From Owenia fusiformis (lineage: Eukaryota; Annelida; Polychaeta; Sabellida; Oweniidae): a stretch of 64,000 nt of DNA. The position numbers and the translations under genes were made by a program. Numbering within the stretch: position 1 is the stretch's first letter; each line of letters opens with the position of its first letter. Location of the stretch: positions 9,456,842 through 9,520,841 of the forward strand of contig CAIIXF020000011.1 in NCBI GenBank assembly GCA_903813345.2. Direction: 5' to 3'. This document shows, piece by piece, positions 1 through 64,000 of this stretch. The notes below the pieces were generated by a model. That model was not told the origin of the DNA. It saw nothing but the letters and a program-made list of their open reading frames with translations, and searched no databases.

Positions 1-744
1 CATGTAGTAAAAAATTGGAAGAAATATTGTTTTATACTTTCAAGTAACAACAAGGTCTAAGCCATATTGTTACCTTGGGAATGTATCAAGAGTGGAAATA
101 TGTGACATAAAATACAATCCCCAATCCCCAACCTACATCATTTTAACACTTATCTTCTTGAAAAGGTTAACTTTGGTTTTAACTTAAGGAGACTATAGGC
201 TCAATATCCCACCATTAATTAAAAGTATTATGAGACTAGAGCTACAAAAGATTCATTTTGTAGAATATAAAGGGCTTATCGATACTGTAAATGAGCCAGT
301 GGTGGTTATACAAGAGAACCAAAGGACATCTAGGAAACAGCAATATGGAATTCCCCTGTGTAGGACAGATCCCATTGTCTTAACTGTAGTGAAGGTATGT
401 GCAAACATCAATCTATTTCCTGAGCTTTAATTTCCCAAATGCCAGTCTACGTCTATTGATAATAGATACTATGATATGATTCTATTTCTGCTACTCAGTT
501 GACTAAAAATCCAATTTGTCATTTGAACAAAAACCAATGTTCTGAGCTTGTCTAAGATCAACTTTCATGTGGGAATAAAATGTGATGCAATTCCCATAAA
601 CAAGCTGCAAAAAGTAGCATTCCAACCAGATCTACAGTAGAAAAGCTCTCAAAATAGAAATATCAAAAATTCAGGAGGCCCATCACAGATAATCTCATAT
701 CTTTTTAAGCCATGAATGCATTATTACAAAAAAGAAAAATTAAA
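1..744. other. AT-rich sequence, no supported gene
   Basis: No recognisable domain or repeat was seen. One open stretch on the plus strand (230-393) ends at a GT dinucleotide in a donor-like context (gaaggtatgtgc) and could be an exon. It has no recognisable family and no convincing acceptor, so it is not called. Confidence 0.4.
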
Positions 745-860
745 AATGAATGTAAATACTATAGAAGGAGGCAGTAGACATTGTACCTGGAAAGGGAGGT
801 AAGTAAGTATGGCCTATTTCCTCCCTGCTCTTCCATTCCAACATGGTTCACTGGCATGTA
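745..860 (+). repeat. Dispersed repeat, copy 1
   Basis: The block starting 'gtaaatactatagaagg' and ending 'ccaacatggtt' recurs at 6,820-6,995, once complete and once partial. Here it is followed by CACTGGCATGTAG. At 6,820 the reverse complement of that 13-mer precedes the repeat, so the 13-mer may be a terminal inverted repeat of a short element. The unit contains an embedded donor-like site (ggtaagtaagt). Confidence 0.6.
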
Positions 861-1563
861 GCGATTATAGCGGTCCTGTCTTGGCTTATTGAATTGTTAC
901 GAAGTCACGTATGCGGTGCGGAAGTTAGAGAGCAAATGACCATCATTTCAATGTAATAGTTTATGCAGGAAAGTTGAGATTAGGCCATTGGAGTATTTGT
1001 TTCATGCATTTGTAAAACGTTACCCACTCATAGGTCATACTTATCGTTAAACCAATAACTCAAATATATTCCCTTGTACACCGATCACCTGTTGAGATTA
1101 ATACAGGCCGATTTCAACAAATATAAACGGCGATATATTTAAAATCGTATTCAAGCATGACCACGTCCCAACTTCTTTTGTTTTCTTTACAACTAAGCTA
1201 TGACTGCAGTCTATTCAGTGTTGCGTATCGAACCTTGTTTATTATAAAAATAGTGCAACAACAAGCAGAATTCACACATTTACCCTATACTTATTCTCAA
1301 CTGAAGACATTGAATTTATCTCTTAGGTTTTACATTATAAATATCTTAACATGCAGAATACGAAAATAGAGGCTTAGGCCCAACTTTGTATGAATTTTAT
1401 GAGAATAATCTGATTTTAGAGAAATGAAAAGAAAAATGTCCACACCCTACACAAAATATTTATGGCTCCCCGGGAATACGTATGTGCTGCTTGTATATTA
1501 GAATCGTATTCCAGTTACAGAAAGAAGTACATATCATGCTAAACTTATACAACAGTTATGCAC
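861..1563. other. Unannotated AT-rich sequence
   Basis: Nothing with recognisable coding potential or repeat structure was found. The short open frame at 1,157-1,369 has no recognisable motif. Confidence 0.4.
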
Positions 1564-1688
1564 TTGGAGGTTTTGGATACAGGGAATATCCCGAGGGATA
1601 TATAATATGTCTTCCCTTGGTCCCTTCGGTCCCTCGGGAAGATATATTGTATATCCCTCGGGATATTCCCTGTATCCAAAACCTCCAA
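1564..1688. repeat. Long near-perfect palindrome, 53-bp arms
   Basis: Arm 1,564-1,616 is the reverse complement of 1,636-1,688 with about three mismatches, around a 19-nt loop. The core words 'atcccgagggatat' and 'tccctcgggaaga' resemble the ends of the foldback element at 56,158-57,095, so this is probably its terminal hairpin. Open frames on both strands here are products of the palindrome, not genes. Confidence 0.85.
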
Positions 1689-2100
1689 TTGCATAATCCC
1701 TATATATTGGCCAAGGGATAATCCCAATATCCTGACTATAGGATAATATGTTTATCACATACCAATCTTGGTCATCTGGTTCACATTGTTAAATCGTGGA
1801 AATATTTTAGAATATTCATGTCCAGTTTTGTTTTCTTGGCCGTGGGCGGATTTTCATGTTCTCTCAAATATTCCCATATTTATTTTCTCGAATTTTTTAT
1901 TGATATAGTGGATGCTCTTTCCCTTTTTTTAACTATCAAACAGACCCTGATTGCCTGTGTTTTCTCCATTGCCGTTTACAGTCATTCAGCGAACGTTACA
2001 AATTATGAACAAATATGTAAGCGGCGATTATGACGTAGCGGGCAGATATACTATATCTGCCCGCTTGGAGCGGGACGTAAAGCTTTATCCCATGGTTGCA
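1689..2100 (+). mobile_element. One arm of a foldback element (family also at 56,158-57,095)
   Basis: The order of words matches the left arm of the 56.2-57.1 kb element: 'ggataatcccaatatcctga', then 'tttatcaca...caatcttggtcatctg', then 'ttttagaatattcatgtcca' and 'gttttgttttcttgg', then 'tatgacgtagcgggcagat'. At 2,038-2,064 the arm closes on a hairpin, GCGGGCAGATATA/TATATCTGCCCGC. No protein is encoded. The partner arm is missing, so this is a partial or solo copy. Confidence 0.7.
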
Positions 2101-2800
2101 AGGAGGATATAGATCGAATATCACATGATGATATATTTGATATGTGGATCAAGATATCATATTTTAGCAAACAATTTACAAACCATCGAATATCACTTTT
2201 AAACTATCGAATATCACATCTTAAATAGAGGATATCCTATGATTTATGAGTGATATGATTTTTATCCACGAATGGATATGATATCTGCACGAGTGAGCGT
2301 AGCGAGAGAGTGCAGATATCAACATCCATGAGTGGATTAAAATCATATCACGAGTAAATCATAGGATGTTCTTTATATTCCATAGTTAAAGTCATCATCA
2401 GAATCTTCGGGAATTAAGTGATCTAAAACGAACTTAGCCTCGTTTTGAGTCTGAAGTAGCAAAAATCCATAAACCATGGCATACGGCGCCGCATGTCATG
2501 GCTAAAACACCGTATGCTATGGTTAAGTGAAAATTTGCCAAAAATATCATATTTTACCACTGATTTCAAAAATACCGTTTTTATTTTGACATGTTATCCT
2601 ATGGATATCATGCTAACTATGGAATAATATAGGAATATCCTATGGCTCTGAAAAAATATCACTTATATCAATGAGTGGATATTGATATCTTCGCGAGTGA
2701 GCGCAGCGAATGAGTGAAGATACTGATATCCATGAGTGGATATAAGTGATATTTTTGAAAAACTATAGGATTGTCCGTTTATCCCATTGGGAATTATTAT
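2101..2800. repeat. Element built of nested hairpins
   Basis: Two hairpins of about 100 nt occur in series. One (2,252-2,351) is closed by 'gtgatatgatttttatccac' and its complement. The other (2,652-2,754) is closed by 'aaaatatcacttatatcaat' and its complement. Both carry a near-identical loop word, 'gagtgagcgYagcga'. A wider pairing, 'cctatgattta' with 'taaatcatagg', encloses the first. A diverged relative is visible at 13,800-14,000. No coding potential. Confidence 0.75.
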
Positions 2801-2965
2801 CCAGCGAACATTGAATAGTCAGATAAATTGCAATGGAAATTCCATTTCGTCTGACATTTTGATTGCGATAATTCAACGAACGTCAGATACGTGACGTAAC
2901 AGAGTGGTTTGTATTTAATGCGAACGCCGTAAAAACAAGATCCCGAAAAATAAAAATATATAATA

Positions 2966-4836
2966 AATATATAATTCAATTCAATTCAATTTATTTCATA
3001 ATTCTTATATAATATACACTATAAAAACAAGCCGCTAGACACCCTAGTGGGTATATGTTGCGGTCTAACAGAAATCATTAAAATGACATCTAGACTACAT
3101 ATAAAAGAAAACACTATATTATGTTACATGTAGGTATAGTATATAAAAATGGTATTAACAATTAATCTAAGGATGTACAATGTAAAAATGTTACAAAAAT
3201 CAGGTATCAGTATAAAATCAACAGTATAGTATGATATTGGTATTATACATTATCGATAGATGAGTAGTTTTTTATATGAAGATTTGAAAATATTTAGAGT
3301 GGAGCATTTTTTAATATCATGTGGTAGAGCATTCCAAAGATTAGGACCTAGATAGGGAAGGGAAAGTTTAGAGCATTTAGGGATATGAAAATAATGCAAT
3401 TGTCTTGTGTAATGATGATGAATATTAATGTTGATATCAAACAAGTCTTGAAATAGATTTTTTGGAAGACTGGGGTGCTTATTAAAGATTTTGTACATGA
3501 ACTGACCAGTACAATATCTGTTGACATCAAAAATATTTAATATGTTAAGATCTTTAAATAAGGGAGCGGAGTGAGAAAGTCTATCCTTATTTAAAGCTAG
3601 CCTTAAGAATTGTTTCTGCAGTTTATGTAGACGATCATAAAATGATTTAAATGTGTTACCCCAGATTATGTTGCAATAATTTAATTGAGAGTGTATCAAT
3701 GAGTAGTAAATTGTTTTGAAACTGTCTATTTGAAATAGATGTTTAATGTGATAAAGAGAACCAATGACGCGAGAAATCTTTGTTTCAATAGATTTTATGT
3801 GCTCTTTAAATTTCAAGTTTTTATCAATAATAATTCCAAGAAAGTCAATTTTATCCCGGAAATTTATGTTCTCATAGCGTATTTTGAGATTCAGATTTGT
3901 TTGATTTTTTTGGGGTCCAAATAGAATAGCATTGGTTTTGCCAATATTAAGTGAAAGTTTGTTTGCTTTTATCCAGTCATCTATTGAATTCAAGTTTGCA
4001 TTAGTTCTAGTCATAAGTTCATTTAAATCATAATCACTATCAAGAAGATTGGTGTCATCAGCAAACATAAAATTTTTAGATTAGGGTCAACAAAAGGCAG
4101 ATCATTTATGTAAAGAATAAGTAATAGTGGTCCAAGTACCGAGCCCTGCGGAACACCAAAATTTAGAGATGATTGTTTAGATTCATAATTGTTAATGGTG
4201 ACATATTGTTTGCGGTCTTTTAAATAACTTTCAAACCAGGACTTAGCTATTCCTCTGATGCCATAATATTCAAGTTTTTGTATCAAAATGTCATGATTAA
4301 TTGTGTCAAAGGCCTTGGAAAAATCTAATGTTATGCCAATGCTCGTTTTCCCAAATCAGTTGATTTTCGAATTTGTTCAATGAAATATAAAATGGCCATG
4401 TAGGTAGAGTTGAATTTCTGAAATCCAAATTGATAAGTAAAAATAATTTCAAAACGTTCTAAAAAAACAGTGAGTTTGGCGTGCATGAGCTTTTCTAACA
4501 ATTTAGAAAATACCGATAAAACTGAAATTGGTCTATAGTTCGAAGGACTTGTAGTGACTCCTTTTTTAAATACAGGTGTTACTTTGGCCAATTTGATGGC
4601 GTCTGGGAAAATACCAGATTTAAAAGATAAGTTAAATATATACAAGAGTGGATCAATTAAAAACTGTCTTACAGACTTAATAAGTGATGGTAGAATCCCA
4701 TCAGGTCCAGGCGAGGAAGATTTTAGAAGACATATTTCTAATTCAAGCTCAGTTTTTGAGGTCTTTTTGAGATAAATAGATGATTGAACTTTTTGAGCTC
4801 TTGCTAGGTATTCATAAACAATCGTTTTGCTGAATT
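2966..4836 (-). mobile_element. 5'-truncated non-LTR retrotransposon (CR1/jockey-like LINE)
   Basis: The minus strand encodes the C-terminal half of a LINE polymerase. The element ends at its 3' side in a short microsatellite, (attca)n at 2,974-2,990, the tail style of CR1/L2-type LINEs. The coding sequence runs back without a stop to about 4,835, where an in-frame TAA and unrelated sequence begin. The copy is therefore 5'-truncated and lacks ORF1 and the endonuclease. Clade assignment is by motif resemblance only. Confidence 0.85.
3250..4830 (-). pseudogene. Reverse transcriptase ORF, frameshifted
   Basis: Motifs in order on the minus strand are SSPGPDGI, VTPVFKKG, NYRPISVLS (fingers), QFGFQ, GVPQGSVLGPLL with INDLP (palm), and FADDTNLL, the catalytic YxDD-type box. 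A thumb and C-terminal region follows with YLGPNLWNALP. The reading frame changes near 4,290-4,330 and again near 4,060, just before the FADD box. Three segments (about 4,830-4,331, 4,286-4,060 and 4,068-3,250) together make one ORF. It is a dead copy. Confidence 0.88.
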
Positions 4837-4839
4837 AAT

Positions 4840-5045
4840 AAAAAAAAATCCACTTTTTTGGAAGCGGGAAGATACGCCCCGAAGCGGGAAGATATGCACC
4901 GAAGCGGGAGATATGACGGGAGATATGGAGGTTCTTGATATGGAAACCTCAAAATCAGGATACGGGATATATCTTACCAACTTATCTCCCTAAAACCCTA
5001 CTTGGCATAGGATAAATCAAGATAATTTCTACTCGCATCTAGTCT
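4840..5045. repeat. Short GAAGCGGGAAGATA repeats and a MITE end
   Basis: Three imperfect copies of 'gaagcgggaagatatgc' lie at 4,861-4,910. At 5,005-5,041 the words 'ataaatcaagat' and 'tttctactcgcatct' match the 3' end of the AGATGCGAGTAG element family seen complete at 15,203, 27,632 and 31,715. This is a fragment of that family. Confidence 0.5.
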
Positions 5046-5123
5046 ATTCCACATGTTTGGGAAAAGTGTACAGGAAAATCTCCATGTTCAATTGATGTAT
5101 GATCAACCCTCATAGGGGTCAAT

Positions 5124-6286
5124 CCAGTTGTCCGAAACCCAGTTGTCCGAAACTCAATTCTCCGAAACCCAGTTGTCCGAAACCAAGTTCTCCGAAAATT
5201 AGGGGATCTTATCAAAAAATACAATTTCTTAAAACGAATCTTGTCGCAACCTCTGCGAATCACGACAGCATAACATTTGAATCACGTTGACATCATTGCA
5301 TAATTAGGCTAAATATGCTAAGTCAAGACGTTAATTAGCCCACGAAAGTTCATGGGTAACTTGAGAACTACAAAATACAACCAAATACTTTTCGAACGTA
5401 CAATAGCAATATTTCTCACCCAACGTCTTCATAGTTTTAGGAACGTATTTTAAACGCATGATAGCCAAATATATCAAGATACTATATCTGCCTAAATGAA
5501 GTTATCTAGTGTTGACAAAGTTTTGAAATATATTTTATCCAGATCCATCAGAAATTAACTTATCCAATACATTTGTTCATAAGAATTCTTTAATTCTACC
5601 TCGTTCCCAATACGTCCTCAGACAGACAAGAAATTGAAGTCACACCCGTTTGTTTGCGTGGCATATTTATACGTATACGCACTTTCTCTGATTATTGTCA
5701 AACAAATACATTTCAGGAGAAGAAAATAAAAAACAAATGCCTGAAACGAATGCCGAAACATAAATCCCAAGTGATTAAGTTTAGAATGTTTTATTCTTTT
5801 ACGATTTGATAAGAGACTGAGACTAAGAAATTAAATGCGAAGAAATATTTTGACAACGTAATTTGTATACTGTTTTATTCTTAAAGTTCTATGCGATAAC
5901 TTATTTTATCTGTTTCAAAATGTTTCATTTTATTTTGCCTATATAAAAGAGATTGAAGAAGGTAAGATAAACTGTTCCGTAATATATATTGTGTTTTAAT
6001 AACCTTTTTAGAATCACAATGTAAAATAAATCTCCCGTTCCTGCCATTCTGGTAATGCCATGCAATGGATGCAATTCAAAGTGAGAGAGAGATCTATGAA
6101 TATCAGAATGCGTCCATGCCATTAATTTGGCCAAATACATGGCATGAAACTGACGTAAGCTTAAGTAAGCTACGCCCCCCCCCCCCTTTCTCTGGTAAAT
6201 TATGACTTTATTTTTCGGAGTAATGGGTTTCGGATAACTGGGTTTCGGGGAATTGGGTTTCGGACAACTGGGTTTCGGACAACTGG
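5124..6286. mobile_element. Non-autonomous DNA transposon with repeat-built TIRs
   Basis: The left end (5,124-5,200) holds five variants of the 15-mer CCCAGTTGTCCGAAA. The right end (about 6,216-6,286) holds the same five variants, in the same order, as reverse complement. The TIRs are about 75 bp and the element about 1.16 kb. The interior has no recognisable ORF. GTCAAT stands just outside the left end (5,118-5,123) and again at 6,290-6,295, a possible imperfect target duplication. A poly-C tract of about 14 lies at 6,175-6,187. Confidence 0.8.
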
Positions 6287-6667
6287 GGTGTCAATATATA
6301 CGAATCGAATGTATTCTCGTGTGCATTACAATATCCCCATTGAAACATTTTTTGGCCTGCAATGGACGTATAATGAATTAGAATATGAGGCCGTGTTATC
6401 ATTCTAATGTAAAGTCATGGTATTTACTGTGGTATTGGGTTGCAAGTTAATATCAGATTCAATGCAAATTAATCATCTAATATCAGATGCGCGATCAGTC
6501 CAATAATCTAATTTCAGGTCATCAGTTCGATATCTAGCACTTGTTCTAACGACACGGTATTACTAGACTATCATATTATAAATACACACACATATAAAAC
6601 AATCAAACTGGTACACGATATAAGCACGACTGCTCTTTCAATTGAGTATAAATGTTGATAAACTTAC

Positions 6668-6818
6668 CCGGAAGCCAAGACATACACGTTTAGACGATGC
6701 TATTTTCAGTTCAGTGTAAGAGTAAATGCCCGGATATCGAGGCTTTTTCGTGTAAAGTTTTAACCAAGCATCTAAAATCGGGTTATATTGCGTGTAGAAT
6801 TTATCGATATCAGGGCCG
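6668..6818 (-). CDS. Candidate orphan exon
   Basis: A 151-nt open block on the minus strand has an acceptor-like 'catgtag' before 6,818 and a strong donor, CGG/gtaagtt, after 6,668. Read from the second base it encodes GPDIDKFYTQYNPILDAW followed by LKLYTKKPRYPGIYSYTE and ends SKRVCLGFR. The composition (Y, K, W, P, balanced codons) looks like a real protein, unlike its surroundings. I do not recognise the family. It directly abuts the repeat at 6,820-6,995. Confidence 0.35.
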
Positions 6819-6819
6819 C

Positions 6820-6995
6820 TACATGCCAGTGATGGTTGTAATGAGTAAATACTATAGAAGGAGGCAGTAGACATTGTACCAAGGAAGAAAGGTAAGTAAG
6901 TATGGCCTATTTCTTCCCTGCCCCTTCCTTTCCAACATGGTTGTAATGGGCAAATACTATAGAAGGAGGCAGTAGACACTGTACCATGGAAGAAA
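6820..6995 (+). repeat. Dispersed repeat, copies 2 and 3 in tandem
   Basis: Two head-to-tail copies of the block at 745-860 start at about 6,839 and 6,947, each with 'aaatactatagaaggaggca'. The first is complete and the second stops at 'ggaagaaaggtc'. The run is preceded by CTACATGCCAGTG, the reverse complement of the 13-mer that follows copy 1. Confidence 0.6.
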
Positions 6996-8700
6996 GGTCT
7001 TATAGCCTAGAAGCTAAGGAGCTTCAAAACAGATTTCTTTCTTTGATGTTAATCATTAATTTATTTACATCCTGGGTGTAGTATGTTGATTTAATGGTTC
7101 AATAGTCCAGATAGTGTTCCATGTTATTGAATAACAATGATTGATCAATGAACTAGGCACTTATTGAGTATAATACATCCGGATTGTTCTAATAAACATC
7201 TTAAAACTATTTGATCGTGATGAACTCTTGTATCGCTAATACCGTAAGCAAGCACCTCCAAGAATAGATGAGCTATTGCCAAAAAATAAAGACATTTTTA
7301 CATTTTACATCCTTAGAGAACACAAATTCCTTAAAACCATTGAGCTTTTTAGCTCATCTATCAAACACCAATATATGCAGAAAGTAATAAAGTATCTTCC
7401 TCTTATCTATGAGTAGATTTTCAGATGAGAAACAAGCAACAAATAAATGAATAAAAAATAATGAAATCCCAAGATACAACTTATGTTTTACCTCATAATG
7501 CCGTACCAATGGGATTCTTATGTCCATTCAGTTAACAGAATTAATTGTAAGATTGGGTATCCTCCTGTTCAAAAATGGGAAAAATTGATACTTTAGATCA
7601 ATGATATTTTAGGTTTGCAGTGTTCCAGGGATGTCTGGATATAGTACATGTTTTCAATGACATTTATTTATCTTCAACAACAAATGGATTGAAGCTTTCT
7701 TTTCCAATATTGAATGTGACATGAAAGATCAGAGAGGTTCTAACAGCAAAAAATCATGTTAGTGAATTCAATATATTCATTCGACAAACCAAATTGTGGC
7801 TAAATATGAATGAGCTAGAAAGGGCCATCAAACACTATTGGCTGAAACTTGGATCACATGTGTATTAACAAATATCAGTCAATTCATTCAATAATGCCTG
7901 CCTCATTCATTCTTGTTCTTTTATCTAATGTGTGATAAGTATTGGCAGCAGAAACTGATTTCTTGATTCCCATATCAATCAAGTGAATTAGTCGTGAGAA
8001 ATTGCCATGGATCTTTCATCCTGCCAAGCAATCCAGTATAAACTTGGGCTAATTGCTCTGTGTGTGACTTTTTGTGTTATAAACTTAGTTTTAATCTTGC
8101 CAAAGTCTCATCTATTCCAGCCTGACTAATTAAATCAGAACTATGTTGCCAAAGAAGTAATAAAGCAAAATCTGTATAAAGACAGCTTTCCATAGAACCT
8201 ATTAATCAAAGCAAAGCAATAGAACAGAATATGTCTTATGTATAAATATTTGGAAGGGTTATGGTAAATTTTCTGGACAAAAACAAATTGGTCATTCCGT
8301 TTACATGTACAATGATTCTGTCAACATTGAGAGAGTGAATTTTCTCATATGACTAGCAAAGATACAGCCATCTTTATCCCATGCAAGATATTGCCATCTT
8401 TCATCCTAAAAAGTAACACGTGCAAGATGAGATTTACTTATGACATCACAGGTTTAAAAACATCATCAGCATGACAATGGATACATCGTTACTATGAGTA
8501 TCCATGCTCATTCTACAAAATAAGTTGTGACATCATAACAATCGGACTTTGTTGCCACGCGTAACCATGTGTTTTCTACAACATTGTTGTGACATCATAA
8601 CAATTGAAAGATGAAGTTCCATTAATTTGAAGCTATTTTCACTAATTTTTTATCATAAAACGGTGAAAATATGGCATAATTTAGAGTCATATGAGAAAAA
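6996..8700. other. Unannotated AT-rich sequence
   Basis: No recognisable gene, repeat array or hairpin was found. Stops are frequent in all frames. Confidence 0.4.
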
Positions 8701-8714
8701 CTTTCTTGTACTCG

Positions 8715-8832
8715 TACCTGTGCAATATCGTCCATTCTTGACTCGCTTTAATAATGTTTCTTTATCTCGTCTGCGACTCGATAAAGAAGAATTATCAAAG
8801 CTCATCAAGAATGGACGATCTTGCACAGGTAC
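8715..8832. repeat. 118-nt hairpin
   Basis: 'gtacctgtgcaatatcgtcc' at 8,715 pairs with its near-perfect complement ending at 8,832. Inside, 'tctttatctcgtc' pairs with 'gactcgataaaga'. An open frame crossing it (8,627-8,968) is a by-product and lacks known motifs. It may be a small foldback or MITE. Confidence 0.75.
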
Positions 8833-8849
8833 TCATATAAGAACCTCTA

Positions 8850-9215
8850 TATCCAATGGATGCATGTACAACAACCAATATAAATCCTTGTATTCATTCA
8901 AACTGCTTTGCTTCATTTGTAAGAGATTTCATAAGCCATGCTGTGTCCAAATATGTGACAGGTTTTAGAAGTCAATTTTTCCTATTACACACAAAAAGAA
9001 GATCCCAAACTTCACCCATAAAATGTGAAATTGATTTGTCAAAAAAACTCCCTTTTATAAATGTGTGACGATCTATACTATACTAGTACACAACGACCTC
9101 AAACCTGTGAACGCTTGAGTATTATTCCGAGATAGAGCCTTTTATACTAAATGGTGAGCAACACCAAAAAACGAGCGTTCGATTTGCTAAACGATATGCG
9201 TAACGCTTTAAGAAT
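8850..9215 (-). repeat. Dispersed repeat, uninterrupted copy
   Basis: Its reverse complement matches 15,075-15,910. Shared words include 'tcgtttagcaaatcg', 'gctcaccgtttagtat', 'gacaaatcaatttcacattt' and 'ccaatataaatccttg'. This copy lacks the 440-bp insertion present in the other, so it serves as the empty site for the MITE at 15,203-15,644. Confidence 0.7.
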
Positions 9216-10131
9216 ACATAAAAATTTTCAAACTCACTAACAATTGAAAAGGAGACATCCTCTTTTAGAATTTATGTCTAATAACTTTATCATCAAACAA
9301 AAAGCATGGCAATGAATGCTTTGAAAAAAGCAAGTAAAATTGTGACAATTTCTGAAATGATTATCTTAGACTTTAATCTGTCCTTAATGCTACCTGATCA
9401 TACCACTTTATTGAGTATATGGCATTATAATTTTTTCAATCTGGACCTTGCAGTTTCAATAGTTACTGGTCAATCTATGAGATATTCATCATATGAAACA
9501 AGGAGCAAGTCAACTACTATTTCCTTCAACTATTGAACAAATCATATCCTTATTTTCTGAAATAATCTTCGCCATTACATAAGAATTTACCCCTTGCATT
9601 CGTTACAAATTCACTTCTTAAAAGAAAGCTTCGTTTTTCACTCTTTCAGTTTACAATTAATCTCTGATCTCACCGAACCAATCAGAGTTTGTCATCGAAA
9701 TAGGGACGATTTTCTATGTGAATTCACTAGTTTAGACAATTATATATAGCACACAGACCAATATTAGAAAATGAAAACTTGACCAGAAGAGTAAAAGCAC
9801 AAAGGGCATCAGTAGCATGTACCTCTTATTTAAACAACAACTCAAATCTAACCTTTGGTTACACATTACGGTTCTCTCCACCAAATTATATCACTACAGC
9901 TCAATTGTGTGCTTCTCTAATGACATTTGACAGCTGATTGACCTAATGTTACCATTGCACTAAACTGATATATCACTAATAACACATTTTCCCAAAGCAC
10001 TAATATCCTGTCTAAACAATCTCAAGACTCTTACATATATCATATATAAAATTACCCTAACTAGCTAAACTGTTCAAAATATTTTTTGGTATAAGCACAA
10101 AATGCTAAAAATCTCATTTTATTATTGGAAT
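9216..10131. other. Mostly unannotated; one ACCCYTTGCATTCG repeat copy
   Basis: At about 9,588-9,710 a copy of the family 'ccttgcattcgtt...acttcttaaaagaaagcttcg' is present, followed by 'cagtttacaattaatctctgatctcac'. The same succession is found at 63,355-63,470. The rest shows no gene or repeat that I can support. Confidence 0.45.
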
Positions 10132-10160
10132 CATGGGCTTTCAATAGTTGAAAGCCCATG
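10132..10160. repeat. 13-bp perfect inverted repeat, 3-nt loop
   Basis: CATGGGCTTTCAA pairs with TTGAAAGCCCATG around TAG. It is a short stem-loop in otherwise unannotated DNA. There is no neighbouring gene to which it could act as a regulatory site. Confidence 0.8.
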
Positions 10161-10687
10161 TTAGAATGAAGTACTGCACTTTACTACTTCCACATTGAAA
10201 AGATCTGTATCATTAATAAAGCTACTTGTCCAAGTAGACAACCCACCATTGTAAATTTCTTTTGTACATCTACTAATGATCCCAATGAGATTTTTTGTCA
10301 GGACAAATATTCTTCATTAAATCACTATTCTAAATGACAGCTTAAGGCATTTAGAAACATGTAATAATATTATTTCATGTCATCAGAAATGTTTTGCAAA
10401 ACCAAATGAGGCAATAGAACAAAGGTTAACAGTAGAGTTTCAATATGACCAAGTGAAATAAATGTCTTGAAATAATAAAATAGGCCACAGCAAATATTTT
10501 GTAATAATAATAAATAAGTTTGAATTATATACAAAGTAGGATTAAAAGAAAGTAAGAAAGCAAGAGAACACAATTCAGATAATCAGTTGTTATAATGTTG
10601 AATTGTTATTTGATTATGATCCTCCACTTAGTGTACTAAATGTTTAATAACATTAATGAGCCAACAAACTAGAATAAAAACAGCAAG

Positions 10688-11425
10688 TTTATTCAGTTAT
10701 CATTATACTAAATGGGGTTATTCAGATAGCATAATACTGAATGGGGTTATTGAGTTATCATTATACTGAATGTGGTTATTCAGTTATCATTATACTGAAT
10801 AAGTTAATTCAGTTATCATTATACTGAATGGGGTTATTGAGTTATCATTACACTGAATGTGGTTATTCAGTTATCATTATACTGAATAAGTTAATTCAGT
10901 TATCATTATACTGAATGGGGTTATTCAGTTATCATTATACTGAATAAGTTAATTCAGTTACCATTATACTGAATGGGGTTATTCAGTTATCATTATACTG
11001 AATGGGGTTATTCAGTTATCATTATAATGAATGGGGTTATTCAGTTATCATAATATTGAATGGGTTTATTCTGTTATCATAATACTGAATGGGGTTATTT
11101 AGTTATCATGATACTGAATTGGGTTATTCATTTATCATAATATTGAATGGGGTTATTCAGTTATCATAATATTGAATGGGGTTATTCAGTTATCATGATA
11201 ATGAATGGGGTTATTCAATTATCATTATATCGAATGGGGTTGTTCAGTTATCATTTTACTGAATGGGTTTATTCAGTTATCATTGGACTGATTGGGGTTA
11301 TTTAGTTATCATAATACTGAATGGGGTTATTCAGTTATCATAATATTGAATAGGGTTATTCAGTTATCATGATACTGAATTGGGTTATTCAGTTATTATA
11401 ATACTGAATGGGGTTATTCAGTTAT
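10688..11425 (+). repeat. 29-bp minisatellite, about 25 copies
   Basis: The consensus, in two pieces, is TTATTCAGTTATCATTATAC then TGAATGGGG. Copies vary mainly in the last third (GAATGGGG, GAATAAG, GAATGTGG), and these variants recur in a higher-order pattern in the first half. Each unit can fold on itself through TTCAGT/ACTGAA, so transcripts or single strands would form a chain of small hairpins. Confidence 0.95.
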
Positions 11426-11639
11426 ATGTTATATTGTATATTTGAATGGATTTAACAGGAATAAATAAGGAGAGAAAGTTATAATTATACTTAATGGATA
11501 TTATGTTATTATTTCGTTGGAAAAGTTGATCATCCTATTAACAACTGCTCAACCAAAGATGCTAATCTCTAAAATATCAAAAAACAATTCAAGGGATAAA
11601 ATTATGATGGCATTAGAAAGAATTAGTCTTGCATCATGC

Positions 11640-12120
11640 ATCTGTTCTTAACTTCAAGGAGGATTGGCTCCCGGGATCGAAACTCGATATTTTCAAACAA
11701 TGAAAACGTTGAAATGTCATTATTTTCTGAAATTTGAACTGACTATGAATTCAAAACAGATCTCCCTGTCCCTAGGTATTAGCATATGAAATCTGAATCA
11801 AATCCGTCAACTGGTATTTGAGTTATCTAAGATTATGTTTTTTAAGAAAAATGGCAGCCATTTTGAAATCAAGGAACTATCTTGGAAATTTCTCCCCAAG
11901 CAGAGCTCCTTTATCTCAAGGCATCAGCATATTAAATTTGAACCAAATCTGTCCACTGGTGCTTGAGTTATTAATAAATGAAGGACCCACGGTCCTATGC
12001 TCACACAGTTTGGAACCTTCAGAGGAATGTATATACTGACTTTCAAACAAAAATATTGATTTGGATTTGTAGTCTCTAACTTTGAGAAACTTAGATAGCA
12101 CAGTTGTGTGACCTAGTTTG
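11640..12120 (+). repeat. Copy of the GGC-centred palindrome module
   Basis: 'aaaaatggcagccattttgaa' (11,848), 'ctttatctcaaggcatcagc' and 'aaccaaatctgtccactggt' are the diagnostic words of the tandem family at 24,600-25,620 and 49,220-50,170. This is a diverged stretch of one to two units. Confidence 0.65.
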
Positions 12121-12380
12121 ATGACCTTTGACCTTGAAAATTTTACTAATTCAGAGCTCAGTAAGGTCTTTTGTGACTAAGCTGACCAAAATTTACATCC
12201 AAAAATCAATTTGAAAAATCAACTTTTTTGACCTTTCGAAGGTCACTGAAGGTCAAGTAAAGGTCAAATCCTAAAATTAATGTCGGATTTGAACTCCTGG
12301 CAACTTGTAGATGATTTTCAAAAAAAAAATTTGGTCAAATTGAAGCAAGTTGAAAAATAACTTATTTTTACTGTTTTTTA
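12120..12380 (+). repeat. Diverged copies of the AGGTCA satellite unit
   Basis: 'gaaggtcactgaaggtcaag' and 'tgtagatgattttcaaaaaa' match the 36,477-39,014 element's internal repeat. The AGGTCA half-sites are conserved here (AGGTCA-ctga-AGGTCA-agtaa-AGGTCA). Termini of the larger element are not seen. Confidence 0.65.
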
Positions 12381-13790
12381 CGTCAAATATCTCAAAAATG
12401 GTAAAAATTTGATGCTGACATATATTGAGCAATATGTAGGGAATGCTTAAATCTAGTAATGATGTAATTCATTGCAAGAAATGATCAAGTATAAGGCAAA
12501 CTTTGAGAAACTTGTCAATCACAAAACCTGCCATTGACTTTATACATGAGAAAGTTTCTTGAAAATGACTTAGTCCTACTTTTTGTCAAATTTTATAGAG
12601 TAAAAACCAAAAACTGTAATTCCAAGAGCTATGAAATCTTCAGAGGACATAAGTTGCATATACAGCAACTACTTAAAGTTATTTGAAAGGTCTACTTCAA
12701 CAAAGTGTCTAGTATTTACAGAAAAATTCGATACAGGGTATTTCATATGTATGCCTTTCCAATAAACTCATACATGTAGCATTGCCAACCTATCATGTGA
12801 TAATCATTTTCTTCCTTATAGAAGGTTATAAGTTTCAGAATCCAAGGGTGTCCCTGAAAAAACATACAATGAAGATGGACAAACGAACGGAAAACAGAAT
12901 GGACCGAGATCTTATAAATACACTGCCCAATATGGTTTGTTAAAGAGCAACAGATGCATACAAGCTTTACACAGATAAATTCAGACTAACATTTGGATGA
13001 TTGATCAAAGACATGTAAATGTTCTAGAATTATAAAATACACTTGCACCCTGATACAATAACGTTTAAAAAGTAAATGTTTCTCAACTTGACAAAAATAA
13101 ACCATCAATTAAAAGATCAAATGTCTAAGGATACAAAATCTATATTGTGTTTAAAAATGTGTTGAGTGTTTATGTCGTAGCAAGAACTCAAAATGACTAT
13201 ACAACCAACGCTCAATCCTTCGAACCGTATCACTCACTCACTAAGCTAGCATCGACCAATCACCTCTTATCCCTATATAACATACTGTTCCATTTACGCA
13301 ACGCACAAAGAAATCATTTATTTGCTAATGTCGCTTTGCTCAAACGCAAATAAATGTGAAATAGGTGGGTTGAAAGACAGAAAGATCCACAAAAAATTAA
13401 AAACAACTCATGAAACTAAGTCTACCTGGAAATCAGCAGACAGGAATTCATGGGCTTTTAAAGAGAAATGTTGGCAGGGTTAAAGTAAAAGCAACTTGTT
13501 ATAAATATTTAGACACCATAACACCAGACTCTGCTTACAACATGAAAGAAGCGGAAATCTCAACTGATGTCACACGTCAGACTCCATTTATTTCACCTGA
13601 CTTAAACTACTAAAAGATATTCAGTTCTTTGATTTTTGGATTTTCAGTACCATACGCTTGTTTCTTACATTATTTTTAGAAAAAATAATATGTTTTCTGC
13701 ATAATACTTCTGTTCATACTGTATATACTGTAATACTACTGTCATTAATGTATTATAACATTGCAAAATAAAGATCTATTGGATCTAATG
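12381..13790. other. Unannotated sequence
   Basis: The stretch holds a short GACGGACA-like end ('gatggacaaacgaacgg', 12,873-12,889), the usual tail of the satellite-bearing repeats here. No gene is supported. The open frame at 13,410-13,613 lacks motifs. Confidence 0.4.
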
Positions 13791-13794
13791 AATA

Positions 13795-14010
13795 ACCAGA
13801 GGATATCGCCATGATATACTTCAGAAAACCAATATGTGGAGGATATTGTGACGATATACTCTGCTTTTTGTGAAATTTATTTTTCGATGAACTGAAGGAA
13901 TATAAAAACATCCTATGATTTTATCAGAATATCATTTCGATCTACTCAGTAATATTGATATCTGCACTTGTTCGCCTCGCTCTCTCCTGCAGCTATCAAT
14001 TTCTCCTCAT
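13795..14010. repeat. Diverged copy of the nested-hairpin element
   Basis: 'ggatatcgccatgatatac', 'catcctatgattttatcaga' and 'attgatatctgcacttgttc' followed by 'gcctcgctctctcc' recall the 2.1-2.8 kb element (cctatgattta; gatatctgcacgagtgagcgtagcgag). Pairing is degraded. Confidence 0.45.
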
Positions 14011-15074
14011 CGATAAAACTTATATTCCTCGAGATCATATAATATACTATAAATATTACACTCCTAATCATGAAATATGCAGAATCAGTACATCATGTGT
14101 ACAATATGTCCGTAGAGTTCTTATATCTCTTAATCGTGACAATGATATGAAATGAGCAAAACCTGAGAAGTTGAATTGATCACTGCAGATCACCTTGATT
14201 GATATTCTTAATCTTCCAAAATCAGCAATGACCACCCTCCCAATAAAAATAGTTCATGGTTTCATTTGTGAATCTTAATGTGACATTCTCCAGGGTACAT
14301 GGAAATCTTTGCATTTTATATATGTACATGTACTGCAAAACCACATGGACAGAATTTCAAAATGAGAACAATGCAAGCTTCTAGAGTTACTGCAAGAACT
14401 TGTTAAACAGGCAATGCGCCTATTTTTAAAGGAAAAAGGACAAAATATCATTTGAGACATGTCACTCACACAGTCAATCAAATATGATAAAAACTTTTAA
14501 TTTGGGTCAATACTGAAGTGAAAAAAAATTACTTGCATAGAAAACAGCATTTAATGTTCAGAGATCAAAAGAAGTGAATTACCACTTTTCACAAAGTGTA
14601 TGTTTTTAAATAACTCTTAGATTAAAAGATGGCGCATGGTTGAAAATCCTATCAAAAATGAATGGATAACTAATGCAAACAACAATGCCATCTTTCTATG
14701 GCATCGCTAGAAACTTGACATATATAAATTGATAGAACAAGAATATTTTTTCATGATCTAGTGTCAACTCTGATGTGGTCTGTTTGAGCTGTTTTTGGTG
14801 TCAAATGAAAAATCAGGTACTTATTAATCCATTGGAAATACTATAAAGATCAAAAGTGAGACTTCATTTATGCACTTTGTCCCTTTAAATAAAAAATGAA
14901 GGGTTTGAAGCACCTCCACTATAAACATGCTTCTATAATAGATTTGCTGGGAGAGAAATAATGATTAAATAGATACTCAATTAGGCTGGACACATTATCA
15001 CACCATCAATTAACAGTTTTGGCACATAGCCTAAGAGGCTAGGAAAATACATGGTCAGTACAAATTGGCCCCTT
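14011..15074. other. Unannotated AT-rich sequence
   Basis: No recognisable coding sequence or repeat was seen. Confidence 0.4.
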
Positions 15075-15910
15075 ACTCTTAAAGGGTAACACATATCGTT
15101 TAGCAAATCGAAAAACTCGTTTGTGGTATTGCTCACCGTTTAGTATGAAAGGCGCGATCCCGGATTAAAATACTCAAGGGTAACCAGGATGAAGTCACTG
15201 TGTAATAACGCAGATGCGAGTAGGTAGTTACCAGATTCACCACCAGGTGGCTCGTTCGGGTCAGATAGCATGGCGGGTATAGGAGAAAGTTCCCTTAAAC
15301 TTAAATCACATCTGTTTTAATGATTCAATTTTCATATAACCCTTATGTATCTAATAGTTATGCAAACTGAAATATGTCCAGTAAAAGAAAATGTTATCTA
15401 TCCAATACAAGAAAAGATATTTCACTTTTTGTGATTTTGTATCATGGGGTCTATGGGGAATCAACCCGAACAAGAAGTCACATTTTCAAAAAAAATTAAA
15501 TTTTCAAAGTTGATAAACAATTTTCGAAACCATATTTTTAGATATACTTTTACATGCAGATTTCAAATATGACATCACTTTGACTGAATTTTGAATTTTT
15601 AATGACGTAAATCAAGATTATTTCTACTCGCATCTGGGTTATTACCTCTGCCTGTTTATGTGCCACATGTATAATATAGATCACCACGGATTTATCAAAA
15701 GGAGATTTTTATATTGACAAATCAATTTCACATTTTATAGGTGAAGTTTCAGGATCTTCTATTTGTGTTTAATAGGAAAAATTGATATCTAGATTTACCC
15801 ATCACGTATTAGCACAATGTATGATCTTATGAAATGTACTGTAAATGAAACAAGGTAGTTTGGATTTGCACAAGGATTTATATTGGCTGATGCTTAAGCA
15901 TCCTTTAGAT
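15075..15910 (+). repeat. Dispersed repeat interrupted by a MITE
   Basis: Outer parts (15,075-15,202 and 15,645-15,910) are homologous, in inverse orientation, to 8,850-9,215. The middle block 15,203-15,644 has no counterpart there. The insertion is therefore younger than the duplication of the host repeat. Confidence 0.7.
15203..15644 (+). mobile_element. AGATGCGAGTAG-family MITE, copy 1
   Basis: The ends are TAATAACGCAGATGCGAGTAG and its near-complement CTACTCGCATCTGGGTTATTA, about 21-bp TIRs. Interior words shared with the other copies are 'ggtcagatagcatggcgggta', cut here for length, 'cccttatgtatctaatagtt' and 'aatgacgtaaatcaagatta'. No coding capacity. An empty site at 9,060-9,115 supports mobility. 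Confidence 0.82.
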
Positions 15911-17470
15911 AATTTATTCTCTCAAAGTTAATAGAATCATTGTAAACTTTCTGATGATTGTAATTTTCAAAATGATTTCAATAAACTGGAATTTACAGAA
16001 ATCCCCTAATTTCTTATAATAAATAGACTGATCTGGTGCACCTACCTTGAGCTGCAATATTGTTTTTCATACAGGAAGCTTATCGTAACCCTTTAATGAG
16101 TTTCATTAGCTAGGAATTACTCAATAAAATGTCAAGTAAGTCTTGATTATTTGTGTCATTCGACTGTTGGTCTATATAACTATCGACTGTTGGTCTATAT
16201 AACACAACGAGAAACACTATATAATAAACATCAATACGACGAGATAATAGATTTATTATCCAAATTGAATAATAACTAATAAGATCTGTTACTGCTGAAT
16301 AACATTCTGCTGAATAACATTTGTTATTAATCATATAGAAATGTCTTATCCGAACAGCTTACATGTACGTATTATCCGTTGCGGCCATGAACAATTTAAC
16401 ATATCTAATTAGCTAAGTAAATAAACATGCGTCGACACAGTCGCAGTTGACTATGAAAAGTTCAATCATCAATCTTATTTTTATTTTCTTGATTTAAAGA
16501 TTTATTATGTTTAAAAAAGAAAATGTTTGATTTTTAAGTTCAACCTTTAATTCTTATTATCAAGAACGCGCATGCAAATTCGCCAACCATGTACATTGCT
16601 TGCAGTCTGCGCAATTTAATGTAAATCATTGTATATTTTTCGATATACTGTAATACTAATCATTATTTGTAAAATTGAACCGAATATAATCTAAAATTAA
16701 TCAGCTTTAAATACATTATATGTCATAAAAGTTGCCTTAAAACAATACAATTCGTGCGTTTGTAAATGCTCTAAAGCCCCGCTACGCTAGTATATGAACG
16801 AATCCTAAATAGAAATGAGTAAAATTCGTTCCCATTAGTGTGTACACGTTCTACACCGAGACTTCTCCTTTAAATCAAATCAGTCCACCAGTATGAGTTA
16901 AAAATGGACAGAGGGACGGATGGCTTCATTCAATGGGATAATTAAGATATTTCAAAACCAGTGTCATTCTTCTATGCATACATCACTCCAATCATAAAAT
17001 AAAACAAGCTGTTTATTTTAAAACTATTCTTTACGAATTTATGATAAGTGTATAATGTTCAATCATACAAATCGCAGTCAGTGATTGTTCTCTACACTCA
17101 CCCCTCCCCCTTCCTGACATGAACTATTTTGTAAAACCATTGACAGTGTGGAAAGGATTCTTACACTCGAGTGTCAAGGGGGGGGGGGCAGTTACAGAAA
17201 TATACAAGGCGATGGTTCAAATTGGACAATTTTCAAAACTGTTCAACATGGTGAAAACTTCACGTTTTTAAAGAATGCTTGCCCGGCGAGTGGTTTGCTC
17301 TGGATTGCGAGAGAACAAAAACTTTGATAATACTATCATTAATCTAAACAACTTTTTAAACCGTCTCTGACTACATATCATGCCAATTAATACCATTATT
17401 GTGTTGACAGGATTAAATATGATATCTATGGAATTATAATTTAATGAACTCAATAGTCTAAATGATAATA
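15911..17470. other. Unannotated sequence with a small tandem and a poly-G tract
   Basis: Two direct copies of 'cgactgttggtctatataac' lie at about 16,159-16,203. A run of about 10 G is at 17,178-17,187. No gene is supported. Confidence 0.45.
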
Positions 17471-17479
17471 AGTTCATAA

Positions 17480-17810
17480 TTTAGTCTTGGTTGACTAGTC
17501 TTGCATCATCAGAGTTGGATTGCAAATACCTCCCTAAATCAAATATTTAAAATTTACAAATTTACTAGTGTACCGGGTGGGGAAACAAGTCTCCATCCAA
17601 CCACTAAAGTTTAAATATACTATATACTATAGTGTCCCGTGAATTCATTATAATTATCTTAGACAATAGTGAAGCGGTACAATCATTGGAGTGTTAATTA
17701 ATCGGAATGCAAGTTTGATTTAAAATAACTCCTTTGGATCAAATATTTAAATTCTACTAGAATGCGAGGAGTGGAAACAAGTCTCCATTCAAGCACTAAA
17801 TATCAAAAGA
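17480..17810 (+). repeat. Two diverged direct repeats, about 190-bp period
   Basis: 'aatcaaatatttaaaattta' then 'aaacaagtctccatccaacc' at 17,537-17,603 recur as 'gatcaaatatttaaattcta' then 'aaacaagtctccattcaagc' at 17,727-17,797. No protein is visible. Confidence 0.6.
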
Positions 17811-18252
17811 AAGATTTCAGTACCCCTTAACTTCACTCCCGGACTTCACTATTCACCACCACCCCTCCCTCTTCCCCAAGTATCCCTTATGACCCCAGAA
17901 TGTTCGTTTCTGTGCCCCCCCGTCCATGGCCAGTAAGTAATCTATGTGTATATTGGCTCCCTCCCAAAGGTGGGAAAACCAGATGCAGGCATCAGGCCTG
18001 TCAACTGTCCCGCAATTTGCGTATTTGTCACGCATTTGCTGAAGAATTTGAAGTCACGCCAGTTATTTTTGCGTGACAGAAAATGTCACGCAAATACGCA
18101 TTTTACCTGGTAATTGTCTAGAAAAATTTCTAAAAAAGTTCGTCTACACAGCAAAAATACGAACGCCGAAAAAAAAACGTACGCATTTCGTTCGGACTTT
18201 TCACGCGAATCACTAATATGTCACGCATTCCGTCCCGAAAATGTTCGTACCT

Positions 18253-18253
<1 letters not shown>
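17811..18253. other. CACGCAAATACGC-rich region, possible old repeat
   Basis: The words 'gcgtatttgtcacgca', 'tgtcacgcaaatacgca' and 'tatgtcacgcattccg' recur within 250 bp in both orientations. I do not recognise a family and no ORF is convincing. CpG content is higher than in the neighbouring DNA. Confidence 0.35.

Positions 18254-18301
<48 letters not shown>
18254..18301 (+). repeat. Uninterrupted poly-C tract, 48 nt
   Basis: A pure run of C from 18,254 to 18,301. Poly-proline and poly-glycine open frames across it are artefacts. Such a tract is hard to sequence and assemble, so its exact length is uncertain. It could form i-motif or G-quadruplex structures. Confidence 0.95.
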
Positions 18302-18302
<1 letters not shown>

Positions 18303-20410
18303 TTGATGGATGTTTGAAACGCGAGCATAGCGATCGCGAAAAATTTGAGGTGTTCAAAATTTCACAAGATGTAATAAAATTTAAACCAAGGTGTTCAAAA
18401 TTTGGATCGAGGTGTTCAGATTTGGACCAAGGTGTCCACATTTAGAGGGGAGGTGTTCAACATTTCCAAGTCACTCATGTTAGGTGTTCCCAAGTTGACA
18501 GGCCTGAGGCATAGCATAGACATTGACAAGGTGAGGGGATTTAAATATAAAAATAGTCTTGTTTTTGGCTCCGACTTATATATTTTGGCACTGTTTAACA
18601 AAGCCGGTTTAAGGAATGAGAGGCAGAAATAATTCCTAGAAATAAGATGGCCTCATCGCGATAGCCGCAATCCCTTTGTCTTTATCCTTCCACAATCGGC
18701 AGATAAGAGTGGCTCTGGCATACCAAAATGAGATGGCCTGTCTTAACTGTAATCAAGATATGGTACCTAACCGCAGTTATTTTGGTTTTATAACGGGGAT
18801 ATTGCTGGAGCTTGAATAACAAATAAAAGGCATGTTCTTATTTCTGTATTCTGACCTTTGATTGTGTATTAAGTTGAGCTGCACGCCAAACGTTAAGATT
18901 GTTAAAACGCTTAAAATAAAATGTTATTCCTCTCAATTTACATAAAAATGAAACATATTAGATTCGAATCTCAGTCACACCAGCACCACTGGTCAACGGA
19001 AGAACAAATATCTATATTAATCAAATGTCTGAGAATTTGATAACTGTCTGGGATCCAATGTTAAATTTTATTGAAGCAAACTAAGAAAAGTATAAAGATG
19101 AATTTTAAACGTTTAGAGGGAAAAGTCAAATATGCATTGTAACCCTAAAAATAATTCATTAAAGTGTCGTACACATTTATAACATTATATAAATAAAACA
19201 AATAAAGCACAACCCTAATGCCCTATAATGAATTATATTATCGGCGCTAAACGGCCCTTGCAATAAAAACGCATCGAAGCAGGGAATGCTTGAAAAATTC
19301 TTCCGAGACTGACTTTTCAAAAATGTTTATATGATGATTGCGTTTGCTTCTCACGAGTTCATTGAAACGTTCAGTCGTAAAACTTTAGAGATCAAAAGAC
19401 TAATTAGGCACCTGATTGCGAAAGTTTGATTGCATTTCGATCGCCGGGATTTTACAAACGTATTGTTTAAGTAGCGATCGTGTTCTTGGAATCTTGATAA
19501 CTTCCTATTTTAAGTTTTGGGTTGAAAGCAATGAGTATGTCGGACTTTCTCAAGTCCACATAATGAAACAATATCCCTTTATATTAGTCCAATCGGAATT
19601 TGCATAAACATACCAGTTTTATATTGCAAAAAGAACTGTAATTAATAGCCTACATAAAAGCATCATGCTAAATAAAACATTAAAGCATATATAAAGCCTA
19701 TTGTTATCGCACCCCCCCCCCCTCCTGGCTACGCCTATGGATATTTATGCAACTTTCATGTTTACCCCGCCCCCTAATAATTCTTGCACCCCCTCTTAAT
19801 ATCAGACCCGTCAGGCGTTGAGGCATTGATCAGGATACCCTGACTCCCAAGCTGTGCGACTTCTGGCAACCGCTACACCTATATTCCCGGGGAAAACGCT
19901 TTTAGAAAAATTGTCAAATGTGGTCGTGTGTGGGCAAACACCGAGGATGAGGACAGGGGTGCGTGCATTGTGTGCGACCCTTCATCAGTTGTGTACCTTA
20001 TTTTTTTATGAATTTCTTCCGAATAGTTATGCTAGAGGGGTTCTGATATTTATTTCTGTTTTCAAATGAAATAATTTCACCCTTGCCCGACTGACTTGTA
20101 GATAATGCACGAATCAAATAGCATGGGGATCAGATAATCAGATTGATTCGTATTTTCGCAATCAGATGAATTAACTTATTGTTTTCTCTGATTAAAAGGC
20201 GGTTTGGAGCTACTTTTACAGGATTTGTAAATTCGCAATCAGACTGGCTTATTTTAATATTTAGTCAGTGCAAGAGGAGGGGACTATAAAGTAGAAAATT
20301 GTTTTGATTTCGACACTAACTGAATAATTTATCACAATTGTTAAATAAGCAAACAGAAACAGGTTTAAAAATGAGAATAGAGGCAAAAAGTCTATACATA
20401 AAATGTAATT
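18302..20410. other. Unannotated sequence, MITE end at about 19,711-19,741
   Basis: 'aggtgttcaaaattt', 'aggtgttcagatttg', 'aggtgtccacattta' and 'aggtgttcaacattt' at 18,348-18,470 form a short degenerate tandem of about 30 bp. Poly-C followed by 'ctcctggctacgcctatgg' at about 19,711-19,739 is the right terminus of the CAGTGGCGTAGCC family. No gene is supported. Confidence 0.4.
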
Positions 20411-20419
20411 AAAACCCGG

Positions 20420-21085
20420 GAATTAAAAGCAATTTTAGACTGTTAGATGATCCCTTCTGTAATCAAGGTGATGTTGGTACACTTCCGCCGTTAGAAAAAC
20501 AAAGACTAAGACAAAGACTATAGCAATTAATCCTTTTGTAATCATTAAATGTTAGATTCTTATTATTTTGTTGGACAATGTTCAGACTTCTAACCAAGAT
20601 TAAATCATTTATGTTTGTATTTAAAAAATAGTATTTCAATCAGACAGACGCTCTAATGAGTTAGAAAAATACATTTGTCCATTTCCTCTCAAGAAGTTTT
20701 CAAAGGTAATCAAGTCGATTTGTTTGAGTGTTTAGCATTGTTTTTCATAACTTGACGCTTCCATGAACAGAATGACTTTGAAATGAGTTTTTATAATTTT
20801 AGCTTTTATACGGACATGCTTATTGTATATTTCTATATGAACGTTGTAGTTATGTGATGTAACATCGCCCCCCCCCCCCCCCAAATTACAGGTATACAAA
20901 TTTTGGTCGGAATGCATTAACTTGCAAATTAAAGCAATTTTAGACTGTTAGATGATCTCTTATGTAATCTAGGTGATGTTGGTACACTTCCGCATTTAAG
21001 AAAACAAAGACTAAAACAAAGAGAACTAAGCAATTAATCCTTTTGTTATCAATAAATGTTAGATTCTTATTTTTTATTGGACAAT
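20420..21085 (+). repeat. Pair of 170-bp direct repeats
   Basis: 20,425-20,595 and 20,928-21,085 align along their whole length. Both contain 'caattttagactgttagatg', 'ggtgatgttggtacacttcc' and 'gcaattaatccttttgt'. The spacer holds a poly-C run (20,868-20,881). They could be the direct ends of a larger insertion. The ends show no LTR hallmarks that I can identify. Confidence 0.7.
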
Positions 21086-21349
21086 ATTAAGACTTCTGTT
21101 TGCGATTGTTGTGCAGGTATGTGTATAAAATCATGTGAACAACATTATCGTGGAATCTCCCATATTCATTCTCATAATGTCTTACAGCTATTTCGCAAAT
21201 GACATAATCCTAAACAACATATGGACATAATATTGCAGAACTGAGCGAAAAGAAAGGTGGAACAAATCAGATTAAGATATTTTATTTTTGAAATGCACAA
21301 AGGGCAACAAAACTTAAAGGCGTTGTAAAATAGATCGTGCTTTTATATG

Positions 21350-21460
21350 ATCCCCTTCTATAGTACCCTACCCTTTGCATTTGTTCGACTTCACTTCTTA
21401 AATGAGAGTTTCGTCTTCTCGTAGTTTATAATTAGACTCTGCACACAGCGTAATAGAGCC
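21350..21460 (+). repeat. ACCCTTTGCATTYG family terminus
   Basis: 'taccctttgcatttgttcga', 'cttcacttcttaaatgagag' and 'ttagactctgcacacagcg' match the TIR of the 22,430-23,469 element. No partner end was found, so this is a fragment or solo end. Confidence 0.6.
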
Positions 21461-21507
21461 CCTATTATCCATGTTCATGTTCTCATTTGATTTTTCATCA
21501 GTTATGA

Positions 21508-21642
21508 CTTGATAACATTTGCTCCGATTTTCATTACGGCGCCCGGCCGATTGAGTATCTTGTTCAGAATTGAATACAATTTTGAACAAAATACTCATCG
21601 GCCGGGCGCCGGTGCTGAAAATCTGAGCAAATGTGACCACGG
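21508..21642. repeat. GC-capped hairpin
   Basis: 'ggcgcccggccgatt' at 21,539 pairs with 'catcggccgggcgcc' ending near 21,611, with continuing pairing inward (gagtat, ttgttca, aattg). Outward pairing runs through 'catttgctccgattttca' with 'tgaaaatctgagcaaatg'. The stem is about 65 bp. It is one of the few GC-rich patches in the area. Confidence 0.75.
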
Positions 21643-21660
21643 CATTATAAAAGCATACTC

Positions 21661-22429
21661 TTTAATACACGAAAAATGAGACTTTATCTATCAGAGAAAT
21701 AAAAATGGAAAATTTGTATTCTGAAAATATTAACTGATCCATTGGTTAGTATTAAATATTAAGTTTTACAGTCGGATTAATATGTGGACAACTTGCAAAT
21801 GAAATGAAAGTAACATGACAGAACGAGTATGTACGCCCAATAAATACTTTTATAGTTTTAATGTGCATTCAAAGGACCCTGTTTGTTAAATTGATAGAAA
21901 TGAATAGTTTTATTATCGGAAAAAACTGAGAAATATCTACCCGATTCGCCAGAATAGTCATCATCATATCAGTGCGAAAAATTAGCTATATTTATTTTCT
22001 ATCCGATATACACCTGATATTGATAGCCTTCCACGATCATGGTCCGTTGACATCATCAACCTTGTGATTTGCCATAAGTGATTAACCAACATTTTTAAAT
22101 TAAAATCGGGGTTGACGTTTCTTGACTTTTCACACTTACATCAAAACATAATTTGAAAATAAAAGGCATAAAATGGCCATTAAAAGTACATTTTTGAACA
22201 AAAGTATCAACTTATATTACACGGCACGCAAATACAAAGTGAAAAGAACGTCTTCCCGGAGATTGAAATACGGATCGGTAAGTCAACAAATCTAACTGTT
22301 AAATAAACAAGCTTAGCCTATGTCTGCGATTGTTTGTCTGAGTGGCCAGATGTTATCCGTTTCGGATAATAAATTTCTGAGAATACTACTGATATCTAGA
22401 ATACATCTTTCGTGATATTTTTCATAAAA
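21661..22429. other. Unannotated AT-rich sequence
   Basis: Nothing with recognisable coding or repeat structure was found. Confidence 0.35.
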
Positions 22430-22753
22430 CTACCCTTTGCATTCGTTTGACTTCACTTCTTAAAAGAGAGCTTCGTCTTAGTGTATACGTAGTTTAACTA
22501 GACTCTGCACGCAGGGTATCATAAAACAGGCATCTTAGCTGCAATTTTGAATAATAGCGTAATTCATAGTACAATATAAATTAACCCGCCTCTGTTTAAT
22601 TCAAATATGCATTACCCTTAAGATTTATATACTTAGACACCTTTTCATTCTTGATTCGGATTTTTATCTTGTCTTCATCTAAATCTGTGGATTAATAACA
22701 GTTTTTAGTATACAAATTGAACATACAAAATGTAGCGTATTGATTACACGTTA

Positions 22754-23335
22754 CAGTGGCGTAGCCAGCTTTCAGTCGGGGGGGGGGGGGGAAGGGGTGC
22801 GATCGTGGCATTAAAAATGTTTTTGAAGATTTGTTTTGAATTTTACAAAAATTGGTGCAACTTCGTTCAAAATCGAGCTAGAAGCTTCAAAAAAAAGCAT
22901 TTTAAGACTTTTCTCTTCTATCTAATGGTTCTATTTTCATTGGTTATGGAGGGGGGGGTGCGACCGCATCCCATCGCATCCCCCTGGCTACGCCCAGGGG
23001 CGGATCCAGGAACCAACAAGGGGGGGGGCCCAAATTTCAGGTCAGAGAAAAAACGCCCGCGCTTGCGCGGAAAAAAATTTTGGGCCCCTAAAATCCAAAA
23101 GTGGGCCCAAATTTTGAAATTTTGAGGCCCATTTCCTTCAAAATTTGGACTGAAATTAACAAATAAGGCCTTACAAGGCCCAGTAATGACCAAAAAGGCC
23201 CACTTTTTGGGGCCTGAAGGCCTTGTTTGGCCAAAAAAATTTTTTGGGCCCAATTTTTTTTTCTGGGCCCACCCAAGGGGGGGGGGCCCGGGCCCCTGGG
23301 CCCCCCCCCCCCTAATCCGCCAGTGACGCCTATGC
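22754..23335. mobile_element. CAGTGGCGTAGCC-type MITE, split by an insertion
   Basis: The left end CAGTGGCGTAGCCAG (22,754) is matched by CTGGCTACGCC (22,984-22,994) plus TATG after the inner insertion at 23,331. The left part contains a poly-G of 12 at 22,779. Another right end of this family is at 19,711-19,739. Confidence 0.7.
22995..23325. mobile_element. CAGGGGCGGATCC MITE with G/C-homopolymer interior
   Basis: The left end is CAGGGGCGGATCCAGG and the right end ATCCGCCAGTG. Both are flanked by ACGCC (22,990-22,994 and 23,326-23,330), a 5-bp apparent target duplication. The interior is rich in GGGCCC and TTTTGG words and ends in runs of G and C. Open frames here are low-complexity. The TIR is of the hAT-like MITE kind (recall-based). 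Confidence 0.75.
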
Positions 23336-23469
23336 GCTATATTAATATAACAAGGTTATCAATATCATGCCAATAGTTACCATGCGTGCAGAGTCTACAT
23401 GTAGTTAAACTACAAGACGAAGACGAAGCTCTATTTTAACAAGTGAAGTCAAACGAATGCAAAGGGTAG

Positions 23470-24559
23470 CCAATAGTTAGATGGTTAACTAATATTAACA
23501 CAAAATAATAATACACGATAATCAAAAAAATAAACCTCGGTATTCGGGCCTAAAATCCAAGGATACGTGTACCATTACTTAAGTGTAAGCTGCAATACCA
23601 TATCGGATACCTGTACCATTACTCAATAATAACCACTAGTAAGACCATAATAACAAGCTTAATAACCATCTTATTGCAATTTATTCCATACGATTTTGTC
23701 TTGTGTAATTCATTTTGGAACTATAGGAATAAGTAGGGGAGATACATTGTAGCTGGTACAAGAATGGGAGTTGTGGTCATCTGTATTAACCCAATAGGAA
23801 TAAAGGATCGCCTCATAGATCTAATAGATCAGGTAATGATATTAATATGAGACAATAATCATTGCAGGTTTAACAAGTAGCACCAACAAAGTCGCACCAC
23901 AAAATAAATGACAAATTGCGATGAGAGGATTTCTCAGAAAACTTCTAAAATACATGTAGCTGCCAGAAAACAAGATGGCTACCTAAAAGTTTATCAGCTG
24001 TAGAAAATGACAACCCCAAGGGCTAACATTCAAACTTCTGAGAGGGAGTTTTCCTTAAAGATCAATGACAAATAAAGTGGTACACCATCAGGATCACGAT
24101 TGAACTCCAATCTTGACAACTATATTTCACTCTGGTGTTGTGATAAAAAAGTGTTTAACAATATCAAGAGGAGTTTTAAGCATGAAACATTGAAAAATGA
24201 TAATTGATAACAGATTTGCCAGGAGAAAAGTCAGGAAATATCAAATATTAATCTAGAATGCTCCTGCTGTCAAGGTTGTAAAATGCAGTTTCTACAATTT
24301 CATTTAGTTCGACCATGTTGTGAAATGATTGATTCAGCAAAAATATATATCTGGTGTCAAAAATACTAGAAATACAGCAACTCTCAGTGTAGCAAATCAT
24401 ATTTTATCAAATCACTCAACGTTCTGAACATTGCATGATGGAAATAATAGCCAAGCAGTAGTATATTGTCTACTTATGGCAAAATCTACAAGCATATGGC
24501 ATGACTATTGATGCTATATTAGAAATTCCGTCTCAAGTAGAGGTCTTAGAACTATAAGG
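23470..24559. other. Unannotated AT-rich sequence
   Basis: No gene or repeat array was recognised. Confidence 0.35.
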
Positions 24560-24569
24560 CCTGTTTAAT

Positions 24570-26010
24570 TTTGAATACTTTACACATTCAGGAATTTCTT
24601 TTGAAAAGTAATGGTCATTTTGAATTCAGTAGCCATTTTCCATATTTTTCCATTTTCAGTATTTTTGAGTTATTAAAATCAAATCCGATACTTTTTACAA
24701 CTAGAAAAACAGCAACTCCACGGAGTAGCAAATCCCACCAAACAAAACATGTTTTTATAAATAGCCTAGGCTAAGCTTATCGCTAGGCATCAGTATATAA
24801 AATTTGAAGTAAATCCATCCAATGGTATTTGAGTTCTTTTATGAAAAATGGCAGCCATTTTGAAATTCAGCTGATGCCTTTGAAATTTCTTCTGAAGCAG
24901 ATCTCTTTTTTCCCTAAACATCAGCATATAAAATTGGAACCAAATCCATCCACTGGTATTTGAGTTATCAATGATTATGTTGTTTTTACGAAAAATGGCG
25001 GCCATTTTGAAATTGAGTGGCCATCTTGAAAATGTCTTCTTGAGCAGAACTTGTTTGTCTCTAAGCATCAGCATATATAATTTGAACCAAATCCATCAAC
25101 TGGTATTTGAGTTATCAAAGGTTACGTTCTTTTAGGAAAAATGGCAGCCATTTTGAAATTTAGCTGCCATTTTGAAAATCCTTACTCGAGCAGCGCTCCT
25201 ATGTCTCTAGATATCAGCATGTAAAATTTGAACCAAATCCATTCAATGGTATTAAAGTTATCAAAGATTACGTTTTTTTACGAAAAATAGCCGCCATTTT
25301 GAAATATGGTGGCCATCTTGAAAATGTCATCTTGAGCAAGGCTCTTCTGTACCCAGGCAACAGCATATAAAATTTGAACCAAATCCATTTACTAGTATTT
25401 CAATTATCAAAGATTATATTTTTTCTGAAAAATGGCCGCCATTTTGAATTTAGTGGCCATATTGAAAATTCCTTCTCGAGCAGAGGTCCTACACCCATAA
25501 GGCATAAGCCAATAAAATTTGAATGAAATCCGTATTGAGTTATTGCCCGGACACACGAACGGACGGACGAACGGACGGACGTCATTTGTTGTTGCTGCAT
25601 TGGTTTCTTCATTCATTTTCTTCTTTCTTTGTCTTGATTTGATTGCGATGTTACTTATCTTTCTTCAGGGTCCACAGACTTGAGACTGCGCATAGGTGGG
25701 TTTTTCTATATAATAAAGTGGGTTTCAAATTGAGTAGCCATATTGAAAACAGATTATCCAACAGTTAGACCTATTCATCGAAGATGCCAGTCTATAAAAA
25801 TGGATCAAATCAACTTGTGGTATTTAAGTTATCAAAATTTTATTTTTTCTGGCCATCTTGAAATTCATTCTTGAGTGCGGTAAAATTGAGTCACCAGCAC
25901 AAGCATATAAAATTTGAACAAAATATGTTGCCTGGTATTTGAGTTATCAAAGATGGCATATTTTATGAAAAATGGAGGCGTTTTTGAATAGGGTGGCCAT
26001 CTTGGAAATT
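24570..26010 (+). repeat. Tandem array of 146-bp units with the AAAATGGCGGCCATTTT palindrome
   Basis: Units start with a word like 'catcagcatataaaatttga' at 24,788, 24,919, 25,066, 25,212 and 25,359 (steps 131-147). Each then has 'ccaaatccatccactggtat', 'gagttatcaaagatta' and the self-complementary word AAAATGGC-GGCCATTTT. The array proper ends at 25,535-25,580 with 'gttattgcccggacacacga' and GGAC repeats. Three further degenerate units reach 26,010. Related arrays lie at 11,760, 41,460-42,340 and 49,220-50,170. Confidence 0.9.
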
Positions 26011-26256
26011 TAATAGTAAATTGTTTTGTAGGGATGGTACTATCCCTTGCTCCACCTCTGGCACCCTCTCCCCAAAAAGCACAAATGAAAAAAATATTTT
26101 TTCAGTTTTATTTATTGTCTAACACTTCAAAAGTTTCCAGAATTTTTTTAGGAGTTGTATTTATTAATTTAAACACTTTGAAAGTGGCCAGAAATCACCA
26201 AAATGCCATACTGAAATCATAAAAATTTCTGGCACCCCACCCCCTCGCTTCCCTAA

Positions 26257-26289
<33 letters not shown>

Positions 26290-27630
26290 TTTGATTGACA
26301 CTATTGATTCAAACATTTGAAAGTGCCCAGAAAACACAACCTCCTTTGTTGTACATAAACATTTTGAAGAAGTGTCTTACAGGCCAGGGTCTATAACAGA
26401 CTGAGGAGAAGTTTTTCTTACATTTCATTTTTCGCAACTAGTTAGTCATAATATCAATCATCACAACTTTGTAATCATCATTAGCCATTCAACTTATGTC
26501 CAGTCAGTTAACACAGGAATGTATAAATTGCCAGAGAAATTAGATGTTTAATACTTTTGGAGGTCTAGTTCTTCAGTTGCTTCACAAGGGTCATGAGAAA
26601 AGCTATATCACCTGTAAATAAAATGTGATGAATTCCATGTCCTTCTTTTTAAGTTCAACATACATGTTTAATAATAGTAGCACAAGAAAGCAAAGATTAT
26701 AGTTATATGTATGTTTGAACATAACAGACACTCAAAAATGAGTTGCCAATTACTTTCAAAAAGCATGTTTGTCAAAATCATATTCTAGAGAAATGAACAT
26801 GTTTACTTGGTGTTAATAACCAACATATAGGAGAACCTATGACCTGAGAATATACTTCATATTTGCTGCATGAGAAAGTGAATGGTGTAACAGGAAAACT
26901 CAAAAGCTAAAAGAAATATTGTTATAGAAAGAAAACATCATGATTTTTTCAACTCAACATCACTAAAAATATCAACTAAAAATCTGATATATAATCAAAA
27001 ACTGGAATGAACCTAGATAAACTTCAGATGCAATCCATTAGAGAAGTTTATTTAATCACGTAACCAGGTAAGGTTAAATATTTGGACTTTCTTGTGCAAT
27101 ATCCTGCAAAATGATGAAATATGAACCATTATAAGGAATTTATTATAAGACATAGCTTAAGGCGGCTTTTTGTATGAATTTAGGATGATGAAAAGAATAA
27201 TGACTTTATATCTATCTGCTGTTTTTACAACCAAGTTATTCAATTTGTTACAAAGATCATACAAGTACAAATGTACAAATACAGTCTTCAAATTATTATT
27301 TTCAATTCACCTATTTCATCTAACAAAAAGGTACAATATATCAAATATATGATTTACCACTGTTCTAAGTAAAATCTTATATTTGTTTAACTATTACATG
27401 TCTTTTAAATTGAAAATTTTTATATTAACCTCTATGATGTTCTATAATTTACCCCCTTCTCCTAAAGTAGAAAAGCATTTTATCCCTTTTACTGTAGTTG
27501 AATTAGTCATTTCTATAATATCCCATTCAATTTTGAATTCATCTTTACACCTATTGTATAATTGATAGAAAGAAGCATGTTGACAGTACAACTTGAATAA
27601 TTACGACATAACATAATTTGGGGAGAGAAG
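26011..27630. other. Unannotated AT-rich sequence
   Basis: 'tctggcaccc' and 'aaagt(g/t)gccagaa' recur twice at 26,050-26,340, suggesting an old repeat of about 180 bp. No gene is supported. Confidence 0.35.
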
Positions 27631-27631
27631 C

Positions 27632-28026
27632 AATAACGCAGATGCGAGTAGGTAGTTACAAGTTTCACCACTACATGGCTCATTCGGGTCAGATAGCATG
27701 GCGGGTATAGTAGAAAGTTCCCTTTAACTTAAATTACATCTGTTTTAGTGGTTCAACTTTCCTCATAACCCTTATGTATCTAATAGTTATGCAAATTAAA
27801 ATATGTGCAGTAAAATAAAATGTTATCTGTCCAATACAAGAAAAGATATTTCACTTTTTGTGATTTAGTAACATGGGGTCTATGGGGAATCAACCCGAAC
27901 TAGAAGTCAGATTTTCAAAACCATATTTCTAGATGTACTTTTACATGTAGATTTCAAATGTGACATCACTTTGAATGAATTTTGAATATTTAATGACGTA
28001 AATCAAGATTATTTCTACTCGCATCT
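27632..28026 (+). mobile_element. AGATGCGAGTAG-family MITE, copy 2
   Basis: Same ends and interior as the 15.2-kb copy ('aataacgcagatgcgagtag' to 'ctactcgcatct'). It is slightly shorter because one internal segment is deleted near 27,920. Confidence 0.8.
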
Positions 28027-29045
28027 CATCTATTCAATTCATGGAACTAATCCTACTTAACAAACAAATTATAAACATTATAACAATATTATCCTATTTA
28101 AAACAATGCACAAGAAATCCAAAATATGATGTTATGTCCCTCTTGCTAGCTAATCATTTTTAGATTTTTCTAACAAGTATTCTTGTTGAAACTAAGTAAT
28201 AAGTAAAGTTTGCATTTTGACTCAGCCTTATCTTTATAATTGGACTTGCATGAATAAGATATCATTCTGTACTACTTTTAAACTTATTTTGAAACATAGT
28301 AATATTTAGTCAATTTGAAAATTAGTTTCAATTTTACACATATTGCTTAATTCATCTCAAAGAAGCAATTGCAAAAAAACATGTACTGGCCTGAACACTT
28401 GACTGTCAAGACATTTCAAGGCAGGGCGTTTATCACATACTGTATCTTCTTCATTATAATTGGATCATTGTGAATGTCATATTGTTCTAGATACAATCTT
28501 ATACATCAATATCAAGGGCTCACTTTGTATTACTTTTGACAGGATGTAAAAGTGATCAAGGTTTTTACAATGAATGAAAGAGTTATTGTTGAAAACATAA
28601 ATTATTGCAAGATCCTTTATCTTAATTGAAGGAATATGAATAATACCATGGATGATTGACTCATAAGGAAGATATCTTCAAAAAGCTGCAGCCATTTTGC
28701 AGGAATCTTTTGTTACATATTGTAAAGTATTAAACTTGTAAATCATATTAGAACAGGGTATTTCTAAAGTGCCAGACTGTCGGTCCAGACCAACCAATTT
28801 TCATACGGTCCGTTAAAAAAGAAATTTTTACAGAAATAAGTTTTTATATCAGGTTAGCAGCATTACAATTACAATAAATACAAAGTGCAATTCAACAAGG
28901 CTGAACATAATAGTAATAATATAAGATATTATCCGAAATACATATATTGACTTGATAATTTCTACATTTTATGTATATTCTTTGGAGTGTTATACAATTA
29001 TACAAAAACATCCTAAAAATTCACAGTAAGTTCATAAGAGATGTT
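28027..29045. other. Unannotated AT-rich sequence
   Basis: No gene or repeat was identified. Confidence 0.35.
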
Positions 29046-29049
29046 ATAA

Positions 29050-30345
29050 AAAATCTCGCCTCACTTTTTCCTTTCTCTAACTTTAGTTTCTAGCTGAAAG
29101 TATTGTTGTACATTACTTTTAAAAGCTACAAAATTTAGATTTGCATTTTTACATTTGCAGATTAATTTATCTTTTATATATACATAAAAGTCTATTTAAT
29201 AAGGTTGATTTTTCATTCATGATTACTCAAGGGAGAGGGGGTTCAGAGGGTTCCTGCGAATCCTCACCAAATCTTGCACAGAAAAATATATCACTGGCAA
29301 AAGTCTTGTATACTTTTTCTCTTAGATGCTAAAATAATACATCTTTTAAATATACTCCATATATTTGTCAGGATAATTGTTCTGTCATTTATACACACTG
29401 GTCCTATTAAAATATTCTGTTTTGTACTAAGTCCTGACAATTCCTCTGGTAACCAGTTTTTTAATGACTTAGAACTATCAGTTCCATTATCACTTTACAG
29501 TCATAGAGGAGATGACAGATTGACTCTGGTTCTACTTTACAAAAGGTACACAGATCCGATTCTGCTAATCCACACATTTTCAAATATGTGTTGGTGGCCA
29601 AAAATCTATGAAGAATTTTAAAATTGAATGAAGCTAATTTTGGTTCAAAATTGCTGACCTTATTGATTCTATTGATCATTTTCCAGTCTTTTTTGTTAAG
29701 TGATAGATTCAGATCTTTGTTCCAACCAGTGATGTGCTTTATATTTGTCTCTTCACTTTTTATAAATTCCCAATATATAATTTTGCTTATCTTACTTTGG
29801 CCCAAGATCTTTTTTATGTGTTGTTTTTGTCTTCCAAAGTTATTTAAACTATCACCATTTTTCTTAATATCGCTCAACCACTGATTAAGAATTGTATTTC
29901 TAAGACTCAAATAGTCAAGAAAGTTGATGTTTTTATTGAACTTCTTATTGAATTCTTCTTGATTCAGAATTCTATTAGACTGATATCTTGTTGTACAATT
30001 GTCTCTCCATTGACTCTTACATTCTTCAATATTTTTTGGACATTTTGGTTCTTTGTAAGCTTTACCCAAGTGTTGCACATAGCAAGATCAGCACTCAATT
30101 TAGAATCATTCTTTGTCTCTTTCTCTTTTTGTTCAGTGTATATTCTAAAAGTGTAAACAAGATCTTTCCAGAATTTATTTGAAATATTTTCTTCTATTTT
30201 CTTTAAGGATTTTGAATCATATGCAAAGAGTTCACGTTTTGAGTTTACATTTAAAATATTAAGTGCAATGTCTTGCCATGTGCCAAATTTCTGAAGTTTT
30301 TGCAACCATGTCAACTTGAGTGAATTTTTAAGCCTCCGTCTTAAT
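29050..30345 (-). pseudogene. 3' end of an L1/Tx1-like LINE, frameshifted
   Basis: Minus-strand segments (30,314 to about 29,964, then 30,078-29,461) overlap in different frames and give one C-terminal LINE ORF2 region. It contains NRILNQEEFNKKFNKNINFL, a segment ending FNFKILHRFLATN, then a zinc-knuckle-like LCTFCKVEPESICHLLYDC (C-x2-C-x7-H-x4-C) typical of the zf-RVT end of L1/Tx1 polymerases. Decayed continuation with FICKCKNANLNFVAFKSN lies at about 29,150-29,090. The endonuclease and RT core are absent, as in a 5'-truncated insertion. Confidence 0.8.
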
Positions 30346-31714
30346 ATGTGGTCATTTTTCTAAAAATCTGACAAATCTCAAATACTGAACAATAATCATA
30401 GTGACTATGACCCTGGTTCTGATTTGGAGTGAAATGACATTGGCATTAGTGACCAGCAGGACAGTGATGATGATCTTGAAATTTAAGATATCGTTCAAAA
30501 CTTAATATTAGAAATTATACAGTAATATAAGAAGTCCTTTTGCACTTAATTTATAATATTACAGGTTCGTATGTCCGGCAAATGATTGTATAACTTTCTT
30601 ATCATTAGGCATTCTAATGTAATGTAGTAATGTAGGCAATGACACAATGGAGGATTCTCAATTTCATTTAAATCTATTTTCAGAATTCTGATTCTGAACA
30701 CCAAGGTTTATGTGTACTCTACTTGCTTGGTAGATTTATATGTGCAATGTATTAATTATAATCATCATCATATTCTTCTGTTTGAACTAGATTTAAAATA
30801 AAACAATTAAATTTTCAAATACCAGAAAAAGAAATTATTTTTCATGTAACACATAATTTTAATCAAGGTAATAAAACTGTAAATACTGTTCTGTATTTTT
30901 TGCAGACTGTCCCTGGTGAGTTGTTTCTCTGTAATTGCTGATTGCTGTCGCAGAATGATTTAATTAAACTGGTATCTTTGAGCACAGACTCCCAGTAGTC
31001 TTGCTTCTACTATATCTCAATTCCTCAAAATTGCACCCATAACAATATTTCTAACATAAAGACAGAAATTGGAAGAGGTACTATTTGAAAGATCCATGCA
31101 CACTTAAGGTCCCATGATACTACACAGGAAATGACCTGGATGATACAATCTTTGAAAATTTGATATCATTCGTAGAAAAAGAAAAAAAATTTAAAAACTG
31201 AATTGAAAAGTGATCTATTTTCCTTGTTTGTTTCAGACAATTTTCTAAAATTTAGAGCAATATATTGGGCACATTTTCTGAAAATTCAAAAGATTCTGTT
31301 CAGTGGCCTTTCCAAAGCTCATACTTTTAGCTATTTTTCAGTCACATTTTCAGAGAACTGAAAAAGGTTATTTCATCATGTTTAGGGTCATTCTGACATT
31401 GTGATCCTGGTCATGTAAATGATATGTGGAACTAGTTTAACTGACTGGAGGTCCAAACAAAACTCTGATATCTTGGTTCAAAAAATGTTTGAAATCCAGC
31501 ATGTCTTTTTCACTTCCTGTTAAGTATCACGAGACCTTAAAACAATTAGACAAACCACATGATAATGCAATTATAACAAGGTATGACAAAACATCACCAC
31601 ATATTGTTTGGAATTGTTCACCTTGTAAGCAGCATTTACATGGCAAGTTAGAAATAGAATTTTACTATCCTCACATTTTCAATTTACTTTCTATGGGAGT
31701 TCAAAGTCCATATC
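30346..31714. other. Unannotated sequence
   Basis: No repeat or domain was recognised. The open frame at 31,489-31,719 has no motif and runs into the MITE that follows. Confidence 0.35.
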
Positions 31715-32017
31715 AATAACCTAGATACGAGTAGGTAGTTACCAGTTTTACCACCAGGTGGCTAATCCGGGTCAGATAACATGGCAGATATACTAGAAAG
31801 TTCCCTTAAAATTGAATATTCATTCATTTAAGCGGATCAATTTTCATTTAACCCTTATGTGTCTGATAATTACTGTATTTGACTTAATTAGGCGATTTTG
31901 GGAAATCTGTAGTAATTTTACATGTACACTTTAAATGTGATATCACTTTGACTAAATTTTGAATATTTAATGACGAAAATCAAGATTGTTTCTACAGTAC
32001 TTGCATCTAGCCTATTA
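31715..32017 (+). mobile_element. AGATGCGAGTAG-family MITE, copy 3 (short)
   Basis: 'aataacctagatacgagtag' opens the element and 'acttgcatctagcctatt' closes it. The interior keeps 'ccaccaggtggctaatccgg', 'aacccttatgtgtctgataa' and 'aatgacgaaaatcaagatt'. About 140 bp of the middle is missing relative to copy 1. Confidence 0.75.
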
Positions 32018-33060
32018 AAAATATTTTGAATCAGTATTACATACATTGTATCATGTCCATTAAATCATTTCTCAAATAGAGGAAGGTTGATAAGTTCTAC
32101 TTCATTTTTGTAACAGAGTGTTAACTTAGGACTTCCATTACTTAAGTTAATAATCTAATGAGTTTACAGCCTGTAAATAAAAAGCACTATGTTCACAATT
32201 TATTACATACTTTCAGACTATAAATGTTGAGATTTGTTTACAAGTACAGAATCTGATATTAGAATATGATATAAGGAATCAACATCCAAAGTTCACTGAA
32301 AGAATTCAACTATTTCATTCATAAGCAAGAGGAAGTAAAATGGTTGGAGAGATGACAATTTATGCGAGGGCAGAAAAGACTAGCTGCAACTGGCAGATAT
32401 AAATCAACCAAGCAAATATGATAATTCATTGAAGTATCCAAACCAGATTTCAATAGCAGTAGTTTTGTACTTATAGTTTGTCTTTAATACTGCCTTATAA
32501 TATCATGATAAAATCAAAAAGCATATAATGGCCAATACAGGGTTCTCACCAGGAAATTTTTAGACCCTGGATTCCTCGCCATATAGCAACTACTCCCCCC
32601 CCCCCCCGTGTGAGATCAGTCAGAGATATCCTATAAGTATACTTTTCAAAATACTACTTAAGATTATCTTCCTATTTTAATCACAATATACATTTCTAAA
32701 AGGTTTCTGACTTCCTATTCCCTGTTTGTATCCAGTTCTTTGCATTTTCTCAAGAGTTTTACCACAAATAATGTGACAAAAATGTAAAATTAGACTTTGG
32801 AAAAAATACTTTAGACTCCGGAAAAGGTATTAGACTGGACCAAGAGAATTTAAAGACATTAGACTCCTAAAATCTCCAGAGTCTAAAAGCCTAATGAGAC
32901 CCCTGCTATAGTATTGTAAAATCCAAGCTTTATGTGTTAACATCATTCCATGTTTTGCATATATTGTCAGCTTCTATGGCTAGTATAATAATAAAGGGTG
33001 ATGTCCAAACGTCAGAAAATCGTGAAACAATAAGATTCTAACATGTTTCCCTCATGTTTT
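32018..33060. other. Upstream region of the first GPCR gene, unannotated
   Basis: A poly-C run lies at about 32,595-32,607. A possible splice acceptor (catgttttatag, ending 33,064) would put a 5' UTR exon border about 230 bp before the GPCR start codon. No promoter motif can be supported. Confidence 0.35.
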
Positions 33061-33295
33061 ATAGGCAAAAGATAAAGTAACAAGAAACAGTAGATGACAA
33101 TACAATATCCAGCTGATTCAGGGATATATCAACACATCACCTGACACCATCTTTCTGGACAGATATACACATACAGATAGCTATGTGTCTATAGATGTCA
33201 CTTCTATACAACTATACCATTAAAACTGAATATGACAACGTGAACGAGCTGAACAATCTCCAATCTAACATTTGGTGAGCACAGACAGAGTAACA

Positions 33296-34474
33296 ATGTT
33301 GAAATACACTGGGAATAAGACATATCGTATTGAAGACTCGGTTAGTGATGATGAACGAACTGCTGAAGCAGCTGTCTTAATCATCATATCAGCTATTGGA
33401 TTAATTGGAAACTTTATCGTTCTTGCACTTATTCTTCTCGTTGCAAATCTCAGACGTGCATCTAATGCTTTCTTGTTCCACCACAGTATCATTGATCTTA
33501 TAAAATCTGGATATTGTCTGCCATTTGCATTCAGTCTGATGACAAAAGAACCACCAACATATTGCAACCTACTTGGAGGATCCTATATTGTCTTCATTAC
33601 GACATCCTCTTTCAATTTACTAGCGATGGTCATGAATGAAGCATACCAATTTTCAGACCTCAATCTTGGGATCCGGGAATCAAGAAACTACTGCTGTGTC
33701 ATATTCGGGATCTTCATTATTTGGTTCACCAGCCTCATTCTAAATCTTGGGATTGCTTTCATTCCAGGCAACACCAGTTATGATATAGGTGTTGCAAACT
33801 GCGTGTTCAAGTATGGAATAACACGAAACTATGTCCTACATGTCCTTTGGATCATCTTAATCAGTATTGGGTTAGCGTTAACGATAATATATCTCAGAGT
33901 TCTATATGTGGATATTAGTCGTAGCTCCTACTACAGATTCCTCACCCTTATAAGGGCAACCATGTCCATTGATCCAAATAGACATGATGCTAGCCGAAGG
34001 GACAGTAGTGGATTAGAGAGACACCACATTGAAAATGTAGAAAAAATAAGTATGAAAAAACTTGTACATTTAATGATCGTTACAGGACTGTTTGTTGGAT
34101 TCTGGTATCCACTCTTCTTGCTAACTTTAATTGATAAAAATTTCAATGCTAGTGTACTTGCTTATAAATGGCTGACAATACTAGCATGGAGCAACTCAGC
34201 TGTCTCTCCGATCATATTCATATTCTATATTAAAACAGACTGTTGTCACAACATCTCTATGTTCAAACCGGAACCTGAGGCTTCCATGACAAGCATCACG
34301 CGTGATAGACGGAGGTATGACGGCACTCAGAGCCAATCACATAGCAGATCAACTACATATAACGAGATAGCTAATAGGGCGGAAAGTGATCCATCCCTCG
34401 ATGACCATACAGAGTACCGACCACTTTCAAAATCTCTCCAAAGTGGGGATCTAGAAACTATTCAAGATGTATGA
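33296..34474 (+). CDS. Orphan class A GPCR with altered DRY, CWxP and NPxxY motifs
   Basis: A single-exon 392-aa receptor; the first ATG is at 33,296. Seven membrane segments fit: TM1 about 27-50 with GN at 38-39, TM2 about 57-80 with D67, TM3 about 92-117, TM4 about 132-155, TM5 about 178-205, TM6 about 256-280, TM7 about 288-311. C90 and C169 fit the TM3-ECL2 disulfide. Oddities: the DRY box reads EAY (115-117), losing the key arginine; TM6 has FWYP (269-272) instead of CWxP; TM7 has SPIIF (304-308) instead of NPxxY. N7 is a glycosylation site. The tail (about 315-392) is Ser/Thr-rich. It resembles orphan invertebrate rhodopsin-family receptors. Ligand and ortholog are unknown. An AATAAA lies at 35,082. 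Confidence 0.9.
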   Translation: MLKYTGNKTYRIEDSVSDDERTAEAAVLIIISAIGLIGNFIVLALILLVANLRRASNAFLFHHSIIDLIKSGYCLPFAFSLMTKEPPTYCNLLGGSYIVFITTSSFNLLAMVMNEAYQFSDLNLGIRESRNYCCVIFGIFIIWFTSLILNLGIAFIPGNTSYDIGVANCVFKYGITRNYVLHVLWIILISIGLALTIIYLRVLYVDISRSSYYRFLTLIRATMSIDPNRHDASRRDSSGLERHHIENVEKISMKKLVHLMIVTGLFVGFWYPLFLLTLIDKNFNASVLAYKWLTILAWSNSAVSPIIFIFYIKTDCCHNISMFKPEPEASMTSITRDRRRYDGTQSQSHSRSTTYNEIANRAESDPSLDDHTEYRPLSKSLQSGDLETIQDV

Positions 34475-35336
34475 CATATGGCTGAAACTGCAGTGTAGAA
34501 TATAGTAAATTGAGGAATCAGTAGAAAAGACAAAAGATGGCAAAGAATATGAACAATGTGGACAGCCAGAAATATCACCTGACGACATCAAAGTAAATGT
34601 ACATAAATAATGTAGTTATAAACACATGTTTTATTTTTATGTCTTACTCTTTGAATCGGAATTAATTTATAATTGATGTAATAATATATTAAAATATATA
34701 TTGCTCCTTATACAAAATTTCTCCTTTTCTGATGCAGATTCCAATTTAGGCCACTACTTCTACTTTTTTCATTATATGATCTCAGGATTAAGTCCAAAAC
34801 ATGTGCAAGTCTGTTCAAACTATTTGTTGTTAAGTTTGGTCAAGCAGTATAACATCAATTATATTTATTCTACCAGTCTGCAAAAGCATGTTAAAATAGG
34901 AATTTTGGTTTCAGTAAATTGAGAAATATAGCATGACCAATAAATCATGTAATTCAATTAATTGTATGACTATCAAAAATCACCTATTGTTTACACTGCA
35001 GTTTCTACAAATGTAATGCATGAATCTAATATGAAGAATAATGTTTGATTTTGTGAAATGTTCTGCATATGTGAATCATTTAATAAAATCTGCTAATCAG
35101 TCTCTGTGGAAGAAGACACAAAGTGGTTAAACAAACATCAAGAAAGTATTTTAAAAAGGGATTTGTCCTTGAATGGGCATCAATTTGTGTAATGGATTGA
35201 CAAGATTTCAGAAGTTCAGACACTTTATTGTAGTCTACACTGAAAACTGCATGTATATATTTGTTCAGCATATTATTAATTGTTATGTTGTGTACATGTG
35301 AAGGTTCTTAATGCTAATATTATAAATAAATGTAAA
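34475..35336 (+). other. Probable 3' UTR of the first GPCR and spacer
   Basis: AT-rich, stop-rich sequence following the GPCR stop codon. A consensus poly(A) signal AATAAA is at 35,082-35,087. No other gene was seen. Confidence 0.4.
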
Positions 35337-35338
35337 TA

Positions 35339-36168
35339 CAGTGTGTCCCAAAAAAAAGGAAACCGGCAATAGATTGCTTATTTCTCAAATATGAATAATA
35401 ATAGGAAAATTTCACAGCTACCATCTGATAGGTTATGATGTCCTTTTTCTTATGATACAAAAGGTGTTTATTTTTCTTCACGGATGACTGAGTTATAAGG
35501 GATTTAAGTGACCATGTCAGAAATTGGTTTGTGCCACTTTTTCTGTCATGAATGGCTGAACAATGAGGGATTAAAATGGCTATGCAAGACAGATCCCCAG
35601 ACCTGACACCCTGCGACTTCTTCCTTTGGGGTTATCTCAAGGGTAAAGTATTCACAACACCACCAAGAGACGTTGATGATCTAAGGGCCAGGATTGTCGC
35701 AGCAGTGGAGGATTTAAGGGGACAGAGAGACATCATCGGGGATGCCGTACGTGCGATGAGATCAAGGGCAGACATTTGCATTGAAAGGAATGGGGGTCAT
35801 GTTGAAGGACATTGGGGTTAAAACAACTTTGAATGGACATTGGGATTTAAAAGGGGTGTTAAATATGATATGTGTAATTTTAATTGGAATAAATGAGTAA
35901 AAGAGTGATATCCTGATGTTTGTTGTTACTTATCACTTTGTTATGATGGTGAAATTGACTTGGCTGAAAGTGGTACAAACTCATTTCTGACATGGTCACT
36001 TAAATCCCTTATAACTCAGTCATCCGTGAAGGAAAATAGACAACTTTGATATCATGAGAAAGAGGACATCATAATCTATCAGATGGTAGCTGTGAAATTT
36101 TCCTATCATTATTCATATTTGAGAAATAAGCAATCTATTGCCGGTTTCCTTTTTTTTGGGACACACTG
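35339..36168 (+). mobile_element. Internally deleted mariner-like element, TA duplication
   Basis: TIRs of about 200 bp start CAGTGTGTCCCAAAAAAAAG at 35,339 and end with the complement at 36,168. TA dinucleotides flank both ends (35,337-35,338 and 36,169-36,170). The inner TIR words 'gatgactgagttataaggga' and 'tgaccatgtcagaaat' are also inverted at 35,980-36,030. Only the last part of the transposase remains, so it is non-autonomous. The long TIRs set it apart from the roughly 30-bp TIRs of classical mariners. Confidence 0.92.
35576..35821 (+). pseudogene. Mariner/Tc1-type transposase C-terminus
   Basis: The ORF keeps the C-terminal DDE-transposase signature RSPDLTPCDFFLWGYLKGKV at residues 6-25, followed by PPRDVDDLRARI, a helical stretch and GGHVE near the end. 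The D of SPDLTPCDF is the usual third catalytic region. The helix-turn-helix and the first two catalytic aspartates are deleted. Codons are uninterrupted, so the deletion looks fairly recent. Confidence 0.85.
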
Positions 36169-36170
36169 TA

Positions 36171-36476
36171 TAAATATTTTGATAAAACCAGTGGATTAGC
36201 ATTATTTGTAAGACACTGCCAGAATAATAAAAATACAAATAATGTATATATGCTCAGAGAATTGTTTCATTTACTCTAATAAGAGTTATAAACCTAGAGT
36301 CCTGAAGTTTAACAACTGAGAAAGTGAATATCTATATAACTCTATTAAAATGTTCCAGTTTAATTTTCACTAATTTTATACTTGATTTAAGATTATGTTG
36401 ACAGAACAGGGGATTAATAGGACCTGCACAATCAAACAACATTCCTGCACACCAGATAGTTTAGTAGCTTAAGAAT
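36171..36476. other. Spacer between two transposons
   Basis: Short AT-rich stretch with no recognisable feature. Confidence 0.4.
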
Positions 36477-39014
36477 TTCTCCACCTAAAATGTCACTCGA
36501 CTTTTTTGCAATTAAAAGTCCCTGCCTGCATTTAGTAGTCATATATTGTTATGTGCATAATTTTGAAACCATATCCTAATTATTTCACAAACCCTTTGTT
36601 GATTCTGCCATAGTTTCCAATTTGTAAACAGCATTTAGCCTTTTTAATTGGGAACTTTTTTGAAATTTCCAAAATGGCTGCCATGTGATTCCAGAATTAA
36701 CATGAGTGTGACGTGACATCACAGTTGCTCGTTCCTAGGTAACAACAAGATCACAATTGCTCGTTTCTAGATAGTAACAAGATTTTTGATAAAGTGGCAC
36801 AGAATTACCCTGATTAACACCCTTAAAATCCGATTTTCAAAGAATATATTTGGAGAAACAATAAAAGGTAAGTGGAATAAATTAGATGATGGTTTCAAGT
36901 TACCACAGAAGTCAATTTGAAACTCAAGAATGCTTTCTTTGACTCATAATCACAAACAAGGCATTAACATGACAAAATGTCACCACCTAGTTGCTCACAA
37001 TATTAAGTCAGATTTGAATTTCTGAGAACTTGTAAAGTCAAATTTGAACTTCTGAAAAGATGTAGATAATTTTGAAAAAAAAATTTGGTCAATTTGAAGC
37101 AAGTTGAAAACAGACCTTTTTGACCTTTTTTGACCTTGAGAAGGTCATTAAAGGTCAAATGTCAAATCTAAAGTCAGATTTGAATTTCTGAGAACATGTA
37201 GATGATTTTGAAAAAAAAAATTAGTCAATTTGAAGCAAGTTGAAAAAATACCTTTTTGACCTTTTTAGACCTTGAGAAGGTCATTGAAGGTCAAATGTCA
37301 AATCTAAAGTCAAATCTAAAGTCATATTTGAATTTCTGAGAACATGTAGATGATTTTGAAAAAAAATTTAGTCAATTTGAAGCAAGATGAAAAAATACCC
37401 TTTTGACCTTTTTTGACATTGAGAAGGTCATTGAAGGTCAAATGTCAAATCTAAAGTCAGATTTGAATTTCTGAGAACATGTAGATGATTTTGAAAAAAA
37501 AAATTAGTGAATTTGAAGCAAGTTGAAAAAAGACCTTTATGACCTTTTTTGACTTTGAGAAGGTCATTGAAGGTCAAATGTCAAATCTTAAGTCATATTT
37601 GAATTTCTGAGAACATGTAGATGATTTTGAAAAAAAAATTAGTAAATTTGAAGCAAGATGAAAAAATACCTTTTTGACCTTTTTTGACATTGAGAAGGTC
37701 ATTGAAGGTCAAATGTCAAATCTAAAGTCAGATTTGAATTTCTGAGAACATGTAGATGATTTTGAAAAAAAAATTTAGTCAATTTGAAGCAAGTTGAAAA
37801 AAGACCTTTTTGACCTTTTTTGACTTTGAGAAGGTCATTGAAGGTCAAATGTCAAATCTTAAGTCAAATCTAAAGTCAGATTTGAATTTCTGAGAACACG
37901 TAGATGATTTTGAAAATTTTTTTTAGTCAATTTGAAGCAAGTTGAAAACAGACCTTTTTGACCTTTTTTGACCTTGAGAAGGTCATTGAAGGTCAAATGT
38001 CAAATCTTAAGTCAGATTTGAATTTCTGAGAACACGTAGATGATTTTGAAAAAAAAATTTAGTCAATTTGAAGCAAGTTGAAAACAGACCTTTTTGACCT
38101 TTTTTGACCTTGAGAAGGTCACTGAAGGTCAAATGTCAAATCTAAAGTCAAATTTGAATTTCTGAGAACATGTAGATGATTTTGAAAAAAAATTTTAGTC
38201 AAATTGAAGCAAGTTGAAAAAAGACCTTTTTGACCTTTTTTGACTTTGAGAAGGTCATTGAAGGTCAAATGTCAAATCTTAAGTCAAATCTAAAGTCAGA
38301 TTTGAATTTCTGAGAACACATAGATGATTTTGAAATTTTTTTTTTTAGTCAATTTGAAGCAAGTTGAAAACAGACCTTTTTGACCTTTTTTGACCTTGAC
38401 AAGGTCATTGAAGGTCAAATGTCAAATCTTAAGTCAAATCTTAAGTCAGATTTGAATTTCTGAGAACACGTAGATGATTTTGAAAAAAAAATTTAGTCAA
38501 TTCGAAGCAAGTTGAAAACAGACCTTTTTTACCTTTTTTGACCTTGAGAAGGTCATTGAAGGTCAAATGTCAAATCTAAAGTCAGATTTGAAGGTCAAAT
38601 GTCAAATCTAAAGTCAGATTTGAATTTCTGAGAACATGTAGATGATTTTGAAAAAAAATTTAGTCAATGTGAAGCAAGTTGAAAAAAGACCTTTTTGACC
38701 TTGAGAAGGTCATTGAAGGTCAAATGTCAAATCTAAAGTCAGATTTGAACTTCTGAGAACATGTAGATGATTTAGAAAAAAATTGAAGTCAGTCTAAACA
38801 GTATTTGTTAAGTTATAGGAAGTTGTAAGAAATTGTTACAGACGCCGGACGCCAACCGCCGGACGCCAACCGCCGGACGCCGTCGAAAAAAACGGAGACC
38901 ATAACAATATGTCACCACTTTTGGTGGTGACATAAAAAAAAAACGGAGACCATAACAATATGTCACCACTTTTGGTGGTGACATAAAAAGTCGAGTGACA
39001 TTTTAGATGGAGAA
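36477..39014. mobile_element. 2.5-kb TIR element carrying an AGGTCA satellite
   Basis: The ends are TTCTCCACCTAAAATGTCAC plus TCGACTTTTT (36,477-36,506) and their complement at 38,986-39,014, about 29-bp TIRs. The interior has a short direct repeat ('tcacagttgctcgttcctag' and 'tcacaattgctcgtttctag'), the tandem array 37,010-38,790, a CCGGACGCCAA triplet, and two copies of a 50-bp block holding the hairpin TGTCACCAC-ttt-TGGTGGTGACA. No ORF. The 3' hairpin next to the end recalls Helitron-like elements, but the TIRs argue for a cut-and-paste type. The class is unresolved. Confidence 0.82.
37010..38790 (+). repeat. 13-unit tandem array with nuclear-receptor-like half-sites
   Basis: The unit (mean 142 bp, range about 127-170) is marked by 'gtagatgattttgaaaaaa' at about 37,061, 37,198, 37,346, 37,491, 37,617, 37,752 and on to 38,764. 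Nearly every unit contains TGACCTTGAGAAGGTCATTG followed by AAGGTCAAA. That is TGACCT-n5-AGGTCA (everted) overlapping AGGTCA-n4-AGGTCA (direct repeat 4). The half-sites are better conserved between units than the A/T-rich rest. Confidence 0.92.
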
Positions 39015-39643
39015 TTTATTAGTTAATTTCAAGAAAATTTTATTTTTTAAATTTTATAGGATTTATCGATGTGGTGAATTGAATTCAACAATGTTTTTCT
39101 CTTAAACCAACAATTAAATAATATAAACAAATAAACCAGAGTGTTTGGAGTCTTAGAAATGTATTGCATCATAAAAAAATATACCATTACATAATATAAC
39201 ATAACATTACACAACATTACATAACCCTACATAATTAAAACCTAAAAACAACACCTTCACTATGCACCTAAAGTACATAACACAAACTAAACTAAAACCT
39301 AAGTTAACTATCAAATTAAAAAGAGAAAAACGGTAAAATAAAATAACCCTCAAATGCAACTAAGACCCAAGTGGAGGGAGGGTGGGAGAAAAAGCTAGCG
39401 CATATTACTGCCTAATGCTACATGTAAGCTGCTAAGAGACTGACTGATTGCTAAACTGGAGTGACCTGATTAATATGTCACATAGCCATCATATCAGTAC
39501 ATTAGCATAAGTAAATAAACAAGCCCATGAAGATACTGACATATCTCAGAATTAAATGCGAAAATTATTTATATATATTTTATACAACATGATACCATAT
39601 GATATATGATACCAACAAAAGAAGTTTTTAAGACAATATAGAG
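39015..39643. other. Unannotated AT-rich sequence with an ACATTACATA simple repeat
   Basis: 39,185-39,235 consists of degenerate 'cattacataa' units. Nothing else was recognised. Confidence 0.5.
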
Positions 39644-40080
39644 ACAAGAACACAAATGTGTACAAAATGTCCCCACCTATGGGCGATCCCATCAAATGGT
39701 TATCCTAAAAATGAGTAGACAAGACTTTACCGACACAATTTGAGGATGGAAAATCCAAAACGGCCACCTTAAAATTTACCAAGAATGCCCAAAAATTAGT
39801 CAGTTTTAGATTTTCATACTAAGAACTAGAGGTGTGCACCGATGGCACAATATTTAATCGATCAACGAAACATATTAATCGATTAATCATCCGTTAATCG
39901 ACCCCAACATAAACTGTTAAAGTATGCATGGATATCTGACACAAACTTGATTTTTCGGCAACTTTCTTGTGGGCGATAAATGGATAATTCGAAAGTTATT
40001 TTCACTCACCTTTTCTCAAGTTTTTCTTGTAAATTCCCATTCAGGTGTATTGGTAGTATCAAGGTATATATTTCTGTATT

Positions 40081-40365
40081 TCAGACGATTTTTACAATAA
40101 AAGATTCTATTTCAATATTTACTTCAGCGGCAAGTTTAGAAACGGGTCCCGACTTTCTGACTAGAAATGAAGTTATTGGCGACGTCGGAGTATTTATTTT
40201 CAGAGCTTCCCCGTGTGCATTTGACAAGTGGTAGCTTAGAGTACATGTAGATGTACTGTTTGAATATTTGTATTTAGTATTGCAGAGTACACATTTGACG
40301 CGATCATCGTCTTCTTTGTTGAAATATTTCCATACATAACTTCTTTTTCCTGGTGTTGTCGCCAT
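40081..40365 (-). CDS. BED-type zinc-finger fragment of hAT transposase
   Basis: The 94-aa open frame starts MATTPGKRSYVWKYF and has C25-x2-C28 and H46-x4-H51 with W12 and F15 upstream, the BED-finger pattern (W..F, CxxC, HxxxxH). This is the DNA-binding N-terminus of hAT transposases and of domesticated ZBED proteins. The frame ends at a TGA and no dimerisation or catalytic region follows. Either an intron follows, or the gene was truncated by deletion and insertion. It lies antisense to the numbering, inside the TIRs. Confidence 0.8.
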   Translation of the reverse strand: MATTPGKRSYVWKYFNKEDDDRVKCVLCNTKYKYSNSTSTCTLSYHLSNAHGEALKINTPTSPITSFLVRKSGPVSKLAAEVNIEIESFIVKIV

Positions 40366-40620
40366 TTTTCGACCGCTTCTGAACTGAATAAAATTGGGAC
40401 GGTTGCATTCAAATCGTTCAAATTATACACCACTGTTCACCTTAAATTTGATCGCATACTTTTACTGAATAAACCAATGGGATGTATTGGATTAGTATTA
40501 AACAAAAAACAACAAAGGTCATGGGTAATAGGGTAACCAGAACAACAGCAACGCCAAAGTGTAGCGAATCCCATCGAACAGAAATGGCTGGCATTTTTAC
40601 AAACGAATAGCAAATATCAT

Positions 40621-41466
40621 ACAAGAACACAAATGTGTACAATATGTCCCCACCTATGGGTGATCCTGTCAAATGGTTATCCTAAAAATGAGTAGACAAG
40701 ACTTTACCGACACAATTTGAGGACGGAGAATCCAAAATGGCCACCTTAAAATTTACCAAGAATGCCAAAAAAATAGTCAGTTCTAGATTTTCATACTAAG
40801 AACCACCCCTGAAAATTTGAAATTTATCTGTCACACAGTTAACCAGAAAACATGTAAACAAGACTTTACAGACAAGATTTGAGGACAGAAAATCCAAAAT
40901 GGCTGCCTTGACATTTATCCAGAATGCCAAAAACTAATCTGTTCTAGATTTTCATACTAAGAATCATCCCTGAAAATTTGAAATTGATCTACCAAACAGT
41001 TCACCTGGAAATGTGTAGACAAGACTTAACAGACGAGATTTTAGGACAGAAAATCCAAAATGGCTGCCTTGACATTTACCCAGAATGCCCAAAAACTAAT
41101 CAGTTCTAGATTTTCATACTAAGAATCATCCCTGAAAATTTGAAATTGATCTACCAAATGTTAAAGTTTTAAAAGCAACTGTGAAGCCGTTTTTCTTAAA
41201 GTTTGCAGACAAGGATTTTAGCATTTGACTTCAAAATGGCCGACAGGAAGTAGGTATCGAGTTAATTTTTTTTCATCCACATCTGTATGCACTCATAAGT
41301 TATCCCTGAAAATTTGAAGGTGATATCTGTAGCGGTTTTTGAGAAAACTGCCGGACGTACAGACGGATAGACAGACGGACAGACAGACAGACAGACAGAC
41401 GGACAGACAGAAGGACGCGCCTAGGCCGACAATATGGCCCCACACTTTGTGGTAGGGACATAAAAA
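40621..41466 (+). mobile_element. Satellite-bearing element, inner complete copy
   Basis: Same termini as the outer copy (ACAAGAACACAAATGTGTAC to GGGACATAAAAA), 846 bp, inserted in the hAT element. Units with 'atccaaaatgg' at about 40,730, 40,890 and 41,055 show the roughly 162-bp period. The GGAC/AGAC run is at 41,351-41,413 and the terminal hairpin CCCCACACTTTGTGGTAGGG at 41,439-41,458. Another, damaged copy starts at 62,665. Confidence 0.85.
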
Positions 41467-42385
41467 CAACACACCAGAAAGGCCACCATTTTCAAAATGG
41501 TTGCTCACTAGCCAAGTTGTCATCAGAAGAAATAATATGCTTTTCAGTAGCCACCTCTAAAAATTTTGAAAAATCGCACACATACTTGTAAAATAACACA
41601 CATAAAAATGAAAAATGGCCGACTACTCCCCAAAGTTTTATTAGACAATGTGCCATGCTTAAAGTATTCACATATCAAATATGAACAAAATTGCTCCACT
41701 ACTTTTCGAGTTATAGTAAAATACGTTAAATTGGCCGCCTTCTACCAAAAGTGTCATAGGACAGTGTGCCATGCTTATAGTATTCACATACCAAATATGA
41801 ACAAAATCGCTCCACTACTTTTCGAGTTATAGTAAAATACGTTAAAATGGCGGCCATTTTTCAAAAAAAATTTCAAAATGGCCGCCTTCTACCAAAAGTG
41901 TCATAGGACAGTGTACAATGCTTATAGTATTCACATACCAAATATGAACAAAATCGCTCCACTATTTTTTGAGTTATAGCAAAAATCATAAAATGACGAG
42001 TAAAGGCCGCCATTTTTCAAGATGGCTGCCATGTGCTTCTTTAATATCTACATTTGTAGCATTATTAATGTCCTTTATAATTTTTTTACATTTAAAACAT
42101 ATTGATATAACAGTTTTACATATTGCACCTAAATTACTGTAAAATCGGCACTAAAATGGCCGCCATTTTGAAATGAGCGGCCATTTTTAAAAATCGGCTT
42201 TCGAGCAGAACTTCTACCCCCATAAGGTATGTGTACAAAATATGAACAAAATCGGGCCAACGGTATTTGAGTTATTGCCCGGACGGACGGACAGACGGAC
42301 ATACGGACGGATGTACGTACGGACGGACGGATGGAGGCGTTCCCTATATCCCTCCGAACTTCGTTCGATGGGATAATTAGTTTGT
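41467..42385 (+). repeat. GGC-centred palindrome array inside the hAT element
   Basis: Units with 'gacaatgtgccatgcttaaa', 'caaatatgaacaaaat' and 'ttcgagttatagtaaaatac' repeat at about 41,640, 41,757 and 41,905. Words such as AAAATGGCGGCCATTTTTC alternate with them. The array terminates with GGACGGAC repeats (42,277-42,331) and 'cttcgttcgatgggataatt', the family's usual 3' end. Confidence 0.8.
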
Positions 42386-43579
42386 TTGGTAGTTTGAGCT
42401 TGGCGTGGCAACCTGACATTCACTGCTCAATCAGTCAGTCACGTCATGTAAGCTTACTCGCGGCGGGATATTGAAGATTAACTTTTTGAGAATCAGTTAA
42501 TTGAGTAATAAGAATCTTATTCGATTAAATGCATGTCGATCAATTAATCGATGATCGATTAAAAATTCACACCACTACTAAGAACCACCCCTGAAAATTT
42601 GAAATTGATCCGTCACACAGTTAACCAGAAAACATGTAAACAAAACTTTATAGACAAGATTTGAGGACAGAAAGTCCAAAATGGCTGCCTCGACATTTAT
42701 CCAGAATGCCAAAAAACTAATCAGATCTAGATTTTCATACTAGGAATCATCCCTGAAAATTTGAAATTGATCTACCAAACGGTTCACCTGAAAACGAGTA
42801 GACAAGACTTTACTGACAAGATTTTAGGATGGAAAAATCCAAAATGGCTGCCTTGACATTTACCCAGAATGCCCAAAAACTAATCAGATCTAGATTTTCA
42901 TACTAGGAATCATCCCTGAAAATTTGAAATTGATCTACCAAACGGTTCACCTGAAAACGAGTAGACAAGACTTTACTGACAAGATTTTAGGATTGAAAAA
43001 TCCAAAATGGGCGACAATAAAAGTGATTATGAGATTTTGCTGATTTCTTTTTACAAAATTATCACATATAACTACTGTTAACAATAACATAGGCTTTTAC
43101 AACAAAGTACACCTGAAATTATTTATAAAGCTACTAAATAGTTAAAGTATGAAAACTGAAAAAACACCATTCAATATGATACAAAGTATTATCGCGCGCT
43201 AACTTTTCTTAAAACATTCAAAATGGCTGACATGACTGTGCTAACAGGTCCAAAACCTAATCAGATCTAGAATGAAGTGAGCTGAACAAGATATTAAAGT
43301 TTTAAAAGCAACTGTGAAACCGTTTTTCTTAAAGTTTGCAGACAAGGATTTTAGCATTTGACTTCAAAATGGCCGACAGGAAGTAGGTATCGAGCTAATT
43401 TTTTTTCATCCACATCTATATGCACTCATAAGTTATCCCTGAAAATTTGAAGGTGATATCTGTAGCGGTTTTGGAGAAAACTGCCGGACGTACGGACAGA
43501 CAGACAGACAGACGGACGGACAGACGGACGCGCCTAAGCCGACAATATGGCCCCACACTATGTGGTGGGGACATAAAAA

Positions 43580-43830
43580 GTTTTGTTTTTTTTCAAATTA
43601 TCTTGTTACCATTCCAAAGATCACTATAATATTGACGATGTGTAAAATTTTTTGAATTTTTTGATAACTTGTTAAAGAGAAACGTGTGTTCAAAAAGTTC
43701 ACATATCAATACCAATCCTTTTATTATAGTAGAACCTGTTTTATTCATCCAACTAGAAGTGTTAGGATTAGTATGGGTTCGCATCGCTAGGTTTTTGCAT
43801 TCACGATAAAGATGACTTGAATCTGTAAAC
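43580..43830 (-). pseudogene. Possible LINE ORF2 fragment
   Basis: An open minus-strand stretch reads NPNTSSWMNKTGSTIIKGL then FLFNKLSKNSKNFTHRQYYSD. The pattern W..KG..xIKDL...F.F..L....NF...QYY resembles the region after the thumb in L1/Tx1-like ORF2 proteins, compare the element at 29-30.3 kb. It is short and lacks catalytic motifs, so the call is tentative. Confidence 0.35.
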
Positions 43831-43843
43831 TCATTGAATCACT

Positions 43844-46695
43844 AGGGTGATATAAAAATCCAACCCTCCAATTTGGAATAACTTTCTCAATTTTGGTTGA
43901 ATTTTCTTGATTTTTTTTCATCAAGATAACTGATTTCAAGCAAATTCAGCCAAAATAGTTTGGTAATATTAGTTTTACCCCAACTGTCTTGTCCGATCTT
44001 TGCCACTTTAATTAGCATAGATTTGAATTAATATGGCAAAACTTTCCCTACAGACAGACTGGCAGATGGGAGAGTCAGATAATTATCCATACTCTTCCTA
44101 CCAAACTTCATTCATTGGGATAGTGAAAACATACATACAACATACAAACATAAACTATTTATGATCTTCACTTATAGATAGATGTCATCCTCTATATATG
44201 TGAATACAGAATATATTATTATTATTATCTCAAAGGTATTCAATATCCATTTTGGAAAATAAATCATTTGAACAGGTACAGAAATATTAAACTTGTGTGT
44301 GTGTTGTTCTCAGTAACTAATCATGAATCACTAACATTGTATAAGCTGTTCTCTTCTTGAGAATAGTTTGACAATGCAAGGAGGAATAGACATGAGATAA
44401 GGCACAGTTTATTGTCATTCAAGTTGTAGCCTCCTTGTCACTGCAATATAGAGTAGAACCAGTCATAGAACAAGAACCTTTGCAGGTGAACTTCCTTATA
44501 TATTCAAGGACTTGGATTTTACTTGGAATTAACAAAAGAAAAATCAAAACTTATGCTGTTAGGAAACAAATAAAATGGATTGATTGCCAGGATGCAATGG
44601 ATAACCTAGGAATGGATAATTGCCTTTGATTTAAAATAACTACAAAAGTTATAATAAAATGCCATTGAAAAATTGTGATGATTTTTAGGAAAAAATCTAA
44701 TAGTAAACAGTAAACTAACCATGAAGCAGATCAACATTCAAATTAATTCATTGCACTATTTGTCTTCTTATGTTTTCAAGCACCATTGAAACATAAAAAG
44801 GTAAGTAAAAATATGTTATGGACACAAATGTTGCACTTACTCCAAATCATTTCCTTGTTATATAAAGTATATTCAAATTGCCTTCATTCACACCCAGTGA
44901 TCAGAAAAAATAAATGGAAGGGAACAGAAATTCAACAAATCTGCTAGATTTAATTTTTTATGAGAAAGTTTACAAATAAGTCGAATGAATAGGTGCACCG
45001 TATGGTGTTTTTCTTAGCTGATATTCTTCTAAGGTGTGAGATCTATTAAACAATAGGGATTTGCCTCGCTAGCCATGGAATCAATTGTGTTTAATTCTGA
45101 AGGTTGATTGTTCTTTTGATTATTTCAAAAATTGTCGATAATATACCCATAAGTTATTCTCAAGATATCTCCAAGGTATGTAAGCTAGTATATGAGCAAT
45201 AATAATGGGACATCATTGATTGTCGGCGAGATACCCATGGTATACTGCATCTTTAATAGTAGGTGCTAAGAAAAGTTACCTGTACATTTTTAAGCAAATT
45301 ATATTTTATGACCAAAGAAGAGCTTAAAACCTGATTTTCTGCAGTAAAAGTTGGGCCATTGGGGAATTTCACAAGCATACTAATATATAGGTATTTAGCC
45401 TTATGCATGCTTTTTCCGCAATAAAAGTGGTGGCCATTTTGAATCTTTGTTACATATTTTGCCGACACTTGTGCACATTATTCATAACCTATAAAAAAGA
45501 ATAGTACCATGGGTACTGGGCTCACATGGTGTTGCTCAAAAATGAATGATGCCTAAATAGCAGAAAATAAAAAAACTGATATAATTTTTTGCTGATTTTT
45601 TATAACAAAATTATTTCAGACAACTACTCTTCATCGACATGGCTTTTTTACAATGCAGGACACCTAAAATTATTTGTAAAGCTAGGAAATGGGCCAAAAG
45701 TGAATTTCGCGATATAAAAATGGTGACCATTTTGAAAATAAGCAAGTTTTTCAACCAGGAGGCATAGGGGAGTTATCTGTAGTAATGTTAAATAAAAATA
45801 ACTTAAAATAGGAATCCTATCGACAGAGGTTTTAAGGCAAATGGTCTAAAAGTTGATTTTGCGAGACAGATGGACAAATCAATAATAACTAACTAAAATA
45901 GCTGAAAATAAAAAAAACTGATATAATTTTTTGCCAATTTTTTTTCATAAAATTATTTGATACAACTACTCTTTGCAGTGACATGGCTTTTTACAATGCA
46001 GGACACCTGAAATTATTTGTAAACCTAGGAAATGGGCAAAAAGTGAATTTCGCGAGACAAAAATGGCGACCATTTTGAAAATAGGCGAGCTTTTGAACCA
46101 GGAGTCATAGGGGAGTTTTCTGTATTGATGTTGAACAGAAATAACTTCAAACAGGAATCCTATCGACAGAGGTTTCAAAACGTGCAACTGTTGTTGACGG
46201 AAAATTGGATTTCGCGAGTCAGATGGACAAATCAATGTTAACTAAAATGCCTGAAAATAAAAAAAAATGGATATAATTTTTTGCTGATTTTTTGTAACAA
46301 AATTATTTCATATATCTACTCTTTACATTGACATGGATTTTTACAATGTAGGACACCTGAAATTATTTGTGAAGCTAGGAAATGGGTCAAAAGTGAGTTT
46401 CGCGAGACAAAAAGGCGCCCATTTTGAAAATAGGCGAGCTTTTGAACCAGGAGTCATAGGGAGTTTTCTGTATTGATGTTGAACAGAAATAATTTAAAAC
46501 AGGAACCCTATCAACAGAGGTTTTAAAACGTGCCACTATTGTTGACGGACGGACGGACAGACAGACGGACAAGTGAGTGATTGCAAAAGCTCAACATGTG
46601 AGCTAAAAACACAAAACACACAAAAATATTAAGAAAATCCAACCAAAATTGAGAAAGTTATTCCAAATTAGAGGGTTGGGTTTTTATATCACCCT
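43844..46695. mobile_element. 2.85-kb TIR element next to the second GPCR
   Basis: The left terminus AGGGTGATATAAAAATCCAA (43,844, continuing through 'ccctccaatttggaataact') is repeated as complement ending at 46,695. The TIRs are about 65 bp with few mismatches. The right part contains about three tandem units of 345 bp (45,530-46,610) and a GGACGGAC run. The left part (44,000-45,500) has no recognisable ORF. I see no clear target duplication. Confidence 0.78.
45530..46610 (+). repeat. 345-bp tandem repeat, about 3 units
   Basis: 'gatataattttttgc' occurs at 45,578, 45,920 and 46,270 (steps 342 and 350). Each unit continues with 'aatgggcaaaaagtgaattt', 'cgcgagacaaaaatggcgac', 'cattttgaaaataggcgagc' and 'aacaggaatcctatcgacag'. 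The last unit ends in 'gacggacggacggacagaca' and 'gctcaacatgtgagct', a short perfect palindrome. Confidence 0.88.
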
Positions 46696-46765
46696 TATGA
46701 TATAATGAGTTGTACAAAATGCATGAATGCAATAAATATTTTAGTTTCTTATTTCAGGTTTGAGA

Positions 46766-47932
46766 ATGTTGCCTCAAAATAGTACTACTAGTGTGTTATC
46801 AATGATTAACACTACAAGTGCAGTGTTTGATGTGACAAGTCCTAGCCTTCACATGACATATTCCACACTTCCTACGACAGGCACTATACCTGATAGTACT
46901 CTACCTCAACTGACAACAAGTGTTTTTAATAACACATCTACCACAGAACATGGATCAAACAATCCCAACACAATTGCTTATGGATTCTACATATTTTTCT
47001 TTGCCATTCTGATTTTATTTGGATCTTTAGCAAACTTTTTCATCATAATGGTGATCATTTGTGACAGGACATTCCACAAGGCTGCCAACTATTATGTGAT
47101 GAATGTATGTTTTGCAGATCTGATAATCTGTGCTGTAATAGGCCCATATAACTTATATACAATTATTGAAAATCGTGAAATAGCTGGATGTGAAATTATG
47201 GGTACTTTAACAAATTTAACATTGATTACATCAATTACGAGCCTGACTGCTGTTGCAGTTAACCGCTATTACTTTATCAAGCTACCCCTAGCCAGGTACT
47301 CAGCACTATACAAACACTATAAACTGGCAGCATCAATCATACTTATATGGTTGATCAGTGTAGTCCTTACATTGCCACTATCACTGACACAAACCCGGGG
47401 TGGATTTGATGAATCACTTGGAATCTGTGTGGCTTTGTTACCCGACAACACAGTATTTACATACTTTTACCAGCTGTCAATTGTAACTGTCACTGGTTTA
47501 CCAGCTATCATTATAATGCTCTTCTGCTATTACAAAATATATAAGATTTTTAAGCAAAGCATTGAAACTGTTTCTCACACACAAACAAGACAAAACAACA
47601 GTACAAAGGATAAGTACAAACTCATCAGAAATCTTTTCATCATTACGATACTTTTTACAATATGTTGGGTCCCAGAGTTTATCACCACAGTTCTGGATTT
47701 TAGAATGGATTTCCCAGCACTTGTATTTCAGATAACTGGCATCTTAGCACAGAGTAACTCAATCATAAACCCCTTTACCTATGTGCTGTTGAATAAGAAG
47801 TTCTTCAATGTGCTAGTTAAAATATTGACATGCAACCGAAAATGTTGTTTCAAGACAGTGAGGCCACCTATTGGTGGTACAACTAAGTTAGATGATAGCC
47901 CAACAGCCACAATTCAGAATGTATCTGCTTAA
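46766..47932 (+). CDS. Class A GPCR, NRY type (moody/Tre1-, GPR84- or melatonin-receptor-like)
   Basis: 388 aa in one coding exon. A clean acceptor (cttatttcag) ends at 46,758, eight bases before the ATG, so a 5' UTR intron is likely. The N-terminus (1-70) is Ser/Thr-rich with several N-x-S/T sites (N5, N15, N55, N56). TM1 has N90, TM2 D118, TM3 C142 and NRY at 166-168 in place of DRY, ECL2 C221, TM6 CWVP at 300-303, and TM7 NPFTY at 335-339. A Cys cluster at 356-361 may be palmitoylated. NRY occurs in melatonin, GPR84-like and Drosophila moody/Tre1 receptors (family knowledge). The exact subfamily needs a tree. It should couple to G proteins at the plasma membrane. Confidence 0.92.
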   Translation: MLPQNSTTSVLSMINTTSAVFDVTSPSLHMTYSTLPTTGTIPDSTLPQLTTSVFNNTSTTEHGSNNPNTIAYGFYIFFFAILILFGSLANFFIIMVIICDRTFHKAANYYVMNVCFADLIICAVIGPYNLYTIIENREIAGCEIMGTLTNLTLITSITSLTAVAVNRYYFIKLPLARYSALYKHYKLAASIILIWLISVVLTLPLSLTQTRGGFDESLGICVALLPDNTVFTYFYQLSIVTVTGLPAIIIMLFCYYKIYKIFKQSIETVSHTQTRQNNSTKDKYKLIRNLFIITILFTICWVPEFITTVLDFRMDFPALVFQITGILAQSNSIINPFTYVLLNKKFFNVLVKILTCNRKCCFKTVRPPIGGTTKLDDSPTATIQNVSA

Positions 47933-48410
47933 AATAAAGTAAATGGAAATGGAAATTATGATGACATTTACTGGACTTAAGATGTGAAGAAATATCACAG
48001 AATTAATTGAATTTCTATAAATTAGCTCTTGAATATAGATACCACCTAGATGAGAGCTACAAGGACTTTACTATAAATCAACATTGATGCCAGAAACTTC
48101 AGATGGGAAACTTCAAGCAGGCTCAAAGTCAGAAGCATTTGTTCAGTTAAGTAATTATTCAAGTAGAAGTGGAATGCAAATATTGTAAATGATCATTCAA
48201 TGTCTATGTCAATGAAACAATTTGTTCACATAGGGGTTTATTGTATAACATTGCCTCAACAGGGCAATTTAATTTCCCAATATGCGTAAATTTGCTATTC
48301 TATAAAAATCTATAATAGAATCCTTTCAAGGTATTACATCTCCAGTTTTATAACAGAATTTCATTTTTGATTATGTTGAGTCTTTTGATTTTGAAATAAA
48401 ATTAGTTAGG
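47933..48410 (+). other. Probable 3' UTR of the second GPCR
   Basis: Stop-rich AT sequence after the TAA. AATAAA occurs at 48,395-48,400, a plausible poly(A) signal about 460 bp downstream. Another AATAAA overlaps the region just after the stop codon. Confidence 0.45.
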
Positions 48411-49219
48411 TCATTTCTCTGCATCGTCACGCTTATTCTACTCAACTTCTCTTTATGTGAATGATGTATCTGTATATATCATGGAAAAGTTATGTAAAAA
48501 GTGCTAATGTGTTTTTTACCTCTAAAGAGGATGCACCATTTTCAACAGCCTCATATTGAATCAGGAGAAGGTTCCTGCAGAAGTATCATCAATTTGACCA
48601 TTGCATGGGGCAACTTATTTTAAAACTAAGCAGCTTTTTGCTTAAAACATTTGAGTTAAATTCTTGATATTTCTTTATAAATTGTCATGCTCCAGGTCAT
48701 TCCTAAAAGGAGACATTCCCACCCTGTGTATTAGTGCGAACAATTAACAACAATTGATCATAATGTAATCATTATTAATGACGTTTACGGTTAATATGCT
48801 ATGTTAATATGCTGATTTTTCTTAGGAAAACATCTTGAAGTTTTTTTTTCTGATTTTTATTGCATGAAAACATTATTCAACAAGGGGTCTAAGACATGGG
48901 GTCTTTGACCTATGACTGCTGACCTATACCGGCGATTACTAGAGTGCTGCTAACTCGATAAAAGGCTGGCGCTGGCTAGAATTGTCTAAGGTTCTAGCCA
49001 GGATAAAGATACCAGTTCTTCAACTCGACAATGGGAAGAACTGCTCTACCTTAGTGACTAATATGTCATGATATGACATCTAAAGATTCAATAAAAGATA
49101 TATATATATATTGAAAGTCTAGTTTTGAAGATATCAATTTACGATCACCAAAATTTCAATACCCATCCCCTTTTCAGAAAGATGACATATTGAAAGATAT
49201 GACTGTCTAAAATCACTTG
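48411..49219. other. Unannotated sequence
   Basis: A run of alternating T and A lies at 49,100-49,112. No gene or known repeat was recognised. Confidence 0.35.
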
Positions 49220-50175
49220 CCATACTGCACATGGTCTTTTGAGCCAAATCCATCCACTGGTATTTATCAAAGTTATCAAAGATTATGTTTTTATGAAACA
49301 TGGTTGCCATTTTGAAATTCAGCTGTCATCTTTAGATTTCTTCTTTAGCAGAGCTCCTATTTCCCAAGGCATCAGCATATACAATTTTATCCAAATCCGT
49401 CAACTGGTACTTGAGTTACCAAGGATTACATGTTTAATGAAAAATGGCAGAGATTTCGATAAATATCAGCCATCTTGAAAATTTCTTCTCAAGCAGAGCT
49501 CCTTAATCTCTAGGCATCAGCATATAAATTTGAAGTAGATCCATCCAATGGTATTTGAGTTATCAAAGATTACCTTTTTTTATGAAAAATGGCAATTATT
49601 TTGAAATTTAGCTGACCCCTTTGAAATTTCTGCTGAAGCAAATCTCCTTTTTCCCTAGACATCAGCATATAAAGTTGGAACCAAATCCATCCACTGGTAT
49701 TTGAGTTCTCAATGATTACGCTTTTTTATGAAAAGGCATCAGCATATAGAATTTGAACCAAATCCGTCAACTGGTATTTTAGTAATCAAAGGTTATGTTC
49801 TTTTACAAAAAATGGCGGCCATTTTGAAATTTAGCTGCCATCTTGAAGATCCCTTCTCGAGCAGAGCTCCTCCGTCCCTAGGGAAATGTCTTCTTGAGCA
49901 TGGCTTCTTTGTACCCAGGCAACAGCATATAAAATTTGAACCAAATCCATCCACTAGTATTTGAGTCATCAAAGATTATATTTTTTCCGAAAAATGGCTG
50001 CCATTTTTAATTAAGCAGCCATATTGAAAATTCCTTCTTGAGCAGGGGCCACCCCCATAAGGCATAAGCCTATAAATTTGAATCAAATCTGTCAACCGGT
50101 ATTTGAGTTATTGCCCGGACAGACAGACGGATGGCTTTCCTATATCCCCCTCGAACTTTGTTCGGTGGGATAAAA
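49220..50175 (+). repeat. GGC-centred palindrome array, third locus
   Basis: Units of about 145 bp again carry 'aaatccatccactggtattt', 'gcatcagcatata' and AAAATGGCGGCCATTTTGAA (49,808-49,827). The 3' end reads 'gttattgcccggacagacag' then 'cctcgaactttgttcggtgg'. The same 3' end closes the arrays at 25.5 and 42.3 kb, so the whole is one transposable unit with a fixed right end. Confidence 0.85.
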
Positions 50176-50858
50176 ACACATGTTTCTGTACGTGAAATAA
50201 ATTAAAGCAACCACTAGATTTTTGTTCAGTTCTTTTGTACAACTGAGATCTAAAGATTTACTATCTTGTTCTTTGTTTGCAATTATCTTTGCATTTACTA
50301 ATAAGCTGTAAATTTTGTAGAGGATGTGTGAGATGTGTGATGTGTGTGATGTCTATCAATGTTTACTCCAGAAAATGGTATTAGTCTACCCTTGACAATA
50401 ACTGATAACTGAATATCAGGCAGATCATTTCAGAAAATCTACATGTACACCTAAAATGTTTATGTTACTATATCCTATAATATATAGCATATGTTACAAT
50501 ATCACCTATATGAGGGTTTTGTACTGAGAGGTTTCGGAAATTTTGATACAAGATTTATTCTGAGGGAATACATAACATGAATGTGTATCTCAAACCTGTC
50601 CTCAACTCTATACATTATGGAATTAACCACAAGGGCATAAAGTGGAAAGGTTGAAATGATCTGGAATCAATCAAACAAGTTAAACACTTGTATGGAGCAT
50701 GACCATGGACTGGTAGGCCTTCTTTGGCTGACTTGGCCAATGACTCCTGCACTTGGCCACAAGGTTCATGGTAAAGGTCAAGAAAATATAACCAATGTAA
50801 TTAGATCTGTCATGATTCTCTCACCCTAAATGCTTCAAGGCAACAAACATTTCCCTAC
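50176..50858. other. Sequence downstream of the last recognised MDN1 exon
   Basis: I read the minus strand for the next conserved midasin segment (Walker B and sensor of the sixth AAA domain) and did not find it. No repeat family was recognised. Confidence 0.4.
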
Positions 50859-50987
50859 CTGTTCAAAACCTCCAAGTAATTCTGTAGTGTCCATTGAGCT
50901 GTTCATAGCTAGAGTGTGCAATTTGTTCCCTGTAAGAGAAGCTATCAGATGGACTAGGGATGTCTTTCCACTGGATACAGGACCAAC
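50859..50987 (-). CDS. MDN1: Midasin exon K: Walker A of the last AAA domain
   Basis: 129 nt, 43 codons, phase 0 at both ends; acceptor tattag, donor CAG/gtaggg. It encodes VGPVSSGKTSLVHLIASLTG, a P-loop with GxxxxGKTS, then MNSSMDTTELLGGFEQ, which is nearly invariant in midasins. This is the start of the sixth (last) AAA module of the hexameric, dynein-like ring by comparison with human MDN1 order. It follows exon J across a 4.9-kb intron. The matching Walker B exon was not found to the left. Confidence 0.93.
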
Positions 50988-51255
50988 CTAATATTGAAAT
51001 AGAATGTGTTACCAGCAGTGAATAATGTTTCAAGAGTATGCAAGAAAAATTGTAAAACTTGAAACATTTCAAATTATTACACAAATGACCACATTCCTTT
51101 GTTAGAATAATACAATTAGTGAGGCGTGAATCGAGATATAACATGAGCACTCTGATTTGTATGAAATTGATTTGTATTTGTATCATTTCTTTGACATTTA
51201 AAGCCAAAAACATCATGAGTATAGTTCTATGTAAGTTCATCTCTCTGGTTAATAT

Positions 51256-51325
51256 ATCAGAAACAAGTCAAATTCTTTACTTCAGAGAATATTCTCTGAA
51301 GTAAAGAATTTGACTTGTTTCTGAT
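51256..51325. repeat. Perfect 70-bp palindrome without spacer
   Basis: 35 of 35 bases pair: the arm 51,256-51,290 (ATCAGAAACAAGTCAAATTC then TTTACTTCAGAGAAT) and its exact complement 51,291-51,325. It lies in the MDN1 intron between exons K and J, 20 bp outside the large inverted repeat. Zero mismatch and zero spacer imply a very recent origin, gene-conversion-like maintenance, or a sequencing fold-back artefact. Confidence 0.95.
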
Positions 51326-51869
51326 CATGAATATAGATAAGGCTATAGTGCTGTCCCTAGGTCTGATTTCGTTACTCGGCTCGGAAAAAAGGTTTGTGGG
51401 TATCATTTTGTTCCAGACACTCTCTAGAATAAATTCATCTTGGGTGGAATAAAAATGTGTGGTAAACGAATTTGCTATGGGCAGTTAAAGAGGCGCCATC
51501 TATTCATTTTCAAACAGGGGGTAGGGGTATAAAATAATTTTTTAACACATTTTAATAGTAAAATGACATTGAAATACTAATAAAATCTTATCAAAAACAT
51601 TATTTACAATCAGTATGAATTTTCTTGTGTGGATTAGGGTGAAAATAAGGGCATATCTTGAAATTCACTACAGGGGCGCCACCTATTTTTGTACTTCTAC
51701 CACGTGTAATAATAATAATATTATTTTAGATTCGTTAAGGTACGAAATGTACTGAAAAAATTCATTCTGAAGGACCTATATATGTTAATACCACATACTT
51801 AAAATTAGATCAATAGCTTATGTACCGGCGGAGAAAAATATTATTGAAATTTAAAATTGTGGTATCATG

Positions 51870-52750
51870 CAGGATAGGGGTGACCATATCTCACATTATT
51901 AACTTCCAAAATATGGAGCATATGTATCTCAAATGTGCTCAAAATGTTGTATGTACTCTTGCTTTGTCATAATATTACTAATAAGAAGTAGAAAAATGAT
52001 TGTACATTTTAGAAATTATTAATTCTCATTTTGGCTTCTGACGTCCCAGGGGTGACCATATCTCACCTTTATAACTTCCAAAATATGTAGCATATGTATC
52101 TTAAATGTGGTCAAAATGGTGTATGTACTCTTGCTTTGTCATAATATTGGTAATAAGAAGTAAGAAAATGATTGTACATTTAAAAAAATATTAATTCTCA
52201 TTTTGGCTTCTGACGTCCCAGGGGTGACCATATCTCACCTTAATAACTTCCAAAATATTGAACATATGTATCTCAAATGTGCTCAAAATGGTGTATGTAC
52301 TCTTGCTTTGTCATAATATTAGTAATAAGAAGTAGAAAAATGATTGTACATTTTAGAAATTATTAATTCTCATTTTGGCTTCTGACGTCCCAGGGGTGAC
52401 CATATCTCACCTTAATAACTTCCAAAATATGGAGCATATGTATCTCAAATGTACTCAAAATGGTGTATGTACTCTTGCTTTGTCATAATATTATACTAAT
52501 AAGATGTAGGAATATGATTATACATTTAAAATTTTTTAATTTTAGCTTCTTACGTTCCTGGGTAATCATATCGCAACATATAATAATAATAATAACTTCT
52601 TAGATATGTAACATATACGCCTCAAATATTCTCAGAAAAGTCTTGTCTTTCATATTACTAATGAAATATAGAAAAATGATTGCATTTTTTAAAAAATTTT
52701 AATTTTAGCCTCTGGTGTCCCACCTTGATAACTCTCACGATATGCAACTT
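51870..52750 (+). repeat. 172-bp tandem repeat, left arm
   Basis: 'cttctgacgtcccagg' occurs at 52,035, 52,207 and 52,379 (step 172), with a diverged unit at 52,546 and partial units on both sides. Each unit contains 'ggtgaccatatctcacc', 'taacttccaaaatatg' and 'gtatgtactcttgctttgtc'. The same units lie inverted in the right arm. Confidence 0.9.
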
Positions 52751-53282
52751 ATGCATCTCAAATGTGTGCTCAAAATGGTATAAATATAGTCTTGTTTTGT
52801 CATATTTATTAAGAATCATAAAATCAACAGTTCAGAATCAATGGATTTTGACTGTCTCCTCTACAGCTACATATAATTCAGGGCAAATAATATCTGCTTT
52901 CAAATATTTGCATCTGCTCCCCAAACACCCCTTACAGGTACAATGGATGAGATTATTCCCTTGCATAACTTGGACCAAACATCTTTTGTAATCCATACAG
53001 GAATCCTTTTAGCCTATCAATAGTGGGAGTACTTTACTCCATTTATGAAGTAATGGCAAATGTTGATAAGGTGTTAATATGTTATCCTGTGGCCTGCAAT
53101 ATATGCACCTTGGATCATACACTGAATTAAGGGATTTTGAGTACGTAAAATACGGGAAAAGGAGCTCTTTGTAATGATAAATCTTTCTAGCCACATTCTC
53201 TAGTTTTCATGTTTGTCATACAACATACATTGATTATATTGAAATATTAATTTATGATTGTGATGTCCCGCACTTCTAGGGT

Positions 53283-53507
53283 CCCAGAGAAGAGCTTAGC
53301 TTTTGGAACACTTGCATTACTCTTGGCATGATAGGCCATACAGTGAATACAATTGTTGAGATGGGGCAAGAACAATATAGCACATTCGACAAAAGGCAAC
53401 TTGAAAACCTAACAGTACCATTTGATAGAACCATATCCAGGAACAAAGTTATTCAGTTTATTAGGCCTCCAAAACCTCCATTCATAACAGATTATGGAAA
53501 ACTATAG
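53283..53507 (+). pseudogene. Repeat-family ORF remnant in the inverted-repeat loop
   Basis: The open plus-strand stretch encodes FWNTCITLGMIGHTVNTIVE then QYSTFDKRQLENLTVPFDRT and ISRNKVIQFIRPPKPPF, and stops at TAG. A second piece (53,608-53,871) has TREK...NFLRCAKNKSDLFSF. I recall this arrangement from an uncharacterised repeat ORF common in invertebrate genomes that ends in a CxC-type cysteine motif. Such a motif appears in the arms (HCTCKGCLGSRCKYLKAD, minus strand near 52,850-52,960). The assignment is by memory and tentative. Confidence 0.45.
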
Positions 53508-54499
53508 TTCCTCCATTAAATTAAATTTTGAATGACCATGCCAAAAATTAGATCATTAACATGCTAAAACCCAACAGTGAAAATATGCAGAACATGAACA
53601 TAAATGATTGTGCAAATTAAGTAATATTTCTTCCCCACATATAAAACATAGAAATGGAACAAGGGAGAAGGTATATCATACTAATTCTCTTGTAAATTTC
53701 CTAAGATGTGCCAAGAACAAGAGTGATCTGTTTTCCTTCCAGACATCAAAACTTTATGCTAAAAAAACTGAAAGTGTCAATTTGGATTGCATACTGAAAG
53801 AGGAAATCTTATCAGTATCATTCTACCTTCCCATGATATTATTGCAGAATATGGCCATGGCAAAACTTTAGCCCTTTCCTTATGCAATAATTGCATGTGA
53901 TGCCATATCTGCATTCTAATACTGTTCTAAATCATCCGATTTCCGATCTGGATTTCTTCTGATACATGTACCATAGAATGAGAGACATTGCAGTTATAAA
54001 GTCATTTGTAATTCTGATATATGACAAAACATGCAAACTAGAGAATGTCAATCGGGATTAGAAGCAACTTATCGCCCTTGTAATTTAGCAGTGGGACAGT
54101 TTGGTGTATGTTTGGGCATAAATGCGCCTTTAAGGCCTAATTTTTCAGGATATTTTCAAAATTTCGGGTCAGATTTGGGGTTAAGGGGCCAATTTTGGTA
54201 AATGAGGCTAGGCTACTCACACTACTGATAGGCTACCAGTATACAAAATATGTTGCATCCAAGGCATGCAAAAGACTCATCGTCCATTGTTCCTGTAATA
54301 TAAGGAGTGTTTGGGGAGAAGATGCAAATATTTGAAAGTAGATCTTATTGTCTCTGGGCTATATGTAGCTGCATCCTTCAGGGGAGACAGTCAAATCCAT
54401 AAATTCTGAACTTCTGATTTTATGAATCTCAATAAATATGACAAAACAAGACTATATTTATACCATTTTGGGCACGCATTTGAGATGCATATGTTGCAT

Positions 54500-55350
54500 A
54501 CTGTGAGAGTTATATCAAGGTGAGATATAGTTGCCCCTGGGATGTCGGATTCGGAAGCTAAAATGAAAATTTCAATTAAAAAAAGGTGTAATAATTTTTT
54601 CTACATCTCATGAATAATATTATGACAAAGCAAGACCATATGCCCCATTTTTGGTATATTTGAGTTATATATGTTAAAATTAACATTTTTATTTAAATGT
54701 ATAATCATATTCCTACATCTTATTAGTATAATATTATAACAAAGCAAGAGTACATACACCATTTTGAGTACATTTGAGATACATATGCTCCATATTTTGG
54801 AAGTTATTAAGGTGAGATATGGTCACCCCTGGGACGTCAGAAGCCAAAATGAGAATTAATATTTTTTTAAATGTACAATCATTTTCCTACATCTTATTAG
54901 TAATATTATGACGAGACAAGATTATATACACCATTTTGAGCACATTTGAGATACATATGCTCCATATTTTGGAAATTATTAAGGTGAGATATGGTCACCC
55001 CTGGAACGTCAGAAGCTAAAATGAAAATTAATATTTTTAAAAATGTACAATCATTTTCTTACATCTTATTAGTAATATTATGACTAGACAAGACTATAAA
55101 CACCAGTTTGAGCAAATTTGAGATACATATGCTCCATATTTTGGAAGTTATTAAGGTGAGATATGGTCAACACTGGAACGTCAGAAGCTAAAATGAAAAT
55201 TAATATTTTTTAAAATGTACAATCATTTTTCTACATATTATTAGTAATATTATGACAAGGCAAGACTATATACACCATTTTGAGCATATTTGAGATACAT
55301 ATGCTCCATATTTTGGAAGTTAATAATGTGAGATATGGTCACCCCTATCC
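54500..55350 (-). repeat. 172-bp tandem repeat, right arm
   Basis: The inverted counterparts read 'ggtgagatatggtcaccc' at about 54,812, 54,981 and 55,155 and a 'gtgagatatggtcacccct' near 55,328, with a diverged unit at 54,520. Spacing is about 170 bp. Units here have diverged from each other about as much as from the left arm. Confidence 0.88.
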
Positions 55351-55889
55351 TGAATGATGCCACAATTTTAAATTTCAATAATTTTTTTCTCCGAAGGTAC
55401 AAAAGCTATTGATCTAATTTTAAGTATGTGGTATGAACATATATAGGTCCTTCAGAATGAATTTTTTCAGTTCATTTTGTACCTAAACGAATCTAAAATA
55501 AGTTATTACATGAGGTAGAAGTACGAAAATAGGTGGCGCCCCTGTAGTGAATTTCAAGATATGCCCTTTTTTTCACCCTAATACACACAAGAAAATTCAT
55601 ACTGATTGTAAATAATGTTTTTGATAAGATTTTATTAGTATTTCAATGTCATTTTACTATTAAAATGTGTTAAAAAATTATTTTATACCCCTACCCCCTG
55701 TTTGAAAATGAATAGATGGCGCCTCTTTAACTGCCCATAGCGAATTCGTTTACCACACATTTTTATTCCACCCAAGATGAATTTATTCTACAGAGTGTCT
55801 GGAACAAAATGATACCCACAAACCTTTTTTCCGAGCCGAGTAACGAAATCAGACCTAGGGACAGCACTACTATGGGTTGTATTACTTAC

Positions 55890-56126
55890 TAAAATGGTCA
55901 TCCAGTTCATTTCGATGCATTTCATTACTGCCTCTAGAGAATCTAAAGTGTGGTGTAGCACATGGAGGGGCTTTGATTGTAACTGTGGTGTGAAGCCTCC
56001 ACTACAATAAGCCCTTTGCAAGAATGATTTCCCAACTTGAAGATAGGTGGCACTGAGATTAAAGTGGCCACTGGGTAGATACAATGGCATATCATCAGTG
56101 AATAGCTCTCGGTAAATGTCAAATAC
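55890..56126 (-). CDS. MDN1: Midasin exon J: entry to AAA domain 6
   Basis: 237 nt, 79 codons, phase 0; acceptor cattttag, donor TTA/gtaagt. It encodes VFDIYRELFTDDM, then a linker with HVLHHTLDSLEAVMKCIEMN and WMTIL, the beta-strand running straight into the VGP of exon K. The match to midasin is strongest in the segment LEAVMKC..MNWMTIL. The donor is followed within about 20 nt by the arm of the large inverted repeat. Confidence 0.93.
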
Positions 56127-56157
56127 CTAAAATGAGAAAAAGAGATTATCCTTTACG

Positions 56158-57095
56158 AGGTTCATTATATTGGGATTATCCCAAGGCCAATATAAAATAT
56201 CTGCCTGAGGGCCATAGGGATAATCTGTTTATCCCATACAAGTCTTGTTCATCTGATTCACATTGTTCAATTGACCCGTTTAGTTCAGGAAAATTTCAAC
56301 CGTAGGAAATATTTTAGAATATTCATGTCCAGTTTTGTTTTCTTGGCAGTAGTAGGAATTTCCTGTTCTTTTAATTATTCATCCACATTATATTGTAAAA
56401 AATCATCAAACAGATCTTAATTCTCTGCATTTTTTGCTACTGCTATGTAAACGGTGCAAAAATGCATCAAAAATGCGAATTGCAATTATGACATAGCGGG
56501 CAGATGTACTATATTTACAAACCTGCTTTATGTACCTGATACATGTCCAAATATGGGATAAAAATATTTATCCCATACTTGGATGTGTTACAGGTACATA
56601 AAGCCAGTTTGTAAAAACTTACATTTTCATCAGCGGGCAGATATAGCTTTACGTCCCGCTACGTCATAATCGTCGTTCGCATAATAACTGTAAATGACAA
56701 CGGAGAAAAACGCAGACAATTGCGATCTGTTTGAGGGTTTAAAGAAGGGAATGAGCATATGTTTCCCTGTTAATAATTAAAGATTCGAAAAAATAAATGT
56801 GAATGAATATCTGAAAAAACAGGTAAATCCGGCCATGCCCAAGAAAACAACACTGGACATAGATACATGTATTCTAAAATAATTCCACGGTTGGTTGGAA
56901 ATTTTCTGAACTGTGGCCAATTGAACAAAGTGAACCAAATGACCATGATTGGTATTGGATAAACAGATCATCCTATAGTCGGTTTAGAATATTGGGATTA
57001 TCCAATGGCCAATATAGTATATCTACCCTCAGGACCTATGGTCCTCGGGCAGATATATTATATTTGCCTCAGGATAATCCCAATATCCTGAACCT
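56158..57095. mobile_element. Foldback element in the MDN1 intron between exons J and I
   Basis: The outer ends 'aggttcattatattgggatt' and 'aatatcctgaacct' are inverted. Arms of about 400 bp contain 'agaatattcatgtccagttt' (56,320) with its complement near 56,860, and 'tgacatagcgggcagat' with its complement near 56,650. The centre (56,525-56,610) is another palindrome around GGGATAAAAATATTTATCCC. A one-armed relative is at 1,689-2,100. It starts about 30 bp upstream of the exon J acceptor. Confidence 0.82.
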
Positions 57096-57621
57096 CATAT
57101 AGGAGAATCTCTATATACCCATCTACATGAATATATATTTCTTCTCTATTCATAATATACTAATACATATGTATGGGTTTACCATGATTCAATTTATCTT
57201 TCTTTTTACCTGTATATCTTTGCTAATGATTTGATACACAATGACTCATCTTTCAAATGAAATGAACATAATACTACCAATACATTGAGTCATTGACTAT
57301 ATATTTGAAATACTTTGCCCAGGTGTTCATAAATGCATAATAGAATGGAATAATATAATAATATAGAAAGAAATAATACAACAAACACTGAACAAAAAAC
57401 ATGTTATGCCATATTTCAACATTAATACGTTTTGTGATACAACCTAAAAAATGATAATGAATATATGAGAATCTAGAATACTATCTTTGATACAAGTCAA
57501 ATGAGTTGAATATTTTGATATGTTGCATATCATGGGATCCCTATGTATGTACATGTATATGATTTTACAGTATAATCTCATTTAACTTGGTGTGTTTTGC
57601 TTGAACACACAAAAAGCCTAC
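57096..57621. other. Remainder of the intron between exons J and I
   Basis: AT-rich intronic sequence without a recognisable repeat. Confidence 0.5.
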
Positions 57622-57702
57622 CCGATCTTTGTCTTTCTGTTCCCTTAGTCTGCTTGCATATATTAGATACACATAGACACCTGGGTTCCATTCTCCTCTA
57701 AC
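57622..57702 (-). CDS. MDN1: Midasin exon I, flanked by copies of its own start
   Basis: 81 nt, 27 codons, phase 0; acceptor acatttcag, donor CGG/gtaggc. It encodes VRGEWNPGVYVYLIYASRLR then EQKDKDR, joining DLIIHDQ of exon H to VFDIYREL of exon J as in other midasins. Its first 40 nt and its acceptor are the unit that is tandemly multiplied immediately upstream (57,703-58,322). The innermost copy is therefore the true exon border, since only it reads on through LIYASRLREQ. Confidence 0.93.
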
Positions 57703-58322
57703 CTGAAATGTTTCATAAAAGATACACATAGACACCTGAGTTCCATTCTCCTCTGACATGAAATGTTTCATATAAGATACACATAGACACCTGAGTTCCA
57801 TTCTTCTCTAACCTGAAATGTTTCATATAAGATACACATAGACAACTGAGTTCCATTCTCCTCTGACATGAAATGTTTCATACAAGATACACATAGACAC
57901 CTGAGTTCCATTCTCCTCTGACATGAAATGTTTCATACAAGATACACATAGACACCTGAGTTCCATTCTTCTCTGACATGAAATGTTTCATACAAGATAC
58001 ACATAGACACCCGAGTTCCATTCTCCTCTGACATGAAATGTTTCATACAAGATACACATAGACACCCGAGTTCCATTCTCCTCTGACATGAAATGTTTCA
58101 TATAAGATACGAATAGACACCTGAGTTCCATTCTCCTCTGACATGAAATGTTTCATATAAGTTACACATAGACACCTGAGTTCCATTCTTCTCTGACATG
58201 AAATGTTTCATACAAGATACACATAGACACCTGAGTTCCATTCTCCTCTGACATGAAATGTTTCATATAAGTTACACATAGACACCTGGGTTCCATTCTC
58301 CCTTGACCTGCAATGTTTCATC
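57664..58322 (-). repeat. MDN1: 56-bp minisatellite made from an MDN1 3' splice site
   Basis: About 11-12 units. On the minus strand each reads ATGAAACATTTCAG (acceptor) followed by GTCAGAGGAGAATGGAACTC and AGGTGTCTATGTGTATCTT. The unit is thus intron 3' end plus exon I codons 1-13. Middle units have AACTCAGGT (Asn-Ser-Gly). The two outermost units keep AACCCAGGT (Asn-Pro-Gly) like the real exon. In middle units the frame meets TGA soon after (GTATGA), and 56 is not a multiple of 3. Use of an upstream acceptor would therefore truncate the protein. Confidence 0.95.
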
Positions 58323-58552
58323 AGTGAGACTTTAATATTTTTGAGTCATTTTCCTTATTGTTTCAAAACTATTTGATTTGCTTGTATTTTTCAGGAATTT
58401 ACTTTGCTCAAGTTTGATACATTGTGAAAATAATCACATTCTACTTGCAGCTTAAAAAAGATTTGGCCAAATTTTCAAAAAAAAACTAGCATGACACACT
58501 TAGTGCTACACCATCTACCTAAGTATACAATATATTATGTAAGCATTTTTAC

Positions 58553-58660
58553 CTGGTCATGTATAATAAGGTCACACCACCTGAAGAGATCTCTGAGATT
58601 AAACTCCCAGGGACTACCCCTCCTCCCCCACAGCTTCAACTCCGTCGTCTCCTGGTACAC
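58553..58660 (-). CDS. MDN1: Midasin exon H
   Basis: 108 nt, 36 codons, phase 0; acceptor tacatgtag, donor CAG/gtaaaa. It encodes VYQETTELKLWGRRGSPWEF then NLRDLFRWCDLIIHDQ. The WG..G.PWEFNLRDLFRWC block is a hallmark of midasin after the sensor of the fifth AAA module. The exon is GC-richer than its flanks, as expected of conserved coding sequence. Confidence 0.95.
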
Positions 58661-58869
58661 CTACATGTAGAAATAATAACTTCATTTCTTGCCACTCTAA
58701 AATCTATCTGCCAACATATACATGTATTTCTCCATTTCTCTCATGCTAAAATGAACTAATCTTCAATTCATTTGGTTTCTTAATTCATTGTTAATTCTCC
58801 ATTGGTTCCACTCCACTCACTCTCATATTAGATTTCTTAATAACTAAGAAGAAGAGGTAACATACATAC

Positions 58870-58977
58870 CTGCATATTGAATGTTATCATCTTTTCCAAG
58901 CATTCAGATGGAATTGTTGGATACATTGTGAGTCCAATGAATAGGAGGTCATGCTTCATCAAAGGTTCAACATAAAC
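58870..58977 (-). CDS. MDN1: Midasin exon G
   Basis: 108 nt, 36 codons, phase 0; acceptor ttttgtgcag, donor CAG/gtatgt. It encodes VYVEPLMKHDLLFIGLTMYP then TIPSECLEKMITFNMQ. It directly continues the arginine-finger segment SFLNRFTQ of exon F (RFTQ-V-YVEPL), with the midasin pattern V.VDPL..D..FI...LFP.I. Confidence 0.93.
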
Positions 58978-59227
58978 CTGCACAAAAAGTTATGACTGTA
59001 AAGCCCTATATAATGTTTTCACTGGGATCTAGGCAATAGAAAATTTGGGGCCAGATATTCTATCTATTATTCAATATGGTCTGTACATTAATTAGTGAAA
59101 GATTAAAGTAATGCAATAGTCCTTTTTGAAAAGTTGATTATTATATCCCATGATTGCTTCAATAACAAATACATATGTTCATGTTAAAAACTGGGTTACG
59201 AAATATACTACTGATCCTAAAGTTTAC

Positions 59228-59548
59228 CTGTGTAAACCTGTTTAGGAAAGATTTTGGTAGGCCCTTTCTGCCACCACCCTGGTTCAATGGATTCTGGCAA
59301 GCAAATATCTTGGTTTTCTCATGCTGGATTTTGAAGCTTCTCCCAAGTTCTGGGATGTACAACTCAGCCCTGTGATCCAAGCATGCATTGAGGCCCTCTA
59401 GTACTGACTGAGAGGCTAGGTTCAGCTCATCAAGGACAATCCAATGGCCAGATTTCAGAGCCTGAAGTAGGGGACCATCTCGCCATGAAAACTGGCCACC
59501 CTCACCACCCTCTACTGGCAGATCTGATCCAAACAAGTCACTCACATC
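59228..59548 (-). CDS. MDN1: Midasin exon F: Walker B, sensor 1 and Arg finger of AAA domain 5
   Basis: 321 nt, 107 codons, phase 0; acceptor ctatctccag, donor CAG/gtaaac. Motifs in order are DVSDLFGSDLPVEGG, FSWRDGPLLQALKSG, Walker B WIVLDELNLASQSVLEGL, LDHRAELYIPELGRSF, sensor region FACQNPLNQGGGRKGLP and SFLNRFTQ. All are strongly conserved in midasin. Walker B carries D-E for ATP hydrolysis. Confidence 0.97.
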
Positions 59549-59734
59549 CTGGAGATAGGAAATATATCAGTTAGAAAAGTATTCTGAAAATCATGTTTAA
59601 ACACAAATGGATGGGGGAGGGTGAGATTAGCAAACAGAAACAAGGCATGGAGGGAACACTGTATATCTTAAAACATTTTATCATCATTCTTAAATCTTGT
59701 CTCGTATCTTATTATTTAAAGTAGCAGCACTTAC

Positions 59735-59940
59735 AGTTTGTTCAGAAAGGTTAATCCTAACAAGACCCTGATTGGTTGCCTTAGCTAGTGCAGAAACCAG
59801 GCTTGTTTTGCCTACCCCAGGAGAGCCTTCCAGAAGAATGGCCCTTGGTAGCTGTAGGCCACGCAGAATCCTCTGTGCATTCAGTGAAGTTGTTGGAGCC
59901 TGGATGGCGTAGTTCAAACTTTCTTGGGCCATTAAACAAC
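59735..59940 (-). CDS. MDN1: Midasin exon E: P-loop of AAA domain 5
   Basis: 206 nt (2 nt completing the codon from exon D, then 68 codons); acceptor tcgtaaaaag, donor ACT/gtaagt. It encodes GCLMAQESLNYAIQAPTTS, LNAQRILRGLQLPRAILLEG and SPGVGKTSLV (Walker A GxxGVGKTS), and ends VRINLSEQT, which joins DVSDLFG of exon F. The acceptor was chosen because it alone keeps phase with the preceding exon. A nearer AG (cccaag at 59,926) would also keep frame, with fewer residues. Confidence 0.93.
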
Positions 59941-60280
59941 CTTTTTACGAAGAAAATACTTACTGACTGAGAGGCTCTATTCAACAGCTTCATAGCTTTC
60001 CTATCATGGGAAGGTATGATTCTTGTGACTACTTGCACATTTTTTGAATACTTGCACAATTTTCAGTTTTAAAAGGCAGTTCAATTTCAACATGAACAAT
60101 TTCATTCAAGCGCAATCATAAGAAAAGTCATCCAAGGTTTATGTACAATTCTATTGAATGTATGAGTAGCATATTACATGTATAATGGATTAAAATTTTA
60201 GGGTTATTTAGAATGAGAAGTACAGGTATTTATTAGAATCAAAGTAATAAACATTGTATTGCACATTAAATGATTATCAC

Positions 60281-60475
60281 CTTTTCCAACATAAAATGGT
60301 TCAATTCCAAACCTATGTTCAGTAGACACAAGTGTGTGGCTGATATCTGCAGCAGTGGACACCAATATTTTACAATGGTCAGTATAGTTGTTGCCAGTTA
60401 TGAGTGCTAGTTGGTCAGCAATGAACTTCAAACAGACTTCTCTGCCATGCTGGCTGGACTCAATGGTACTAGAAC
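60281..60475 (-). CDS. MDN1: Midasin exon D: linker between AAA domains 4 and 5
   Basis: 195 nt, phase 1 in and 1 out; acceptor attcatgcag, donor AAAG/gtgata. It encodes SSTIESSQHGREVCLKFIAD, QLALITGNNYTDHCKILVST and EHRFGIEPFYVGK. The FGI.PF motif fits the fold element before the fifth AAA P-loop (human WGIHPF, recall). The rest of the linker is variable. Phase and GT/AG sites agree with both neighbours. Confidence 0.88.
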
Positions 60476-60640
60476 CTGCATGAATAATACAATTATAGTC
60501 ACAACATAAGTTCTTCACATAACAACACCCATGTCCAATAGGTCAATATAGCACATACATTTCACAACAAAAATGCTGAAATCTTTTTTATAGTAGCTAT
60601 GGAAATGTACTATTCTATTGCATTTCAGTGCATGTATTTG

Positions 60641-60731
60641 TATGTTATGATCTATTACCTGACCCTAGTGCATCAAGAAAGACTAGACACTCCCATGTAT
60701 GTATGCTAGGGTTTGTTCTACTGGAGACACA
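60641..60731 (-). pseudogene. Frameshifted duplicate of the end of MDN1 exon C
   Basis: The 91 bp align with 61,297-61,390 at high identity, including the donor 'gtaatagatcata' and coding words LAYIHG and FLDALGSG on the minus strand. Relative to the real exon one base is missing after CATGGG, which shifts the frame and creates a TAG. There is no acceptor. It sits in the intron between exons D and C. Confidence 0.88.
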
Positions 60732-61310
60732 CTTGCATTTATTTCTAGAGTGTGAGCGAAGAAAAGGTAACACAAAAAATGTTAATAACCCAGTCATTCA
60801 GCATGGGTTTGAGGTAACCTTATTGGCACAATTAAACCCTTTTCTTTCATTCCACTAAAGTTCATTGGTCTTATCAAAATGGTCACGATTTTATGGCCAT
60901 TTTACATAACCCGCTCATAATGCCAGTCTCATCTCTGGAGGCAAACTTGAACGCATCGGGTGAAGTTATTCTGATGACACGCTCACAGCATCTTGTGAAG
61001 TGGCTCTCATCTTTTTGGAGTTGTCAAGTTTTGAGCAGTCTAGAGCGCTGAGCATGCTCTGCTAGGCGCTGGTGCCATAACCATGAGGTCAAGAATTTGA
61101 GATGCATAAGTTCCCTGTTTTATTCATATATGAATCACTGTCTGAGCTTTCAGTTGCAGATGTAAAAATAACCCCTCTAGTGTGTGAATGTATGTAGTGA
61201 TATTTTATATATGATGTAATTGTTTTATACATGTATTTATATAACCCATGACATTAACATTTGTTTGGGTTACCTTTTTATGGCTCACCATGTATATTAT
61301 GATCTATTAC

Positions 61311-61486
61311 CTGACCCTAGTGCATCAAGGAAGACTAGGCAGGCCCCATGTATGTATGCTAGGGCTGGTTCTAATAGAGACACCTTTTCACTGGCCTCCA
61401 TATCCATGGCATCACCATCAATTGTCTTAGAACATGTATTGATAAATGCGACCCAGGACAGAATATCTCGTATACTGATAGTGCTC
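61311..61486 (-). CDS. MDN1: Midasin exon C
   Basis: 176 nt, phase 2 in and 1 out; acceptor atgttttcag, donor TCAG/gtaata. With the split AGG codon it reads RSTISIRDILSWVAFIN, then a variable acidic stretch, then LAYIHGACLVFLDALGSG. SIRDILSWV and the closing helix are conserved in midasins as the C-terminal helical part of AAA domain 4. Confidence 0.95.
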
Positions 61487-61998
61487 CTGAAAACATGCAA
61501 TCATTTCATGAGAAAATCTGGAAGAAGTGGAATCAGGCAGGAAGAAATGCGCATTTATCAGAAATGAACTCATGTACTGGTAACTCAATTTTAATGTTCA
61601 TGATTGGACTCTTAACGCAATCATTATGATGTATTGCATAATGACCCAAGTCACACATATTTTTCAACATCTTTTGTAATGTGAGCAAGGACAATCATTT
61701 GTCATTATGGTCATTTCATGGAAATAGTAGTTGAGTTATATTGTCTCCCTTTAGCAAAATCTACAATGATTACATGCCATAAAAATTCCTTTTTGAATCA
61801 AAGTCCAATGCCCATAAGGGTAGCTTATAAAATTTGGACCAGATCAATTAATCATTTGAATTATGATAAATTATATATCTCTTCTGAGTAATCCTCTTAG
61901 CATTTGAACAAACAGATGGACAGACAGATGGAAGGAAAGATGGACAGCTTCTCTCTATCCAAACTTTGTTCGTTTGGATAAAAATATATAAAATCTAC

Positions 61999-62195
61999 CT
62001 TTTCCCAATTTCATTGTTACTGAACCATTCCAGAAATTCAATGATAGCTTTTCCTATGCCACTGGTGTCATCTTGCTGGTTGCAGAGATAAATGCCAGAC
62101 TTCAGGTTGTGTTCAATGATCTCTATCAGGTCATCCTTGCTGTTGCTCTGTGGACACCATATCTCTGTGAAACGGTTTCTCAGTGCCGGAGATAG
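61999..62195 (-). CDS. MDN1: Midasin exon B: Arg-finger segment of AAA domain 4
   Basis: 197 nt, 65 codons plus 2 nt; acceptor aattatttag, donor AAAAG/gtagat. It encodes LSPALRNRFTEIWCPQSNSK and DDLIEIIEHNLKSG, then IGKAIIEFLEWFSNNEIGK. LSPALRNRFTEIWCP is essentially invariant in midasin and contains the arginine finger (RNRF). It follows GGDYGKKE of exon A without a gap. Confidence 0.97.
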
Positions 62196-62316
62196 CTAAA
62201 TAATTTGTAGAAAGATTTCTTTAGTAATTATGAGAGAATGGCATAGACATGTACTTATTTGTCTATTGAACTTCATTCATTGGGATAATTGTACTTTAAA
62301 GTTGGTAAATCCTTAC

Positions 62317-62586
62317 TTCTTTTTTCCCATAATCTCCTCCAGGATTCATGGTTGCTAGGAAACGGAATGTTTCCGAAGCAACTATTTGTTCAACCTCATT
62401 TTCCCGCCCATCACCTCCACCTTTTTCAGCCAATAAGAGAGTGCGTTCTGGTTCTAAGACACTGTTCAGTCTTTCCAGCACTGAATCGTCAGCCAATGAG
62501 ATTTCATCAATGAGAAACAGAGTTCCATCCTTCATTGAAGTAACCAATGGACCATCAACCCATTCAAACAACTTCTGAGGCTCATC
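62317..62586 (-). CDS. MDN1: Midasin exon A (first in window): Walker B of AAA domain 4
   Basis: 270 nt, 90 codons, phase 0; acceptor atatttgcag, donor GAA/gtaagg. It encodes LFEWVDGPLVTSMKDG, Walker B LFLIDEISLADDSVLERLNS, VLEPERTLLLAEKGG, a charged insert, and sensor 1 FLATMNPGGDYGKKE. Midasin (Rea1 in yeast) is a giant AAA+ ATPase that pulls assembly factors off pre-60S particles in nucleolus and nucleoplasm. The upstream exons (N-terminus and AAA 1-3) lie beyond the right edge or in an intron of more than 1.4 kb. Confidence 0.97.
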
Positions 62587-62664
62587 CTGCAAATATTAAC
62601 AGCCATGAACAAGTAGATGCCTATAAAAGGATTATCTTGTTATCAAGGTATGCAACAGAAACTG

Positions 62665-62960
62665 TACAAGGACACAAATGTGTAGGATATGTCCCCACCA
62701 ATGGATGATTCTATACAGATATCACTTTGACTGAATAAATATTTAATGACGTAAATCAAGATTATTTCTACTCGCATCTTGTCTATTGTCATAAGAAAGG
62801 GAAATATGTTTCTAAGTAGTCATGCGTCTGCCATATGTGTGTACCTCAGAATTATTCCTGAAAATTTGAAAGTTTTGAAAAAATGTCATATATGTACAAA
62901 CAGTAAGATGGATGGATGGACAGATACCTAGGTTAACAATATGTGGCACATATTTGCTCC
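62665..62960 (+). repeat. Damaged satellite-bearing element fused with a MITE fragment
   Basis: The 5' end ACAAGGACACAAATGTGTAG and 'gtccccaccaatggatga' match the 39.6/40.6-kb family. At 62,710-62,783 it is replaced by the last 75 bp of the AGATGCGAGTAG MITE ('aatgacgtaaatcaagatta', 'ctactcgcatct'). It then returns to family sequence with 'gaaaatttgaaag' and a GGATGGAC run. Confidence 0.6.
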
Positions 62961-63354
62961 CTTTACATTTAATACAGTCAAACCTATCCCAACACCTTCC
63001 AATCTGAACACTTTTTCTGGTCCCATTTATTCTTCCCATTGACTCCCATGTTAAAAAAATCTTGGAATATGAACACTTCTTAATTCTAAAAGTGAACAAT
63101 CAAATTTGAAAAATTACGTTGTCTAATCTGAACACTTTTCACAAAATATCACATATTTCTCACAAAATTTTCCAAATATTTCCAATTTAACACTTATTTG
63201 TTATATCAAACTTTTGAAAAATAAATCAAATGGTTTCAATCATAATGGGTCTTTCTAGCATGGGTGAATTTATTTGAATCGGATTTTGGAATGCCATAAA
63301 GCTGTTTCAATAGATATTAATATTCATTGAGAATGCATTTAAATCTCTTCAAAA
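62961..63354. other. Unannotated sequence with a short 'tctgaacac' repeat
   Basis: 'aatctgaacacttttt' occurs twice (about 63,001 and 63,125), with diverged relatives between. No gene is visible. Confidence 0.4.
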
Positions 63355-63720
63355 TCCTACCCTTTGCATTTGTTCAACTTCACTTCTTAAAAGAGAGCTT
63401 CATCTTCACTCTTGCAGTTTACAATAATTCTCTGATCTCACTGAGCCAATCAGAGTTCGTCATCAAAATATGAATGACTTTCTATATGGTCATTTCCTCT
63501 GACATCACCGCATAGTTAATGAGCATATATTTAGCATGTGTTCCTTTAACTTTGCTGATTGGTTAAGAAAGGGTCAGTGTGGTAGATTTGGAACGATTTA
63601 TTACCCGGGCTGTCACAGGCACCAATATTTGGGGCGGGGCTGCTAAACTGTAATATAGTCTATGCTAGGCAGAGGGTAGTTTATAACTAGACTCTGCACG
63701 CAGGGTATCAAAATCCAGAA
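63355..63720 (+). repeat. CTACCCTTTGCAT family copy
   Basis: 'cctaccctttgcatttgttc', 'acttcttaaaagagagcttc' and 'ccaatcagagttcgtcatc' open it. 'tagtttataactagactctg' and 'cacgcagggtatc' close it. The opening matches the longer version at 9,588 and the closing matches the TIR of the 22,430 element. Probably a compound or internally deleted copy. Confidence 0.55.
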
Positions 63721-64000
63721 GCTTGCAGATGCAAAAACCTCAAAATCAGAACACCTCCAAGTCCAAATGCTTTTATCCGGTTCCAATGGCATTAGGATTA
63801 GACAGGTTTTATTGTTAGTACCTCAACTGAAATACTCGATTCTGATTGGTTGATTAGCAGTCAACAATATGCACTGTTGACCGCTACTAGATACTGTTGA
63901 CCGCTACTTTTGAAAAAAGTTCCATGACGTCATAATATTGTAAACGTTGATGAAAGTGATTTTTTGAGTTTACTAGACGACAAGAATGGCAAAAATGCAA
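63721..64000. other. Unannotated end of window
   Basis: 'tgttgaccgctacta' occurs twice at 63,875-63,907. No exon of MDN1 was recognised. Confidence 0.4.

Follow-up and report, generated by a model that had tools for sequence, protein, structure and literature searches.

The MDN1 gene of Owenia fusiformis contains a 55-bp tandem array of 12 copies that runs from the end of an intron into exon I, and this array is most probably a neutral 'mirage', i.e. a tandem duplication that is tolerated since the copy adjoining the exon body is spliced. Comparable arrays were found at other exon boundaries of MDN1 and of dynein genes. We lean slightly towards regarding them as a genome-wide feature of a spiralian, independent of that in amphioxus, two large gene classes having roughly 8 to 12 of them per 100 exons (11 arrays over 92 to 143 exons, sense minus antisense) and one essential gene carrying as many as 25 consecutive, almost identical acceptors that are all intact.

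Anatomy of the array at MDN1 exon I

The array was located with Tandem Repeats Finder at 57665-58321 (period 55, 11.9 copies, 94% matches, score 1132) of the window, by which we mean the whole stretch of 64,000 nucleotides that was analysed. The array and its neighbouring exons are as follows (a slash marks a splice junction here and below):

57665..58321, minus strand: 55-bp tandem array, 12 copies (11.9 by Tandem Repeats Finder), in the intron that separates MDN1 exons H and I, extending into exon I
58553..58660, minus strand: MDN1 exon H, 36 codons (VYQETT...LIIHDQ), phase 0 end followed by GTAAAA, Midasin match
57622..57702, minus strand: MDN1 exon I, 27 codons (VRGEWNPGVYVYLIYASRLREQKDKDR), the first ~41 nt being the exonic part of copy 12, Midasin match and lid domain

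On the minus strand each unit consists of the last 14 nt of the MDN1 intron and ~41 nt of the start of the next exon, and the copies read ATGAAACATT(T/G)CA(G/T), followed by ~41 nt that start with GTTAGAG or GTCAGAG (GTCAAGG in copy 1). The units therefore span the exon–intron boundary, and the end copy is continuous with a genuine exon, copy 12 running into exon I, both of which are features that define a mirage. The open frame of exon I continues from this low-coordinate copy to the donor CGG/GTAGGC. When the spliced exons were compared with Midasin chains (6or5), the best match had an E value of 2.2e-141 and reached residue 204 or 205 of 206, and Pfam placed the Midasin AAA lid domain at residues 117-205 of 206. 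By sequence similarity, the host gene is confirmed as MDN1 (Midasin), a ribosome-building gene, and as the exon I frame and its neighbours match Midasin, the array represents an intron end and an exon start of MDN1. An initial annotation of this DNA had described a minisatellite derived from the 3′ splice site that precedes an MDN1 exon, which the unit anatomy and the Midasin matches support; its division of the unit into intron end and ~40 nt of exon also holds, with a unit length of 55 bp instead of the 56 bp given there.

Whether a 100-nt piece or the complete array served as the query, the genome matched solely at the array's own place (12 copies and one stretch, respectively). No Rfam family was found in the window at the gathering threshold, so the 55-bp repeat is no known RNA of the Rfam library. 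In the same gene, one exon end together with its donor (LVFLDALGSG, TCAG/GTAATAG) occurs twice, at 60648-60734 and 61300-61386; the extra copy is decayed (about 88%) and lies downstream of the genuine one by some 650 nt.

The acceptor of each copy was read directly and scored with a matrix built from 13 MDN1 and dynein acceptors, which is weak (left-out true sites score -2.9 to 9.1); percentiles are relative to 4841 AGs on the minus strand of a 93.4-kb stretch.

58267..58321, minus strand: copy 1, intron side, TTGCAG/GTCAAGG, exonic from 58307, score 3.6 (92nd percentile of AGs), frame open for 11 codons, then a stop
57827..58266, minus strand: copies 2-9, TTTCAT/GTCAG, acceptor AG changed to AT
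57772..57826, minus strand: copy 10, TTTCAG/GTTAG, exonic from 57812, score 6.7 (97.5th percentile), frame open for 14 codons, then a stop
57717..57771, minus strand: copy 11, AT in place of the acceptor AG
57662..57716, minus strand: copy 12, fused to exon I, TTTCAG/GTTAG, score 7.5 (98th percentile), the best of the array and the putative functional acceptor

The AG is present in three of the 12 copies, namely 1, 10 and 12, copy 12 being the real exon (its final bases already diverge from the unit) and copy 10 the sole inner copy with an AG. Every unit had been said to carry TTTCAG/GT, and about 11 functional-looking decoys had been counted; neither statement agrees with the copies, which have TTTCAG/GT in two cases (10 and 12), TTGCAG/GT in one (copy 1) and TTTCAT/GT in nine. 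With the AG lost from 9 of the 11 upstream copies, a plausible acceptor persists in copies 1 and 10, so that there are two plausible decoys and not eleven. In a functional array of decoy acceptors the copies would keep the AG, and here 3 of 12 do so with the real one included. The nine AT copies retain an AG five bases on, in another frame, where scores range from -3.5 to -1.1 (52nd to 68th percentile). As copies 1 and 10 keep the AG and outscore, by the same matrix, the exon-fused acceptors of two other MDN1 arrays (1.9 for array B and 2.5 for array C, described below), some use of these two copies as decoys is quite possible.

We then considered where each AG would lead, taking positions +0, +5 and +22 of every copy, which gives 21 AGs in copies 1-11. 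A stop is reached before the end of exon I from 19 of them, in agreement with the earlier claim that the inner units run into a stop codon. The claim fails at +5 of copy 10 and +22 of copy 11, which are in frame and would add inserts of 35 and 11 residues, respectively. Since the other tested sites yield no stop-free Midasin apart from these two insert forms, copy 12 would be the acceptor used, as judged from its reading frame and from the weak 13-site matrix.

Boundary arrays elsewhere in MDN1 and in dynein genes

Three more arrays lie at MDN1 exon boundaries beyond the right end of the window, in sequence joined from L006-L008 and given here with the window numbering continued:

67039-67252 (L006): array B, 89 bp, copy number 2.4, at an MDN1 acceptor (the exon with CGKTT), AG in 3 of 3 copies
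75696-77549, equal to C11 9532537-9534390 (L007): array C, 74 bp, 25 copies, at an MDN1 acceptor, AG in 25 of 25 copies
80898-81713 (L007): array D, 83 bp, at an MDN1 donor, GT in all 9 recognised copies, plus one decayed copy at the far end

The exons at all three arrays match Midasin, in a stretch that we take to be AAA2 to AAA4. The unit of array D comprises 69 nt of exon end and GTTAGTTATTTCAG, so that the units resemble mini-exons with 14-nt spacers. A copy-by-copy check of array C showed acceptors of the form TATC(C/A)TGTACAG/GTGCATT, with one copy reading GCATCCTGTACAG, and a genome search gave 25 matches, all at its own place. Because all 25 AGs of array C are live, the row of functional-looking acceptors described in the initial annotation fits array C. 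The same applies to its proposal of a natural test of acceptor competition, which suits the 55-bp array poorly (9 of 11 upstream AGs lost) and array C far better.

For comparison, 16 pieces of 10 kb were taken at dynein heavy-chain AAA_6 matches, a subset of the 88 matches listed, picked blind to repeats. They contain 24 arrays with a period of at least 25 and a score of at least 150, and 7 of the 24 span an exon boundary when all flanks are read by eye:

L010, 59 bp: donor; exon with a DHC_N2 match at E 2.2e-6, below the model's curated cut-off
L010, 30 bp: donor; exon identified as dynein by AAA_6
L014, 140 bp: donor; exon matches dynein chains
L017, 41 bp: donor; exon matches dynein chains
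L016, 117 bp: acceptor; exon identified as dynein AAA lid
L022, 37 bp: acceptor; exon identified as dynein by AAA_6
L017, 111 bp: acceptor; 22-residue candidate exon without any match, unconfirmed

A dynein exon was thus confirmed for six of the seven. With the 55-bp array of MDN1 set aside, the AG or GT is kept in 80 of 81 recognised copies of the remaining ten boundary arrays, which makes the 55-bp array the exception. One wholly intronic array was also seen close to a boundary, at 2317-3569 of L021 in gene sense; it has 14 copies of 89 bp and starts 16 nt past a dynein-like donor.

Taken together, 11 of 34 arrays (10 confirmed) hold an exon boundary, compared with 3.0 to 7.3 expected by random placement, a result that depends strongly on the exon threshold and on boundary-spanning having been judged by eye from the flanks. 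Exon candidates were defined by a codon score, and with the threshold raised from 9 to 18 in four steps the number of the 34 arrays expected to hold a boundary was 7.3, 5.5, 4.4 and 3.0, with probabilities of at least 11 such arrays of 0.08-0.09, 0.011, 0/2000 and 0/2000. The antisense control yielded 167 candidates against 259 in sense at the low threshold, which therefore includes many false exons, and 10 against 121 at the high threshold, which includes few; the sense minus antisense counts at the four thresholds were 92, 143, 138 and 111. The boundary-array count also carries ascertainment, since it was the 55-bp array that brought MDN1 into the analysis. The excess of arrays at boundaries is accordingly modest, likely but not firm, and we claim no firm enrichment. 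Duplications that arise everywhere and survive where one good exon copy remains explain much of the boundary frequency, and a pull of arrays towards boundaries is possible, given that the observed number exceeds expectation at most exon thresholds.

Origin of the array and its tolerance

Copies 1 and 12 share AACCCAGGT, while the ten inner copies have AACTC (seven with AACTCAGGT, two with AACTCGGGT and one with AACTCAGTT). The mean number of differences per 47 nt is 1.8 between inner copies, 5.8 between copy 1 and the inner copies, and 3.6 between copy 12 and the inner copies. Both ends are therefore further from the inner copies than these are from each other, as in mirages, whose ends are excluded from homogenisation. 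These data bear out two proposals of the initial annotation, that the end units share one state and the inner units another, and that the ends escape homogenisation. The linked changes CATGTCAG for CAGGTTAG are common to 9 of the 12 copies, and copy 10 has the CAGGTTAG state, as copy 12 does, flanked by copies with CATGTCAG, which suggests that the derived unit spread around copy 10. Read from its copies, the array has undergone concerted evolution of the ordinary kind, in which the ends are conserved, as has been published for the amphioxus globin array BflGb6 (PMC3087553).

We propose that a tandem duplication straddled the 3′ splice site before MDN1 exon I by chance, and that it would have grown to 12 copies through unequal exchange or slippage. 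The inner copy that was amplified would have lost its AG (AG to AT), which would leave the decoys mostly dead. Copy 12 alone would be spliced, and the other copies would be intronic and removed with the intron. Exon definition may account for the tolerance, with the spliceosome taking the acceptor that is paired with the nearby exon I donor. We infer this from the position of the functional copy, which lies nearest to the exon's own donor in acceptor arrays and to its own acceptor in donor arrays; as this arrangement holds by construction in every boundary array, it is a prediction of exon definition rather than support for it. No special function would be needed, and the array is one of several of its kind in this genome, where both donors and acceptors are affected.

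The loss of the AG could instead have been favoured by selection, such that only an acceptor-dead unit was able to expand, and the identity of the linked changes in 9 of the 12 copies would fit such a history. We regard this as unlikely, since one mutation spread by copying explains the loss, and the 80 of 81 splice dinucleotides kept in the ten other arrays, including all 25 acceptors of array C in MDN1 itself, indicate that live decoys are tolerated.

It is quite improbable that the copies act as regulated decoys, competing with the real site and shunting MDN1 transcripts to nonsense-mediated decay so that copy number tunes output. The AG in plausible context in copies 1 and 10 and the stops after 19 of the 21 tested upstream AGs are what such decoys would show, but the AG is lost in 9 of the 11 upstream copies, the amplified copy is a dead one, and the real site has the top score of the array. 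Moreover, splicing is reported to be undisturbed by the amphioxus mirages (PMC3087553, PMC3902484).

We consider a collapse or expansion of the repeat during assembly very improbable. The copy number comes from the assembly, with one haplotype, and one published amphioxus array had been mis-assembled in the draft genome (PMC3087553). Against an artefact, point changes at several sites distinguish the copies, and like arrays occur elsewhere in MDN1 and in dynein genes.

Finally, the array could be a new intron running from CCCAG/GTGTCT of copy 1 to CCCAG/GTGTCT of copy 12, with CCC kept in both end copies because it is coding and with a full-length protein in which VKGEWNP replaces VRGEWNP. The frame stays open when copies 1 and 12 are joined at AACCCAG/GT, both ends have AACCCAGGT, copy 1 keeps the original intron end, and intron gain from mirages has been proposed (PMC3087553) and an intron from boundary duplication shown in potato (PMC4974935), but the reading is extremely improbable, as the required copy 12 acceptor (+22) is preceded by a purine-rich stretch and has a score of -6.2 (33rd percentile of AGs on the weak matrix), the donor has no G at +5, and CCC at the ends may reflect mere escape from homogenisation.

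Relation to described boundary arrays

Constructed minigenes are the usual means of studying how the spliceosome chooses among many splice sites that are nearly identical. MDN1 holds both a mostly dead acceptor array (55 bp) and one of 25 live acceptors (74 bp), so a single transcript would allow the two to be compared, and array C, with AG in all 25 copies, is the better test case for acceptor competition. The human IFI6 minisatellite (Turri et al. 1995) reportedly has multiple splice donors, its repeat units carrying splice sites as those of the MDN1 array do, although these are said to be donor sites that are used, in shorter units. Among the matches listed in the open-access literature, we recognised no boundary array in a spiralian.

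Copied intron–exon junctions are already known, described so far mainly in amphioxus, and the MDN1 array is a further case. Amphioxus mirages are known in Adh3, the globins BflGb6 and BflGb9, TnC and PGBD5 (PMC3087553, PMC3902484), and like the MDN1 array they are minisatellite-like tandem duplications of an intron–exon boundary. BflGb6 shares with it a unit of intron end and exon start and end copies that lie outside homogenisation (PMC3087553); many but not all of its repeats have AG/GT, whereas the MDN1 array has lost the AG in 9 of 12. RT-PCR of amphioxus mirage genes revealed no interference with splicing (PMC3087553, PMC3902484). Instability and RNA have been studied for the amphioxus mirages. 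The lineages differ, amphioxus in one case and a spiralian in the other: a search with a Lox5-type homeodomain gave eleven Hox-like matches between 17.97 and 18.47 Mb of C1, the best of them followed by EKLTGP, and KLTGP behind the Lox5 homeodomain is a spiralian signature, by which we take amphioxus to be rejected as the source. Searches for the GFP family, for a lancelet-derived fluorescent protein and for a mollusc haemocyanin family yielded no match, which is no evidence on the lineage either way.

In the potato RdRp gene, the duplicated piece likewise consists of intron end and exon start, but this is a single duplication that is now spliced as a new intron with RNA-seq support, and not a multi-copy array (PMC4974935). 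Human genes in segmental duplications also have minisatellite-size repeats at exon–intron boundaries, and new introns have been proposed from such internal tandem repeats; unlike the MDN1 array, they belong to recent primate paralogs and were found via transcripts (PMC2812944). Among the papers listed in the search for spiralian arrays, the nearest case is earthworm metallothionein, with intronic minisatellites and a duplicated exon that is missing from the transcript (PMC12783039).

If boundary arrays proved to be common both in amphioxus and in a spiralian, the phenomenon would not be a cephalochordate oddity, and the share of arrays in intron gain and in mis-annotated exons would become measurable. 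If this held genome-wide, each array would offer a naturally occurring case in which exon definition can be tested against first-AG scanning, and new introns would have a standing source of raw material in the arrays. Two other arrays of the window, at 51876-52541 and 54676-55346, have 172-bp consensus units in the Tandem Repeats Finder table that are apparently mutual reverse complements, ~2 kb apart.
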